Shown here one piece after another: positions 1-42,177 of a DNA stretch of 42,177 bases. Origin of the DNA: Acidobacteria bacterium 13_1_40CM_65_14 (GTDB taxonomy: Bacteria > Acidobacteriota > Vicinamibacteria > Vicinamibacterales > CAVVIG01); contig MNEX01000041.1 in the NCBI GenBank assembly GCA_001917905.1, positions 1-42,177 on the forward strand, read 5' to 3'. The notes under the pieces are model-generated. The model did not search any database, was not told the origin of the DNA, and saw only the letters and a list, made by a program, of their open reading frames with translations. The position numbers and the translations under genes were made by a program. Every line of letters starts with the position of its first letter. Position 1 is the stretch's first letter.

Positions 1-657
1 CAATGTTCCGACAAGCGCGGCAGCATTGAGTTTGCTGGTGTACGTGACGATGACGGCTGCGACGGACGCACCGCTGAAGTAGTTGACAGACAGCCACGTA
101 AAGTTTTTCCACCAAATCTGAAAAGGAGGCTGGCTCTTCTCAAGGCCTACCGCCAGGGCTACTAACCAACTATTTGAGACGAAAAAAACGGTTGTGAGAG
201 CGGCCAAGGGTCCGAATAACACGCTAAGCGGTGTTTCGCGATTAGAGAACGGCTCGATCCCAGAGATGGCGAAGAAAACAGTCCCCGCCAGCCAAATCGA
301 CAAGGCTGACGCTGCGACGTTGAACAGCGCACGGTACGCAGACCGCGACTCGCGTTTCACCCATAGTGCGACGACAAGGGTTTCGAGGACCACTGTGAGC
401 GTGCCTGCCGCTACGCCGAACAGGAGAACAGAGGCGAACACGAAAGTCTCCGAAACCGTCAGCCGTGCGGTGATCGAAGGAACCTTGATTGTGAACGACC
501 CCGTGAGTAGCGTGAGGGCAGCAAGCACCAACCACTCGGGACCAATTGGGTTGATGTATAGCGCGATGATCGAGTGTAGGATGGCCGCGAAACCGACGAA
601 TATTACCGTCGATACGTAAGCCCTTGCGACGGGTTTGAGAGCAGTAAAGGTCCGCAT
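1..657 (-). CDS. Membrane sensor N-terminal region, 3'-truncated by window edge
   Basis: Reading leftward from an ATG at 657, the frame is open for all 219 codons to the window edge, so the gene is cut. The N-terminus begins MRTFTALKPVARAYVS. The protein is very hydrophobic, with about five to seven predicted membrane segments and short loops such as KVPSITARLTVSETF. That loop resembles the multi-pass N-terminal sensor found in front of HD-GYP or GGDEF domains in Acidobacteria. The resemblance is from memory, and the output domain would lie outside the window. Base composition is visibly less GC-rich than the neighbours, and codons such as ATA are used. What the domain senses cannot be told. 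Confidence 0.6.
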   Translation of the reverse strand, partial: MRTFTALKPVARAYVSTVIFVGFAAILHSIIALYINPIGPEWLVLAALTLLTGSFTIKVPSITARLTVSETFVFASVLLFGVAAGTLTVVLETLVVALWVKRESRSAYRALFNVAASALSIWLAGTVFFAISGIEPFSNRETPLSVLFGPLAALTTVFFVSNSWLVALAVGLEKSQPPFQIWWKNFTWLSVNYFSGASVAAVIVTYTSKLNAAALVGTL

Positions 658-761
658 TCTAGGGTGCCGTGTTCCGGAGTTAGGACACGGCAACCCCCAC
701 TGTATCGGCTCAATCGCCCCAAACGATTAGTGAGCGCATGTCATCCCCCTACTGTAGTGAC

Positions 762-2441
762 TCAATTTGTGGACAGTGCGTCAGACCAGAGGATCTGGTC
801 GGACCAGAGGATCTGATCGGACCAAAGGATCTGATCGGACCAGAGAATCTGGTCGGACCAAAGAATCTGGTCGGACCAAAGGATCTGGTCGGACCAGAGG
901 ATCTGGTCGGACCAGAGGATCTGGTCGGACCAAAGGATTTGGTCGGACCAAAGGATCTGATCGGACCAGAGGATCTGGTTGGGCCTTGTCGCGTTTAACT
1001 GCCGAGCCGTGGCACTGATTAAACGTGAGCGGGCAGGGCCAGTCGCAAGGCCGCTAGCGACGACGTTCTCCTCCGCAATTTCTGTCGCGACGAGCTTGTT
1101 GTTATTGAGGAGTTCAACCGCCGCAAGCGCGTTGATTTCGCCCGCCCCACCTCCGACCAACCCCGCCGAGGGCATAAACGTGCTCGTTAACTGCAGAGCG
1201 GCTTTCGCGTCTGCAGGTTTCAGGTTGGGCCGCTGGTCGAGCAACAGTGCGACGGCACCGCTGACGACGCCGGCCGCCATGCTCGTGCCGGACAACTGCA
1301 TGTAGGCATTCGCCCCGACACCCGCGATGTGGCGTTCTGGGTAGGTCTTCGACAGATACGACTCGGAGGCCTCGGCCGATACGACGTGGCTGCCGGGTGC
1401 CGAGACGTCGGGCTTGAGGACGAGGTCGTAGCGGGTTGGACCCTTCGAACTGTAGGGCGCGAGCGTGTCGTCGGATCGCTCCGGCGTGCCGTGCGTGTCG
1501 ATCGCGCCGACGGTCAGCGCGTACGGGCTGTTGCCCGGCGTCGTGATTCCGCCGTACACCGACTTGCCCTCGACCGTCCGTCCGAGGTTCCCCGCCGCCA
1601 CGACGACGGTGATGCCCGCCTTCACCGCGCGCTCAACCGCTTCACACAACGGATCGTCACGATACGGCTGCAGCACCGGCGCGCCGATCGACAGGTTGAT
1701 GACGCGGACCTTGAATTCCTCGCGATGCTCAATCGTCCAGTCGATCGCCTCGATCACATCGCTCGCCATCCCCGACCCCTCGTCGCCCAGCACGCGCAGG
1801 TTGAGGAGGTACGCGCCCGATGCAATACCGCGATAGTCGCGCGTCTCGGCCGTTCGTCCACGCCCGCCGGCGATGATCCCCGCGACGTGCGTGCCGTGGC
1901 CGAAGCGGTCGACGCCGTCGCCACCGGTGAAGTCGTGCGTCGCGATCACGCGCTCCCGCAGGAACGCGTTGTGGCGCGTGTCGATCCCGGAATCGATCAC
2001 CGCGACGGCGACGCCGCTTCCGGTGAGCGGCGCCACGTCGTCGGAGCCGGCCCACACCTGATCGGCGCCGATCGCTTCGGCCGTGACGTCAGCGATCGAG
2101 CGGATCTTGATGTCACCCGAGAGATGATCTTGCGTGTCGTCGCGCCGCAGCGCGTCGAGCTGACCGGCGTTGACCGTCAGCACCGCGCCTTCCTTCAGCG
2201 ATTTCTTGACGCGAATGTTGTAGCGCCTGGCGAGCGCGGCCACTGACGCGCCGTCCCCATGGACGATCACATCGATAGACTGCGATCCGGCGTTGAGGTG
2301 ATCCGCGAGATCTGCGCTGAGGCGTGCGTGATGCTGCGCAAACGCGGGCGCGGCCATCAAACACGTGGAGGCGGCGAAGGCTCCTGCGAAGACGCGCCGG
2401 CGTAGAGACAAGCTCATCCGATTGGTGACTTTGCGATCCAT
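762..2441 (-). CDS. Secreted subtilisin-family (S8) serine protease with C-terminal hexapeptide repeats
   Basis: 559 aa. A Sec signal peptide runs to about residue 35 (basic start, hydrophobic core, ending APAFA). The subtilase triad is complete: Asp150 in VAVIDSGID, His182 in FGHGTHVAG, Ser387 in LSGTSMA, with oxyanion Asn285 in AAGN. Residues about 36-120 look like an I9-type prodomain. After the catalytic domain (to about 445) and a short linker, residues 489-554 are eleven perfect QILWSD hexapeptides, followed by five residues. The start is ATG 2441; ATG 2417 (MSLSLRRR) is an alternative that keeps the signal. The gene lies 22 bp downstream of the small HTH gene, likely one transcript. 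The repeat tail may be a surface anchor or a self-assembling strand; its role is unknown. Confidence 0.93.
   Translation of the reverse strand: MDRKVTNRMSLSLRRRVFAGAFAASTCLMAAPAFAQHHARLSADLADHLNAGSQSIDVIVHGDGASVAALARRYNIRVKKSLKEGAVLTVNAGQLDALRRDDTQDHLSGDIKIRSIADVTAEAIGADQVWAGSDDVAPLTGSGVAVAVIDSGIDTRHNAFLRERVIATHDFTGGDGVDRFGHGTHVAGIIAGGRGRTAETRDYRGIASGAYLLNLRVLGDEGSGMASDVIEAIDWTIEHREEFKVRVINLSIGAPVLQPYRDDPLCEAVERAVKAGITVVVAAGNLGRTVEGKSVYGGITTPGNSPYALTVGAIDTHGTPERSDDTLAPYSSKGPTRYDLVLKPDVSAPGSHVVSAEASESYLSKTYPERHIAGVGANAYMQLSGTSMAAGVVSGAVALLLDQRPNLKPADAKAALQLTSTFMPSAGLVGGGAGEINALAAVELLNNNKLVATEIAEENVVASGLATGPARSRLISATARQLNATRPNQILWSDQILWSDQILWSDQILWSDQILWSDQILWSDQILWSDQILWSDQILWSDQILWSDQILWSDALSTN
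785..982 (-). repeat. 18-bp tandem repeat, 11 units, coding for QILWSD
   Basis: Eleven consecutive 18-bp units encode (SDQILW)n at the C-terminus of the subtilase. Units differ at only three or four positions. All changes seen are synonymous (ATC/ATT for Ile, CTC/TTC-type wobble in Leu/Gln/Asp codons), so the amino-acid sequence is invariant while the DNA drifts. This indicates selection on the peptide rather than a very recent expansion. Confidence 0.95.
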
Positions 2442-2463
2442 GTTCTTCGACTACGACCTGGCG

Positions 2464-2724
2464 CTAGAAAGAGGACCGTCGAGCAACCGCTGCGCCAGGG
2501 TTGTCCGATCGTAAGGCGTTGACGTCGTGCTCCCGTGTTTCTGACATCGAGTCGACAAGCACGCGCTGCGAGCCCCCGATGGTTCGGATGGTCTGGAGCC
2601 GCCCTTCGCGGATCCGGTTATAGATGGTTCGCCGCGAGACACCGAGCAGCTCAGCGGCATGGTCCAGCGAAACGCTGCGACCGATACGAGGTTCAAAGCC
2701 GTTCACAGGCGCTGGCATCGTCAT
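2464..2724 (-). CDS. Small excisionase/MerR-type helix-turn-helix DNA-binding protein
   Basis: 86 aa from ATG 2724, preceded by GGAGG six bases upstream; a TTG one codon earlier is less likely. The core SLDHAAELLGVSRRTIYNRI followed by REGRLQTIRTIGGSQRVLV is the winged HTH of the excisionase/MerR-like HTH_17 family: recognition helix about residues 27-40, then the beta-hairpin wing with the typical basic-Gly pattern. No enzymatic domain follows. It is the upstream gene of the subtilase, so it probably regulates that pair or an unlinked locus. The last 30 residues are low in recognisable features. Confidence 0.82.
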   Translation of the reverse strand: MTMPAPVNGFEPRIGRSVSLDHAAELLGVSRRTIYNRIREGRLQTIRTIGGSQRVLVDSMSETREHDVNALRSDNPGAAVARRSSF

Positions 2725-3007
2725 CAATGTCCTCCGGAACGGCTATCTATAGCGCACGTACGGTGCCCGAACCTCGGCCGCCGGAACATGAAGCAGGTTG
2801 TGAGCCCTAAGTGGTTGGCACCCAGAGAGTTGCTGTTCTTGGAGGGATCAGGATGTTGACAAGCGCGACGCCTTCAGTACGGCCAAAAATCTGGCCAGCA
2901 AATGTGCTATTTGTAGAAAACCCAGCGATTTTGCACGGACAATCGCCTGCGATGGCCGAGTTGCGCCCAATTTTGATCGGTCAGTTTGTTGGCCAGCGAG
3001 TCAGTTT
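2725..3007. other. Divergent intergenic region, comparatively AT-rich
   Basis: About 280 bp separate the HTH gene (-) from the substrate-binding protein (+). It contains short dyads (GGCCA-N6-TGGCC near 2880-2895; CGGTCA and TGACCG around 2978-3014) and a direct repeat of GTCAGTTT 20 bp apart just before the downstream start. These could be operators. No clear sigma-70 or sigma-54 promoter could be assigned. Confidence 0.35.
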
Positions 3008-4732
3008 TTGACCGGACAATCGCGCAACATTGCGGTCATCATCGCCATCGTCGCCGCGATGGCGGCCGGGTGCCGGTCCGGCCCGAGCCCCGAGGCGCCA
3101 GCTTCGACCGCCGGTCTCCATCGTGGTGGCGAGATCGTGGCCTCCGTTCGCAGCGAGCCCCGGAGCTTCAACCGTCTCGCGGCGCGCGATACGACCACCG
3201 TGCTCGTCGCGACGCTCACGCAAGCCAAGCTGGTCCGAGTCAATCAAGCGACACAGGAGGTCGAACCCTGGCTCGCCGAAAGCTGGACCGCGTCGCCTGA
3301 CGCGCGTGGCGTCACGCTCAAGCTCCGGCGCGACGTCGTCTTCTCTGACGGCCATCCATTCACCGCCGACGATGTCGTGTTCACGTTTGATGCGGCGTAC
3401 GACGGGCAGACGCACGGCGGCGTCGGCGACTCGCTGCGCGTCGCCGGGAAGAAGCTGAAGGTCGTCGCCACCGATCCACAGACGGTCACGGTCACGTTTC
3501 CTGAACCGTTTGCCGCAGGCGTGCGCCTGCTCGACAACTTGCCGATGCTGCCGCGCCATAAGCTCGAGGCGGCGTTGAAGAGCGGGACGTTCTCGAGCGC
3601 GTGGGGCCTGTCGACACCGTTGTCCGAGATCGTGGCTCTCGGTCCGTTCGTGGTCGCGCGCTACGAACCGGGGCAGCGCGTGGTGTTCGATCGCAACCCG
3701 CACTACTTCCGCAAGGCGGCGGATGGCGGCGCGCTGCCGTACGTCGATCGCGTGACCATCGACATCATTCCGGATCAGAACGCAGAGATGTTGCGGCTCG
3801 AGGCCGGCCAGATCGACACGATGACCAGCGAGATCGCGCCGGAGGCGTACGCGCCGCTCAAACGCGCGGCGGACGCCGGTCGCGTGCAGCTGCTGGATCT
3901 CGGCGGCGGCTACAACGCCAATGCGTTGTGGTTCAACCTCAAGCCGGGCGCGATCGCCGACCGCGATCGGGCGCGCTGGCTGCAGCGCGACGAGCTTCGC
4001 CGAGCCATCTCCATGGCGGTCGATCGCCAACAGTACGTGGACACGGTGTTCTTCGGTGCAGGCGTGCCGGTCTATGGTCCGGAAACGCCGGCGAACAAGC
4101 AGTGGTACTGGGCCGGCGAACCGAAGACCCCACACGATCCGGCGGGCGCGACGCAGCTGCTCGCGTCGATCGGCCTGGCCGATCGCAACGGCGACGGCGT
4201 GCTCGAAGACGCCCGCAATCAGCCGGCGCGGTTCACCTTGCTGACGCAGAAGGGACGGCCCGACCTCGAGCGCGGCGCGACCGTCATCCGCGACGAGCTG
4301 AAGAAGATCGGCGTCATCGTCGACGTGGCGGCGCTCGATTCCGGTGCCGTCATCCAGGGGTTTCTGACGGCGCAGTATGACGCCGTGTTCTTCAACCCGG
4401 ACAAAACCGCCCTCGATCCCGCGCTCAACCTGGACTTCTGGCGCAGCTCCGGATCGGCGCACATGTGGAACATGAACCAGACCGCGCCGGCGACCGACTG
4501 GGAACGGCGGATCGATGAGCTGATGGACCGCCAGACAGCGGCGACCGATCCGCGCGAGCGCAAAGCGCTGTACGACGAGGTGCAGAAGATTTTCTCCGAG
4601 CACCTGCCGATTCTGTACTTCGCGGCGCCGCGAATCTACGTGGCGGCTTCGTGGCGCCTCACCAATCTCACGCCCGCGGTGTGGAGGCCGCAGCTCCTGT
4701 GGTCGGCCGACACGATCGCCGTGGCGCGGTGA
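3008..4732 (+). CDS. ABC transporter periplasmic substrate-binding lipoprotein (SBP_bac_5, peptide/oligopeptide type)
   Basis: 574 aa. TTG 3008 is the only start that keeps the signal sequence: MTGQSRNIAVIIAIVAAMAAGC, with lipobox AAGC at Cys22, hence a membrane-anchored lipoprotein. The body is a full-length DppA/OppA-type binding protein: EPRSFNRLAARDTTT near the N-terminus, the family signature around VVFSDGHPFTADDVVFTFDAAYD, DRNPHYF, and the conserved C-terminal ILYFAAPRIYVA. It probably binds a peptide or similar small solute and delivers it to the permeases encoded 28 bp downstream. No ligand can be read from sequence. The TTG start with no strong Shine-Dalgarno sequence suggests low expression. 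Confidence 0.9.
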   Translation: MTGQSRNIAVIIAIVAAMAAGCRSGPSPEAPASTAGLHRGGEIVASVRSEPRSFNRLAARDTTTVLVATLTQAKLVRVNQATQEVEPWLAESWTASPDARGVTLKLRRDVVFSDGHPFTADDVVFTFDAAYDGQTHGGVGDSLRVAGKKLKVVATDPQTVTVTFPEPFAAGVRLLDNLPMLPRHKLEAALKSGTFSSAWGLSTPLSEIVALGPFVVARYEPGQRVVFDRNPHYFRKAADGGALPYVDRVTIDIIPDQNAEMLRLEAGQIDTMTSEIAPEAYAPLKRAADAGRVQLLDLGGGYNANALWFNLKPGAIADRDRARWLQRDELRRAISMAVDRQQYVDTVFFGAGVPVYGPETPANKQWYWAGEPKTPHDPAGATQLLASIGLADRNGDGVLEDARNQPARFTLLTQKGRPDLERGATVIRDELKKIGVIVDVAALDSGAVIQGFLTAQYDAVFFNPDKTALDPALNLDFWRSSGSAHMWNMNQTAPATDWERRIDELMDRQTAATDPRERKALYDEVQKIFSEHLPILYFAAPRIYVAASWRLTNLTPAVWRPQLLWSADTIAVAR

Positions 4733-4760
4733 CGCCCGACCGCGAACGTCACTGACGAGC

Positions 4761-5711
4761 ATGGCGCGTTACATCGCGCGGCGACTGGTGTTCGCGGCGT
4801 TCTTAATCGTCGCCGTGTCGTCGCTGTCCCTCGTGCTCACGCGGCTCGCGCCCGGCGACTTCACGACAGAAGCGCTGGGCCTGGACGCGCGGCGCGAAAC
4901 CGTGGAACAGATGCGCGCGCGCTTCGGACTGAACAAATCAATTGCCGCGCAGTACGGCGACTGGCTGGCCGCTGTGGCGCGCCTGGACTTCGGACGCTCG
5001 CTGCTCTACGACCGCCCGGTCAAGGATCTCATCCCCGAACGCGCTGCGAACACGGCGATCCTGGCGGTCACGGCGCTGGCGGTCGCGACGCTCCTTGGTC
5101 TGCCGCTCGGCATCGTCACGGGCAGCCGGCGCGGCGGCGTCATTCCCACAGTGATTCGATCGGCGTCGCTGGTGCTGCTCTCGATGCCGCCGCTGTTGAC
5201 GTCACTCTTTCTCGTGTTTCTCGCGGCGCGCACCGGATGGCTTCCGATCGCCGGCATGCGATCGGCCGCTGTACCGGAAGGCGGCGCGACGGTCGATCTG
5301 TTGCGTCACCTGATCGTTCCTGCAGCCGCCATCGGGCTGCCGCTGGCGGCGATGCTCGAACGGCTGCAGGCGCAGGCCATGAGCGAAGTGGTCGGCGAAC
5401 CGTTCGTTCTCGCCGCGTTCGCGCGCGGCGTGCCGCGATCGCGCGTCGTGTGGCGCGATGCGTTGAAGCCGGCGCTCAAACCAGTGGCGTCGGTGTACGG
5501 CCTGATGGTCGGCACGCTGCTCAGCGGATCGTTCGCGGTCGAAGTGATTACCGCCTGGCCAGGTCTTGGACGGTTGATGCTCGACGCGCTGCGCGCGCGC
5601 GACGTGTACCTCGTCGCCGGCTGCGCCGGAGCGGGCGCGATCTTCCTCGCGTTCGGCACGCTTCTCTCCGACATCGCGCTCGCCCTGGTGGATCCCCGTG
5701 CGCGTGAGTAG
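4761..5711 (+). CDS. ABC transporter permease, DppB/OppB family
   Basis: 316 aa inner-membrane permease. It starts MARYIARRLVFAAFLIV, the standard DppB N-terminal helix, followed by the periplasmic segment (FGLNKSIAAQYGDWL, LDFGRSLLYDRPV) and five more membrane spans. The EAA cytoplasmic loop that docks to the ATPase is near residues 215-240 (FARGVPRSRVVWRDALKPAL). Length is normal for the family. It forms the heterodimeric pore with the next gene, which overlaps its 3' end by 14 bp. Confidence 0.93.
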   Translation: MARYIARRLVFAAFLIVAVSSLSLVLTRLAPGDFTTEALGLDARRETVEQMRARFGLNKSIAAQYGDWLAAVARLDFGRSLLYDRPVKDLIPERAANTAILAVTALAVATLLGLPLGIVTGSRRGGVIPTVIRSASLVLLSMPPLLTSLFLVFLAARTGWLPIAGMRSAAVPEGGATVDLLRHLIVPAAAIGLPLAAMLERLQAQAMSEVVGEPFVLAAFARGVPRSRVVWRDALKPALKPVASVYGLMVGTLLSGSFAVEVITAWPGLGRLMLDALRARDVYLVAGCAGAGAIFLAFGTLLSDIALALVDPRARE

Positions 5712-6732
5712 CCGCCGGGCGGGATTGACGCTGGTGGCGTGCGCGGCGTTGGCCGCAGCGGCCGCGCCGACGGTTGCGCCACATACCACGGACACGCGCT
5801 TCGCTCGCCTACTGAGCGCGCCGCCCACACTTCCGCACGTGCGAGACGACGAAGGTGTCTGGCACGCGCCATTCATCCATCCCTGGCGGCTCGTGAATCA
5901 GTTGGAACAGCGGTACGAACAGGATCGATCCGCCCGCGTGCCGCTGGCGTGGCTCACGGACGGCCGTCTCGTCGTCTCGTCCGACGATACGCAGGCGCCG
6001 CTGTTGTGGCTCGGAACGGACAGCTTCGGCCGCGATGTGTTCAGCCGGCTCGTGTTCGGCGGACGGGTCTCGCTTGGCCTCGCGATGGCCGCGGCGCTGG
6101 GCGCGCTCCTCGTTGGCGCGACGCTCGGCGGCATTGCCGGCTACGCCGGCGGCACGCTCGACGACGTGCTGATGCGCGCCGCCGACTTCGTCATGGTGCT
6201 GCCGGCCATGTACGTCGCGCTCGCACTGCGCGCGGTCCTTCCGCTCGTGCTCCCCGCGCACATCGTCTTCATTCTGCTCGCGAGCATTTTCGCGATTGTC
6301 GGGGCGCCCTTCATCGCCCGCGGCGTCCGCGCCATCGTCCAGGCCGAGCGGCGGCTCGATTACGCCGTCGCTGCGCAAAGCCTTGGCGCGAGCGCGGGGC
6401 GCGTGCTCACGCGGCATCTGCTGCCGGCAGCGCGCGGCTTCATCGTGGTCGAGATCACGATGCTGATTCCCGCGTTCATCATCGCCGAGGCCACGCTGTC
6501 GTTTGTCGGGCTCGGCTTTCCCGATCCGACGGCGAGCTGGGGCACGATGCTGCACGACGCGTCCAGCGTTCGGGCGTTCGCGGATTTCCCGTGGCTCCTC
6601 AGTCCGGCGGCCGCGATCTTCCTCGTGGTCCTCGGCCTCAATCTCGTGTTCCAGCCGTCAGGCGTGGGCGTCGTCTACAATGAACCCGATGAAACTGGCA
6701 GGCGTCTTCGCACCGATTCCCACGCCATTTGA
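5698..6732 (+). CDS. ABC transporter permease, DppC/OppC family
   Basis: 344 aa. GTG 5698 (or GTG 5704) overlaps the dppB-like stop, implying translational coupling. One N-terminal membrane segment is followed by an unusually long periplasmic stretch to about residue 100. The DppC hallmark follows (GTDSFGRDVFSRLVFGGR), then five helices. The EAA loop is AQSLGASAGRVLTRHLLPAA, followed by EATLSFVGLGFPDPTASWG. No ATP-binding DppD/DppF genes follow, so the ATPases must be encoded elsewhere. Its 3' end overlaps the dapA-like gene. Confidence 0.92.
   Translation: MRVSSRRAGLTLVACAALAAAAAPTVAPHTTDTRFARLLSAPPTLPHVRDDEGVWHAPFIHPWRLVNQLEQRYEQDRSARVPLAWLTDGRLVVSSDDTQAPLLWLGTDSFGRDVFSRLVFGGRVSLGLAMAAALGALLVGATLGGIAGYAGGTLDDVLMRAADFVMVLPAMYVALALRAVLPLVLPAHIVFILLASIFAIVGAPFIARGVRAIVQAERRLDYAVAAQSLGASAGRVLTRHLLPAARGFIVVEITMLIPAFIIAEATLSFVGLGFPDPTASWGTMLHDASSVRAFADFPWLLSPAAAIFLVVLGLNLVFQPSGVGVVYNEPDETGRRLRTDSHAI
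6676..6681 (+). promoter_or_regulatory. Candidate -10 box for leaderless dapA-like mRNA
   Basis: TACAAT lies seven bases before ATG 6689, inside the 3' end of the permease gene. The spacing places the transcription start at or next to the start codon. No good -35 is visible. This supports MKLAGVF as the true N-terminus over the upstream in-frame ATG at 6680, which overlaps the box itself. Confidence 0.5.
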
Positions 6733-7579
6733 CCGCGACGACCAGGTCGACACGACGCGGCTGCGCGCCGCGCTCTCGCGCTGGATCGCACGTCCGCTCA
6801 CAGGCTTCATCGTCCTCGGCTCGAACGGCGAAGCGGTGCTCATGGACGATTTCGAAGCTGATCGTGTGATCGTCGCCGCACGCGAAGTCGTCCCGAGTGG
6901 CCGCCCGTTCATCGTCGGCACGGGACGAGAATCGACGCAAGCCGCCATCCGCGCATGCAAGCGCGCGGCGGAGCACGGCGCGGACGCGGTCCTGGTGCGG
7001 ACGCCAGGTTTCTTCAAGAGTCAGATGACATCGGACGTGTTCGTGCGGCATTACACCGCGGTGGCCGATGCGTCGCCCGTGCCGGTGCTCCTGTACAACT
7101 TCACGGCGCTCACCGGCGTGAATCTGCTGCCCGCCGCCGTCTCGCGATTGGCGACGCATCCGAACATCGCCGGCATGAAAGAATCTGGCGGCGACGTCGC
7201 GCAGATCGCGGATCTCGTGTCGGGATCGCCCGGCGATTTCCAGGTGTTGGCCGGCACGACGTCGACGTTCTATGCGGCGTTGTGCGTCGGCGCCGCCGGC
7301 GGCATTCTGGCGCCGGCGTGCGTCGTGCCCGACGCGTGCATGCGGTTGTTCGAGCTCACACGTGACGGCCGACACGCTGAAGCGATGATGCTGCAGCGTC
7401 AGCTCGTTCCGTTGGCGCGCCTTCTGGGTCCGACCTACGGCGTACCCGGTCTGAAAGCGGCGCTCAACCTGATTGGCTATGACGTCGGCATCCCGCGGCC
7501 TCCGCTCGCACCGCTGCCGGACACCGCCGTCACGCAACTGCGCGACGCGCTCGCGCAATTCGAGGAAATTCCAGCGTGA
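6689..7579 (+). CDS. Dihydrodipicolinate synthase/N-acetylneuraminate lyase (DapA) family protein
   Basis: 296 aa, normal for this TIM-barrel class I aldolase family. It begins MKLAGVFAPIPTPF as DapA-family members do. The substrate-loop motif is GSNGE (GTTGE in DapA). The catalytic Tyr is in LYNFTALTG and the Schiff-base Lys in AGMKESGGD. Replacement of GTTGE by GSNGE and the rest of the barrel look more like 4-hydroxy-2-oxoglutarate aldolase or another keto-acid lyase than true DapA, so a dap symbol is not justified. It sits directly after the transporter permeases, hinting at breakdown of an imported compound (inference). Confidence 0.88.
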   Translation: MKLAGVFAPIPTPFDRDDQVDTTRLRAALSRWIARPLTGFIVLGSNGEAVLMDDFEADRVIVAAREVVPSGRPFIVGTGRESTQAAIRACKRAAEHGADAVLVRTPGFFKSQMTSDVFVRHYTAVADASPVPVLLYNFTALTGVNLLPAAVSRLATHPNIAGMKESGGDVAQIADLVSGSPGDFQVLAGTTSTFYAALCVGAAGGILAPACVVPDACMRLFELTRDGRHAEAMMLQRQLVPLARLLGPTYGVPGLKAALNLIGYDVGIPRPPLAPLPDTAVTQLRDALAQFEEIPA

Positions 7580-7637
7580 GCGGCTCTTCGCCGCATCTCA
7601 TCGTCTTACTTCGTGGAGCGCTCGAGAGTGCGTTGTC

Positions 7638-9317
7638 ATGCGTCGCACGTGCGTAGCAGCCCGTGGTGAAAGTCTGGCTGCATTCGACGGGCGATGCATC
7701 CCCGCCGGCTGCGTTGCTCCTCGCTCAAATACTCCCGGTATTGCACCCCACCGTGCACAACACGCACGGTGGGGACCCCGCCGTTCGGTCGTCGCGCCGT
7801 TCGATACCGGGGTCCCCAGCGCGGCAGCCGCGCTGGGGTGGTCGTCGGGGCGCCTCGCCCGTCTCGGTGCGACGCCAGCCTTTCACCACGGGCTGCTAGT
7901 CCTCGCCTTCAGCCTGGCCGCTGGTTGCGCGACCAACCCCGTCACCGGCAAGCGCGAGCTCTCGCTGATGAGCGAAGCGCAGGAAATCCAGATTGGCCAG
8001 CAGCAGGACGCCGAAGTTCGCAAAGAAATGGGCGTCTACAACGATCGCGCGCTGCAGGAGTACGTCACGACTCTCGGTCTGAAGCTCGCGCAGGTGAGCG
8101 AGCGGCCGAACCTGCCGTGGCATTTCACCGTCCTCGACGTGCCCGCCATCAACGCGTTCGCACTGCCGGGCGGTTACATCTACATCACGCGCGGCATCCT
8201 GCCGTTTCTCGACGATGAGGCACAGCTCGCCGGCGTCCTGGGTCACGAGATCGGTCACGTCACCGCCCGTCACTCGGCGCAGCAGTACTCGCGCGCGACT
8301 GGTGCACAACTCGGTCTCATCCTCGGCAGCATCCTCGTTCCGCAGACCCGTCCCTTCGCGCAGCTCGGCGAAAGCGGACTCGGTCTGCTGTTCTTGAAAT
8401 ACAGCCGCGACGATGAGGAGCAAGCGGACGCGCTGGGCGTGAAGTACGCATCACGGGCCGGATGGGATCCGGCCGGCGTGCCGCGGATGCTGACGACGCT
8501 CGCGCGCATCGAGGAGGCGAGCGACAACAAAGGCGTGCCGAACTGGCTGTCGACGCATCCGGCGCCGGTCGATCGCGTACAAAAAGTGCAATCGGTCGTT
8601 CAACAAGCGGCGTCGGGCGCCGCGCGCTTCACAAGCGATCGAGACGGCTACCTGCGGCGTATGGACGGGATCGTCTACGGGGACAATCCCGAACAGGGCG
8701 TCGTGCGTGGCGCGAGCTTTTTGCATGCCGGACTGCGCTTCGCCATGGAGTTTCCACCAGGCTGGGACGTCAATAACGGGCAGACGCAGGTCGTCGCAAA
8801 GGAGCCTGGCGGCAACACGCTCTTGTTGCTGCAACCGGTCCAGCAGCCAATCGGGCGAAGTATTCAGGAGGTCGCGTTGCGATCGATGGACAGCGCCGGG
8901 TTTCGTGCTGCGAGCGGCGGCCGGACGACTATCAACGGTCTCGACGCGTTCGTCGGTACGTATGAGGGCGCGCTGCAGGATCTGGGGCGCGTCACGGTGC
9001 GCGCCGCGCACATCGCCCTGGACCGCGACGTTCTGCTCGTTGCCGGCATCGCGCCGCAGCAGACCTACGACCGCGTCGAGCCCACGTTCATCAAGAGCAT
9101 CAATTCGTTCCGGCCGCTGACCCGTGCCGAGGCCGAAGCCATTCGGCCCAACCGCATCGATCTCTATACGGCGCGCGCGGGCGATACCTGGCAGTCGATC
9201 GCCGAGCGCGCCGGCCGCGGCGTGATCAAACCGTCGACGCTCGCGATCATGAACGGCCACGCCGTCAACGATCAGCCGCGCCCCGGCGAGCGATTGAAGA
9301 TCGTGGTGTCAGGATGA
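7638..9317 (+). CDS. M48-family metalloprotease lipoprotein with LysM-like tail; signal peptide split by an inserted element
   Basis: 559 aa from ATG 7638. The zinc motif HEIGH is at residues 203-207 (VLGHEIGHVTARHS), with a downstream Glu in DDEEQADALGVKYA. The family opening after the lipobox is CATNPVTGKREL. The C-terminus (about 510-559: YTARAGDTWQSIAERAG... RPGERLKIV) is LysM-like. Codons 7-87 come from a palindromic element (7656-7898). Without it the protein would start MRRTCVVLAFSLAAGC, a perfect lipoprotein signal. As it stands, the hydrophobic core and Cys97 are buried 80 residues in. Export may therefore be lost, or an unseen alternative start is used. The frame stays open through the insertion. 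It overlaps the next gene by 4 bp (ATGA). Confidence 0.88.
   Translation: MRRTCVAARGESLAAFDGRCIPAGCVAPRSNTPGIAPHRAQHARWGPRRSVVAPFDTGVPSAAAALGWSSGRLARLGATPAFHHGLLVLAFSLAAGCATNPVTGKRELSLMSEAQEIQIGQQQDAEVRKEMGVYNDRALQEYVTTLGLKLAQVSERPNLPWHFTVLDVPAINAFALPGGYIYITRGILPFLDDEAQLAGVLGHEIGHVTARHSAQQYSRATGAQLGLILGSILVPQTRPFAQLGESGLGLLFLKYSRDDEEQADALGVKYASRAGWDPAGVPRMLTTLARIEEASDNKGVPNWLSTHPAPVDRVQKVQSVVQQAASGAARFTSDRDGYLRRMDGIVYGDNPEQGVVRGASFLHAGLRFAMEFPPGWDVNNGQTQVVAKEPGGNTLLLLQPVQQPIGRSIQEVALRSMDSAGFRAASGGRTTINGLDAFVGTYEGALQDLGRVTVRAAHIALDRDVLLVAGIAPQQTYDRVEPTFIKSINSFRPLTRAEAEAIRPNRIDLYTARAGDTWQSIAERAGRGVIKPSTLAIMNGHAVNDQPRPGERLKIVVSG
7656..7896. mobile_element. MITE-like element, 241 bp, flanked by TA, inside the M48 gene
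   Basis: Terminal inverted repeats are perfect for 17 bp (GCAGCCCGTGGTGAAAG at 7656-7672 and its complement at 7880-7896) and continue imperfectly. A TA dinucleotide flanks each side (7654-7655 and 7897-7898). Inside are two perfect 11-bp hairpins, 7746-7774 (CCCCACCGTGC stem) and 7814-7838 (CCCCAGCGCGG stem). There is no transposase, so it must move in trans. TA duplication is typical of IS630/Tc1-mariner relatives, so such a parent is inferred. One TA copy plus the element is 243 bp, exactly 81 codons. Confidence 0.85.
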
Positions 9318-10072
9318 ACGGTCAGCCGGAGGCGGAAGGCGGTGCACGCAAAGCCGGACGCTATATTCTCCGCGGCGTTGGTATCGCTGCGGTGTCCGTG
9401 TTCGCGGTCGTCGCCTACATCTACCTCACGCTGCCCGACATTCGCCCTCTGAAAACGGCGAATCCGACGACCACGGCGTTCATGGAGCTGCGCGCCCGCG
9501 AGGCGCGCGCGAAGGGACAACAGCCACGCCGCGTGCATCGCTGGGTGAGCTACCGCAACATCTCGCCCGACTTGAAGCGTGCGGTCCTCGTCGCCGAAGA
9601 CGATGCCTTCTGGCAGCACGACGGGGTCGATTACGAGCAGCTGCAGGAGTCGCTCGAGGCCGATTGGGCGCGCGGACGGTTTCTGCGCGGTGGCAGCACG
9701 ATCACGCAGCAACTCGCGAAGAATCTCTATCTGTCGCCCTCGAAGAATCCGTTGCGCAAGCTTCGCGAGCTCATCATCGCCCGGCGGCTCGAAGCCGAGC
9801 TGAAGAAAGCGCGAATCCTCGAGCTGTATCTGAACCTGATCGAGTGGGGCGATGGCATCTACGGCGCTGAAGCGGCTGCGCGCACCTACTTTCAGGCGTC
9901 GGCAGGAGCGCTCGGACCGGCCGAATCGGCGCTGATGGCGGCTACGATCATCAATCCGCGCGTGCTCAATCCTGCGCGGCCGAGCGCGCGTCTCATCCGG
10001 CGGCAACAACTCATCTTGCGGCGCATGGGCGTGATCACGCCGCCCGAAGAGTCGACTGTCGAGCCGCGCTGA
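9314..10072 (+). CDS. mtgA: Monofunctional biosynthetic peptidoglycan transglycosylase
   Basis: 252 aa. A single N-terminal membrane anchor (about residues 17-40) precedes a GT51 domain. The motifs are VAEDDAFWQHDGVD (catalytic Glu), RGGSTITQQLAKNLYLS, and ARRLEAELKKARILELYLNLIEWGDGIYGAEAAARTYF. No transpeptidase domain follows, so it is monofunctional and polymerises lipid II in the periplasm. The ATG overlaps the M48 stop, so the two envelope genes are probably translated together. Confidence 0.95.
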   Translation: MNGQPEAEGGARKAGRYILRGVGIAAVSVFAVVAYIYLTLPDIRPLKTANPTTTAFMELRAREARAKGQQPRRVHRWVSYRNISPDLKRAVLVAEDDAFWQHDGVDYEQLQESLEADWARGRFLRGGSTITQQLAKNLYLSPSKNPLRKLRELIIARRLEAELKKARILELYLNLIEWGDGIYGAEAAARTYFQASAGALGPAESALMAATIINPRVLNPARPSARLIRRQQLILRRMGVITPPEESTVEPR

Positions 10073-10130
10073 TGTGCACACTGTTGCAGCTCAACCTTCA
10101 CGCCGACAACGAATTACAAGACCGTTCAGC

Positions 10131-10159
10131 TTGATTTCTCGTTGTCAGTTCGCTATAGT
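10131..10159 (+). promoter_or_regulatory. Sigma-70 type promoter for the HEXXH gene
   Basis: TTGATT at 10131-10136 and TATAGT at 10154-10159, spaced by exactly 17 bp. Transcription would begin near 10166 and give a leader of about 120 nt before ATG 10285. The leader is G/C-poor at first and has no obvious riboswitch fold. Confidence 0.7.
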
Positions 10160-10284
10160 TTGCGAGCTTTCGGCTCTTTCTCTTAGACACAATCTGACCG
10201 CGTCATGTGCCATGCGAGGGCTACTTTCCCCGGTGGCGATGTGTGCGCAGCGCGGACGATCGTGGAGTAGGTGCCAGCGATCGC

Positions 10285-11109
10285 ATGATCAACTACACCG
10301 AACGCCTGACGCTCTTGATGCAGGACATCGTGGCCAAAGTGCCCACGCTGTCATTCATCGACGTGGCGGACGTCCTCGTGTTCGCGCGATCCGGTCGATC
10401 GAATGCGGAAGGCGCATTTGCGACGTGTCACTGTCTGACCCTTCCCGCGAGCGAGCCGGGTTACTACTTCTGGCGCGACCGGACCACGCAGCGCATCACG
10501 CGCCGCTCGGAATGGTTCGTGACGAAGTCCCCCGAGGTCACGCTGGGTCCGCGCCAGGTCAAGTACCTCCTCTCGTTCGCGCTGCCGCGCTTCTGCGATC
10601 AGTCGCTCGACAAATCGCGCAAGGAGCGGTTGTATCCGGGCGCGGACGCGTGGATCGCGAAACTCGACACCGTCATCCACGAGCTCTATCACATCGATCC
10701 CGAGTTGAGCGGCATCCGCCGCATCGAGCGCGGCGACGGCACCTACTCCGCGAACTGTCACGGTCACCGCTTCTTCGAGCAGGTCGCCGAGATGGTGCAC
10801 ACGTATCTGAACAACCATCCGGATCCTGCGGCGTACGATTTCCTTCGTGAGGATTTCAGCACGCTTGAAAAACGGTTCGGCGGCGTGGTCGGTACCAGCT
10901 TCCGTACGTTCCCGTCGTTTCCGCAGCGCTACATCGAGCGGGTCACCGTGCAGGTGCCGTGCGAGGCGGACAGCGAAGGGGTGAACGTCGAGCCGCTGCG
11001 CATCGCGCAGATGCCAAGGCGCTACACCGAAAACGATCTCGACGTGCGCCAGTTCATGAAGGACACGTCGCGGCGACAGATTCGGAAGGGCGCGTTTCGA
11101 GCCGCGTAG
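10285..11109 (+). CDS. Putative zinc metallopeptidase-like protein (HEXXH), unknown substrate
   Basis: 274 aa from ATG 10285 (MINYTERLTLLMQDIV); the frame is open upstream to 10207 but that extension is not protein-like. The motif VIHELYHIDPE gives HEXXH at about residues 132-136. A second His/Glu-rich stretch, HGHRFFEQVAEM, follows at about 158, a plausible third-ligand region. No signal peptide or membrane span is visible, so it is probably cytoplasmic. It recalls the putative phage-type metallopeptidase fold but no phage genes are nearby. It has its own promoter and a long leader. Function is not known. Confidence 0.75.
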   Translation: MINYTERLTLLMQDIVAKVPTLSFIDVADVLVFARSGRSNAEGAFATCHCLTLPASEPGYYFWRDRTTQRITRRSEWFVTKSPEVTLGPRQVKYLLSFALPRFCDQSLDKSRKERLYPGADAWIAKLDTVIHELYHIDPELSGIRRIERGDGTYSANCHGHRFFEQVAEMVHTYLNNHPDPAAYDFLREDFSTLEKRFGGVVGTSFRTFPSFPQRYIERVTVQVPCEADSEGVNVEPLRIAQMPRRYTENDLDVRQFMKDTSRRQIRKGAFRAA

Positions 11110-11132
11110 CTCTCTGTTGTCAGCCGTCAGCT

Positions 11133-11693
11133 TCAGTTGACCCGCTTGGCGCCGAGGAAGCGGGGCGCCCAGTACTTCGAGCTCAGATGTTCGACGCGGA
11201 CCACGCCGGCCGAGCTCGGGGCGTGCACGAACTCGTCGCCGCCGACGGCGATGGCGACGTGTGAGGCTCCCGGCTCGGTCGTGGTAAAGAAGATCAGATC
11301 GCCCGCCGTCAGTTCCTCCGGCTTCACCGATTTTCCCCACTGATATTGCTCGCGCACGTCCCGCGGCAGCGACACGCCGTACTGCGCGAACACGTAAAGC
11401 GTGAAGCCGCTGCAATCGAAGCCGGCCGGATCACTGCCGCCATTCCGGTACGGCGCGCCGCGCAACGACAGCGCGGTGCCCGCGAGCGCGTAGCCGTCGA
11501 ATGCGCGCGACGAGCCTCCTTCAGAACCTCGCGAACCCTGCGAACCCTGCGAACCGGGCATAGGAAACGGCTTCGGCACCGCGCCAGTGGACGCGCACGC
11601 GGTCGCCAGCGCGGCTAGGGCAGCCGTCCCAATCGCGCGCGCCACGCAGCCGCGGGAAGTCCTGATCATCACGTCCGGTGCTATCGGTTTCAA
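11133..11693 (-). CDS. NlpC/P60 (C40) family cell-wall hydrolase lipoprotein
   Basis: 186 aa; ATG 11693 or, more compactly, ATG 11669 (MIRTSRGCVARAIG). Lipobox LATAC gives lipid-modified Cys33. A low-complexity linker (residues 47-61, GSQGSQGSRGSEGG) is encoded by a 9-nt phrase repeat. The NlpC/P60 domain follows, with catalytic Cys94 in GFDCSGF, His145 in ASHVAIAVG, and a third polar residue probably His157 in FVHAP. It should cleave peptidoglycan stem peptides from the outer-membrane side. It is transcribed alone, convergent with the HEXXH gene (23 bp gap). Confidence 0.92.
   Translation of the reverse strand: MKPIAPDVMIRTSRGCVARAIGTAALAALATACASTGAVPKPFPMPGSQGSQGSRGSEGGSSRAFDGYALAGTALSLRGAPYRNGGSDPAGFDCSGFTLYVFAQYGVSLPRDVREQYQWGKSVKPEELTAGDLIFFTTTEPGASHVAIAVGGDEFVHAPSSAGVVRVEHLSSKYWAPRFLGAKRVN
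11524..11559 (-). repeat. 9-nt phrase array in frame in the NlpC/P60 gene
   Basis: Four consecutive 9-mers on the plus strand: GAACCTCGC, GAACCCTGC, GAACCCTGC, GAACCGGGC (consensus GAACCNNGC). They encode the Gly-Ser-Gln linker. This is the same fixed-core plus two-variable-base design as the intergenic phrase palindromes, but with only one arm. Confidence 0.75.
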
Positions 11694-11754
11694 GCGGAGA
11701 GTACCACAGAGGCGCTAACCGTCAGCGTATCAAGGTGTTTGCGGCGTCAGTGTC

Positions 11755-11783
11755 TTGACACCTCGACAGGCGTCGGGCAAAAT
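11755..11783 (+). promoter_or_regulatory. Sigma-70 type promoter for the HNH gene
   Basis: TTGACA at 11755-11760 and CAAAAT at 11778-11783, spacer 17 bp. It is 40 bp upstream of ATG 11823. The -35 is a perfect consensus and the -10 matches four of six. Confidence 0.65.
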
Positions 11784-11822
11784 TCATACACGACGTGCCG
11801 GGCAGGGACCCGGGATCGAACG

Positions 11823-12356
11823 ATGGAACAGACGCTACTGCTGAACGCGTCATACGAGCCGCTCAAGATCGTCCACTGGCAGAAGGCCGTCACCCTTTTG
11901 TGCCAGGGGAAGGTCGAGGTCATCTCTGTGTACGACCGGGAGATCCGGGCGGTCTCCATCAGCTTCAAGCTGCCGTCGATCATTCGGCTGCTCCGGTACA
12001 TCAAGATCAAGCGTCGCTTCGACTACGTGCCGTTTTCCCGCGCGAACATCTACGCGCGCGACAACCACGAGTGCCAGTACTGCGGCGACGACTTCCCGAC
12101 GAGCGAGCTGACGTTCGACCATGTCATTCCGGTCGCCCATGGCGGCCGCAAAGACTGGGAGAACATCGTGACCAGCTGCGTCACGTGCAATCGCAAGAAA
12201 GGTGGGCGCACGCCGGCTGAAGCCGGCATGCATCTCACGCGGATGCCGAAACGCCCCGAGTCCGCGCCGGCCATCCGCATCACCGTCGGTCTCCGCAACG
12301 CGCCTGAAAGCTGGCGCGATTATCTGTACTGGAACGTCGAGCTCGACGATACCTAG
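11823..12356 (+). CDS. HNH endonuclease-domain protein
   Basis: 177 aa from ATG 11823 (MEQTLLLNASYEPLKIVHW), the conserved start of this family; upstream in-frame sequence is promoter. An N-terminal domain of about 75 residues precedes the HNH ββα-metal motif: CQYC, TFDHVIPVAHGG (catalytic His), WENIVTSCVTCNRKKGG. The four cysteines form a structural zinc site. It probably cuts DNA or acts in repair. It is widespread as a stand-alone chromosomal gene and shows no toxin or mobile context here. The stop codon is the first TAG of a downstream phrase palindrome. Confidence 0.9.
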   Translation: MEQTLLLNASYEPLKIVHWQKAVTLLCQGKVEVISVYDREIRAVSISFKLPSIIRLLRYIKIKRRFDYVPFSRANIYARDNHECQYCGDDFPTSELTFDHVIPVAHGGRKDWENIVTSCVTCNRKKGGRTPAEAGMHLTRMPKRPESAPAIRITVGLRNAPESWRDYLYWNVELDDT

Positions 12357-12426
12357 AAAGTAGGAAGTAGGAAGTCTGAAGTTTGAGGCTACGCAATCAG
12401 ACTTCCGACTTCAGACTTCATACTTG
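12354..12426. repeat. Phrase-repeat palindrome P1 (7-nt phrase, GAAGT core)
   Basis: The left arm from the HNH stop codon reads as 7-mers TAGAAAG, TAGGAAG, TAGGAAG, TCTGAAG, TTTGAGG. The right arm (12397-12426), read on the other strand, gives CAAGTAT, GAAGTCT, GAAGTCG, GAAGTCT. Both arms are tandem GAAGTNN arrays facing each other around a 10-nt loop, so the transcript can form a long imperfect stem. The first phrase includes the stop codon of the upstream gene. Confidence 0.8.
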
Positions 12427-12435
12427 TACGCGTCA

Positions 12436-13431
12436 ATGCCCTCCCCCCGTGTCACCGCTATTCATCCGCTTTGGGCGATTGAAGGCGGCCGCATCACCAT
12501 CGAAGGCGCCGGTTTCGCGGTCGACGATTCGTATCCGTCCGAGGTGCGCATCGGCGACGCGCGCGCGCGCATCGTCTACGCATCGTCAGCGAGACTGGCC
12601 GCCGTCGTGCCTGGTGGTCTCGAGGGTGGCCGCGCGACGGTGCGTGTCGCCGCCGTTCCTGGTGAAACTGCGTTCATCGACATTGCGGCACCGTTCGCGA
12701 CCGGACTCCATCAAGTCGACAATCCCGTCTTCGATCGAGACGGCAATCTGTATGTCACCTATAGCGGCACGCGCGGTCAGCAGGTGCCGGTGTCAATCTT
12801 CCGCGTGCGGCCGAACGGCACGCGCGAAACCTTTTCCTCCGGGATCGTGAATCCGACGTCGATGGCGCTCGATCCGCAGGGCCGGCTCTACGTGTCGAGC
12901 CGGTTCGAGGGCACTGTGTACCGCGTGGCCGCCGACGGCTCGGTCGAGGTGTTCGCCAACGACCTCGGCGTCGCGTGCGGACTCGCGTTCGCCGGTGACG
13001 GGACGCTGTTTGTCGGCGATCGATCGGGCACCATCTTCCGCGTCGATCGCGACGGCAAAGCGACGACGTTTGCGTCGCTGCCCGCGAGCGTGGCCGCGTT
13101 TCATCTCGCGTTTGGTCCAGATGCCGCGTTGTACGTCACCGGTCCGACATTGTCATCGTACGACTCGGTGTACCGCATCGACACGAGCGGCAGCGTGACC
13201 ACGCGGTACGCCGGCTTCGGGCGACCGCAAGGCGTCGCGTTCGACACGCACGGCACGCTGCACGTGGTCGAGGCGCTCGCCGGCGTCAGTGGATTGTATC
13301 GAGTGCCGGCCAGCGGCGACCCCGAGCTGGTGCTCGCCGGCCCTGGTCTGGTCGGCGTCGCGTTCGATCCGCGCGGCGGCCTCGTCGTCTCCTCGAACGA
13401 CACCGCGTATCGGCTCTCGAGAATCGTGTGA
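12436..13431 (+). CDS. IPT/TIG-domain plus NHL/SMP-30-like beta-propeller protein
   Basis: 331 aa from ATG 12436 (MPSPRVTAIHPLWAIEGG). Residues about 4-85 form an IPT/TIG immunoglobulin-like domain (PLWAIEGGRITIEGAGF). The rest is a six-bladed propeller with repeats of the type (D)xxGxLYVxxRxxGTVYRV: DRDGNLYVTYSG, DPQGRLYVSSRFEGTVYRV, AGDGTLFVGDRSGTIFRV, FDTHGTLHVVEALAG. No signal peptide is visible. It is perhaps a sugar-lactone or general ligand-binding propeller. No catalytic metal site could be confirmed. Confidence 0.82.
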   Translation: MPSPRVTAIHPLWAIEGGRITIEGAGFAVDDSYPSEVRIGDARARIVYASSARLAAVVPGGLEGGRATVRVAAVPGETAFIDIAAPFATGLHQVDNPVFDRDGNLYVTYSGTRGQQVPVSIFRVRPNGTRETFSSGIVNPTSMALDPQGRLYVSSRFEGTVYRVAADGSVEVFANDLGVACGLAFAGDGTLFVGDRSGTIFRVDRDGKATTFASLPASVAAFHLAFGPDAALYVTGPTLSSYDSVYRIDTSGSVTTRYAGFGRPQGVAFDTHGTLHVVEALAGVSGLYRVPASGDPELVLAGPGLVGVAFDPRGGLVVSSNDTAYRLSRIV

Positions 13432-13492
13432 TCTCGTGATCGGGTGATCGGCGACCGCCCATCGCATCGTCCATTACCCGATCGCCGATTAG
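13428..13492. repeat. Phrase-repeat palindrome P2 (8-nt phrase, GTGATC core)
   Basis: Left arm: GTGATCTC, GTGATCGG, GTGATCGG, then a decayed CGACCGCC. The right arm (about 13461-13492), read in reverse, gives TAATCGGC, GATCGGGT, AATGGACG, a decayed version. The TGA stop of the propeller gene (13429-13431) lies inside the first phrase. The arms are less matched than in P1 and P3. Confidence 0.65.
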
Positions 13493-13495
13493 ACA

Positions 13496-13501
13496 TACAA
13501 T
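13496..13501 (+). promoter_or_regulatory. Candidate -10 for the APC permease, near-leaderless
   Basis: TACAAT ends eight bases before ATG 13510. This leaves no room for a Shine-Dalgarno sequence. A weak TTACCC could serve as -35 at 16-bp spacing, inside the right arm of P2. Confidence 0.5.
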
Positions 13502-13509
13502 CCCGCCCC

Positions 13510-14997
13510 ATGTCGCAACTGTTCGAGCGCAAGCCGATCGCGGATCTCGTCGAAGAGACGCACGGCGCGCACAGTCTGAAGCGGACGCTCGGCGCGGGCG
13601 ATCTGATCATGCTCGCCATCGGCGCCGTGATTGGCGCGGGCATCTTTGGCGCCATCGGCACAGCAGCCGCGGGGCAGGTCGGGCCCAACGGCGACGTGAT
13701 TCGGGCCGGCGCCGGACCGGCGCTCGTGTTCTCGTTCATTCTGCTCGGCGGTGCGTGCGCGCTCGCAGGACTCTGCTACGCGGAGCTCGCCGCGATGATT
13801 CCCCAGGCGGGGAGCGCCTACGCGTATTCCTACGCGACGCTCGGCGAGCTGGTCGCCTGGATCATCGGATGGGATCTCATCCTCGAGTACGCGGTCGGCA
13901 ACGTGGCGGTCGCGATCTCGTGGGGCGACTACTTCAACACGCTGGTGAGCGGCTTCGGGGTGAACCTGCCGGTGTGGCTGCGGACCGGGTATCGCACGGC
14001 GCTGCTCAGCGCCGATCCGCAGATTCACGGTTTGCTCGCGTCGGCGCCACGCGTCGCGGGGCTTCCGATACTCGTGCACGTGCCCGCGTTCGCGATCGTG
14101 ATGGTCATCACCTGGCTGCTGCTCCGCGGCGCACGCGAGAGCGCGACCGCGAACAACATCATGGTCGTCATCAAGCTCATCGCCCTCGGCGTCTTCATCG
14201 CCGTCGGCGCGACGCACATCAATCCAGCCAACTACCATCCGTTCGCGCCGAACGGGTTCAGAGGCATTCATCAAGGCGCCGCCATCGTGTTCTTCGCCTA
14301 CATCGGCTTCGACGCGATCTCGACGGCGGCGGAAGAAACGATCAATCCTCAACGAAACCTCCCAATCGGCATTCTCGGCGGGCTGGCGATCTGCACATTG
14401 ATCTATGTGATCGTCGGCGCCGTGCTCACCGGCATGGTGCGCTACACAGAGCTCGCCGTTGCCGACCCGCTCGCGCGCGCGCTCGAATTGGCGGGATTCA
14501 AGACGGTCGGCTGGTTTGTCGCGCTCGGCGCCGCCGTGTCGATGTCGGCGGTGCTGCTGGTGTTTCAGTACGGACAGCCGCGGATCTTCTTCGCGATGGC
14601 GCGTGACGGACTGCTCCCCAAGTGGGCCGCGACAGTGCATCCGCGGACGCGCGTGCCGTCGACGACGACGCTGCTGACCGGGATCTTCGTCGCCACGTGG
14701 GCGCTCATCGGCGACGCCGCCGAAACCTACGACCTCACCAACATCGGAACGCTCTTCGCGTTCATGCTCGTCAGCATCGGGGTCCTCGTGTTGCGCTACA
14801 AGGAACCGGCACGGCCCAGACCGTTCAAGGTCCCGTTCGTGTGGCCCGTGTCGCTCCTCTCAGCGGCGGGCTGCGTCTTCATCATGTACGGCCTGCCGGG
14901 TACGGCGTGGCGTCGATTCGGCTGGTGGCTGGCGATCGGACTGCTTCTGTACTTCACGTACGGCTTCAGCCACAGCAAGCTGCGCCGGCGCGCATGA
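13510..14997 (+). CDS. APC-superfamily amino acid permease (cationic amino acid transporter-like)
   Basis: 495 aa, 12-14 membrane helices. The N-terminal motif IGAVIGAGIFGAIGTAAA is the APC substrate-binding TM1 with its unwound Gly-rich turn. The next hallmarks are GPALVFSFILLGGACALAGLCYAELAAMIPQAGSAY (TM2-TM3, split here for brevity) and FFAYIGFDAISTAAEETINPQRNLPIGI (TM6 region), typical of the YfnA/CAT group. It imports an amino acid by proton or sodium coupling; specificity is unclear. It stands between its own promoter and the CoA-transferase gene 55 bp downstream. Confidence 0.92.
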   Translation: MSQLFERKPIADLVEETHGAHSLKRTLGAGDLIMLAIGAVIGAGIFGAIGTAAAGQVGPNGDVIRAGAGPALVFSFILLGGACALAGLCYAELAAMIPQAGSAYAYSYATLGELVAWIIGWDLILEYAVGNVAVAISWGDYFNTLVSGFGVNLPVWLRTGYRTALLSADPQIHGLLASAPRVAGLPILVHVPAFAIVMVITWLLLRGARESATANNIMVVIKLIALGVFIAVGATHINPANYHPFAPNGFRGIHQGAAIVFFAYIGFDAISTAAEETINPQRNLPIGILGGLAICTLIYVIVGAVLTGMVRYTELAVADPLARALELAGFKTVGWFVALGAAVSMSAVLLVFQYGQPRIFFAMARDGLLPKWAATVHPRTRVPSTTTLLTGIFVATWALIGDAAETYDLTNIGTLFAFMLVSIGVLVLRYKEPARPRPFKVPFVWPVSLLSAAGCVFIMYGLPGTAWRRFGWWLAIGLLLYFTYGFSHSKLRRRA

Positions 14998-15052
14998 CGT
15001 CCCCGCTGCGCTCGCCAAACACCATGGACACAAAGGACACCAACAAAAGCCT

Positions 15053-16135
15053 ATGGACGGACCGCACAGCGTGCGCTCTCTCGACGGCGTCCGCGTCCTC
15101 GATCTGACACGCCTGCTGCCGGGCGCTTACGCGACGCTGCTGCTCGCCGATCTCGGCGCTGACGTCATCAAGATTGAAGACCCACGCGGCGGCGATGGGA
15201 TGCGCGAGCTGCCGACCCGCGGACATACCGACTACTTCGCGCTCCTCAATCGCAACAAGCGAAGCGTCACGCTCGACCTGCGATCGCCGGAAGCCACCAC
15301 CGTGCTCGATCCCTTGCTGGCCAGAAGCGATGTCATCGTCGACAGCTTTCGACCCTCGACCGCGCGACGGCTTCGCGTGGACGCGGAGACGCTGCGCGCG
15401 AGGCATCCGCATCTGGTCTGCGCGTCGATCACCGGTTTCGGCTCCAACGGCCCGTACGTGGAACGCGCCGCGCACGACATCAACTACCAGGCGCTTGCCG
15501 GAACGTTGACGCCGCCGCAGTTGCCCGGTCCGCTCGTCGCCGACATTGGGTCGGCTACGCAAACCGCCGTTGGTATCCTTGCCGCGCTCGTTCAGCGTCA
15601 ACGGACTGGTGCCGGCAGCATCGTCGAGGTCTCGATTCACGAAGCCGCGCTGGCGTGGACGATGTTTCCGTCGACGCCGAACTTGGCGAACGCCTGCTAC
15701 AACCTGTACGAAACCGCGGACGGCCAGTGGCTCGCGCTCGGCGCGCTCGAGGCAAAGTTCTGGGCGGGATTCTGCGAGCGCATCGGGCGTCCGGACCTGG
15801 CGTCGCTGCAGCACGCGCGAGGCGACGAGCGTGCGCGCGTGTTCGGTGAGGTGTGCGACATCATACGCGGCCGCACGCGCGACGAATGGCTCGCGCGCTT
15901 TGCCGGCGCCGACGTCTGCCTGACGCCGGTCAATTCACTTGGCGAAGCCTTGTCCGATCCGCACGTCGAGGCGCGAGGTGTCGTCGCGCGGGCCGGCGGG
16001 ACGACCTACATCACTCCGCCGCACGCCGCCGTTCGTCCGGCGCCAGCACTCGGCGCGGACACGGACGCTGTTTTGGAGGAAGCAGGAATCGGCGGCGCGA
16101 CGCGTGCCCGCTTGCGCGCGAACAAGGTCGTGTGA
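15053..16135 (+). CDS. CaiB/BaiF family CoA-transferase or alpha-methylacyl-CoA racemase
   Basis: 360 aa, family III fold. The start is MDGPHSVRSLDGVRVLDLTRLLPG. CoA-site motifs are LGADVIKIEDP and NRNKRSVTLDLRSPE. The segment HDINYQALAG holds His141, equivalent to the racemase base His126 of Mycobacterium MCR, and Asp164 in VADIG aligns with its Asp156. This argues for 2-methylacyl-CoA racemase chemistry rather than CoA transfer, although the C-terminal Glu partner was not checked. No fatty-acid genes are adjacent. Confidence 0.87.
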   Translation: MDGPHSVRSLDGVRVLDLTRLLPGAYATLLLADLGADVIKIEDPRGGDGMRELPTRGHTDYFALLNRNKRSVTLDLRSPEATTVLDPLLARSDVIVDSFRPSTARRLRVDAETLRARHPHLVCASITGFGSNGPYVERAAHDINYQALAGTLTPPQLPGPLVADIGSATQTAVGILAALVQRQRTGAGSIVEVSIHEAALAWTMFPSTPNLANACYNLYETADGQWLALGALEAKFWAGFCERIGRPDLASLQHARGDERARVFGEVCDIIRGRTRDEWLARFAGADVCLTPVNSLGEALSDPHVEARGVVARAGGTTYITPPHAAVRPAPALGADTDAVLEEAGIGGATRARLRANKVV

Positions 16136-16161
16136 GGCAGGCCTAGCCTTGGCGGAGGCGA

Positions 16162-16992
16162 TCAGGGCTGCCATGGTTTCGTCGCCGATGCGAGGACCGC
16201 GGGCATCGGCACGACAAACCGGTCGCCCTCTTTGTAGCGTTCGACGGAACGCCGCACCGCTCCGCGAATGGCGTCGAGCGCCTTCGGCGTCTGCGCGCGC
16301 AGCACCGCAGCGGTTCTGACGCCGCCTCGCGACAGCGCGTCGTACACGCCGTCGGGCGAGTCCAAGCGCCACGTCAACGGCAACACTCGCACCTCCACGT
16401 CGACGAAACCCGCGCGCTCGAGAATCTGCCGTGACTGGTCGGCAGCCGCGAAGCGGAAGAACGGCGGTCCCTCCGGAAGCGGCACGTCGCTGCGGCCGAG
16501 CTCCTCGACCGCCCGCAGCACCATGCCGAAACCGACGGCTTGATCGGGCGCCGCCCACACGGTGAACGCGTAACGGCCGCCGGCGCGCAACACGCGATGC
16601 GCGCCGGCGATCGCCGCGTCCGGGCGGGCGAGATGGAGCAGTCCGAAATTCATCGTGACCGCGTCGAAGCTGGCGGCGTCATACGGCAACGCTTCGGCGT
16701 CTCCTTCGCGGAACGTGACGTCGGGATGGCGGCGGCGTGCTTCCGCGATCATGGCCGGGGAGAAATCGAGTCCTGTGACGATCGCGCCTCGAGCGGCGGC
16801 GGCGGCCGCGATGAATCCCGGTCCGGTGGCGACGTCCAGTAGTCGCGTACGGATGACCGCGCCGACGGCATCGAGCAGCGGATTTGCGACCTGCGTGGTG
16901 ACGCCGCCGAACGCGTCGGCGTAGTGTTGGGCCGCGCGTTCCCATCCGGCGTGCTCGAAATCATGAAACGCGGTCGCGTCGATCGCGGACAC
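16162..16992 (-). CDS. Class I SAM-dependent methyltransferase (Methyltransf_11/UbiE-like)
   Basis: 276 aa from GTG 16992 (VSAIDATAFHDFEHAGWER). SAM motif I is LLDVATGPGFIAAAA, the motif II Asp is in VTGLDFSPAMIAEAR, and motif III is FDAVTMNFGLLHLARPDAA, followed by HRVLRAGGRYAFTVW. It is a stand-alone small-molecule methyltransferase; the substrate is unknown. TATAAT six bases upstream of the GTG indicates a leaderless transcript, which decides the start. It diverges from uvrA and is convergent with the CoA-transferase gene. Confidence 0.88.
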   Translation of the reverse strand: MSAIDATAFHDFEHAGWERAAQHYADAFGGVTTQVANPLLDAVGAVIRTRLLDVATGPGFIAAAAAARGAIVTGLDFSPAMIAEARRRHPDVTFREGDAEALPYDAASFDAVTMNFGLLHLARPDAAIAGAHRVLRAGGRYAFTVWAAPDQAVGFGMVLRAVEELGRSDVPLPEGPPFFRFAAADQSRQILERAGFVDVEVRVLPLTWRLDSPDGVYDALSRGGVRTAAVLRAQTPKALDAIRGAVRRSVERYKEGDRFVVPMPAVLASATKPWQP

Positions 16993-16998
16993 GCGGCG

Positions 16999-17004
16999 AT
17001 TATA
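16999..17004 (-). promoter_or_regulatory. -10 box for leaderless methyltransferase mRNA
   Basis: A perfect TATAAT on the minus strand is followed by CGCCGC and then the GTG start codon, so transcription should begin at the start codon. The -35 is weak. Confidence 0.65.
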
Positions 17005-17038
17005 GCGAGGAGCTGAGCCGTTCCGCGTTCCTGCATGG

Positions 17039-17044
17039 TAAAAT
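17039..17044 (+). promoter_or_regulatory. Candidate -10 for uvrA
   Basis: TAAAAT, 38 bp before the uvrA ATG. No convincing -35 and no clear LexA-type SOS box were seen in the 90-bp divergent gap. Confidence 0.4.
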
Positions 17045-17082
17045 GAAGAGTTCGGAATCACGGCAAAAACGCGGCAGAGACC

Positions 17083-20025
17083 ATGGCCCACGACTGGATT
17101 GCCGTGCGCGGCGCGCGCGTACACAACCTGAAAAACATCGACGTCGACATCCCACGCCACAAGCTGGTGGTGATCACCGGCTTGTCCGGGTCGGGCAAGT
17201 CGTCGCTGGCGTTCGACACGATTTACGCGGAAGGACAGCGCCGCTACGTCGAGTCGCTGTCCGCGTACGCGCGCCAGTTCCTCGAGCAGATGGAGAAGCC
17301 GGACGTCGATCTCATCGACGGCCTCTCGCCAGCGATTTCCATCGAGCAGAAGACGACCGGATCGAATCCGCGCTCGACGGTCGGCACCGTGACCGAGATC
17401 TACGACTACCTGCGGCTGCTCTTCGCCAACATCGGCGTGCCGCATTGCCCCAACTGCGGCAAGGAAATCGCCAGCCAGTCGCTCGAGCGCATCGTCGACA
17501 TGGTCATGCTGTACCCGCAGGACGAGCGGATCAACGTCCTGGCGCCGATCGCCCGCGGCCGCAAGGGCGAGTTCAAGAAGGAGCTGGCGGCGCTGCGGAC
17601 GCGCGGGTACACGAAAGCGCGCATCGACGGCCAGTTCCGCTCGCTCGAGGAAGACATCACGCTCGATCGGCGTCGCAACCACACCATCGAGGTCGTCGTC
17701 GATCGTGTGATCGTCCGCGGCGGCATCGAGCGCCGGCTGACCGAGTCGGTCGACACCGCGCTCAACCTCGCCGAGGACATCGTCGTCATCAACTCGTACG
17801 AAGGCGGCGATCGATTGTTCTCTCGCCGGCTCGCCTGCGTCGACTGCGGTTTGAGCATGCCCGAGATGACGCCGCGCGCGTTCTCGTTCAACTCGCCGCA
17901 CGGCGCATGCCCTGATTGTCAGGGTCTGGGCACGATGGTGGACTTCGATCCGGCGCGCATCGTGCCGGACGAGTCGAAGTCGCTCGCGGACGGCGCAATC
18001 GCGCCGTGGGCGCGCGGCGACCGCAAGCTCGTTCGCGATCAGCTGCAGGCGCTGTCGCGCGACTTCGGCATCGATCTGAACGCGCCATTCGGAAAGCTGC
18101 CGCGTAAACACCGCGAAATCCTCTTGTTCGGTCAGGGACGTCCTGTTCTGGATACGCGCGAGCGCGGCGCCCGCGGCTCGAGCGAGCGCGAAGGCGCGAG
18201 CGAGGCGAGCGGGGGTGGGGCCCCGCGAGCGTTGAAAAACGGCGCGAGCGCGTCTGGCGCGGGGGTGGGGCCCCGCGCAGGTAAGTTCGAAGGGCTGATT
18301 CCGAATCTGCGGCGCCGCTACGACGAGGGCAGCTGGTCGGAGCAGGAGGAGCTCGAGCCGTATCGATCGCTGCGTCCGTGTCCGACGTGCCGCGGCCAGC
18401 GGCTGAAGCAGCAGAGCCTGTCGGTGAAAGTGAAAGACCGCTCGCTCTCCGATTACGTCAATCTTCCGATTTCCGAGGCGCTGGACGTCTTCGACCGGCT
18501 GTATCTCACCGACCGCGAGGCGATCATCGCCGAACGGATTCTGAAGGAGATTCAGGAGCGGCTCCGCTTCCTCAACGACGTCGGCGTCGGTTATCTGACG
18601 CTCGGTCGCAGTGCCGCGACGCTCTCGGGCGGCGAGGGCCAGCGCATCCGCCTGGCGACGCAGATCGGCGCGAACCTCACTGGCGTGCTGTACGTGCTGG
18701 ACGAACCGTCGATCGGCCTGCACCAGCGGGATAATCGCAAGCTGCTCGGCACGCTGTCGCGCCTGCGCGATCTCGGCAACACGGTCATCGTCGTCGAGCA
18801 CGACGAAGAGACGATTCGCGTGGCCGACTACGTCGTCGATCTCGGTCCCGGGGCGGGCGATCTCGGCGGCCACGTCATCTTCCAAGGCACGTCGCAGGCG
18901 CTCTTGGATGACGCCAAGTCCATCACCGCGGCGTATCTCACCGGGACGCGCGCCATCCCGACGCCAAAGGCGCGGCGGCCGGCGAACAACCTGAAAGGCG
19001 AGCTCCTCATCCGAGGCGCGCGCGCGAACAATCTGAAGAACATCGACGTCAAGATTCCGCTCGGCGTGCTGACGGCGGTGACCGGCGTCAGCGGCTCTGG
19101 AAAGTCAACGCTCGTCAACGACATTCTGTACAAGTCGCTCGCGCGGACGCTGTACAAAGCGGGCGACGATCCGGGTGCACACGACCGGATCGAGGGCATC
19201 GAGCTCATCGACAAGGTCATCGAGATCGATCAGTCGCCGATCGGCCGCACGCCGCGATCGAACCCGGCGACCTATACCGGTCTCTTCACGTTCATCCGCG
19301 ATCTGTTCGCGATGATGCCCGACGCGAAAGCGCGCGGCTTCAAGCCGGGACGGTTTTCCTTCAACGTCAAAGGCGGGCGGTGCGAGGCGTGCCAGGGCGA
19401 CGGCGTCATCGCGATCGAGATGCATTTTCTGCCCGACGTGTATGTGACGTGCGAGCAGTGCAAGGGCCGGCGCTACAACCGCGAGACGCTCGACATCAAG
19501 TACCGAGGGAAATCGATTGCGGACGTGCTCGACCTCACAGTCGATCACGCGTTGCCGCTGCTCGAGAATTTTCCGGCCATCGCCAACAAGCTGCGCACGC
19601 TCCAGGACGTCGGGCTCGGCTACATCGAGCTCGGTCAGTCGGCGACGACGCTGTCGGGCGGTGAAGCGCAGCGGGTGAAGCTGGCGAAGGAGCTGTCGAA
19701 GCGCGGGACGGGACGCACGCTCTACATCCTCGACGAGCCGACGACCGGATTGCACTTCGAGGACACCCACAAGCTGCTCGACGTGCTGACCAAACTCGTC
19801 GATCAGGGGAACACGATCGTCGTCATCGAGCACAACCTGGATGTCATCAAGTCCGCCGATTACGTGATCGATCTCGGTCCCGAAGGCGGTGCCGGCGGCG
19901 GCTGGATCGTCGCCGAAGGGACGCCCGAGGAGGTCGCGCGGCGCGAGACGTCGGCTACCGGTCGCTTTCTGGCTGACCTCTTCGTTGCTGAGCTGAAGCG
20001 GTCGCTTCGGTCCGTCGCGGGCTGA
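17083..20025 (+). CDS. uvrA: Excinuclease ABC subunit A, with an in-frame repeat-derived insertion
   Basis: 980 aa DNA-damage recognition ATPase. First Walker A GLSGSGKS (33-40), zinc-type CPNC (122-125), first signature LSGGEGQ (from 514) with [12 protein letters not shown]. Second Walker A GVSGSGKS (668-675), zinc finger Cys767, Cys770, Cys790, Cys793, second signature LSGGEAQ (from 857) with [12 protein letters not shown]. Residues about 357-399, before [13 protein letters not shown], are a Gly/Ser/Arg/Ala-rich stretch absent from usual UvrA. It is encoded by GC-rich repeats containing two copies of GGGGGTGGGGCCCC. The frame is kept, so the protein is probably still functional. Confidence 0.97.
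18152..18285 (+). repeat. GC-rich repeat insertion inside uvrA (two G5TG4C4 copies)
   Basis: GGGGGTGGGGCCCC occurs at 18211-18224 and again at 18261-18274, each embedded in GCGAGCG-type sequence and followed by CGCG. A related hairpin with GGGGGTGGCCCC and the same GCGAGC(G)GAGGCG lead-in lies before trmFO (37060-37117). The block has a length compatible with the reading frame. Confidence 0.75.
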
Positions 20026-20231
20026 TCGCTGTGGTCAAATCGCCACGCTTGTCGGAAAAACGCCTGTGGTCCGCGTACCACAAAACAGTAATTGGTGAGC
20101 TGCTTCGCGCAGTGGTCATCTCGCCTAAGTTACTGCCCAATAAGCGCATTATCGTGAGAGGACACGCAACCGCCTTACGGGCATCGACTTTGCTCAGTTG
20201 CCTACGCTTCTCCTCCTTCGCCTGAGAGGCT
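20026..20231 (+). other. Intergenic region uvrA-lpxC
   Basis: 206 bp, less GC-rich than the flanks. It has one short perfect hairpin (TGTGGT at 20065-20070 with ACCACA at 20077-20082) without a T-run. No convincing promoter pair and no structured leader were identified. lpxC is presumably transcribed from here. Confidence 0.3.
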
Positions 20232-21170
20232 ATGGACGCACAGCGCACACTTCGTCGACAGGTTTCCTGTGTCGGAATCGGTCTTCATTCCGGCAACAAG
20301 GTCAATCTCACGCTGAAACCCGCACCAGCTGATTCCGGCATTCGGTTTCGCCGCACCGACATGGGCGACTACGAGGTGCCGGCGACGGTCCACAATCTCG
20401 CGGGGATCCAGCTCGCCACGGGTCTGGCGCGCAACGAAGTGTCAGTGGAGACCGTCGAGCATCTGCTCGCAGCGCTCGTCAGCGTGGGCATCGACAATGT
20501 CGCGATCGAGTTGAACTCGCCCGAAGTGCCGATCATGGACGGCAGCGCGGCGCCGTTCATCTATCTCATTCACGAAGCGGGCGTGAAGCGGTTACAGAAG
20601 CCGCGCCGGTATCTGAAGATCATCCGTCCCATCGCCATCTCGCGCGGCGACAAACGGATTGCGCTCTACCCGTCGGATCACTTCAAGGTCACCTACAGCA
20701 TCAGCTACGACCATCCGCTGCTCCGTCATCAGTCGCGGACCGTCCGTATCACCGAGGACTCGTTCGTCGAGGAGGTCGCGCCGGCGCGCACGTTCACGTT
20801 CCTCAAGGACGTCGAGATGTTGCGCCAGAACGGTCTGGCGCTCGGCGGCTCGCTCGAGAACGCCATCGTGCTCGGCGAAACGGGTGTGCTCAACAACGCG
20901 CTGCGGTTCGAGGACGAGTTCGTCCGCCACAAGATTCTCGACGCCATCGGCGACCTCGCGCTCGTCGGCCATCCGGTCATCGGCCATCTCGTCGCGCACC
21001 GCGCCGGGCATGCGCTGCATACCGAGTTCGCAGCCAAGATTCTCGAAGAGTCGCACTCCTGGCGTCTCGTCGAGGCGCCGGCTGGCATCGCTGGCATCGC
21101 TGGCATCAACGACGCGCCCATTCCACTGCCGGTGTCGGTCAAGAGCGCGGCGCCGCGGCTCGCCAACTAG
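20232..21170 (+). CDS. lpxC: UDP-3-O-acyl-N-acetylglucosamine deacetylase
   Basis: 312 aa zinc amidase for the committed step of lipid A synthesis, so the organism makes LPS. Zinc ligands are His77 (VEHLLAAL), His233 and Asp237 (VRHKILDAIGD). The catalytic His260 is in HRAGHALH, matching E. coli 79, 238, 242 and 265. The start MDAQRTLRRQVSCVGIGLHSG is the family norm. The C-terminus carries three perfect 9-bp repeats coding AGI-AGI-AGI (near 21090-21115). The TAG stop is the CTAG target of a mobile repeat. Confidence 0.96.
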   Translation: MDAQRTLRRQVSCVGIGLHSGNKVNLTLKPAPADSGIRFRRTDMGDYEVPATVHNLAGIQLATGLARNEVSVETVEHLLAALVSVGIDNVAIELNSPEVPIMDGSAAPFIYLIHEAGVKRLQKPRRYLKIIRPIAISRGDKRIALYPSDHFKVTYSISYDHPLLRHQSRTVRITEDSFVEEVAPARTFTFLKDVEMLRQNGLALGGSLENAIVLGETGVLNNALRFEDEFVRHKILDAIGDLALVGHPVIGHLVAHRAGHALHTEFAAKILEESHSWRLVEAPAGIAGIAGINDAPIPLPVSVKSAAPRLAN

Positions 21171-21300
21171 TCGAGTACTACTCACAACGAGCCTTCGACC
21201 GTGATTTTCGGGCCGCGACAACGCGGGGTCCGCCGCGCACGCCTGCGCGGTGGGGTGCGAGCGGAGCGGCCCGGTCGTCATCGAGCAGATACTCCACGAG
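21167..21300. mobile_element. CTAG-flanked palindromic element, copy A (partly deleted)
   Basis: It begins at CTAG of the lpxC stop and ends at CGAG (mutated CTAG). It shares the internal segment CACAACGAGCCTTCGACC, the 8-bp stem CGGGCCGC/GCGGCCCG and the ACTCCA end with the other copies. About 20 bp of the left end are missing. It carries the extra nested hairpin built from CCGCCGCGCA and TGCGCGGTGG. Confidence 0.75.
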
Positions 21301-21376
21301 TCTCCGTCTTTTCATAATCGTCCCCAACCGCCTCTGCTAGGCTGGACCGCTGTTGGGTGTGTTCAAGGAGGCGGTC

Positions 21377-21871
21377 ATGAAACGGGTGCTTCTCACAGCG
21401 TTGATTGCGGCGGTCGTGCTTCCGTTTGGATTGCGCGCACAGGCCAAGCCGGATTTCTCCGGAACGTGGACGCTCGACGCGGCGAAGAGCGATCCTGCGC
21501 CGCAGGGGCGTGGCGGCGGTGGCGGCGGTGGGATGGGCGCCGGATCGCTGACGATCAAGCAGACCGGCAACGAGCTGACGATCACGAGCGAGGGTCGTCA
21601 GGGGCCGGTCACGATGACCTACAAGCTCGATGGATCGGAGAGCACGAATCAGGTGATGGGACGCGGCGGCGCGCAGACAGTCAAGTCAACGGCGAAGTGG
21701 GACGGCTCGAGCCTCGTCATCGAGACGACGCGCGATTTCAACGGCACGTCGATCACGACGAAGGAAGTCCGGCGCCTCGACAACGGTGGCAAGGAGATGC
21801 ACGTCGAAACCACGGCTCAGACTCCCAACGGGGAGCAAAAGCGGAAAGTGGTCTATACCAAGGGAGCGTAA
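21377..21871 (+). CDS. Small secreted protein, lipocalin-like fold typical of Acidobacteriota
   Basis: 164 aa from ATG 21377, decided by a perfect AAGGAGG seven bases upstream. The signal peptide is MKRVLLTALIAAVVLPFGLRAQA. The mature protein opens PDFSGTWTLDAAKSD, a motif common in small exported Acidobacteria proteins. A Gly-rich loop and alternating beta-strands follow (ELTITSEGRQG, VTMTYKLDG, SSLVIETTRDFNG, KRKVVYTKG). It probably folds as a small beta-barrel in the periplasm. No enzymatic residues were recognised. Confidence 0.82.
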   Translation: MKRVLLTALIAAVVLPFGLRAQAKPDFSGTWTLDAAKSDPAPQGRGGGGGGGMGAGSLTIKQTGNELTITSEGRQGPVTMTYKLDGSESTNQVMGRGGAQTVKSTAKWDGSSLVIETTRDFNGTSITTKEVRRLDNGGKEMHVETTAQTPNGEQKRKVVYTKGA

Positions 21872-21912
21872 GCTCGGCACTCACCGCCAGATTCGATGCG
21901 ACAATTCTGGCG

Positions 21913-22755
21913 GTGACCCACCCTGTCGACAATGTCCTGTCGGGTATTCGAGAAGCCGGCCGCCAAGCCGCTCGCCGCATCCTCCCGAAACGTGCTCGCG
22001 ACTTCGGGTCGCGCGCGCTCGACATCATCAGCGCCGTTCGATGCGTCGGTGTCACAGGCTGCCGCCGGCTGACGGCTGCGAGCGCCGAGGGGCGCTCGAC
22101 GGCGATGACGGCCTTCACTGTGCGCTCGCTCGCGCACCCCATCTGGATTCGCCACGAGCAATCCGACGTCAACGAGCTCGTTCACACCGTCTTCAGGAAG
22201 ACTTACGGCCAGTGGCTGCCGGAAACGGCGCCCCGCTGGATTCTCGACCTTGGCGCGAACATCGGCGACACCGCGGCGTGGTTTCTCTCGAGATTCCCTA
22301 CGGCGCGGGTGGTGGCGGTGGAACCGGACCCGGCGAACCACGAGATGGCACTCAGGAATCTGCGGCCATACGGCTCACGCGCCATCGTCGTCAACGCGGC
22401 CGTCTGGCCGACTGACGGCGAGCTCGTCTTTCTCGCCGGCGACAGACCTTCGGGTTCGCGCGTGCGAGCCGCACAGGCCGGCGAGCCGACGTCGTGCACG
22501 GCGATTTCGATTCCAACACTGATGCGCCGGTACGAGATTCCCGAAATCGACGTGCTGAAGTGCGACATCGAAGACGCTGAAGAGACGCTCTTTCGCGAGA
22601 ATGCCGATCCGTGGCTGTCGAAGACTCATCACCTCTGCATCGAGATCCATTCGCCGGGTGCTCGTGCGGCCGTGCTGAACGCCGTCGCGCGCCACGGGTT
22701 CACCGGACGGCCCTACCGCGACATCCACGTGTTTCGGAAAACCGCGCGCTTCTAG
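21913..22755 (+). CDS. FkbM-family SAM methyltransferase
   Basis: 280 aa if GTG 21913 is used; GACAAT seven bases upstream would make it leaderless. In-frame sequence before this overlaps the previous gene and is not protein-like. The core is WILDLGANIGDTAAWFLSRF (SAM motif I, about 109-128), VVAVEPDP (136-140 for the acidic loop), and DVLKCDIEDAEETLF, the FkbM signature. These enzymes O-methylate glycans or polyketides, so a cell-surface sugar is a plausible substrate. It is convergent with a radical SAM gene; both stops lie in a shared CTAG element. Confidence 0.85.
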   Translation: MTHPVDNVLSGIREAGRQAARRILPKRARDFGSRALDIISAVRCVGVTGCRRLTAASAEGRSTAMTAFTVRSLAHPIWIRHEQSDVNELVHTVFRKTYGQWLPETAPRWILDLGANIGDTAAWFLSRFPTARVVAVEPDPANHEMALRNLRPYGSRAIVVNAAVWPTDGELVFLAGDRPSGSRVRAAQAGEPTSCTAISIPTLMRRYEIPEIDVLKCDIEDAEETLFRENADPWLSKTHHLCIEIHSPGARAAVLNAVARHGFTGRPYRDIHVFRKTARF

Positions 22756-22864
22756 TGGACCGTCTCAGCTGATTGAGTACTATTCACAACGAGCCCTCGA
22801 CCGCGGTTTTCGGGCCGCGACAACGGAGCGGCCCGGTAATCAATTCGAGAAGACACTCCACTAG
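22752..22864. mobile_element. CTAG-flanked palindromic element, copy B (113 bp)
   Basis: It is flanked on both sides by CTAG (22752-22755, 22861-22864). The ends TGGACCGTCT and AGACACTCCA are imperfect inverted repeats, with about 17 of 25 positions matching. The central perfect 8-bp stem is 22811-22818 with 22828-22835, loop 9 nt. The left CTAG supplies the FkbM stop and the right CTAG supplies the radical SAM gene's stop on the other strand. Confidence 0.85.
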
Positions 22865-24231
22865 CGCACCCAGAACGGCTTGACCGTCGTCGTCGATCCG
22901 CACCGCTCGAACCAGTCGATGCCCTCGCTCACCAGATCGAACTTCAGCGCATAGCGTCCCGGCTGTTCGGGTGCCGCGATCTCGATCGGCACGTCGGCGC
23001 GATCGCCCGGACCGAGCGTCTGCGGCAGCCACGCCCGCGCGTAGTCGCGGTCCAGAATCGTGCCGTCGGCGGCGCACAGCTGCGCGCCGAGCCGGACGAG
23101 GCGGCGGCCGTAGGTCGCCTGCGCCGGAAACGCGCGCGTGGAGAGGTTGCGCACGCGCGTGTGGACCTGGAGTGGCCGCCCAGCTCGCGCCCTGAGAGGC
23201 ATGCCCGGCACGGCGGGCCAAGGCGTGCGCACGTCGATTCGCGCGCGCGGCATCGCGCCCGGAATCGCGTTGCCGAGATTGTTGTCGTCCCAGATTTCAT
23301 GGCGGATTGAGTCGAGCTCCGCCGATCCGGGGACGAACCGTCGCGAGTACGCGTCTTCGGGGTGATCCGTGATTTCCCAGCACAGTCGATCGACGCCGAT
23401 GTCCGTGGCCAGCTCGCGCGCGCGCGCCATCTCGGCGTCGCTGTCATTCCATTTGAACAGGATGTAGCGCCAGTTGAGGAACGGCACGTCCCGTCCCGAC
23501 CGCCGCTTCTCGTCCGCCATCGCGCGCAGCGTGGCGATTGCGATGTCGAATCGTCCACGCTGGCGGTACTTGACGTAGCTTTCCGGTGTCGCGCCGTCGA
23601 TCGAGAACGTCACTTCGTCGATCCCCGAATGCACCAGCCGGCGCGCCTGCGCGTCGGTGAGCGCCAGGCCGTTCGTGCTGGTGTACAGGTACACCTGCGG
23701 GAACCGCGACTTGATGTACTCGCACATTTCGACAGCGCGCTTGTGCAGGAACGCCTCGCCGTAATTGAAGAAATCGATGCGCACGAGCGACGCGCCCGCT
23801 TCGTCGATGACACGGCGGAAGAGATCGAAGTCGAGCATGCCCGCCTGGCGTGTCCGCGTGATGCCCGTTTCTGGGGCGCAGCAGGCCTGGTTGCACGAGA
23901 TGTTGCAGGCCGCCGTGCACTCGATGTACATCCGCGACGGCAGCGGGCCGGCGTCGAGGGACCGCACGACGGGGACCTCGTCTTTTTTGAGCGGCAGCTT
24001 CAGCGGGCAATCGCCGCAGAACTGGGAGCCGCCGGCGTTCAGATCCTCACGAAGCGTGGAGATCGTCGAGCCGCTCCATACATCCCGCACTGATGCAGAA
24101 CGCACGTCGCCGAGGACGCGGTGGCCGTACGGATCCGCGCAGCCGCAGACGATGCGGCCGTCGCACAGCATGACGAGTGTGCTCCACGGCCACGTGCACT
24201 GGAAACGAGTTGCCAGAAAGTTCAGGGACAA
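22861..24231 (-). CDS. Radical SAM protein with N-terminal SPASM-like cluster and C-terminal Ig-like domain
   Basis: 456 aa; TTG 24231 directly follows the upstream gene's TAG. Cys23, Cys29, Cys31 and, after the GHRVLGDV strand, Cys72 and Cys75 resemble a SPASM auxiliary cluster, here placed before the radical core. The core motif is ECTAACNISCNQACC (Cys105, 109, 113, 117, 118). Spacing is CX3CX3C, not the usual CX3CX2C. Next are FFNYGEAFLHKRA and YLYTSTNGLALT. Residues about 330-456 resemble the Ig-like domain of surface-glycan enzymes (RARAGRPLQVHTRVRN, PEQPGRYALKFDLV). It probably modifies a peptide or glycan precursor. Confidence 0.85.
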   Translation of the reverse strand: MSLNFLATRFQCTWPWSTLVMLCDGRIVCGCADPYGHRVLGDVRSASVRDVWSGSTISTLREDLNAGGSQFCGDCPLKLPLKKDEVPVVRSLDAGPLPSRMYIECTAACNISCNQACCAPETGITRTRQAGMLDFDLFRRVIDEAGASLVRIDFFNYGEAFLHKRAVEMCEYIKSRFPQVYLYTSTNGLALTDAQARRLVHSGIDEVTFSIDGATPESYVKYRQRGRFDIAIATLRAMADEKRRSGRDVPFLNWRYILFKWNDSDAEMARARELATDIGVDRLCWEITDHPEDAYSRRFVPGSAELDSIRHEIWDDNNLGNAIPGAMPRARIDVRTPWPAVPGMPLRARAGRPLQVHTRVRNLSTRAFPAQATYGRRLVRLGAQLCAADGTILDRDYARAWLPQTLGPGDRADVPIEIAAPEQPGRYALKFDLVSEGIDWFERCGSTTTVKPFWVR

Positions 24232-24498
24232 CTATTTCTTTGTCAGCTTCTTCATGTAGGCTTCGAGCTTGTCGTTCTCGTACTTCACGGTGTTGAGGAA
24301 CAAGCTCTCGGCAAGATAGGTGCGCCGTTCGCCGTCGTCCATCTGCTCGATGAGGTAGTGAATCTCCTTCACCATGTCCTCGAACGAGCGGTCCAGACCG
24401 CGGCTGGCGGTCACCTCCTGATGCAGGGCTTCCATGATGGCGAGCAAGTCGCCGTCGAGTACGATCGCGGCGCCGGTGGTGGTCTTGATGGTGCGCAT
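24232..24498 (-). CDS. Small conserved-looking protein of unknown function, radical SAM partner
   Basis: 88 aa, MRTIKTTTGAAIVLDGDLL then an amphipathic helical body (EDMVKEIHYLIEQMDDGERR, LNTVKYENDKLEAYMKKL). No signal, cysteines or known motif. Its stop is immediately followed by the radical SAM start, so the two are coupled. The ATG is only one base from copy C of the CTAG element, so its ribosome-binding and promoter sequence must lie within the element. It could be an accessory subunit. It does not look like a leader peptide. Confidence 0.7.
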   Translation of the reverse strand: MRTIKTTTGAAIVLDGDLLAIMEALHQEVTASRGLDRSFEDMVKEIHYLIEQMDDGERRTYLAESLFLNTVKYENDKLEAYMKKLTKK

Positions 24499-24499
24499 C

Positions 24500-24654
24500 C
24501 TAGTGGACCGTATCTGCTGAAGTAGTCCTAGTCATAACGTACCCTCGACCACGATTCTCGGGCCGCGACAACCCGGGGTCCCCGCCGCGCACGCTTGCGC
24601 GGTGGGGTGGGAGCGGAGCGGCCCGGTAGTTAACCCGAGGAAGTACCCCACTAA
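24500..24654. mobile_element. CTAG-flanked palindromic element, copy C (155 bp, long form)
   Basis: It runs from CTAG 24500-24503 to CTAA 24651-24654. It has the same ends and core as copies B and D, plus a 42-bp nested hairpin (CCCCGCCGCGCA with TGCGCGGTGGGG) inside the central stem-loop. The right boundary supplies the TAG stop of the STAS gene on the minus strand. Confidence 0.85.
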
Positions 24655-24992
24655 GCCCCGAAGCTCTTGACGGCGCTCGGCTCGTCGGCATGAATCTCGA
24701 TGAAGTTCTGCGCGCCGGTCATCGTCAGCATCGTCTCGACGCGCTTCTGCACGCCCGACAGCTTCAGATGACCGCCCGCGTTGTGCACCTGCCGGTACAA
24801 GTCCATCAGGCAGCCGATCGTCGCGCTGTCGACGTAGGTGACCGGCGTGAGGTCGATGAGGATCTCGCGTTGGCCGGATGCAATCAGCCCGGTGACCGCG
24901 GACGAGAAGTCGCCCAGAATCGGATACATCAGCCGCGTTTCGCCGACGCGGACGATCGAAATCGCGCCGGCCTGTTCGGTTTTGACGTTCAT
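24651..24992 (-). CDS. STAS-domain anti-sigma factor antagonist
   Basis: 113 aa, a single STAS domain of the SpoIIAA/RsbV type. The phospho-acceptor is Ser56 in VTYVDSATIGCL, preceded by EILIDLTPV. Unphosphorylated, it would bind an anti-sigma kinase and free the sigma factor. The ATG overlaps the stop of the upstream ECF sigma gene by one base (TGATG), so the two are co-translated. No anti-sigma kinase gene is adjacent. Confidence 0.92.
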   Translation of the reverse strand: MNVKTEQAGAISIVRVGETRLMYPILGDFSSAVTGLIASGQREILIDLTPVTYVDSATIGCLMDLYRQVHNAGGHLKLSGVQKRVETMLTMTGAQNFIEIHADEPSAVKSFGA

Positions 24993-25627
24993 CAGTACGC
25001 TCCCGTGCGTTTGGACATCGCCCCGCTGGGACTGAAGTCCTCGCCGCGCAGCTTGCGGATCTGTCGCGCGAGCTCGGTGCGGCCGCGGTTGATCCGCGAT
25101 TTCACCGTGCCTTCCGGCAGGCGCAGCCGGTCGGCGATTTCCTGGTAGGACAACTCCTGAATGTCACGCATCATGACCGCGGTCCGCAGCGTGTCCGGCA
25201 GCTCGGCCATCGCCTGTCGCAGCAGCATCACCCGATCGCGTTGCTCGAGCGCCGCCACCGGTCCAGGCTCGTGCGACGCCGGCGTGAGCTCATTCGCGTC
25301 CACGTCGCGATCGATCGTCTCGCGCTCTTTCCGCACGCTGCGATAGTGATCGATGCACAAGTTGCGGCTGACGCTGATCAGCCACGTTTGAAAATTCGCG
25401 CGGCGGTCGAACGTGTCCAGCGACTTGAAGATCTTCAGGAAGATGTCCTGCGTCAGGTCCTCGGCTTCGTCGTGCTTGCCGACGAACTTGTACGCGACGT
25501 TGAACACCTTCCGCCAGTACTGACGGACGATGAGGTCCCAGGCGATCTGATCGCCCTGCAGGCATCGCTGTATCAGCGCTTCGATCGCGTCTGGCGACGA
25601 AGACGCGGCCTGTGAATCTGGCGACAT
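24992..25627 (-). CDS. ECF-subfamily RNA polymerase sigma factor
   Basis: 211 aa RpoE-like. Region 2: FVGKHDEAEDLTQDIFLKIFKSLDTFDRRANFQTWLISVSRN. Region 4: ELPDTLRTAVMMRDIQELSYQEIADRLRLPEGTVKSRINRGRTEL. Between them is an acidic linker. There is no transmembrane anti-sigma gene next door. Instead a STAS protein follows, suggesting partner-switching control. ATG 25627 is 27 bp from lysA on the other strand, and their -10 boxes overlap. Confidence 0.94.
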   Translation of the reverse strand: MSPDSQAASSSPDAIEALIQRCLQGDQIAWDLIVRQYWRKVFNVAYKFVGKHDEAEDLTQDIFLKIFKSLDTFDRRANFQTWLISVSRNLCIDHYRSVRKERETIDRDVDANELTPASHEPGPVAALEQRDRVMLLRQAMAELPDTLRTAVMMRDIQELSYQEIADRLRLPEGTVKSRINRGRTELARQIRKLRGEDFSPSGAMSKRTGAY

Positions 25628-25637
25628 GTGGGTTGAG

Positions 25638-25644
25638 TAGAATA
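25638..25644. promoter_or_regulatory. Bidirectional -10 element between the sigma gene and lysA
   Basis: TAGAATA reads as TAGAAT on the plus strand (25638-25643) and TATTCT on the minus strand (25644-25639). Initiation 7 bases downstream on each strand would give a leader of only about 5 nt on each gene. Confidence 0.5.
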
Positions 25645-25654
25645 GCGTATCACG

Positions 25655-26905
25655 TTGCCTTCACCGACCGGCTTCTTCAGACAGCAGCACGAGCTCGTCT
25701 GCGACGGCGTGCCGCTCGCCGCCATCGCCGCGGCCGAGGGCACGCCCGTGTACGTGTACAGCGCGGCCGTGTTGCGCGACCGCTACCGCGCCATCGACGA
25801 GGCGTTCCGCGGGTATCCGCACGCCATTCACTACGCGCTGAAGGCGAACTCGACGCTGGCGGTCGCGCGCCTGCTGCGCGAGCTCGGAAGCGCGGCCGAT
25901 GCGAATTCCATCTGGGAGATCGAAATCGCGCGGCGCGCCGGCTTTCAGCCGCAGGACATCGTGTTCACCGGCGTCGGAAAGTCGCCGGCCGAGCTCGAGT
26001 GCGCGGTCGCCCTCGGCGTCAAAGCGATCAACGTCGAATCCGCGGGTGAGCTCGCGCGCATCGAGGCGATTGCGAGTCGGCTCGGCACGGTCGCGCGCGT
26101 GGCGGTGCGCGTGAACCCCGACATCGACGCGAAAAGCCACCCGCACATTTCCACCGGGCTGAACATCAACAAGTTCGGGCTGCCGCTCGATCGCGCCACC
26201 GAGTTGTTCGACACGATTCGGAAACGGCCGGTGCTCAAGCTCGTCGCGGTGCATCTGCACGTCGGATCGCAGATCACGTCGCTCGAGCCGCTGCGCCACT
26301 CCGCCGCCGCCGCGAGCGAGCTGAGCACGGCGCTGCTGTCCGAGGGGTTTCCGCTCGAATACGTCGACGTCGGCGGTGGACTCGGCATCGCGTACGACGA
26401 TCGCCAGCCGCCGGCCATCGAGGAGTACATCGCCGCGGTCGTGGCGGAGGTCCGCGGCACGAATCTGCCGATCGTCGTCGAGCCTGGTCGCGCGGTCGCC
26501 GGTCCCGCCGGCGCGCTCCTGGCGCGCGTGACCGATATCAAACCGCGCGGCGCCGACACAGAGTTCGCGATTATCGACGCGGGCATGACCGAGTTGATTC
26601 GCCCCGCCCTCTACAACGCGTATCACCGCATCGAGCCGGTGACGGCACGGGCCGCCCACGAACGCCTGTACGAGATCGTCGGTCCGGTCTGCGAAAGCTC
26701 CGACGTCGTCGGACGCGATCGACGGCTGCCGCAGCTCGAGGTCGGCGACCTCGTCGCCATTCGCGACACCGGTGCGTACGGCGCCGTCATGGCCTCGAAC
26801 TACAATCGCCGGCCGCTGCCGCCCGAAGTGCTCGTGGACAACGGGAGCTGGCGCGTCATCCGTCGCCGGCAGACGGTCGACGATCAGTTGTCGTTGGAAT
26901 CGTGA
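25655..26905 (+). CDS. lysA: Diaminopimelate decarboxylase
   Basis: 416 aa PLP enzyme, last step of lysine synthesis. The start is TTG 25655 (LPSPTGFFRQQHELVCDG); no ATG or GTG fits. The PLP Lys is Lys63 in HYALKANSTL. Other motifs are HISTGLNINKFGL, HVGSQI, DVGGGLGI, EPGRAVAGPAG, and GPVCESSDV with the substrate-site Cys. It overlaps tmk by one base. It diverges from the sigma gene. Confidence 0.96.
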   Translation: MPSPTGFFRQQHELVCDGVPLAAIAAAEGTPVYVYSAAVLRDRYRAIDEAFRGYPHAIHYALKANSTLAVARLLRELGSAADANSIWEIEIARRAGFQPQDIVFTGVGKSPAELECAVALGVKAINVESAGELARIEAIASRLGTVARVAVRVNPDIDAKSHPHISTGLNINKFGLPLDRATELFDTIRKRPVLKLVAVHLHVGSQITSLEPLRHSAAAASELSTALLSEGFPLEYVDVGGGLGIAYDDRQPPAIEEYIAAVVAEVRGTNLPIVVEPGRAVAGPAGALLARVTDIKPRGADTEFAIIDAGMTELIRPALYNAYHRIEPVTARAAHERLYEIVGPVCESSDVVGRDRRLPQLEVGDLVAIRDTGAYGAVMASNYNRRPLPPEVLVDNGSWRVIRRRQTVDDQLSLES

Positions 26906-27498
26906 TGTCGGGGATGTTGATCGCGTTCGAGGGGCTCGATCAAAGCGGCAAGCAGACCCAGGCGGAGCTTCTGCGCGACCGTTTGAAGCAGGGCGGCCGC
27001 AAGGCGAGGCTCGTGTCGTTTCCCGACTACGCCACGTCGATCGGCGAAGAAATCGCGCGCGCGCTGCAGGGCGAGCGCGAGTACGGACCCGACGTGATGC
27101 AACTGCTGTACGTGGCGAACCGCTACGAGCGCAAAGCGGACCTGCAGCGATGGCTGGACGGCGGACTGATTCTGGTCTGCGATCGGTACACGGCGTCGAG
27201 CATCGCGTACGGCGAGGCGCAGGGACTCGAGCCCGGATGGCTCGCCGACATGCAGCGCTTCTTGCCGCCGGCGTCGCTCACGATCCTGCTGGACATCGCG
27301 CCCGAAACCGCGCTGCAACGCAAGGCGGTCGATCGCGATCGCTACGAGCGGGACCTTGCGATGCAGGCGCGCGTGCGCGACAGCTACCATCGCCAGGCGG
27401 CCGCGAATCAATGGGTCGTGATCGACGGCGAACAGTCGAAGGATGCGATTGCTGCCGAGGTCTTCACCGTGGCGGGCTCACGACTCGGGCTGCCGTAA
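26905..27498 (+). CDS. tmk: Thymidylate kinase
   Basis: 197 aa; ATG 26905 shares its A with the lysA stop. The P-loop is GLDQSGKQT (E. coli-type GLEGAGKT equivalent) and the DR-Y motif is CDRYTASSIAYGEAQG. The LID region has IAPETALQRKAVDRDRYERD. It phosphorylates dTMP. The last 35 bp overlap the convergent comF gene. Confidence 0.92.
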   Translation: MSGMLIAFEGLDQSGKQTQAELLRDRLKQGGRKARLVSFPDYATSIGEEIARALQGEREYGPDVMQLLYVANRYERKADLQRWLDGGLILVCDRYTASSIAYGEAQGLEPGWLADMQRFLPPASLTILLDIAPETALQRKAVDRDRYERDLAMQARVRDSYHRQAAANQWVVIDGEQSKDAIAAEVFTVAGSRLGLP

Positions 27499-28228
27499 GC
27501 GCGCGAACCTCCACGACGCCAGCCTGCTTCAACACGCGCGCGCACGCTTCGAGCGTCGCCCCGGTCGTACTCACATCGTCCACCAGCACCACCGTCGCAC
27601 CCGCGAGTGTGTTTCCGGCGCTCGCCAGCGCGAACGCATCGCGCACGTTCCGGTGACGCTGTGCGGCCGGCAACCCGGTCTGCGTCGACGTGGCGCGAAT
27701 CCGGCGCAGCGCGGTCACCACTGGCACCCCGAGGTGACCCGCGAGATCGACCGCCTGGTTGAACCCGCGCTCGCGGCGCCGCGACGGGTGCAGCGGGACA
27801 GGGACGACGCAGGCGGCGCCGTCCAGCATGTCGGCGCCTCGATGGCGCATGAGCGCGCCGAGGGGCCGCGCCAGCGATCGCCGTCCCTCGTACTTCAACG
27901 CATGGACGATCGCGCGCAGCGTGCCGTCGTAGGGACCGATGGCACGCGCGCGATCGACGAGTCGTCTTGCGCGGCGGCATCGAGGGCACAGCGCGAGCGG
28001 GATGCTGATCGACCGCCACGTCGGCAGCGGATCGCCGCAGCGGTCGCAGAGGGGCGGCGTGAGCGGGCGAATCGATTGCCAGCACTGTTCGCAGACGGCG
28101 CCCCGCGTCGGATGATCGAGCAGCTCGTCGCACGCGGCACACGACGGCGCCAACACGACCGACAGCACGGCATCGACCGCCGTCCATAACCGCCCGTCGC
28201 CGGTCGTCAGTCGATCAGTCCAGTCCAT
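27464..28228 (-). CDS. ComF family protein
   Basis: 254 aa from ATG 28228, which overlaps the upstream regulator by 14 bp. An N-terminal zinc-ribbon region has Cys30/33, 46/49, 61/64 and 81/84. The phosphoribosyltransferase fold follows: [21 protein letters not shown] and the PRPP loop [13 protein letters not shown]. The family is linked to DNA uptake (ComFC) and the window also has dprA. The exact reaction is unknown. Confidence 0.93.
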
Positions 28229-29153
28229 AGCGCTTCCGTTTTTCCCACAGCGCCTTGCGGCTGATGCCGAGGATCTTCGCGGCCTCGGTCTGATTGCCGC
28301 GCACGTGCCGCAACGTCGCCGCGATGTAGCGGCGTTCCAATTCGTCGAGCGTTGGGCGGCGGGCGAGTGCGCCGTCGGGGTCGAGCGCGGGCGCGTCGAG
28401 GATTTCCATCGGCACGTGATCCAGCGTGATGGCCCCGCCCCCGGCCGCCTGGAACGCGCGCTCGATCGTGTGCCGCAGCTCACGAATGTTGCCGGGCCAC
28501 GCGTAGTCGCGCAGCGCCGCGATCACGTCGGCGGTCAACGTCGGCGGCGGTTGTCCCACGGCCGCGGCGGCGCGCCGGACGAAGTATCGCGCGAGCGGCA
28601 GCACGTCATCGGGATGGTCGCGCAGCGCGGGCACGAGAATCGGCAGCACGCGCAGCCGGTGATAGAGATCGTGGCGAAACGAGCCGTTGCGCACGGCGTC
28701 CTCGATGCCGGCTCCCGCCGAGGCGATGATCCGCGCGCCGACGGTGAACGTCGTCTGACCGCCGAGCCGTTCGATGCGCTTGTCATCGACGATGCGGAGC
28801 AGCTTGCCCTGGGCTTCGATCGGGAGCTCGCCGACGGCATCGAGGTAGACGGTGCCGTCGCCCGCCACCTCGAAGCGGCCGGGCCGTGCCGTCACGGCGT
28901 CGGTGAAGGCACCGCGCTCGTGGCCGAAGAGCTCGGAATCGATGAGCGCCGCGGAGAGACTGGCGCAATCGATCGTGACGAAGGGGCGCTTGGCACGTGG
29001 GCTGTGCGTGTGGAGCTCGCGCGCAACCGCATTCTTGCCGGTCCCGGTTTCGCCGGCGATGAGGACGTTGGCGTTCGCGCGCGCGAAGCGCCGCACCTGA
29101 TCGACCAGGGCGCGCATCACGCGACTGTGCGCGATGAACCGCTGCGCGGTCAT
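28215..29153 (-). CDS. Sigma-54 activator-like AAA+/Fis protein with degenerate ATPase motifs
   Basis: 312 aa: AAA+ domain from residue 1 and a C-terminal Fis helix-turn-helix ([24 protein letters not shown]); no sensory domain. Key residues differ from functional activators: Walker A GETGTGKN (usually GKE), GAFTDA at 81-86 in place of the sigma-54-contacting GAFTGA, Walker [10 protein letters not shown] (Asp105-Ala106; usually DE), and sensor I RIIASAG for RIIAATN. It may bind DNA without remodelling polymerase. Its start is 5 bp from copy D of the CTAG element, and comF is coupled downstream. Confidence 0.88.
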
Positions 29154-29157
29154 GTTG

Positions 29158-29270
29158 CTAGTGGACCGTTTCCGCTGAATCAGTACTAGTCACAACGAGC
29201 CTTCGACCGCGATTTTCGGGCCGCGACCACGGAGCGGCCCGGCAGTAAGTCCGAGGAGAGACGCCACTAG
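29158..29270. mobile_element. CTAG-flanked palindromic element, copy D (113 bp)
   Basis: CTAG at both edges (29158-29161, 29267-29270). Left end TGGACCGTTTCCGC. The core stem CGGGCCGC/GCGGCCCG is at 29217-29224 with 29234-29241. It is the same length as copy B. The right CTAG is the stop of rsfS, and the left edge lies just before the regulator's start codon. Confidence 0.85.
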
Positions 29271-29647
29271 CGAGCGGCCGTCACCTCAACGCGCTCGGCG
29301 TTGCCCCACAAACGCTCCAGCCCATAGAACATCCGCGTCTCCGGCGCGAAGACGTGCACGATGAAATCGAAGTAATCGAGCAGCACCCACTCCGAGCGAT
29401 CGTAGCCTTCGACGTGCGCCGGCGTGGCGCCTTCTGCCGCCAGCGCTTCCATCACCGAGTCGGCAATCGCGCGAATCTGGCGCGGATTGGTGCCCGAGCA
29501 GATCAGAAAGTAATCGGTGAAGCCCGCGGCCTTGCGCAGGTCCAGGAGCGTGAGGTCGATCGCTTTCTTGTCTTCGGCCGCGCGGACCGCCCGATCGATC
29601 TGCGCCGGAAGTCGATGGGGTTTGGGACGCTTCTCAGTCTTCGCCAT
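29267..29647 (-). CDS. rsfS: Ribosomal silencing factor RsfS
   Basis: 126 aa from ATG 29647. The family core is KAIDLTLLDLRKAAGFTDYFLICSGTNPRQIRAIAD, followed by HVEGYDRSEWVLLDYFDFIVHVFAPETRMFYGLERLWGNAERV (given in parts because it is long; typical WxLxDxGDxVxHxF pattern with FDF for GDV). It binds L14 and blocks subunit joining in starvation. It overlaps nadD by 14 bp and is the last gene of the operon. Confidence 0.95.
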   Translation of the reverse strand: MAKTEKRPKPHRLPAQIDRAVRAAEDKKAIDLTLLDLRKAAGFTDYFLICSGTNPRQIRAIADSVMEALAAEGATPAHVEGYDRSEWVLLDYFDFIVHVFAPETRMFYGLERLWGNAERVEVTAAR

Positions 29648-30260
29648 GCAACCTGCCTGACATTGTCGTGTAGAGTCCGTGCCGCTCGATGTGTTGTCGT
29701 ACCGCGGGCGGCACGAGCCCGGCGATCGATTCGCCGGCCGCGATCCGCTGGCGGACATCCGTCGCTGACACGTCCGCTGTCGGCGCATCGATCGAAATGA
29801 TCCGATCCGCGAGTGAAGGCAGGCGATGGCGCAGCTCGGCGACCGGGAGCCCGGGTCGCGACACCACGGCGAACTGCGCCAAGTCGAGTATCTGCGGGTA
29901 ATCACGCCAGGTCTCGATCTCTGCAAACGCATCCGCCCCGATCAGAAAGAACAACTCGGCGGGCGCGTAGCCCTCGCCATGGAAACGCTGCAACGTCGTC
30001 GACGTATACGACGGCGCCGCGGATCGCAGCTCGATGTCCGACGCGAACCACGTGGGTCGATTGGACACGACGAGCGCCACCATCGCGAAGCGGTGATAGC
30101 TCGACGCGACGGGCGCGGCGCGGTGTGGCGGCACATTCGAGGTGATCAGGAACAGTCGCGTCAGGCCAAGCGCCTCTTCGGCTGCGCGCGCGGCGTCGAT
30201 GTGGCCGCAATGGATCGGATCGAAGGTGCCGCCGAGAATGCCGATGCGCCGCGCCGTCAT
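29634..30260 (-). CDS. nadD: Nicotinate-nucleotide adenylyltransferase
   Basis: 208 aa. ATG 30260 overlaps the obgE stop as ATGA; an upstream in-frame ATG at 30296 is unlikely. The nucleotidyltransferase motif is [11 protein letters not shown] and the second motif is [14 protein letters not shown] (ISSTxVR). It makes NaAD in NAD synthesis. It lies between obgE and rsfS, the usual order in many bacteria. Confidence 0.95.
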
Positions 30261-31285
30261 GCCGCCGATTGCCGCGCCGCGGCCAGTCGATGCCACATCG
30301 CTTCGAGCAATTCCGCGAGGCCGGCGCCAGACGCGGCGGAGACGCGGAAGAACGGCAGCTTCAATTCTGATGCTCGCCGCGCCAAGGCCTCGACGCGCGC
30401 GACGTCGTCTACAGCATCGATCTTGTTCGCGGCGACCAGCTGCGGCTTCGCGGCGAGCGTCGGCTGAAACAGCTCGAGCTCGCGGCGCACCGTGTCGAGA
30501 TCCGCCACGGGATCGCGTCCGCTCGCGCCTGAAACGTCGACGAGGTGCACCAGCACCTTCGTGCGTTCGAGATGACGCAGAAACTGATGGCCGAGGCCGA
30601 GCCCGCGGTGCGCGCCTTCGATCAGGCCCGGCACGTCGGCGACCACGAAGCTGCGATCGTCGCTCAGGCGGACGACGCCGAGGTTCGGCGTCAGCGTCGT
30701 GAACGGATAATCCGCGATCTTCGGACGCGCCGCCGACACGCGCGAAATGAGTGTCGACTTGCCCGCGTTCGGAAAGCCCACCAGCCCCACGTCGGCGAGC
30801 AGTTTCAGTTCGAGTCGAAGATCCTTGACCTCGCCAGCCTCGCCCGGCTGCACCTTCCTGGGCGCGCGATTGGTCGACGAGGCGAACCGAGCGTTCCCCA
30901 GACCTCCGCGTCCGCCGTGCGCGACGAGGACGCGCTGGCCCTCTTCGGTGAGATCGGCGAGCAATCGGTACGGCTGATTCGCGTCACCCGTTTTTTCGTA
31001 CACGAGCGTGCCGATGGGGACGGCGAGCTCGAGATCGATCGCGGTGTGTCCGGTACGATTCGAGCCTTCGCCGTGTCCGCCGCGCTCGGCCGAGAACTCG
31101 GGATGGAACCGGTAGTTGATGAGGGTGTTGGTGTGCGCGCTGGCGACGACGTACACCGAGCCGCCGTGACCGCCGTCGCCGCCGCTCGGTCCGCCGCGCG
31201 GCACGAACTTCTCGCGGCGGAACGCGAGACAGCCACGTCCACCGTGGCCCGCTTCGACGTGAATGTCTACTTCGTCAACAAACAT
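30257..31285 (-). CDS. obgE: GTPase Obg/CgtA
   Basis: 342 aa. The Gly-rich Obg fold covers residues 1-159 ([24 protein letters not shown]). The G domain has G1 GFPNAGKS (170-177), G2 TTLTPNLG, G3 DVPG (217-220), G4 NKID, and G5 SAA. The usual short variable C-terminal tail is nearly absent. It acts in 50S assembly. The ATG lies two bases from the phrase palindrome P3 that separates it from rpmA. Confidence 0.97.
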
Positions 31286-31287
31286 AA

Positions 31288-31359
31288 AATTGGCGAGTTG
31301 GTGCGTTGGCGACTTGGCGAATTAATTCACCAACGCACCAATTCACCAACTCACCAATT
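31288..31359. repeat. Phrase-repeat palindrome P3 (8-nt phrase, TTGGYG core)
   Basis: Two 36-nt arms abut at 31323/31324. Left arm phrases: AATTGGCG, AGTTGGTG, CGTTGGCG, ACTTGGCG, AATT. The right arm, read on the minus strand: AATTGGTG, AGTTGGTG, AATTGGTG, CGTTGGTG, AATT. Each phrase is two variable bases plus TTGGYG. The rpmA stop TAA overlaps the outer end by two bases, and the obgE ATG lies two bases beyond the inner end. Confidence 0.85.
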
Positions 31360-31615
31360 ATTCGACTGGCTGAATGCTGATGACTCGCCCGTGCGCGCCG
31401 TGGTTCTCGAACTTCACGCGGCCGGCAATCTTCGCGAAGATCGTGTCGTCTTTACCGAGCCCCGCATTGAGTCCCGCGCGGAACCGGCGTCCGCGCTGGC
31501 GAACGATGATCGTTCCGCCGGTCACGACGTTGCCATCGTGGGCTTTGACGCCGAGCCGCTGCGAGTTCGAATCGCGGCCGTTTCGTGAGCTGCCCTGTCC
31601 TTTTTTATGTGCCAT
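31358..31615 (-). CDS. rpmA: 50S ribosomal protein L27
   Basis: 85 aa, starting [19 protein letters not shown], with the classical core [23 protein letters not shown] and HGRVISI near the end. No cleavable N-terminal extension. Three bases separate it from rplU. Confidence 0.98.
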
Positions 31616-31618
31616 GGC

Positions 31619-31933
31619 TTACACCACAATCTCGGTGATGCGCACGCGCGTGTAGACCGCGCGGTGCCCTTTGGTCCGGCGCATGCCCTTGCGGCGCTTT
31701 TTCTTGAACACGCGGATCTTCGGCCCGCGACTCTCGCCGTCCACGATCGCGACGACTTTCGCATTCGCGACGAAGGGCGCGCCCGCGAGAATCTCCCCGC
31801 CGTCCTTTTCGACGAGCAGCACCTGCTCGATCGTCAGCTGGTCACCCGGTTCGCCGGCGGTCCCGTCAATGGTGACGAAGCCGCCCGGGGTCACCTTGGT
31901 TTGACGGCCGCGGTTCTGGATGATGGCGTACAT
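31619..31933 (-). CDS. rplU: 50S ribosomal protein L21
   Basis: 104 aa from ATG 31933, starting MYAIIQNRGRQTKVTPGGF. The conserved end is KIRVFKKKRRKGMRRTKGHRAVYTRVRI. First gene of the rplU-rpmA-obgE-nadD-rsfS operon. Much longer upstream in-frame sequence belongs to other genes' shadows, so this start is firm. Confidence 0.98.
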   Translation of the reverse strand: MYAIIQNRGRQTKVTPGGFVTIDGTAGEPGDQLTIEQVLLVEKDGGEILAGAPFVANAKVVAIVDGESRGPKIRVFKKKRRKGMRRTKGHRAVYTRVRITEIVV

Positions 31934-31957
31934 ATTCGGCACCTGTGCAAAGTCGCC

Positions 31958-31987
31958 AGTGTACCACCGAAGTCGTTCAGGTGTAAA
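31958..31987 (-). promoter_or_regulatory. Sigma-70 type promoter of the rplU operon
   Basis: On the minus strand TTTACA (31987-31982), an 18-bp spacer, then TACACT (31963-31958). The leader is short (about 20 nt), too short for a typical structured r-protein autoregulatory site. Confidence 0.65.
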
Positions 31988-32009
31988 GGTTTGGCGTGTC
32001 TGCCAGAAG

Positions 32010-32027
32010 GTCCGGCTGGAGCCGGAC
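32010..32027. repeat. REP-like hairpin GTCCGGCT-GG-AGCCGGAC
   Basis: Perfect 8-bp stem with a two-base loop. It starts two bases after the TAG stop of the lipoprotein gene on the minus strand and may act as its terminator stem. The same stem with a CA loop occurs inside trmFO (37692-37709). Confidence 0.75.
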
Positions 32028-32028
32028 A

Positions 32029-32874
32029 CTACTTCAAAAGGACGCGCGTGCCCTTGATCTTCTGGCTGCTGAGCGCGCTCAGGAAGTTCGGCACGAGCCG
32101 GTCCATGAGCTCGAAATACGAGGACAACGCTGGCGTGTTCGTCTGCGCGTTGTAGAGAATTTCTTCGCGATAGCTCTCCGAGTACATCGTCGCGCCAGTA
32201 CGGCCGTCGATGAACACGAACTTCGGACGCAGGATGAAACCGCGGCGCTCCATGTACGTGCGCATCGGGACGACGCGGCGGCGGCCAAAGCCGTCGTAGA
32301 CCTCGGTGTCGCGCTGCACGAAGCCCGAGCGCGAATGCGGCGTGAAGAGCACCGTGCCAGTCACGATGAGCGGATTCTGATATTCCTCGCCGATCTTCTT
32401 CCAGTAGGCGGTGTTTGCGAACAGACGCTCGTAGGGCTCGAGATCTTTTTCGTCCTTGATCTTCTGCGGCAGCGCCATCGTTTGAGCCCCAGCTGCCGTG
32501 TGATCCTGTCCGCCGTTGCCGTTCGGACCACCGAGGTCGCTGCCGCTGCTCGCGATCTTGTTCTGGTCCTGGGCGATATCGATGAGCGGCAGCACGTCGG
32601 CGTCGATCACCTTCATCGACGACTTGGTGCGAAGCTGACTGCGCAGGAGGCGAACGGTTTCCTGGTTGGCGTCGACATCCTCGCTGCCGCCGGCGACGAA
32701 GCCGGCCACCAGGACGCGCTGGAACGCCGAGACATCCAGCTTCGGCTGAATCGGCGTTTCGATCGGAATCTCGTAGTAGTCGGTGCCGCACGCGATCACG
32801 AAGAGCGCGGCGAGCGCGCCGACGGCCGCGAGCGCGAATCTACGGCTTGTCTTTTCCCGAACCCGTGCGGTCAT
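32029..32874 (-). CDS. Lipoprotein of unknown function, possible peptidoglycan/outer-membrane assembly type
   Basis: 281 aa from ATG 32874, overlapping the TPR gene by 35 bp. Lipobox FVIAC gives Cys29. The mature part opens with DYYEIPIETPIQPKLDVSAF and RVLVAGFVAGGSEDVD. It then has a curli-associated CsgG/penicillin-binding-activator-like layout: an alpha-beta core, LIVTGTVLFTPHS, VYDGFGRRRVVPMRTYMERR, FVFIDGRTGATMYSESYRE. CsgG-like similarity is a guess from layout. The residue range about 100-135 is Gly/Asn-rich and probably a loop. Confidence 0.75.
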   Translation of the reverse strand: MTARVREKTSRRFALAAVGALAALFVIACGTDYYEIPIETPIQPKLDVSAFQRVLVAGFVAGGSEDVDANQETVRLLRSQLRTKSSMKVIDADVLPLIDIAQDQNKIASSGSDLGGPNGNGGQDHTAAGAQTMALPQKIKDEKDLEPYERLFANTAYWKKIGEEYQNPLIVTGTVLFTPHSRSGFVQRDTEVYDGFGRRRVVPMRTYMERRGFILRPKFVFIDGRTGATMYSESYREEILYNAQTNTPALSSYFELMDRLVPNFLSALSSQKIKGTRVLLK

Positions 32875-33199
32875 TGATTTCCTTGAAGAGCTCGTAGTTC
32901 TGTCGCACCTGAGAGTTGTTCGGGTCGAGCTCGAGCGCCTTCTCGTACGCCTTGCGCGCCTTTTCGAGTTGGCCCTCGTGCTCGTAGGCAATCGCGAGAT
33001 CGTTGAACGCGGCGGCGTAGGTCGGGTCGATTTCCACCGCTTTTTCCCAGCGGTAGATCGCTTCGCGCCAGAGGCTGCGCTGCGCGACGTTGATGCCGAA
33101 TTCCACTTGGGCTTTCGCGTCGCGTCTCGCGTCGGCGAACGATGGGGAAGCCGACGCAAGGGCGGCAACGGCAACGAGGGTCGCGACGCGTGCGTTCAT
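32840..33199 (-). CDS. Periplasmic TPR-repeat protein
   Basis: 119 aa from ATG 33199. The signal peptide MNARVATLVAVAALASASPSFA is followed by two to three TPR helices pairs: LWREAIYRWEKAVEIDPTYAAAFNDLAIAYE and GQLEKARKAYEKALELDPNN (each written in part). The gene precedes and overlaps the lipoprotein gene, so the two products may act together in the envelope. Both sigma-54-like and sigma-70-like promoters lie upstream. Confidence 0.88.
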   Translation of the reverse strand: MNARVATLVAVAALASASPSFADARRDAKAQVEFGINVAQRSLWREAIYRWEKAVEIDPTYAAAFNDLAIAYEHEGQLEKARKAYEKALELDPNNSQVRQNYELFKEINDRTGSGKDKP

Positions 33200-33212
33200 G
33201 GGATTCTGGCTC

Positions 33213-33241
33213 ACTATGCCACCCGCCTTGCGCGGTTGCAA
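33213..33241 (-). promoter_or_regulatory. Sigma-70-like promoter of the TPR/lipoprotein pair
   Basis: On the minus strand TTGCAA (33241-33236), 17-bp spacer, CATAGT (33218-33213). Initiation near 33206 would leave only about seven bases before ATG 33199. Confidence 0.5.
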
Positions 33242-33272
33242 GGCATTTGGCGCTTCAATCCTGGCTGAAGCG

Positions 33273-33288
33273 AGCAAGCCATGTGCCA
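33273..33288 (-). promoter_or_regulatory. Candidate sigma-54 promoter (-24/-12)
   Basis: On the minus strand TGGCACATGGCTTGCT: the GG and GC dinucleotides are exactly ten bases apart, as in the consensus TGGCACG-N4-TTGCW, with both half-sites intact. Initiation would be near 33263, about 64 bp upstream of the TPR start. Confidence 0.55.
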
Positions 33289-33373
33289 CGGTGAAGTTTG
33301 GAAAACACGCCACTTTCAGTCGATCGTTGGGGCACGGATTTACGAATTCCGGTCAGCGCTGTCCACGCGCCGC

Positions 33374-33379
33374 TATAAT
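33374..33379 (+). promoter_or_regulatory. -10 box for dprA
   Basis: A perfect TATAAT, 95 bp before ATG 33474; the -35 is weak. The leader contains GGGAGGTCGGG and is GC-rich but without a clear terminator. Confidence 0.5.
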
Positions 33380-33473
33380 ACAGGACGGGAGGTCGGGCTC
33401 CGCGCGACATTGGCGCGGCGGCTACGACCTCCCTCGCTTTTGGTCTGGCCGCGTGGCGTGAGGTGGCGTGGTC

Positions 33474-34565
33474 ATGACCGATCTGCAGAATCTCGTCGCG
33501 TTATCGCTCCTTCCGTCGTGGTCTTGGCTGCACGCCGCTGAACACCTGCGCGCGGGCGATACAGCCGGCGCGGCACTCCAACGCCTGCTCATCGAGCATT
33601 GGCGCGATCAGCCCGACAAAGCGGCGACGCTCCAGACCCGCGCGGTGGCGGCGATTCGCCGTGCGGAGGAGCACGGAATCGCTGCGGTGCCGTGGAGCGA
33701 TGCGCGATATCCCGCGGCACTCACGACGATCGTCGATCCGCCTCCGGTGCTCTGGGTGCGCGGCGTTGTCGACGCGCTGAGCGCGCACGCGGTGGCTATC
33801 GTCGGATCGCGTGCGGGAACGCCGTACGCGCTCGCCGTTGCCGAGCGGCTCGCCGCCGATCTTGCCGCGCGTGGCGTCGTGATTGTCAGCGGGCTCGCGC
33901 GCGGCGTCGATTCCGCGGCGCATCGTGGCGCGCTGACTGGCGGCGCGACCGTGGCGGTCCTCGGCTCGGGCGTCGACGTGTTGTATCCGCCCGAACACGC
34001 GCCGCTCGCGCGTGAGATCGAGAAGGAGGGCGCCGTCATCAGCGAGCTCGTGCCGGGCACACCGCCGCAGCAGTGGTTCTTTCCGCTGCGGAATCGGATC
34101 ATCAGCGGACTGTCGCGCGCGGTGGTCGTGATCGAGGCCGGCGAAAAGAGCGGTTCGCTCATTACGGCGCGCTGCGCGCTCGAGCAGGGCCGCGACGTGC
34201 TGGCCGTCCCAGGCAACGTCCTGAGCGGCCGTAACCGCGGTGCCCATGCCCTGTTACGCGACGGTGCAAAGATTGTGGAGTCCGCGGACGATATTCTGGA
34301 AGAGCTGCAGATGTGCGCGCCAGCCCGGCCGCCCGGAACACGCTCGGCCGCGCCGCCGGTGGACCCGATTCTTGCCTGCCTGACGCCGGGCGAGCCGAGT
34401 GATCTCGACGCGCTGGCCGAGCGATCGGGGCTCAGTCCGTCGCGGTTGTTGCCTCGACTATTCGAGCTGGAATTGCAGGGATCGGTGGCGCGTGTGGGCG
34501 GCGGCCGATTCGTCCGGGTTGACAGTTCGTGCTACGGTGGAAATACGGACCTCGGTGAAGGCTAA
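33474..34565 (+). CDS. dprA: DNA-processing protein DprA
   Basis: 363 aa from ATG 33474 with GAGGTGG upstream. The Rossmann-like DprA core: AIVGSRAGTPYA, VVIVSGLARGVDSAAHRGAL, VAVLGSGVDVLYPPEH, WFFPLRNRIISGLSRAVVVIEA, AVPGNVLSGRNRGAHALLRDGA. A C-terminal winged-helix domain begins around residue 300 (LACLTPGEPSDLDALAERSGLS). It loads RecA on incoming ssDNA, which implies natural transformation together with comF. It is followed closely by topA. Confidence 0.95.
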   Translation: MTDLQNLVALSLLPSWSWLHAAEHLRAGDTAGAALQRLLIEHWRDQPDKAATLQTRAVAAIRRAEEHGIAAVPWSDARYPAALTTIVDPPPVLWVRGVVDALSAHAVAIVGSRAGTPYALAVAERLAADLAARGVVIVSGLARGVDSAAHRGALTGGATVAVLGSGVDVLYPPEHAPLAREIEKEGAVISELVPGTPPQQWFFPLRNRIISGLSRAVVVIEAGEKSGSLITARCALEQGRDVLAVPGNVLSGRNRGAHALLRDGAKIVESADDILEELQMCAPARPPGTRSAAPPVDPILACLTPGEPSDLDALAERSGLSPSRLLPRLFELELQGSVARVGGGRFVRVDSSCYGGNTDLGEG

Positions 34566-34572
34566 GGACTCA

Positions 34573-37032
34573 ATGGCAAAAGCACTCGTGGTGGTCGAGT
34601 CACCCGCCAAGGCGAAGACCATCAACAGATACCTCGGACGCGACTACAAGGTCATCGCGTCGATGGGTCACATCCGCGACCTGCCGAAGAGCAAACTGGG
34701 TGTGGACGTCGAGAACGACTTCGCCGAGGAGTACGAATCGATCGCCACGCGCAAGAAGGTGATCAAAGAGCTGAAGGATGCGGCGAAGGACGCGTCGGAC
34801 ATCTACGTGGCGACCGACCCCGATCGCGAAGGCGAAGCGATCGGCTGGCATCTGGCGCAGGAGCTCGGCGGACGCAAGCGCAAGATTCACCGCCTGACGT
34901 TCAACGAGATCACGAAGAAGGCGATTCAGGCCGCGATCAAGCAGCCGGGCGTCATCGACGAGAAGATGGTCGACGCGCAGCGCGCACGCCGCGTGCTCGA
35001 TCGACTCGTCGGCTACAAGCTCAGTCCGCTGCTCTGGGACAAGGTGCGCCGCGGTCTCAGCGCCGGCCGCGTCCAGTCGGTCGCCTTGAAGCTGGTGTGC
35101 GATCGCGAGCGCGAGATCGAGCGGTTCGTGCCCGAAGAGTACTGGCACGTCTTCGCGCGGCTCGCCGGCGCGCAGCCACCGGAGTTCGAAGCGAAGCTGT
35201 TCAAGAAGAGCGGCGATGCCGTGACGGTCGCCAACGAGGAGCAGTCGAAGGCCATCCTCGCCGATCTCGAGCGCGCGTCGTGGACCGTGACGTCGGTGGT
35301 CACCAAGGAGCGCAAGCGTCATGCGCCGGCGCCGTTCATCACGAGCAAGCTCCAGCAGACGGCGCGCTTCCCGGTCAAAAAGACGATGATGATCGCGCAG
35401 CAGCTGTACGAGGGCGGGATCGAGATCCCCGAGCTGACCGGCGGTCTCATCACCTACATGCGCACCGACTCGGTGCGCGTGGCGGACGAAGCGCTCGTCG
35501 CGGTCCGCGATCACATCAAGACGACGTTCGGCGACGAGTATCTGCCGGAGAAGGCGACCTACTACAAGTCGAAATCGGACGCGCAGGACGCGCACGAGGC
35601 GATCCGGCCGACGTCGTTGCAGCACGATCCCGAGACGGTGAAGTCGTTTCTCACGTCGGATCAGTACTCCCTTTACCGGTTGATCTGGAATCGCTTCGTC
35701 GCGTCGCAGATGAATCCCGCGACGTTCGATGAAACAACGGTCGACATCGCGGCCGGCGACTACGTGTTCCGTGTCAAGGGCACCGTGCCGAAGTTCGCCG
35801 GCTGGATGGCGACCTACGGCCTCACGCCTGGCCAGCCTGAGCCAAGGGAAGGCGAGGACACCCGACCGCGAGAGTCTCCGCTCGAGCGCGAGGGGGAAGA
35901 CGAAGACGGCGTCTCGGGCGTCCTGCCGCAGCTGGCCGAAGGCGATCGGCTCGAGTTGAAGGCGCTGCGTCCCGAGCAGAAGTTCACGCAGCCGCCGCCG
36001 CGATTCTCCGAGGCCACACTGGTCAAGGAACTGGAAGAGAACGGCATCGGCCGCCCGAGCACGTACGCGTCGATCATCAGCGTGCTGCAGGATCGCGACT
36101 ACGTGAACAAGATCGAAGGCCGGTTCAAGCCAACCGCGCTCGGCGTCATCATCAGCGACCTGCTGACGAAGAGCTTCGACGACATCATCGACGTCGAGTA
36201 CACGCGATCGCTCGAGGACGATCTCGACAAGATCGAGCAGGGCAAGACCGATTACGTGAAGACCCTGGGCGACTTCTACAAGAAGTTCAAGAAGGACCTC
36301 TCGAAAGCCGGCAAGGAAATGGACGATCTCAAGAAAGGGATCGACATCGGCGAGGCCTGCGACAAATGCGGATCGCCGATGCTGAAGCGCGTCGGCAAGT
36401 TCGGGCCCTTCATCGCGTGCAGCGCGTATCCGGACTGCACGAACACGCGCGAGGTGGAGGAGCAGCAGCCCGAATCCGAGTCGGGTGACGAAGAGATCGA
36501 GCCGTGCGAGAACTGCGGCAAGCCGATGGCGGTCAAGCGCGGCCGCTTCGGCCAGTTCCTCGCGTGCACCGGCTATCCCGAGTGCAAGACGACGAGAAAG
36601 CTGATCGCGACCAAGCACGGCGGGTTGAAAGCGGCGAAACCCGATCAGATTCTCGACGAGAAGTGTCCGCGCTGCGGCTCCAATCTGGTGATCAAGCAGG
36701 GACGGTTCGGCGAGTTCACGGCGTGCACGAGCTATCCCGAGTGCAAGTACGTCAAGCACAAGACGACCGGTGTCATCTGTCCGAAGGACGGCGACAAGGG
36801 CGGCGAGATCGTCGAGCGCAAGTCGCGCCGCGGCAAGATCTTCTTCGGCTGCTCGAACTATCCGGACTGCGACTTCGTCCTCTGGAACCGGCCGGTCAAC
36901 GAAAAATGCCCGAAGTGCGGCGCGCCGTACCTGATCGAGAAGACGACGAAGAAACACGGCCGGCAGATCCTCTGCAACGACGACGACTGCGATTACGTTC
37001 GCAGCGAGGAACTCGTCGAGACACCCGCCTGA
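34573..37032 (+). CDS. topA: DNA topoisomerase I (type IA)
   Basis: 819 aa from ATG 34573, seven bases after dprA, with AAGGA overlapping the dprA stop. The Toprim domain starts ALVVVESPAKAKTI and has TDPDREGE (81-88). The catalytic Tyr295 is in LITYMRTDSVR. The C-terminal third has five Cys4-type zinc modules (CDKCGSPM, CENCGKPM, CPRCGSNL, CPKDGDKG in a variant form, and CPKCGAPY). A charged insertion (about 415-445, GQPEPREGEDTRPRES) separates core segments. Confidence 0.97.
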   Translation: MAKALVVVESPAKAKTINRYLGRDYKVIASMGHIRDLPKSKLGVDVENDFAEEYESIATRKKVIKELKDAAKDASDIYVATDPDREGEAIGWHLAQELGGRKRKIHRLTFNEITKKAIQAAIKQPGVIDEKMVDAQRARRVLDRLVGYKLSPLLWDKVRRGLSAGRVQSVALKLVCDREREIERFVPEEYWHVFARLAGAQPPEFEAKLFKKSGDAVTVANEEQSKAILADLERASWTVTSVVTKERKRHAPAPFITSKLQQTARFPVKKTMMIAQQLYEGGIEIPELTGGLITYMRTDSVRVADEALVAVRDHIKTTFGDEYLPEKATYYKSKSDAQDAHEAIRPTSLQHDPETVKSFLTSDQYSLYRLIWNRFVASQMNPATFDETTVDIAAGDYVFRVKGTVPKFAGWMATYGLTPGQPEPREGEDTRPRESPLEREGEDEDGVSGVLPQLAEGDRLELKALRPEQKFTQPPPRFSEATLVKELEENGIGRPSTYASIISVLQDRDYVNKIEGRFKPTALGVIISDLLTKSFDDIIDVEYTRSLEDDLDKIEQGKTDYVKTLGDFYKKFKKDLSKAGKEMDDLKKGIDIGEACDKCGSPMLKRVGKFGPFIACSAYPDCTNTREVEEQQPESESGDEEIEPCENCGKPMAVKRGRFGQFLACTGYPECKTTRKLIATKHGGLKAAKPDQILDEKCPRCGSNLVIKQGRFGEFTACTSYPECKYVKHKTTGVICPKDGDKGGEIVERKSRRGKIFFGCSNYPDCDFVLWNRPVNEKCPKCGAPYLIEKTTKKHGRQILCNDDDCDYVRSEELVETPA

Positions 37033-37059
37033 GGTACGCACTGAGCGGACAGTCGCCAC

Positions 37060-37117
37060 AAGCAGAGCGCCGAGCGAACGAGCGAGGCGCGACAGGCGCT
37101 GGGGGTGGCCCCAGCGC
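37060..37117 (+). repeat. GC-rich hairpin repeat before trmFO
   Basis: GCGAGCG-rich lead-in, then a perfect 9-bp stem GCGCTGGGG (37096-37104) with CCCCAGCGC (37109-37117), loop GTGG. It resembles the two blocks inserted in uvrA. It could end topA transcription, but no T-run follows. Confidence 0.6.
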
Positions 37118-37127
37118 AAAGTAAAAG

Positions 37128-38582
37128 ATGATCCGTGTCATTGGCGGCGGTCTCGCCGGATGTGAGGCCGCGTGGCAGGCCGCGTCGCAGGGTGTGCCGG
37201 TCACGCTGTACGAGATGCGGCCGGTGCGGCCGACCGCCGTTCACAAAACCGATCGCCTCGCCGAGCTCGTGTGCTCGAATTCCTTCCGCGGCGACAAACT
37301 CGACAACGCTGTGGGGCTGCTGAAGGAAGAGATGCGGCGGCTCGGCTCGCTCGTGATGCGCGCGGCCGAGGCGAGCCGGGTGCCCGCGGGCGCGGCGCTG
37401 GCCGTCGATCGCGAGCGGTTCGCGGAAACCATCACCACCGCGTTGAACGATCACCCGCTCATCACGATCGTCCGCGAGGAGATGACCGCGATTCCAGAGT
37501 CCAGTGACCGCGCGCCGGTCATCGTTGCCACCGGACCACTGACGTCGGACGCGCTGTCCTCTGACATCGCGCAACTGGTCGGCAGCGACCATTTGTATTT
37601 CTACGACGCGATCAGCCCGATTGTCCTCGCGGAGACGATCGATCGGTCGAAAGTCTTCCGCGCGTCGCGGTGGAATCGCAGCATTCGCCCGGTCCGGCTC
37701 AAGCCGGACGCCACCGACACCGGTGGCGTCCGCCTTCCCGTCGGCGAACCTCGGGGCAGGCAGGCGGACCAACCCGCGTGCGGCGTCGACGATGGCGAAG
37801 GCGACTACTTGAACTGCCCGCTGACGCGCGAAGAGTACGATCGTTTCTACGACGCGCTCGTCACGGCCGAATCGGCGACCGTGCACGACTTCGACAAGGA
37901 GCGGTTTTTCGAAGGGTGCCTGCCGATCGAGGTGATGGCGCATCGCGGCCGCGACACGCTGCGGTTCGGACCGATGAAACCGGTCGGTCTCACCGATCCG
38001 CGAACGGGCCGCGAGCCGTACGCGGCCGTGCAGCTCCGGCAGGACAACCTGGCCGGCGATCACTTCAGCCTCGTCGGCTTCCAGACGCAGATCAAGTGGG
38101 GCGATCAGGCGCGTGTACTGCGGCTCATCCCGGGACTCGAGCAGGCGGAGTTTGTCCGTTTCGGGATGGTGCACCGCAATACCTACGTGAATGGTCCCAC
38201 GGTGCTCGCCGAAACGTGGCAGGTCCGCGTCCGCCCCACGGTGTTCTTCGCCGGCCAGATGTCCGGCGTCGAAGGCTACGTCGAGTCGGCCGCATCTGGA
38301 TTGATCGCCGGCTTGAACGCGGCAGCGCTCGTGAAAGGCGAGGCGCCGGCGACGCCACCGCGCACGACGGCAATTGGCGCTCTCGCGTATTACGTGTCGC
38401 ACGCCGATCCTGCGCACTACGAGCCGTCGAACATCACCTTCGGTATCATGGCGCCGCTGCCGCGAGCGCCGCGTAGCAAGATGGCGCGAAAGCTCGCCTT
38501 GTCGGAACGCGCGCTCGCTGACTTGCAGACCTGGCTCCATGCACGCGCATCTCAAAGCGTTTCTGAAGTTTCTCGCGCTTAA
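37128..38582 (+). CDS. trmFO: Methylenetetrahydrofolate-tRNA-(uracil-5-)-methyltransferase TrmFO, with an in-frame repeat insertion
   Basis: 484 aa, about 35-40 residues longer than the family norm. The FAD-binding start is MIRVIGGGLAGCEAAWQAA. Other marks are LAELVCSNSFRGDKLDNAVGLLKEEM, FYDAISPIVLAETID, GDYLNCPLTREEYDRFYDAL, RFGPMKPVGL, QLRQDN, FFAGQMSGVEGYVESAASGL (each family-typical). Residues about 186-222, between ASRWNRS and GEGDYLNCP, come from a REP-like insertion. It makes m5U54 in tRNA. xerC starts inside its 3' end. Confidence 0.96.
   Translation: MIRVIGGGLAGCEAAWQAASQGVPVTLYEMRPVRPTAVHKTDRLAELVCSNSFRGDKLDNAVGLLKEEMRRLGSLVMRAAEASRVPAGAALAVDRERFAETITTALNDHPLITIVREEMTAIPESSDRAPVIVATGPLTSDALSSDIAQLVGSDHLYFYDAISPIVLAETIDRSKVFRASRWNRSIRPVRLKPDATDTGGVRLPVGEPRGRQADQPACGVDDGEGDYLNCPLTREEYDRFYDALVTAESATVHDFDKERFFEGCLPIEVMAHRGRDTLRFGPMKPVGLTDPRTGREPYAAVQLRQDNLAGDHFSLVGFQTQIKWGDQARVLRLIPGLEQAEFVRFGMVHRNTYVNGPTVLAETWQVRVRPTVFFAGQMSGVEGYVESAASGLIAGLNAAALVKGEAPATPPRTTAIGALAYYVSHADPAHYEPSNITFGIMAPLPRAPRSKMARKLALSERALADLQTWLHARASQSVSEVSRA
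37692..37732 (+). repeat. REP-like double hairpin inside trmFO
   Basis: First hairpin GTCCGGCT-CA-AGCCGGAC (37692-37709), then CGGACGCCACCG with CGGTGGCGTCCG (37705-37732, 12-bp stem sharing bases with the first). The translated part reads PVRLKPDATDTGGVRL. VRLKPD is a phrase I recall from many Acidobacteria ORFs that read through this repeat. Confidence 0.75.
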
Positions 38583-39552
38583 TCGCAACGCCTCCGCGCA
38601 TACGGTGCGCGCGTACGAAAGCGACCTGTCCCAGTTTCTCGATCACGCCGCCGCAGGTGCGGGCATCAGGCGCAGCGAGCTCGATCCCTCTCGCCTGGAC
38701 CGTGTCGCGCTCCGCGCCTTTCTCGCCGAGGTCCATCGTCAGGGTCAGTCGCGCGCGACGGCGGCGCGGAAGCTCGCCGCCGTTCGCACCTTTCTGCGAT
38801 ACCTCCGCCGCGAGGGCGCGATCGACGACGACCCCGGCGCGCTCGTCGCCACGCCGAAGCGCGACATCCGGATGCCGGCGCATCTGTCGGAGGGGGAGAT
38901 GGACGCGCTGCTCGCGGCACCCGCCGGCGATACGCCGCTCAGCCGCCGCGACCGCGCGATTCTGGAGCTGTTCTATGCGTCAGGACTGCGGTTGAGCGAG
39001 CTGGCTGGTCTCGATTCGGACGATGTGAATCTCAGCGCGAAGATGGTGCGTGTTCTCGGCAAGGGGGGAAAGGAACGCATCGTGCCGTTCAACACGAGCA
39101 CGGCCTCGGCGATTCGCGAGTATTTGAAGGACCGCAATCTGATCGTAGCCGGGCAGGAAAGGCAGGATAGGCGGGATGGGAAAAGACAGCGCCCATCCGG
39201 CCTGTCCCGCCCATCCAGCCCGTCCCACCCAGAAAGCCCGTTGTTCGTGAACTATCGTGGTGGGCGGTTGACCGTGCGCAGCATCGATCGGCTGGTGCGG
39301 CGATACGTGGCGGCGACGAGCACGCGATTGGGAATCAGCCCGCACGCGCTGCGGCATTCCTTCGCGACGCATCTCCTACAGCGAGGGGCGGATCTTCGAG
39401 TGATCCAGGAGTTGCTTGGCCATGCGCGTCTCAGCACCACGCAGCGCTATACGCACGTGAATACCGCGCAGTTGTTAGAGGTTTACAGGAACAGCCATCC
39501 GAGGGCTGGACGGGCAGGACGGGCAGGAGGGGCTGGAAAGGCAGGAGGGTAA
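38539..39552 (+). CDS. xerC: Tyrosine recombinase XerC, with repeat-derived insertion and tail
   Basis: 337 aa from ATG 38539, overlapping trmFO by 44 bp. Catalytic residues: Arg151 (SGLRLSEL), Lys175 (GKGGKER), His269 and Arg272 (PHALRHSFATHL), His295 (LGHARLS), and nucleophile Tyr304 (QRYTHV). It resolves chromosome dimers at dif. Residues about 204-232 (between DRNLIVAG and SPLFVNYRGG) are a Gln/Arg/Ser/Pro-rich stretch encoded by phrase repeats. The last 15 residues (AGRAGRAGGAGKAGG) are encoded by another phrase array in place of the usual end. Confidence 0.93.
   Translation: MHAHLKAFLKFLALNRNASAHTVRAYESDLSQFLDHAAAGAGIRRSELDPSRLDRVALRAFLAEVHRQGQSRATAARKLAAVRTFLRYLRREGAIDDDPGALVATPKRDIRMPAHLSEGEMDALLAAPAGDTPLSRRDRAILELFYASGLRLSELAGLDSDDVNLSAKMVRVLGKGGKERIVPFNTSTASAIREYLKDRNLIVAGQERQDRRDGKRQRPSGLSRPSSPSHPESPLFVNYRGGRLTVRSIDRLVRRYVAATSTRLGISPHALRHSFATHLLQRGADLRVIQELLGHARLSTTQRYTHVNTAQLLEVYRNSHPRAGRAGRAGGAGKAGG
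39151..39231. repeat. Phrase-repeat palindrome P4 inside xerC (9-nt phrase)
   Basis: Left arm 9-mers: GGGCAGGAA, AGGCAGGAT, AGGCGGGAT, GGGA. The right arm (39191-39231) read on the minus strand: GGGTGGGAC, GGGCTGGAT, GGGCGGGAC, AGGCCGGAT, GGGCG. The core is GGCNGGA with variable bases between. The whole block keeps the xerC frame. Confidence 0.75.
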
Positions 39553-39589
39553 GTTCCCTCCCGCCGTCCCGCCGATCTGCCTATCCCGC

Positions 39590-39592
<3 letters not shown>
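39503..39592. repeat. Phrase-repeat palindrome P5 (9-nt phrase) between xerC and the NtrC-type gene
   Basis: Left arm: GGGCTGGAC, GGGCAGGAC, GGGCAGGAG, GGGCTGGAA, AGGCAGGAG, GG, running into the xerC TAA. The right arm on the minus strand starts at the TAG stop of the regulator gene: TAGGCGGGA, TAGGCAGAT, CGGCGGGAC, GGCGGGAGG. It could serve as a shared convergent terminator. Confidence 0.75.
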
Positions 39593-41014
<1,422 letters not shown>

Positions 41015-41029
41015 TCGTTGCCTCTCTCC

Positions 41030-42177
41030 CTACTTGACCGGCTTGCTCTTGAACCAACCCGAAGCGCTCGTGATCGGCAGCGTCACCCGAAAACGCGTGC
41101 CCGCCCCCGGCGCACTGTTCACGTCGATGCGCCCGTCGTGCGCGTCGACAATCTTCCGAACGATTGCGAGTCCCAACCCGGTGCCCTGCGGCTTGGTCGT
41201 GAAGAACGGATCGAAGATCTTGTCCGTCGCCTCCAGCGGCACGCCTGGCCCGTCGTCCACGACATCCACCACGATCGTCGGCGTCGGCGGCTGGACACCG
41301 ATCATGGCGGGGTCCTGCTCGATGACGCTGCGCACCGCGGTGACCGTGATCCGTCCCTTGCTGTCGAGCGCTTCGAACGCGTTCGCGAACAGGTTCGTGA
41401 ACACCTGCACCAGCTGGTGCAGGTCGGCTTCGATCGTCGGCAGCTCCTCTTCCAGATCCACCGTCACGATGACGTCGCCTCGCGGCGCTTTGGACTCCGC
41501 GAGCGTCATCGCCTGGTGGACGACGTCGGCGATCTTCGTATGCTCGACCTGCAGCCGAATCGGCCGCACGAACTCCAGCATCTCGACGACGATCGCGTTG
41601 GCCAGCTTCGCCTCACTGATGATGTCGGCGAGCAGCGACTGCGCGTCGGTCGAGTCGGGCACCTGGCGCCGCAGCAGCCCCGCCATCACCTCGATACCCG
41701 CCAGCGGATTCTTCAGCTCGTGCGCGATGCCCGCCGCCATCTCGCCGAGTGACGCCAGGCGATCCCGCAGGCGCTCGCGCTCGGCGAGCTGTTCCACCTG
41801 CGTCAGGTCCTTGAAGAACATCACCGCGCCAATCGCGTTGCCGCTGTCGTCCTTCACCTGCGACAGCGTGTAGCCGATGACGCGATCGAGGTCCTTCAGC
41901 CGCAGCTCGGCGCGGTTCGGCAGATGGCTCAACTCGAACGCCGCCGACATCACGCGAATCGCCCCGGGCACGGCGCGCAGAACGTCGGCGAACGGCCGTC
42001 CCAGATCACTCGCGCTCTTCGTCAGCCCGAACGTCCGGTACGCCTCGTCGTTCATCAGCGCCAGCGTGCCGTCGCGCCTGAACGCGATCACGCCGTTGCG
42101 CATGCTGCTGACGATGTGCCGGAAGAACCGGTCGTCGGGCGCCGGACCGCTGCGCGGCAACGCCCGCCGTTCGGGAC
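41030..42177 (-). CDS. PAS-domain histidine kinase (NtrB-like), probably 5'-truncated by window edge
   Basis: At least 376 aa; TTG 42160 is a possible start but the frame stays open to the window edge, so more may lie outside. PAS-type domain about 12-120 (MRNGVIAFRRDGTLALMNDEA). HisKA with His147 (GEMAAGIAHELKNPLAG). The HATPase domain has the N box FTNLFANAFEAL, G1 DDGPGV and the G2 loop FFTTKPQGTGLGLAIV. No membrane spans in the visible part, so it is cytosolic like NtrB. It phosphorylates the NtrC-type regulator encoded next. Confidence 0.93.
   Translation of the reverse strand, partial: PERRALPRSGPAPDDRFFRHIVSSMRNGVIAFRRDGTLALMNDEAYRTFGLTKSASDLGRPFADVLRAVPGAIRVMSAAFELSHLPNRAELRLKDLDRVIGYTLSQVKDDSGNAIGAVMFFKDLTQVEQLAERERLRDRLASLGEMAAGIAHELKNPLAGIEVMAGLLRRQVPDSTDAQSLLADIISEAKLANAIVVEMLEFVRPIRLQVEHTKIADVVHQAMTLAESKAPRGDVIVTVDLEEELPTIEADLHQLVQVFTNLFANAFEALDSKGRITVTAVRSVIEQDPAMIGVQPPTPTIVVDVVDDGPGVPLEATDKIFDPFFTTKPQGTGLGLAIVRKIVDAHDGRIDVNSAPGAGTRFRVTLPITSASGWFKSKPVK

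Follow-up and report, generated by a model that had tools for sequence, protein, structure and literature searches.

Why would a bacterial protease end in one and the same tryptophan-containing hexapeptide, repeated eleven times without a single amino acid exchange? This question is raised by a subtilase gene in a contig of Acidobacteria bacterium 13_1_40CM_65_14 (MNEX01000041.1), of which a stretch of 42,177 nucleotides, here called the window, was analyzed as a whole (Table 1). The protease domain matches PF00082 with an E-value of 2.6e-49 and 168.5 bits, compared to a gathering cut-off of 21.8, and the catalytic triad is complete, with D150, H182 and S387 lying within DSGID, HGTH and GTSMA and occupying invariant or near-invariant alignment columns, which bears out the subtilase identity that had been assigned from the sequence alone. 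The top structural match of the domain in Foldseek is Tk-SP (PDB 3afg, E 1.2e-31). As judged by eye, the N-terminus is a Sec-type signal peptide, and the gene encodes a secreted, probably active S8 subtilase with an intact triad. The protein stays under the cut-off for every named S8 subtype of NCBIfam; the highest-scoring subtype, the type VII secretion mycosin (TIGR03921), is rejected with 132.8 bits against an equivalog cut-off of 278.75.

Table 1. Features of the protease locus, with positions in the window.
Feature	Position	Strand	Basis and remarks
S8 subtilase gene	762..2441	-	ORF, 559 aa, ATG start; N-terminal signal-peptide-like stretch; C-terminal Trp-repeat tail
Tail of 11 perfect QILWSD units, 18 bp each, residues 489-554	780..977	-	Tandem Repeats Finder, translation
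Peptidase_S8 domain, residues 141-420	1182..2021	-	Pfam; AlphaFold mostly pLDDT >90; Foldseek
HTH_17 / excisionase-type small DNA-binding protein	2464..2727	-	PF12728 E 2.3e-8; TIGR01764; conserved neighbour
Divergent intergenic region; GGCCAA and GTGCANA conserved	2728..3007	.	8-mers common to 19 loci
Sigma54-like promoter core GGGCACCGTACGTGC, 5' of HTH-protease	2754..2768	-	19/19 syntenic loci vs 0.88 shuffled
Oligopeptide-type solute-binding protein (SBP_bac_5)	3008..4732	+	PF00496 E 2.9e-78; conserved divergent neighbour
ABC permease 1	4761..5711	+	PF00528 (BPD_transp_1) E 1.2e-26; conserved
ABC permease 2	5698..6732	+	PF00528 (BPD_transp_1) E 1.5e-18; conserved

The translation of the reading frame confirms the eleven perfect QILWSD copies at the end of the gene. 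The last unit is followed by ALSTN and the stop codon, and units and ALSTN together form the final 71 residues. Tandem Repeats Finder scores this array (period 18, 11.1 copies, score 316) as by far the strongest in the window. The units differ from each other at five of the 18 base positions, every one of them a third codon position, and all 12 DNA differences to the consensus unit are synonymous transitions. If changes were random, with a kappa of 4, about 23% of them would be expected to be synonymous; the probability that all are synonymous is then about 7e-4 when only the five distinct change types are taken as independent, and about 2e-8 when all 12 changes are so taken. In 54 tailed genes with six-spaced units, 774 synonymous differences stand against 610 nonsynonymous ones, giving a rate ratio of about 0.26, a count in which the invariance of Trp is by construction and not scorable for selection, since Trp itself defined each unit. 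The exclusively synonymous differences in the window array and the ratio over 54 genes thus argue for selection on the peptide, as the sequence-only reading had proposed from the wobble-only variation.

What appears to be selected is the Trp motif, but not the specific letters QILWSD. In a scan of GTDB genome contigs, which yielded about 20 Acidobacteriota relatives, all those with the C-terminus present finish in short Trp-motif arrays with other letters (SIFWGQ, TIIWAD, TTVWGD, TVVWGD, GIAWSD, GLVWSE, RIVWGN, TLVWDN, SIVWD, TIVWGT and others), so that the same gene does have unrelated tails in its relatives as far as letters are concerned, but not with respect to the motif. As orthologs carry other letters, QILWSD cannot be a conserved signature. 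The core common to the ortholog tails is [I/V]-[V/L/I]-W-[G/S/A]-[D/N/T], and a profile of 73 genes, including one (L024) that was later dropped as not being a tail, gives [TSNG]-[IV]-[VLI]-W-[GSA]-[DTN] around the Trp. In this set the genes have 3 to 32 motifs, and the final Trp usually lies within about 10 residues of the C-terminus; the longest array, on an S8 of genome G085 (L098), comprises 32 Trp motifs, with SALWSD/GALWSD as the unit type. The spacing is exactly six residues in 476 of about 740 cases, and the family of the window often shows spacings of 8-14. When the Trp is set aside, identity of the units at the five other positions is 0.74 within a gene versus 0.31 between genes. Orthologous protease domains are 55-71% identical, yet their tail letters are entirely different, which indicates a fast turnover of the arrays with retention of the core. 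Each array is homogenised inside its gene, with unequal exchange or slippage as the probable mechanism, and purifying selection preserves the Trp core; the array of perfect hexads appears to be a homogenised form specific to one lineage. A search for further QILWSD tails, as had been suggested, did find other S8s with these letters (L015 and G120/G249), but they are distant: the L015 S8 has a tree distance of 1.66, as compared to 0.46 between the window gene and the relative nearest to it. The letters have therefore converged, and by this measure QILWSD has arisen at least two times independently. In L015 (positions 4001-5695), the QILWSD and QILWTD arrays of this distant Acidobacteriota S8 are arranged in three blocks, and they appear to be convergent with the tail of the window protein.

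How far does the tail extend beyond this gene? We defined the subfamily by three or more [IVLMAFT]-x-W motifs C-terminal to the catalytic domain, and the window protein, with 11 motifs, belongs to these Trp-repeat-tailed S8s of Acidobacteriota. In 27 genomes of the GTDB family to which the window belongs, a protein search gave 106 S8 regions, and 73 of the 79 high-scoring S8s with complete C-terminus have three or more tail motifs. Three of the six exceptions are masked or apparently split frames (in one of these, G000:C14, the tail lies in a different frame), a fourth has two motifs, and the remaining two are seemingly tailless. Among 16 low-scoring S8s, only two reach three motifs, both long proteins without a terminal array, and this difference between high- and low-scoring S8s makes the tail a feature of the subfamily. 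In the window's genome there are five other clear tailed paralogs (C14, C24, C95, C104, C293) and a sixth (C189) that is truncated where its contig ends. When this genome was searched with a relaxed motif, clusters were detected on S8s only, and a general sorting signal for many proteins is thus unsupported. When the same 27 genomes were searched with a DNA pattern for hexad arrays, arrays were found in nine, and the inspected regions contain S8 genes or pieces of them, including one whose tail is severed by a contig end (L079).

In a phylum-wide draw, the DNA pattern matched 56 of 396 Acidobacteriota genomes, which for strict hexads is only an upper figure, as the pattern also matched 18 of 120 Pseudomonadota control genomes and by itself is therefore not specific; the Pseudomonadota matches listed are, by eye, simple GS-type or other low-complexity repeats, with no Trp tail among them. 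The 27 inspected loci of the phylum-wide draw comprise 22 S8s, recognized by motif or Pfam, three tails cut by contig ends, and two low-complexity repeat artefacts (L084, L105). With a somewhat looser pattern, 6 of 121 Chloroflexota genomes matched, of which only G416 was judged to have Trp hexads, and this genome also encodes tailed S8s (L020). The last bases of another locus of G416 (L194, G416:C743:15500-18157) contain a short ORF with a hydrophobic N-terminus followed by Trp hexads of the NVNWGGS type, and no S8 domain occurs in it before the contig end. An apparent occurrence in Actinomycetota (L012, from G417, titled Acidimicrobiia) was treated as mislabelled Acidobacteriota, because its genome shares the GTDB family with G558, in which a protein end matches that of L019, a record titled Sulfopaludibacter. 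We found no model for the Trp-repeat tail in Pfam and NCBIfam, and no description of it in literature on the motif strings and on repeat-bearing acidobacterial subtilases. The tail apparently is an undescribed element that is carried by nearly all proteases of one large Acidobacteriota S8 subfamily.

The genomic surroundings of the protease point to its physiological context. The locus is a conserved module whose synteny spans much of the Acidobacteriota. In all but a few flanked loci of the ortholog group, the HTH gene lies immediately 5' of the S8 gene, the exceptions including L171 and L174, in which the S8 is orthologous and HTH and transporter genes are absent from the available flanks. 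Within 140 bases 5' of the HTH gene, the sigma54-like core occurs in 19 of 19 loci versus 0.88 expected in shuffles, a contrast that is somewhat flattered by a pattern composed after viewing the sequences and by a few close pairs among the loci. The SBP side is a fairer control than shuffles, and there the identical pattern is found in 1 of 19 loci. This promoter core and the conserved position directly upstream associate the HTH gene with the protease, as the sequence-only reading had considered plausible, and we infer that the HTH protein regulates the protease. On the divergent side, the solute-binding protein and both permeases are kept beside the protease, with 42-57% identity in distant Acidobacteriota. 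ABC ATPase genes were not recognized by eye beside the permeases up to 14 kb and may be encoded elsewhere; in their place, a DHDPS-family gene (PF00701, positions 6503-7579) comes next after permease 2.

We propose, at a probability of about 0.4, that the Trp-repeat tail is a multivalent sticker for retention or assembly of the enzyme within a peptide-foraging module. The repeat core is a strand-prone stretch of four residues, x-[IV]-[VLI]-W, behind which come a small residue and then Asp, Asn or Thr. Such short Trp strands could associate among themselves or attach to a surface of the envelope or of a polymer, and the array of stickers would thereby hold the secreted protease near the cell, a multivalent attachment that we suggest by analogy. 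The protease would be expressed from a sigma54-type promoter with the aid of the HTH protein, and the divergently encoded oligopeptide-binding protein and permeases would take up the products of proteolysis. An invariant Trp core combined with variable letters, spacing and copy number is what would be expected of a sticker-and-spacer array. From the known roles of the families, the pairing of protease and importer and the sigma54-type promoter indicate nitrogen or peptide foraging, and we infer such a peptide-foraging role for the locus; the regulator and import neighbours suggest that the protease is kept near the cell for peptide harvest. Three observations count against this explanation, namely the low pLDDT (25-41) of the predicted tail, the lack of evident ABC ATPase genes next to the permeases and the location of many tailed paralogs outside the importer module.

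What else could the tail be? It could adopt a fold, either a beta-solenoid or a short-stranded meander, and as a domain stabilize or cap the protease instead of tethering it. The dominance of the six-residue spacing would fit such a fold, and so would the AlphaFold model from a tail-only alignment, which has two-residue bridges every six residues and for which the Foldseek matches, weak as they are, are mostly hexapeptide left-handed beta-helix proteins. However, this model has a pLDDT of only 41, and in the full-length prediction the tail is at about 25; no Foldseek match is significant (E >=0.23), so that this resemblance carries little weight for us, and the Pfam hexapeptide-repeat profile has no match within the tail. 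Many orthologs have spacings of 8-14, and stacked Trp residues would, in our reasoning, be bulky within a hexapeptide helix. As neither the full-length nor the tail-only model gives a confident fold, the earlier suggestion of a beta-helix finds no support in AlphaFold, and we regard a folded stabilizing or capping domain as possible but rather unlikely. It is more doubtful that the tail serves as a C-terminal propeptide or decoy substrate, filling the active site or being trimmed stepwise in maturation. A bulky hydrophobic residue at P1 with a small one at P1' is favourable for subtilases, and a Trp that follows two aliphatic residues and precedes Gly, Ser or Ala indeed resembles a subtilase cleavage site; also the near-confinement of the motif to S8 enzymes would agree with this function. 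The likely prodomain junction, however, has Met/Ile in the alignment, judged by eye, where the tail has Trp, and the tail is therefore not a copy of the self-cleavage site.

Even the contrasts between species could be functional if the tail were a tandem peptide precursor that the protease cuts after each Trp, in itself or in neighbouring copies, with numerous identical hexapeptides being released, taken up by the adjacent oligopeptide importer and sensed by the cell. The letters, which differ between species and are uniform within a gene, would then be species-specific pheromone types, but we consider this highly improbable. Least probable, and only barely worth considering, is a functionless neutral minisatellite expansion. 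An 18-bp tandem repeat that is homogenised within genes and whose letters change quickly between orthologs has the appearance of one, but neutrality conflicts with the solely synonymous differences in the window array, with the nonsynonymous/synonymous ratio over the 54 genes and with the phylum-wide retention of the Trp core despite the turnover of letters; a minisatellite without coding role is contradicted by the codon data.

Acidobacteriota are a major soil phylum, and tailed subtilases are abundant in them, with as many as 17 S8 matches per genome among those analyzed here and a tail motif that marks one whole subfamily throughout the phylum. Should the tail serve to retain or assemble the enzyme, this would explain how cells keep the gain from extracellular proteolysis. 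Moreover, the arrays of 3 to 32 copies represent a natural series of Trp-strand repeats, which offers material for studies of repeat evolution and of short-strand assembly.

Among known systems, RTX tails are likewise arrays of short repeats at the C-terminus of secreted proteases. The RTX repeat, however, is a Gly/Asp-rich GGxGxDxUx nonapeptide without obligate Trp, whereas the window tail is (QILWSD)11, and unlike RTX proteases the window protein shows, by eye, a Sec-type N-terminus and has no Pfam match in the tail; as GGxGxDxUx repeats are absent from the sequence, an RTX-tailed protease can be dismissed. The hexapeptide left-handed beta-helix proteins GlmU, LpxD and serine acetyltransferase share the six-residue period and the weak Foldseek resemblance, but the window tail has Trp at the core position, and the spacing in orthologs is variable. 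Thermococcus Tk-SP resembles the window protease in its catalytic domain, its triad and a prodomain-like N-terminal fold, but lacks a Trp-repeat tail. With regard to a possible assembly, the relevant comparison is Vpr of Bacillus (PDB 8jmw), an S8 peptidase that is enriched around the cells and whose extracellular fibrils are active (PMC10657474). No tandem Trp hexads were noted in Vpr in this comparison; as a secreted S8 enzyme, Vpr nevertheless sets a precedent for protease activity that is retained through self-assembly (PMC10657474).
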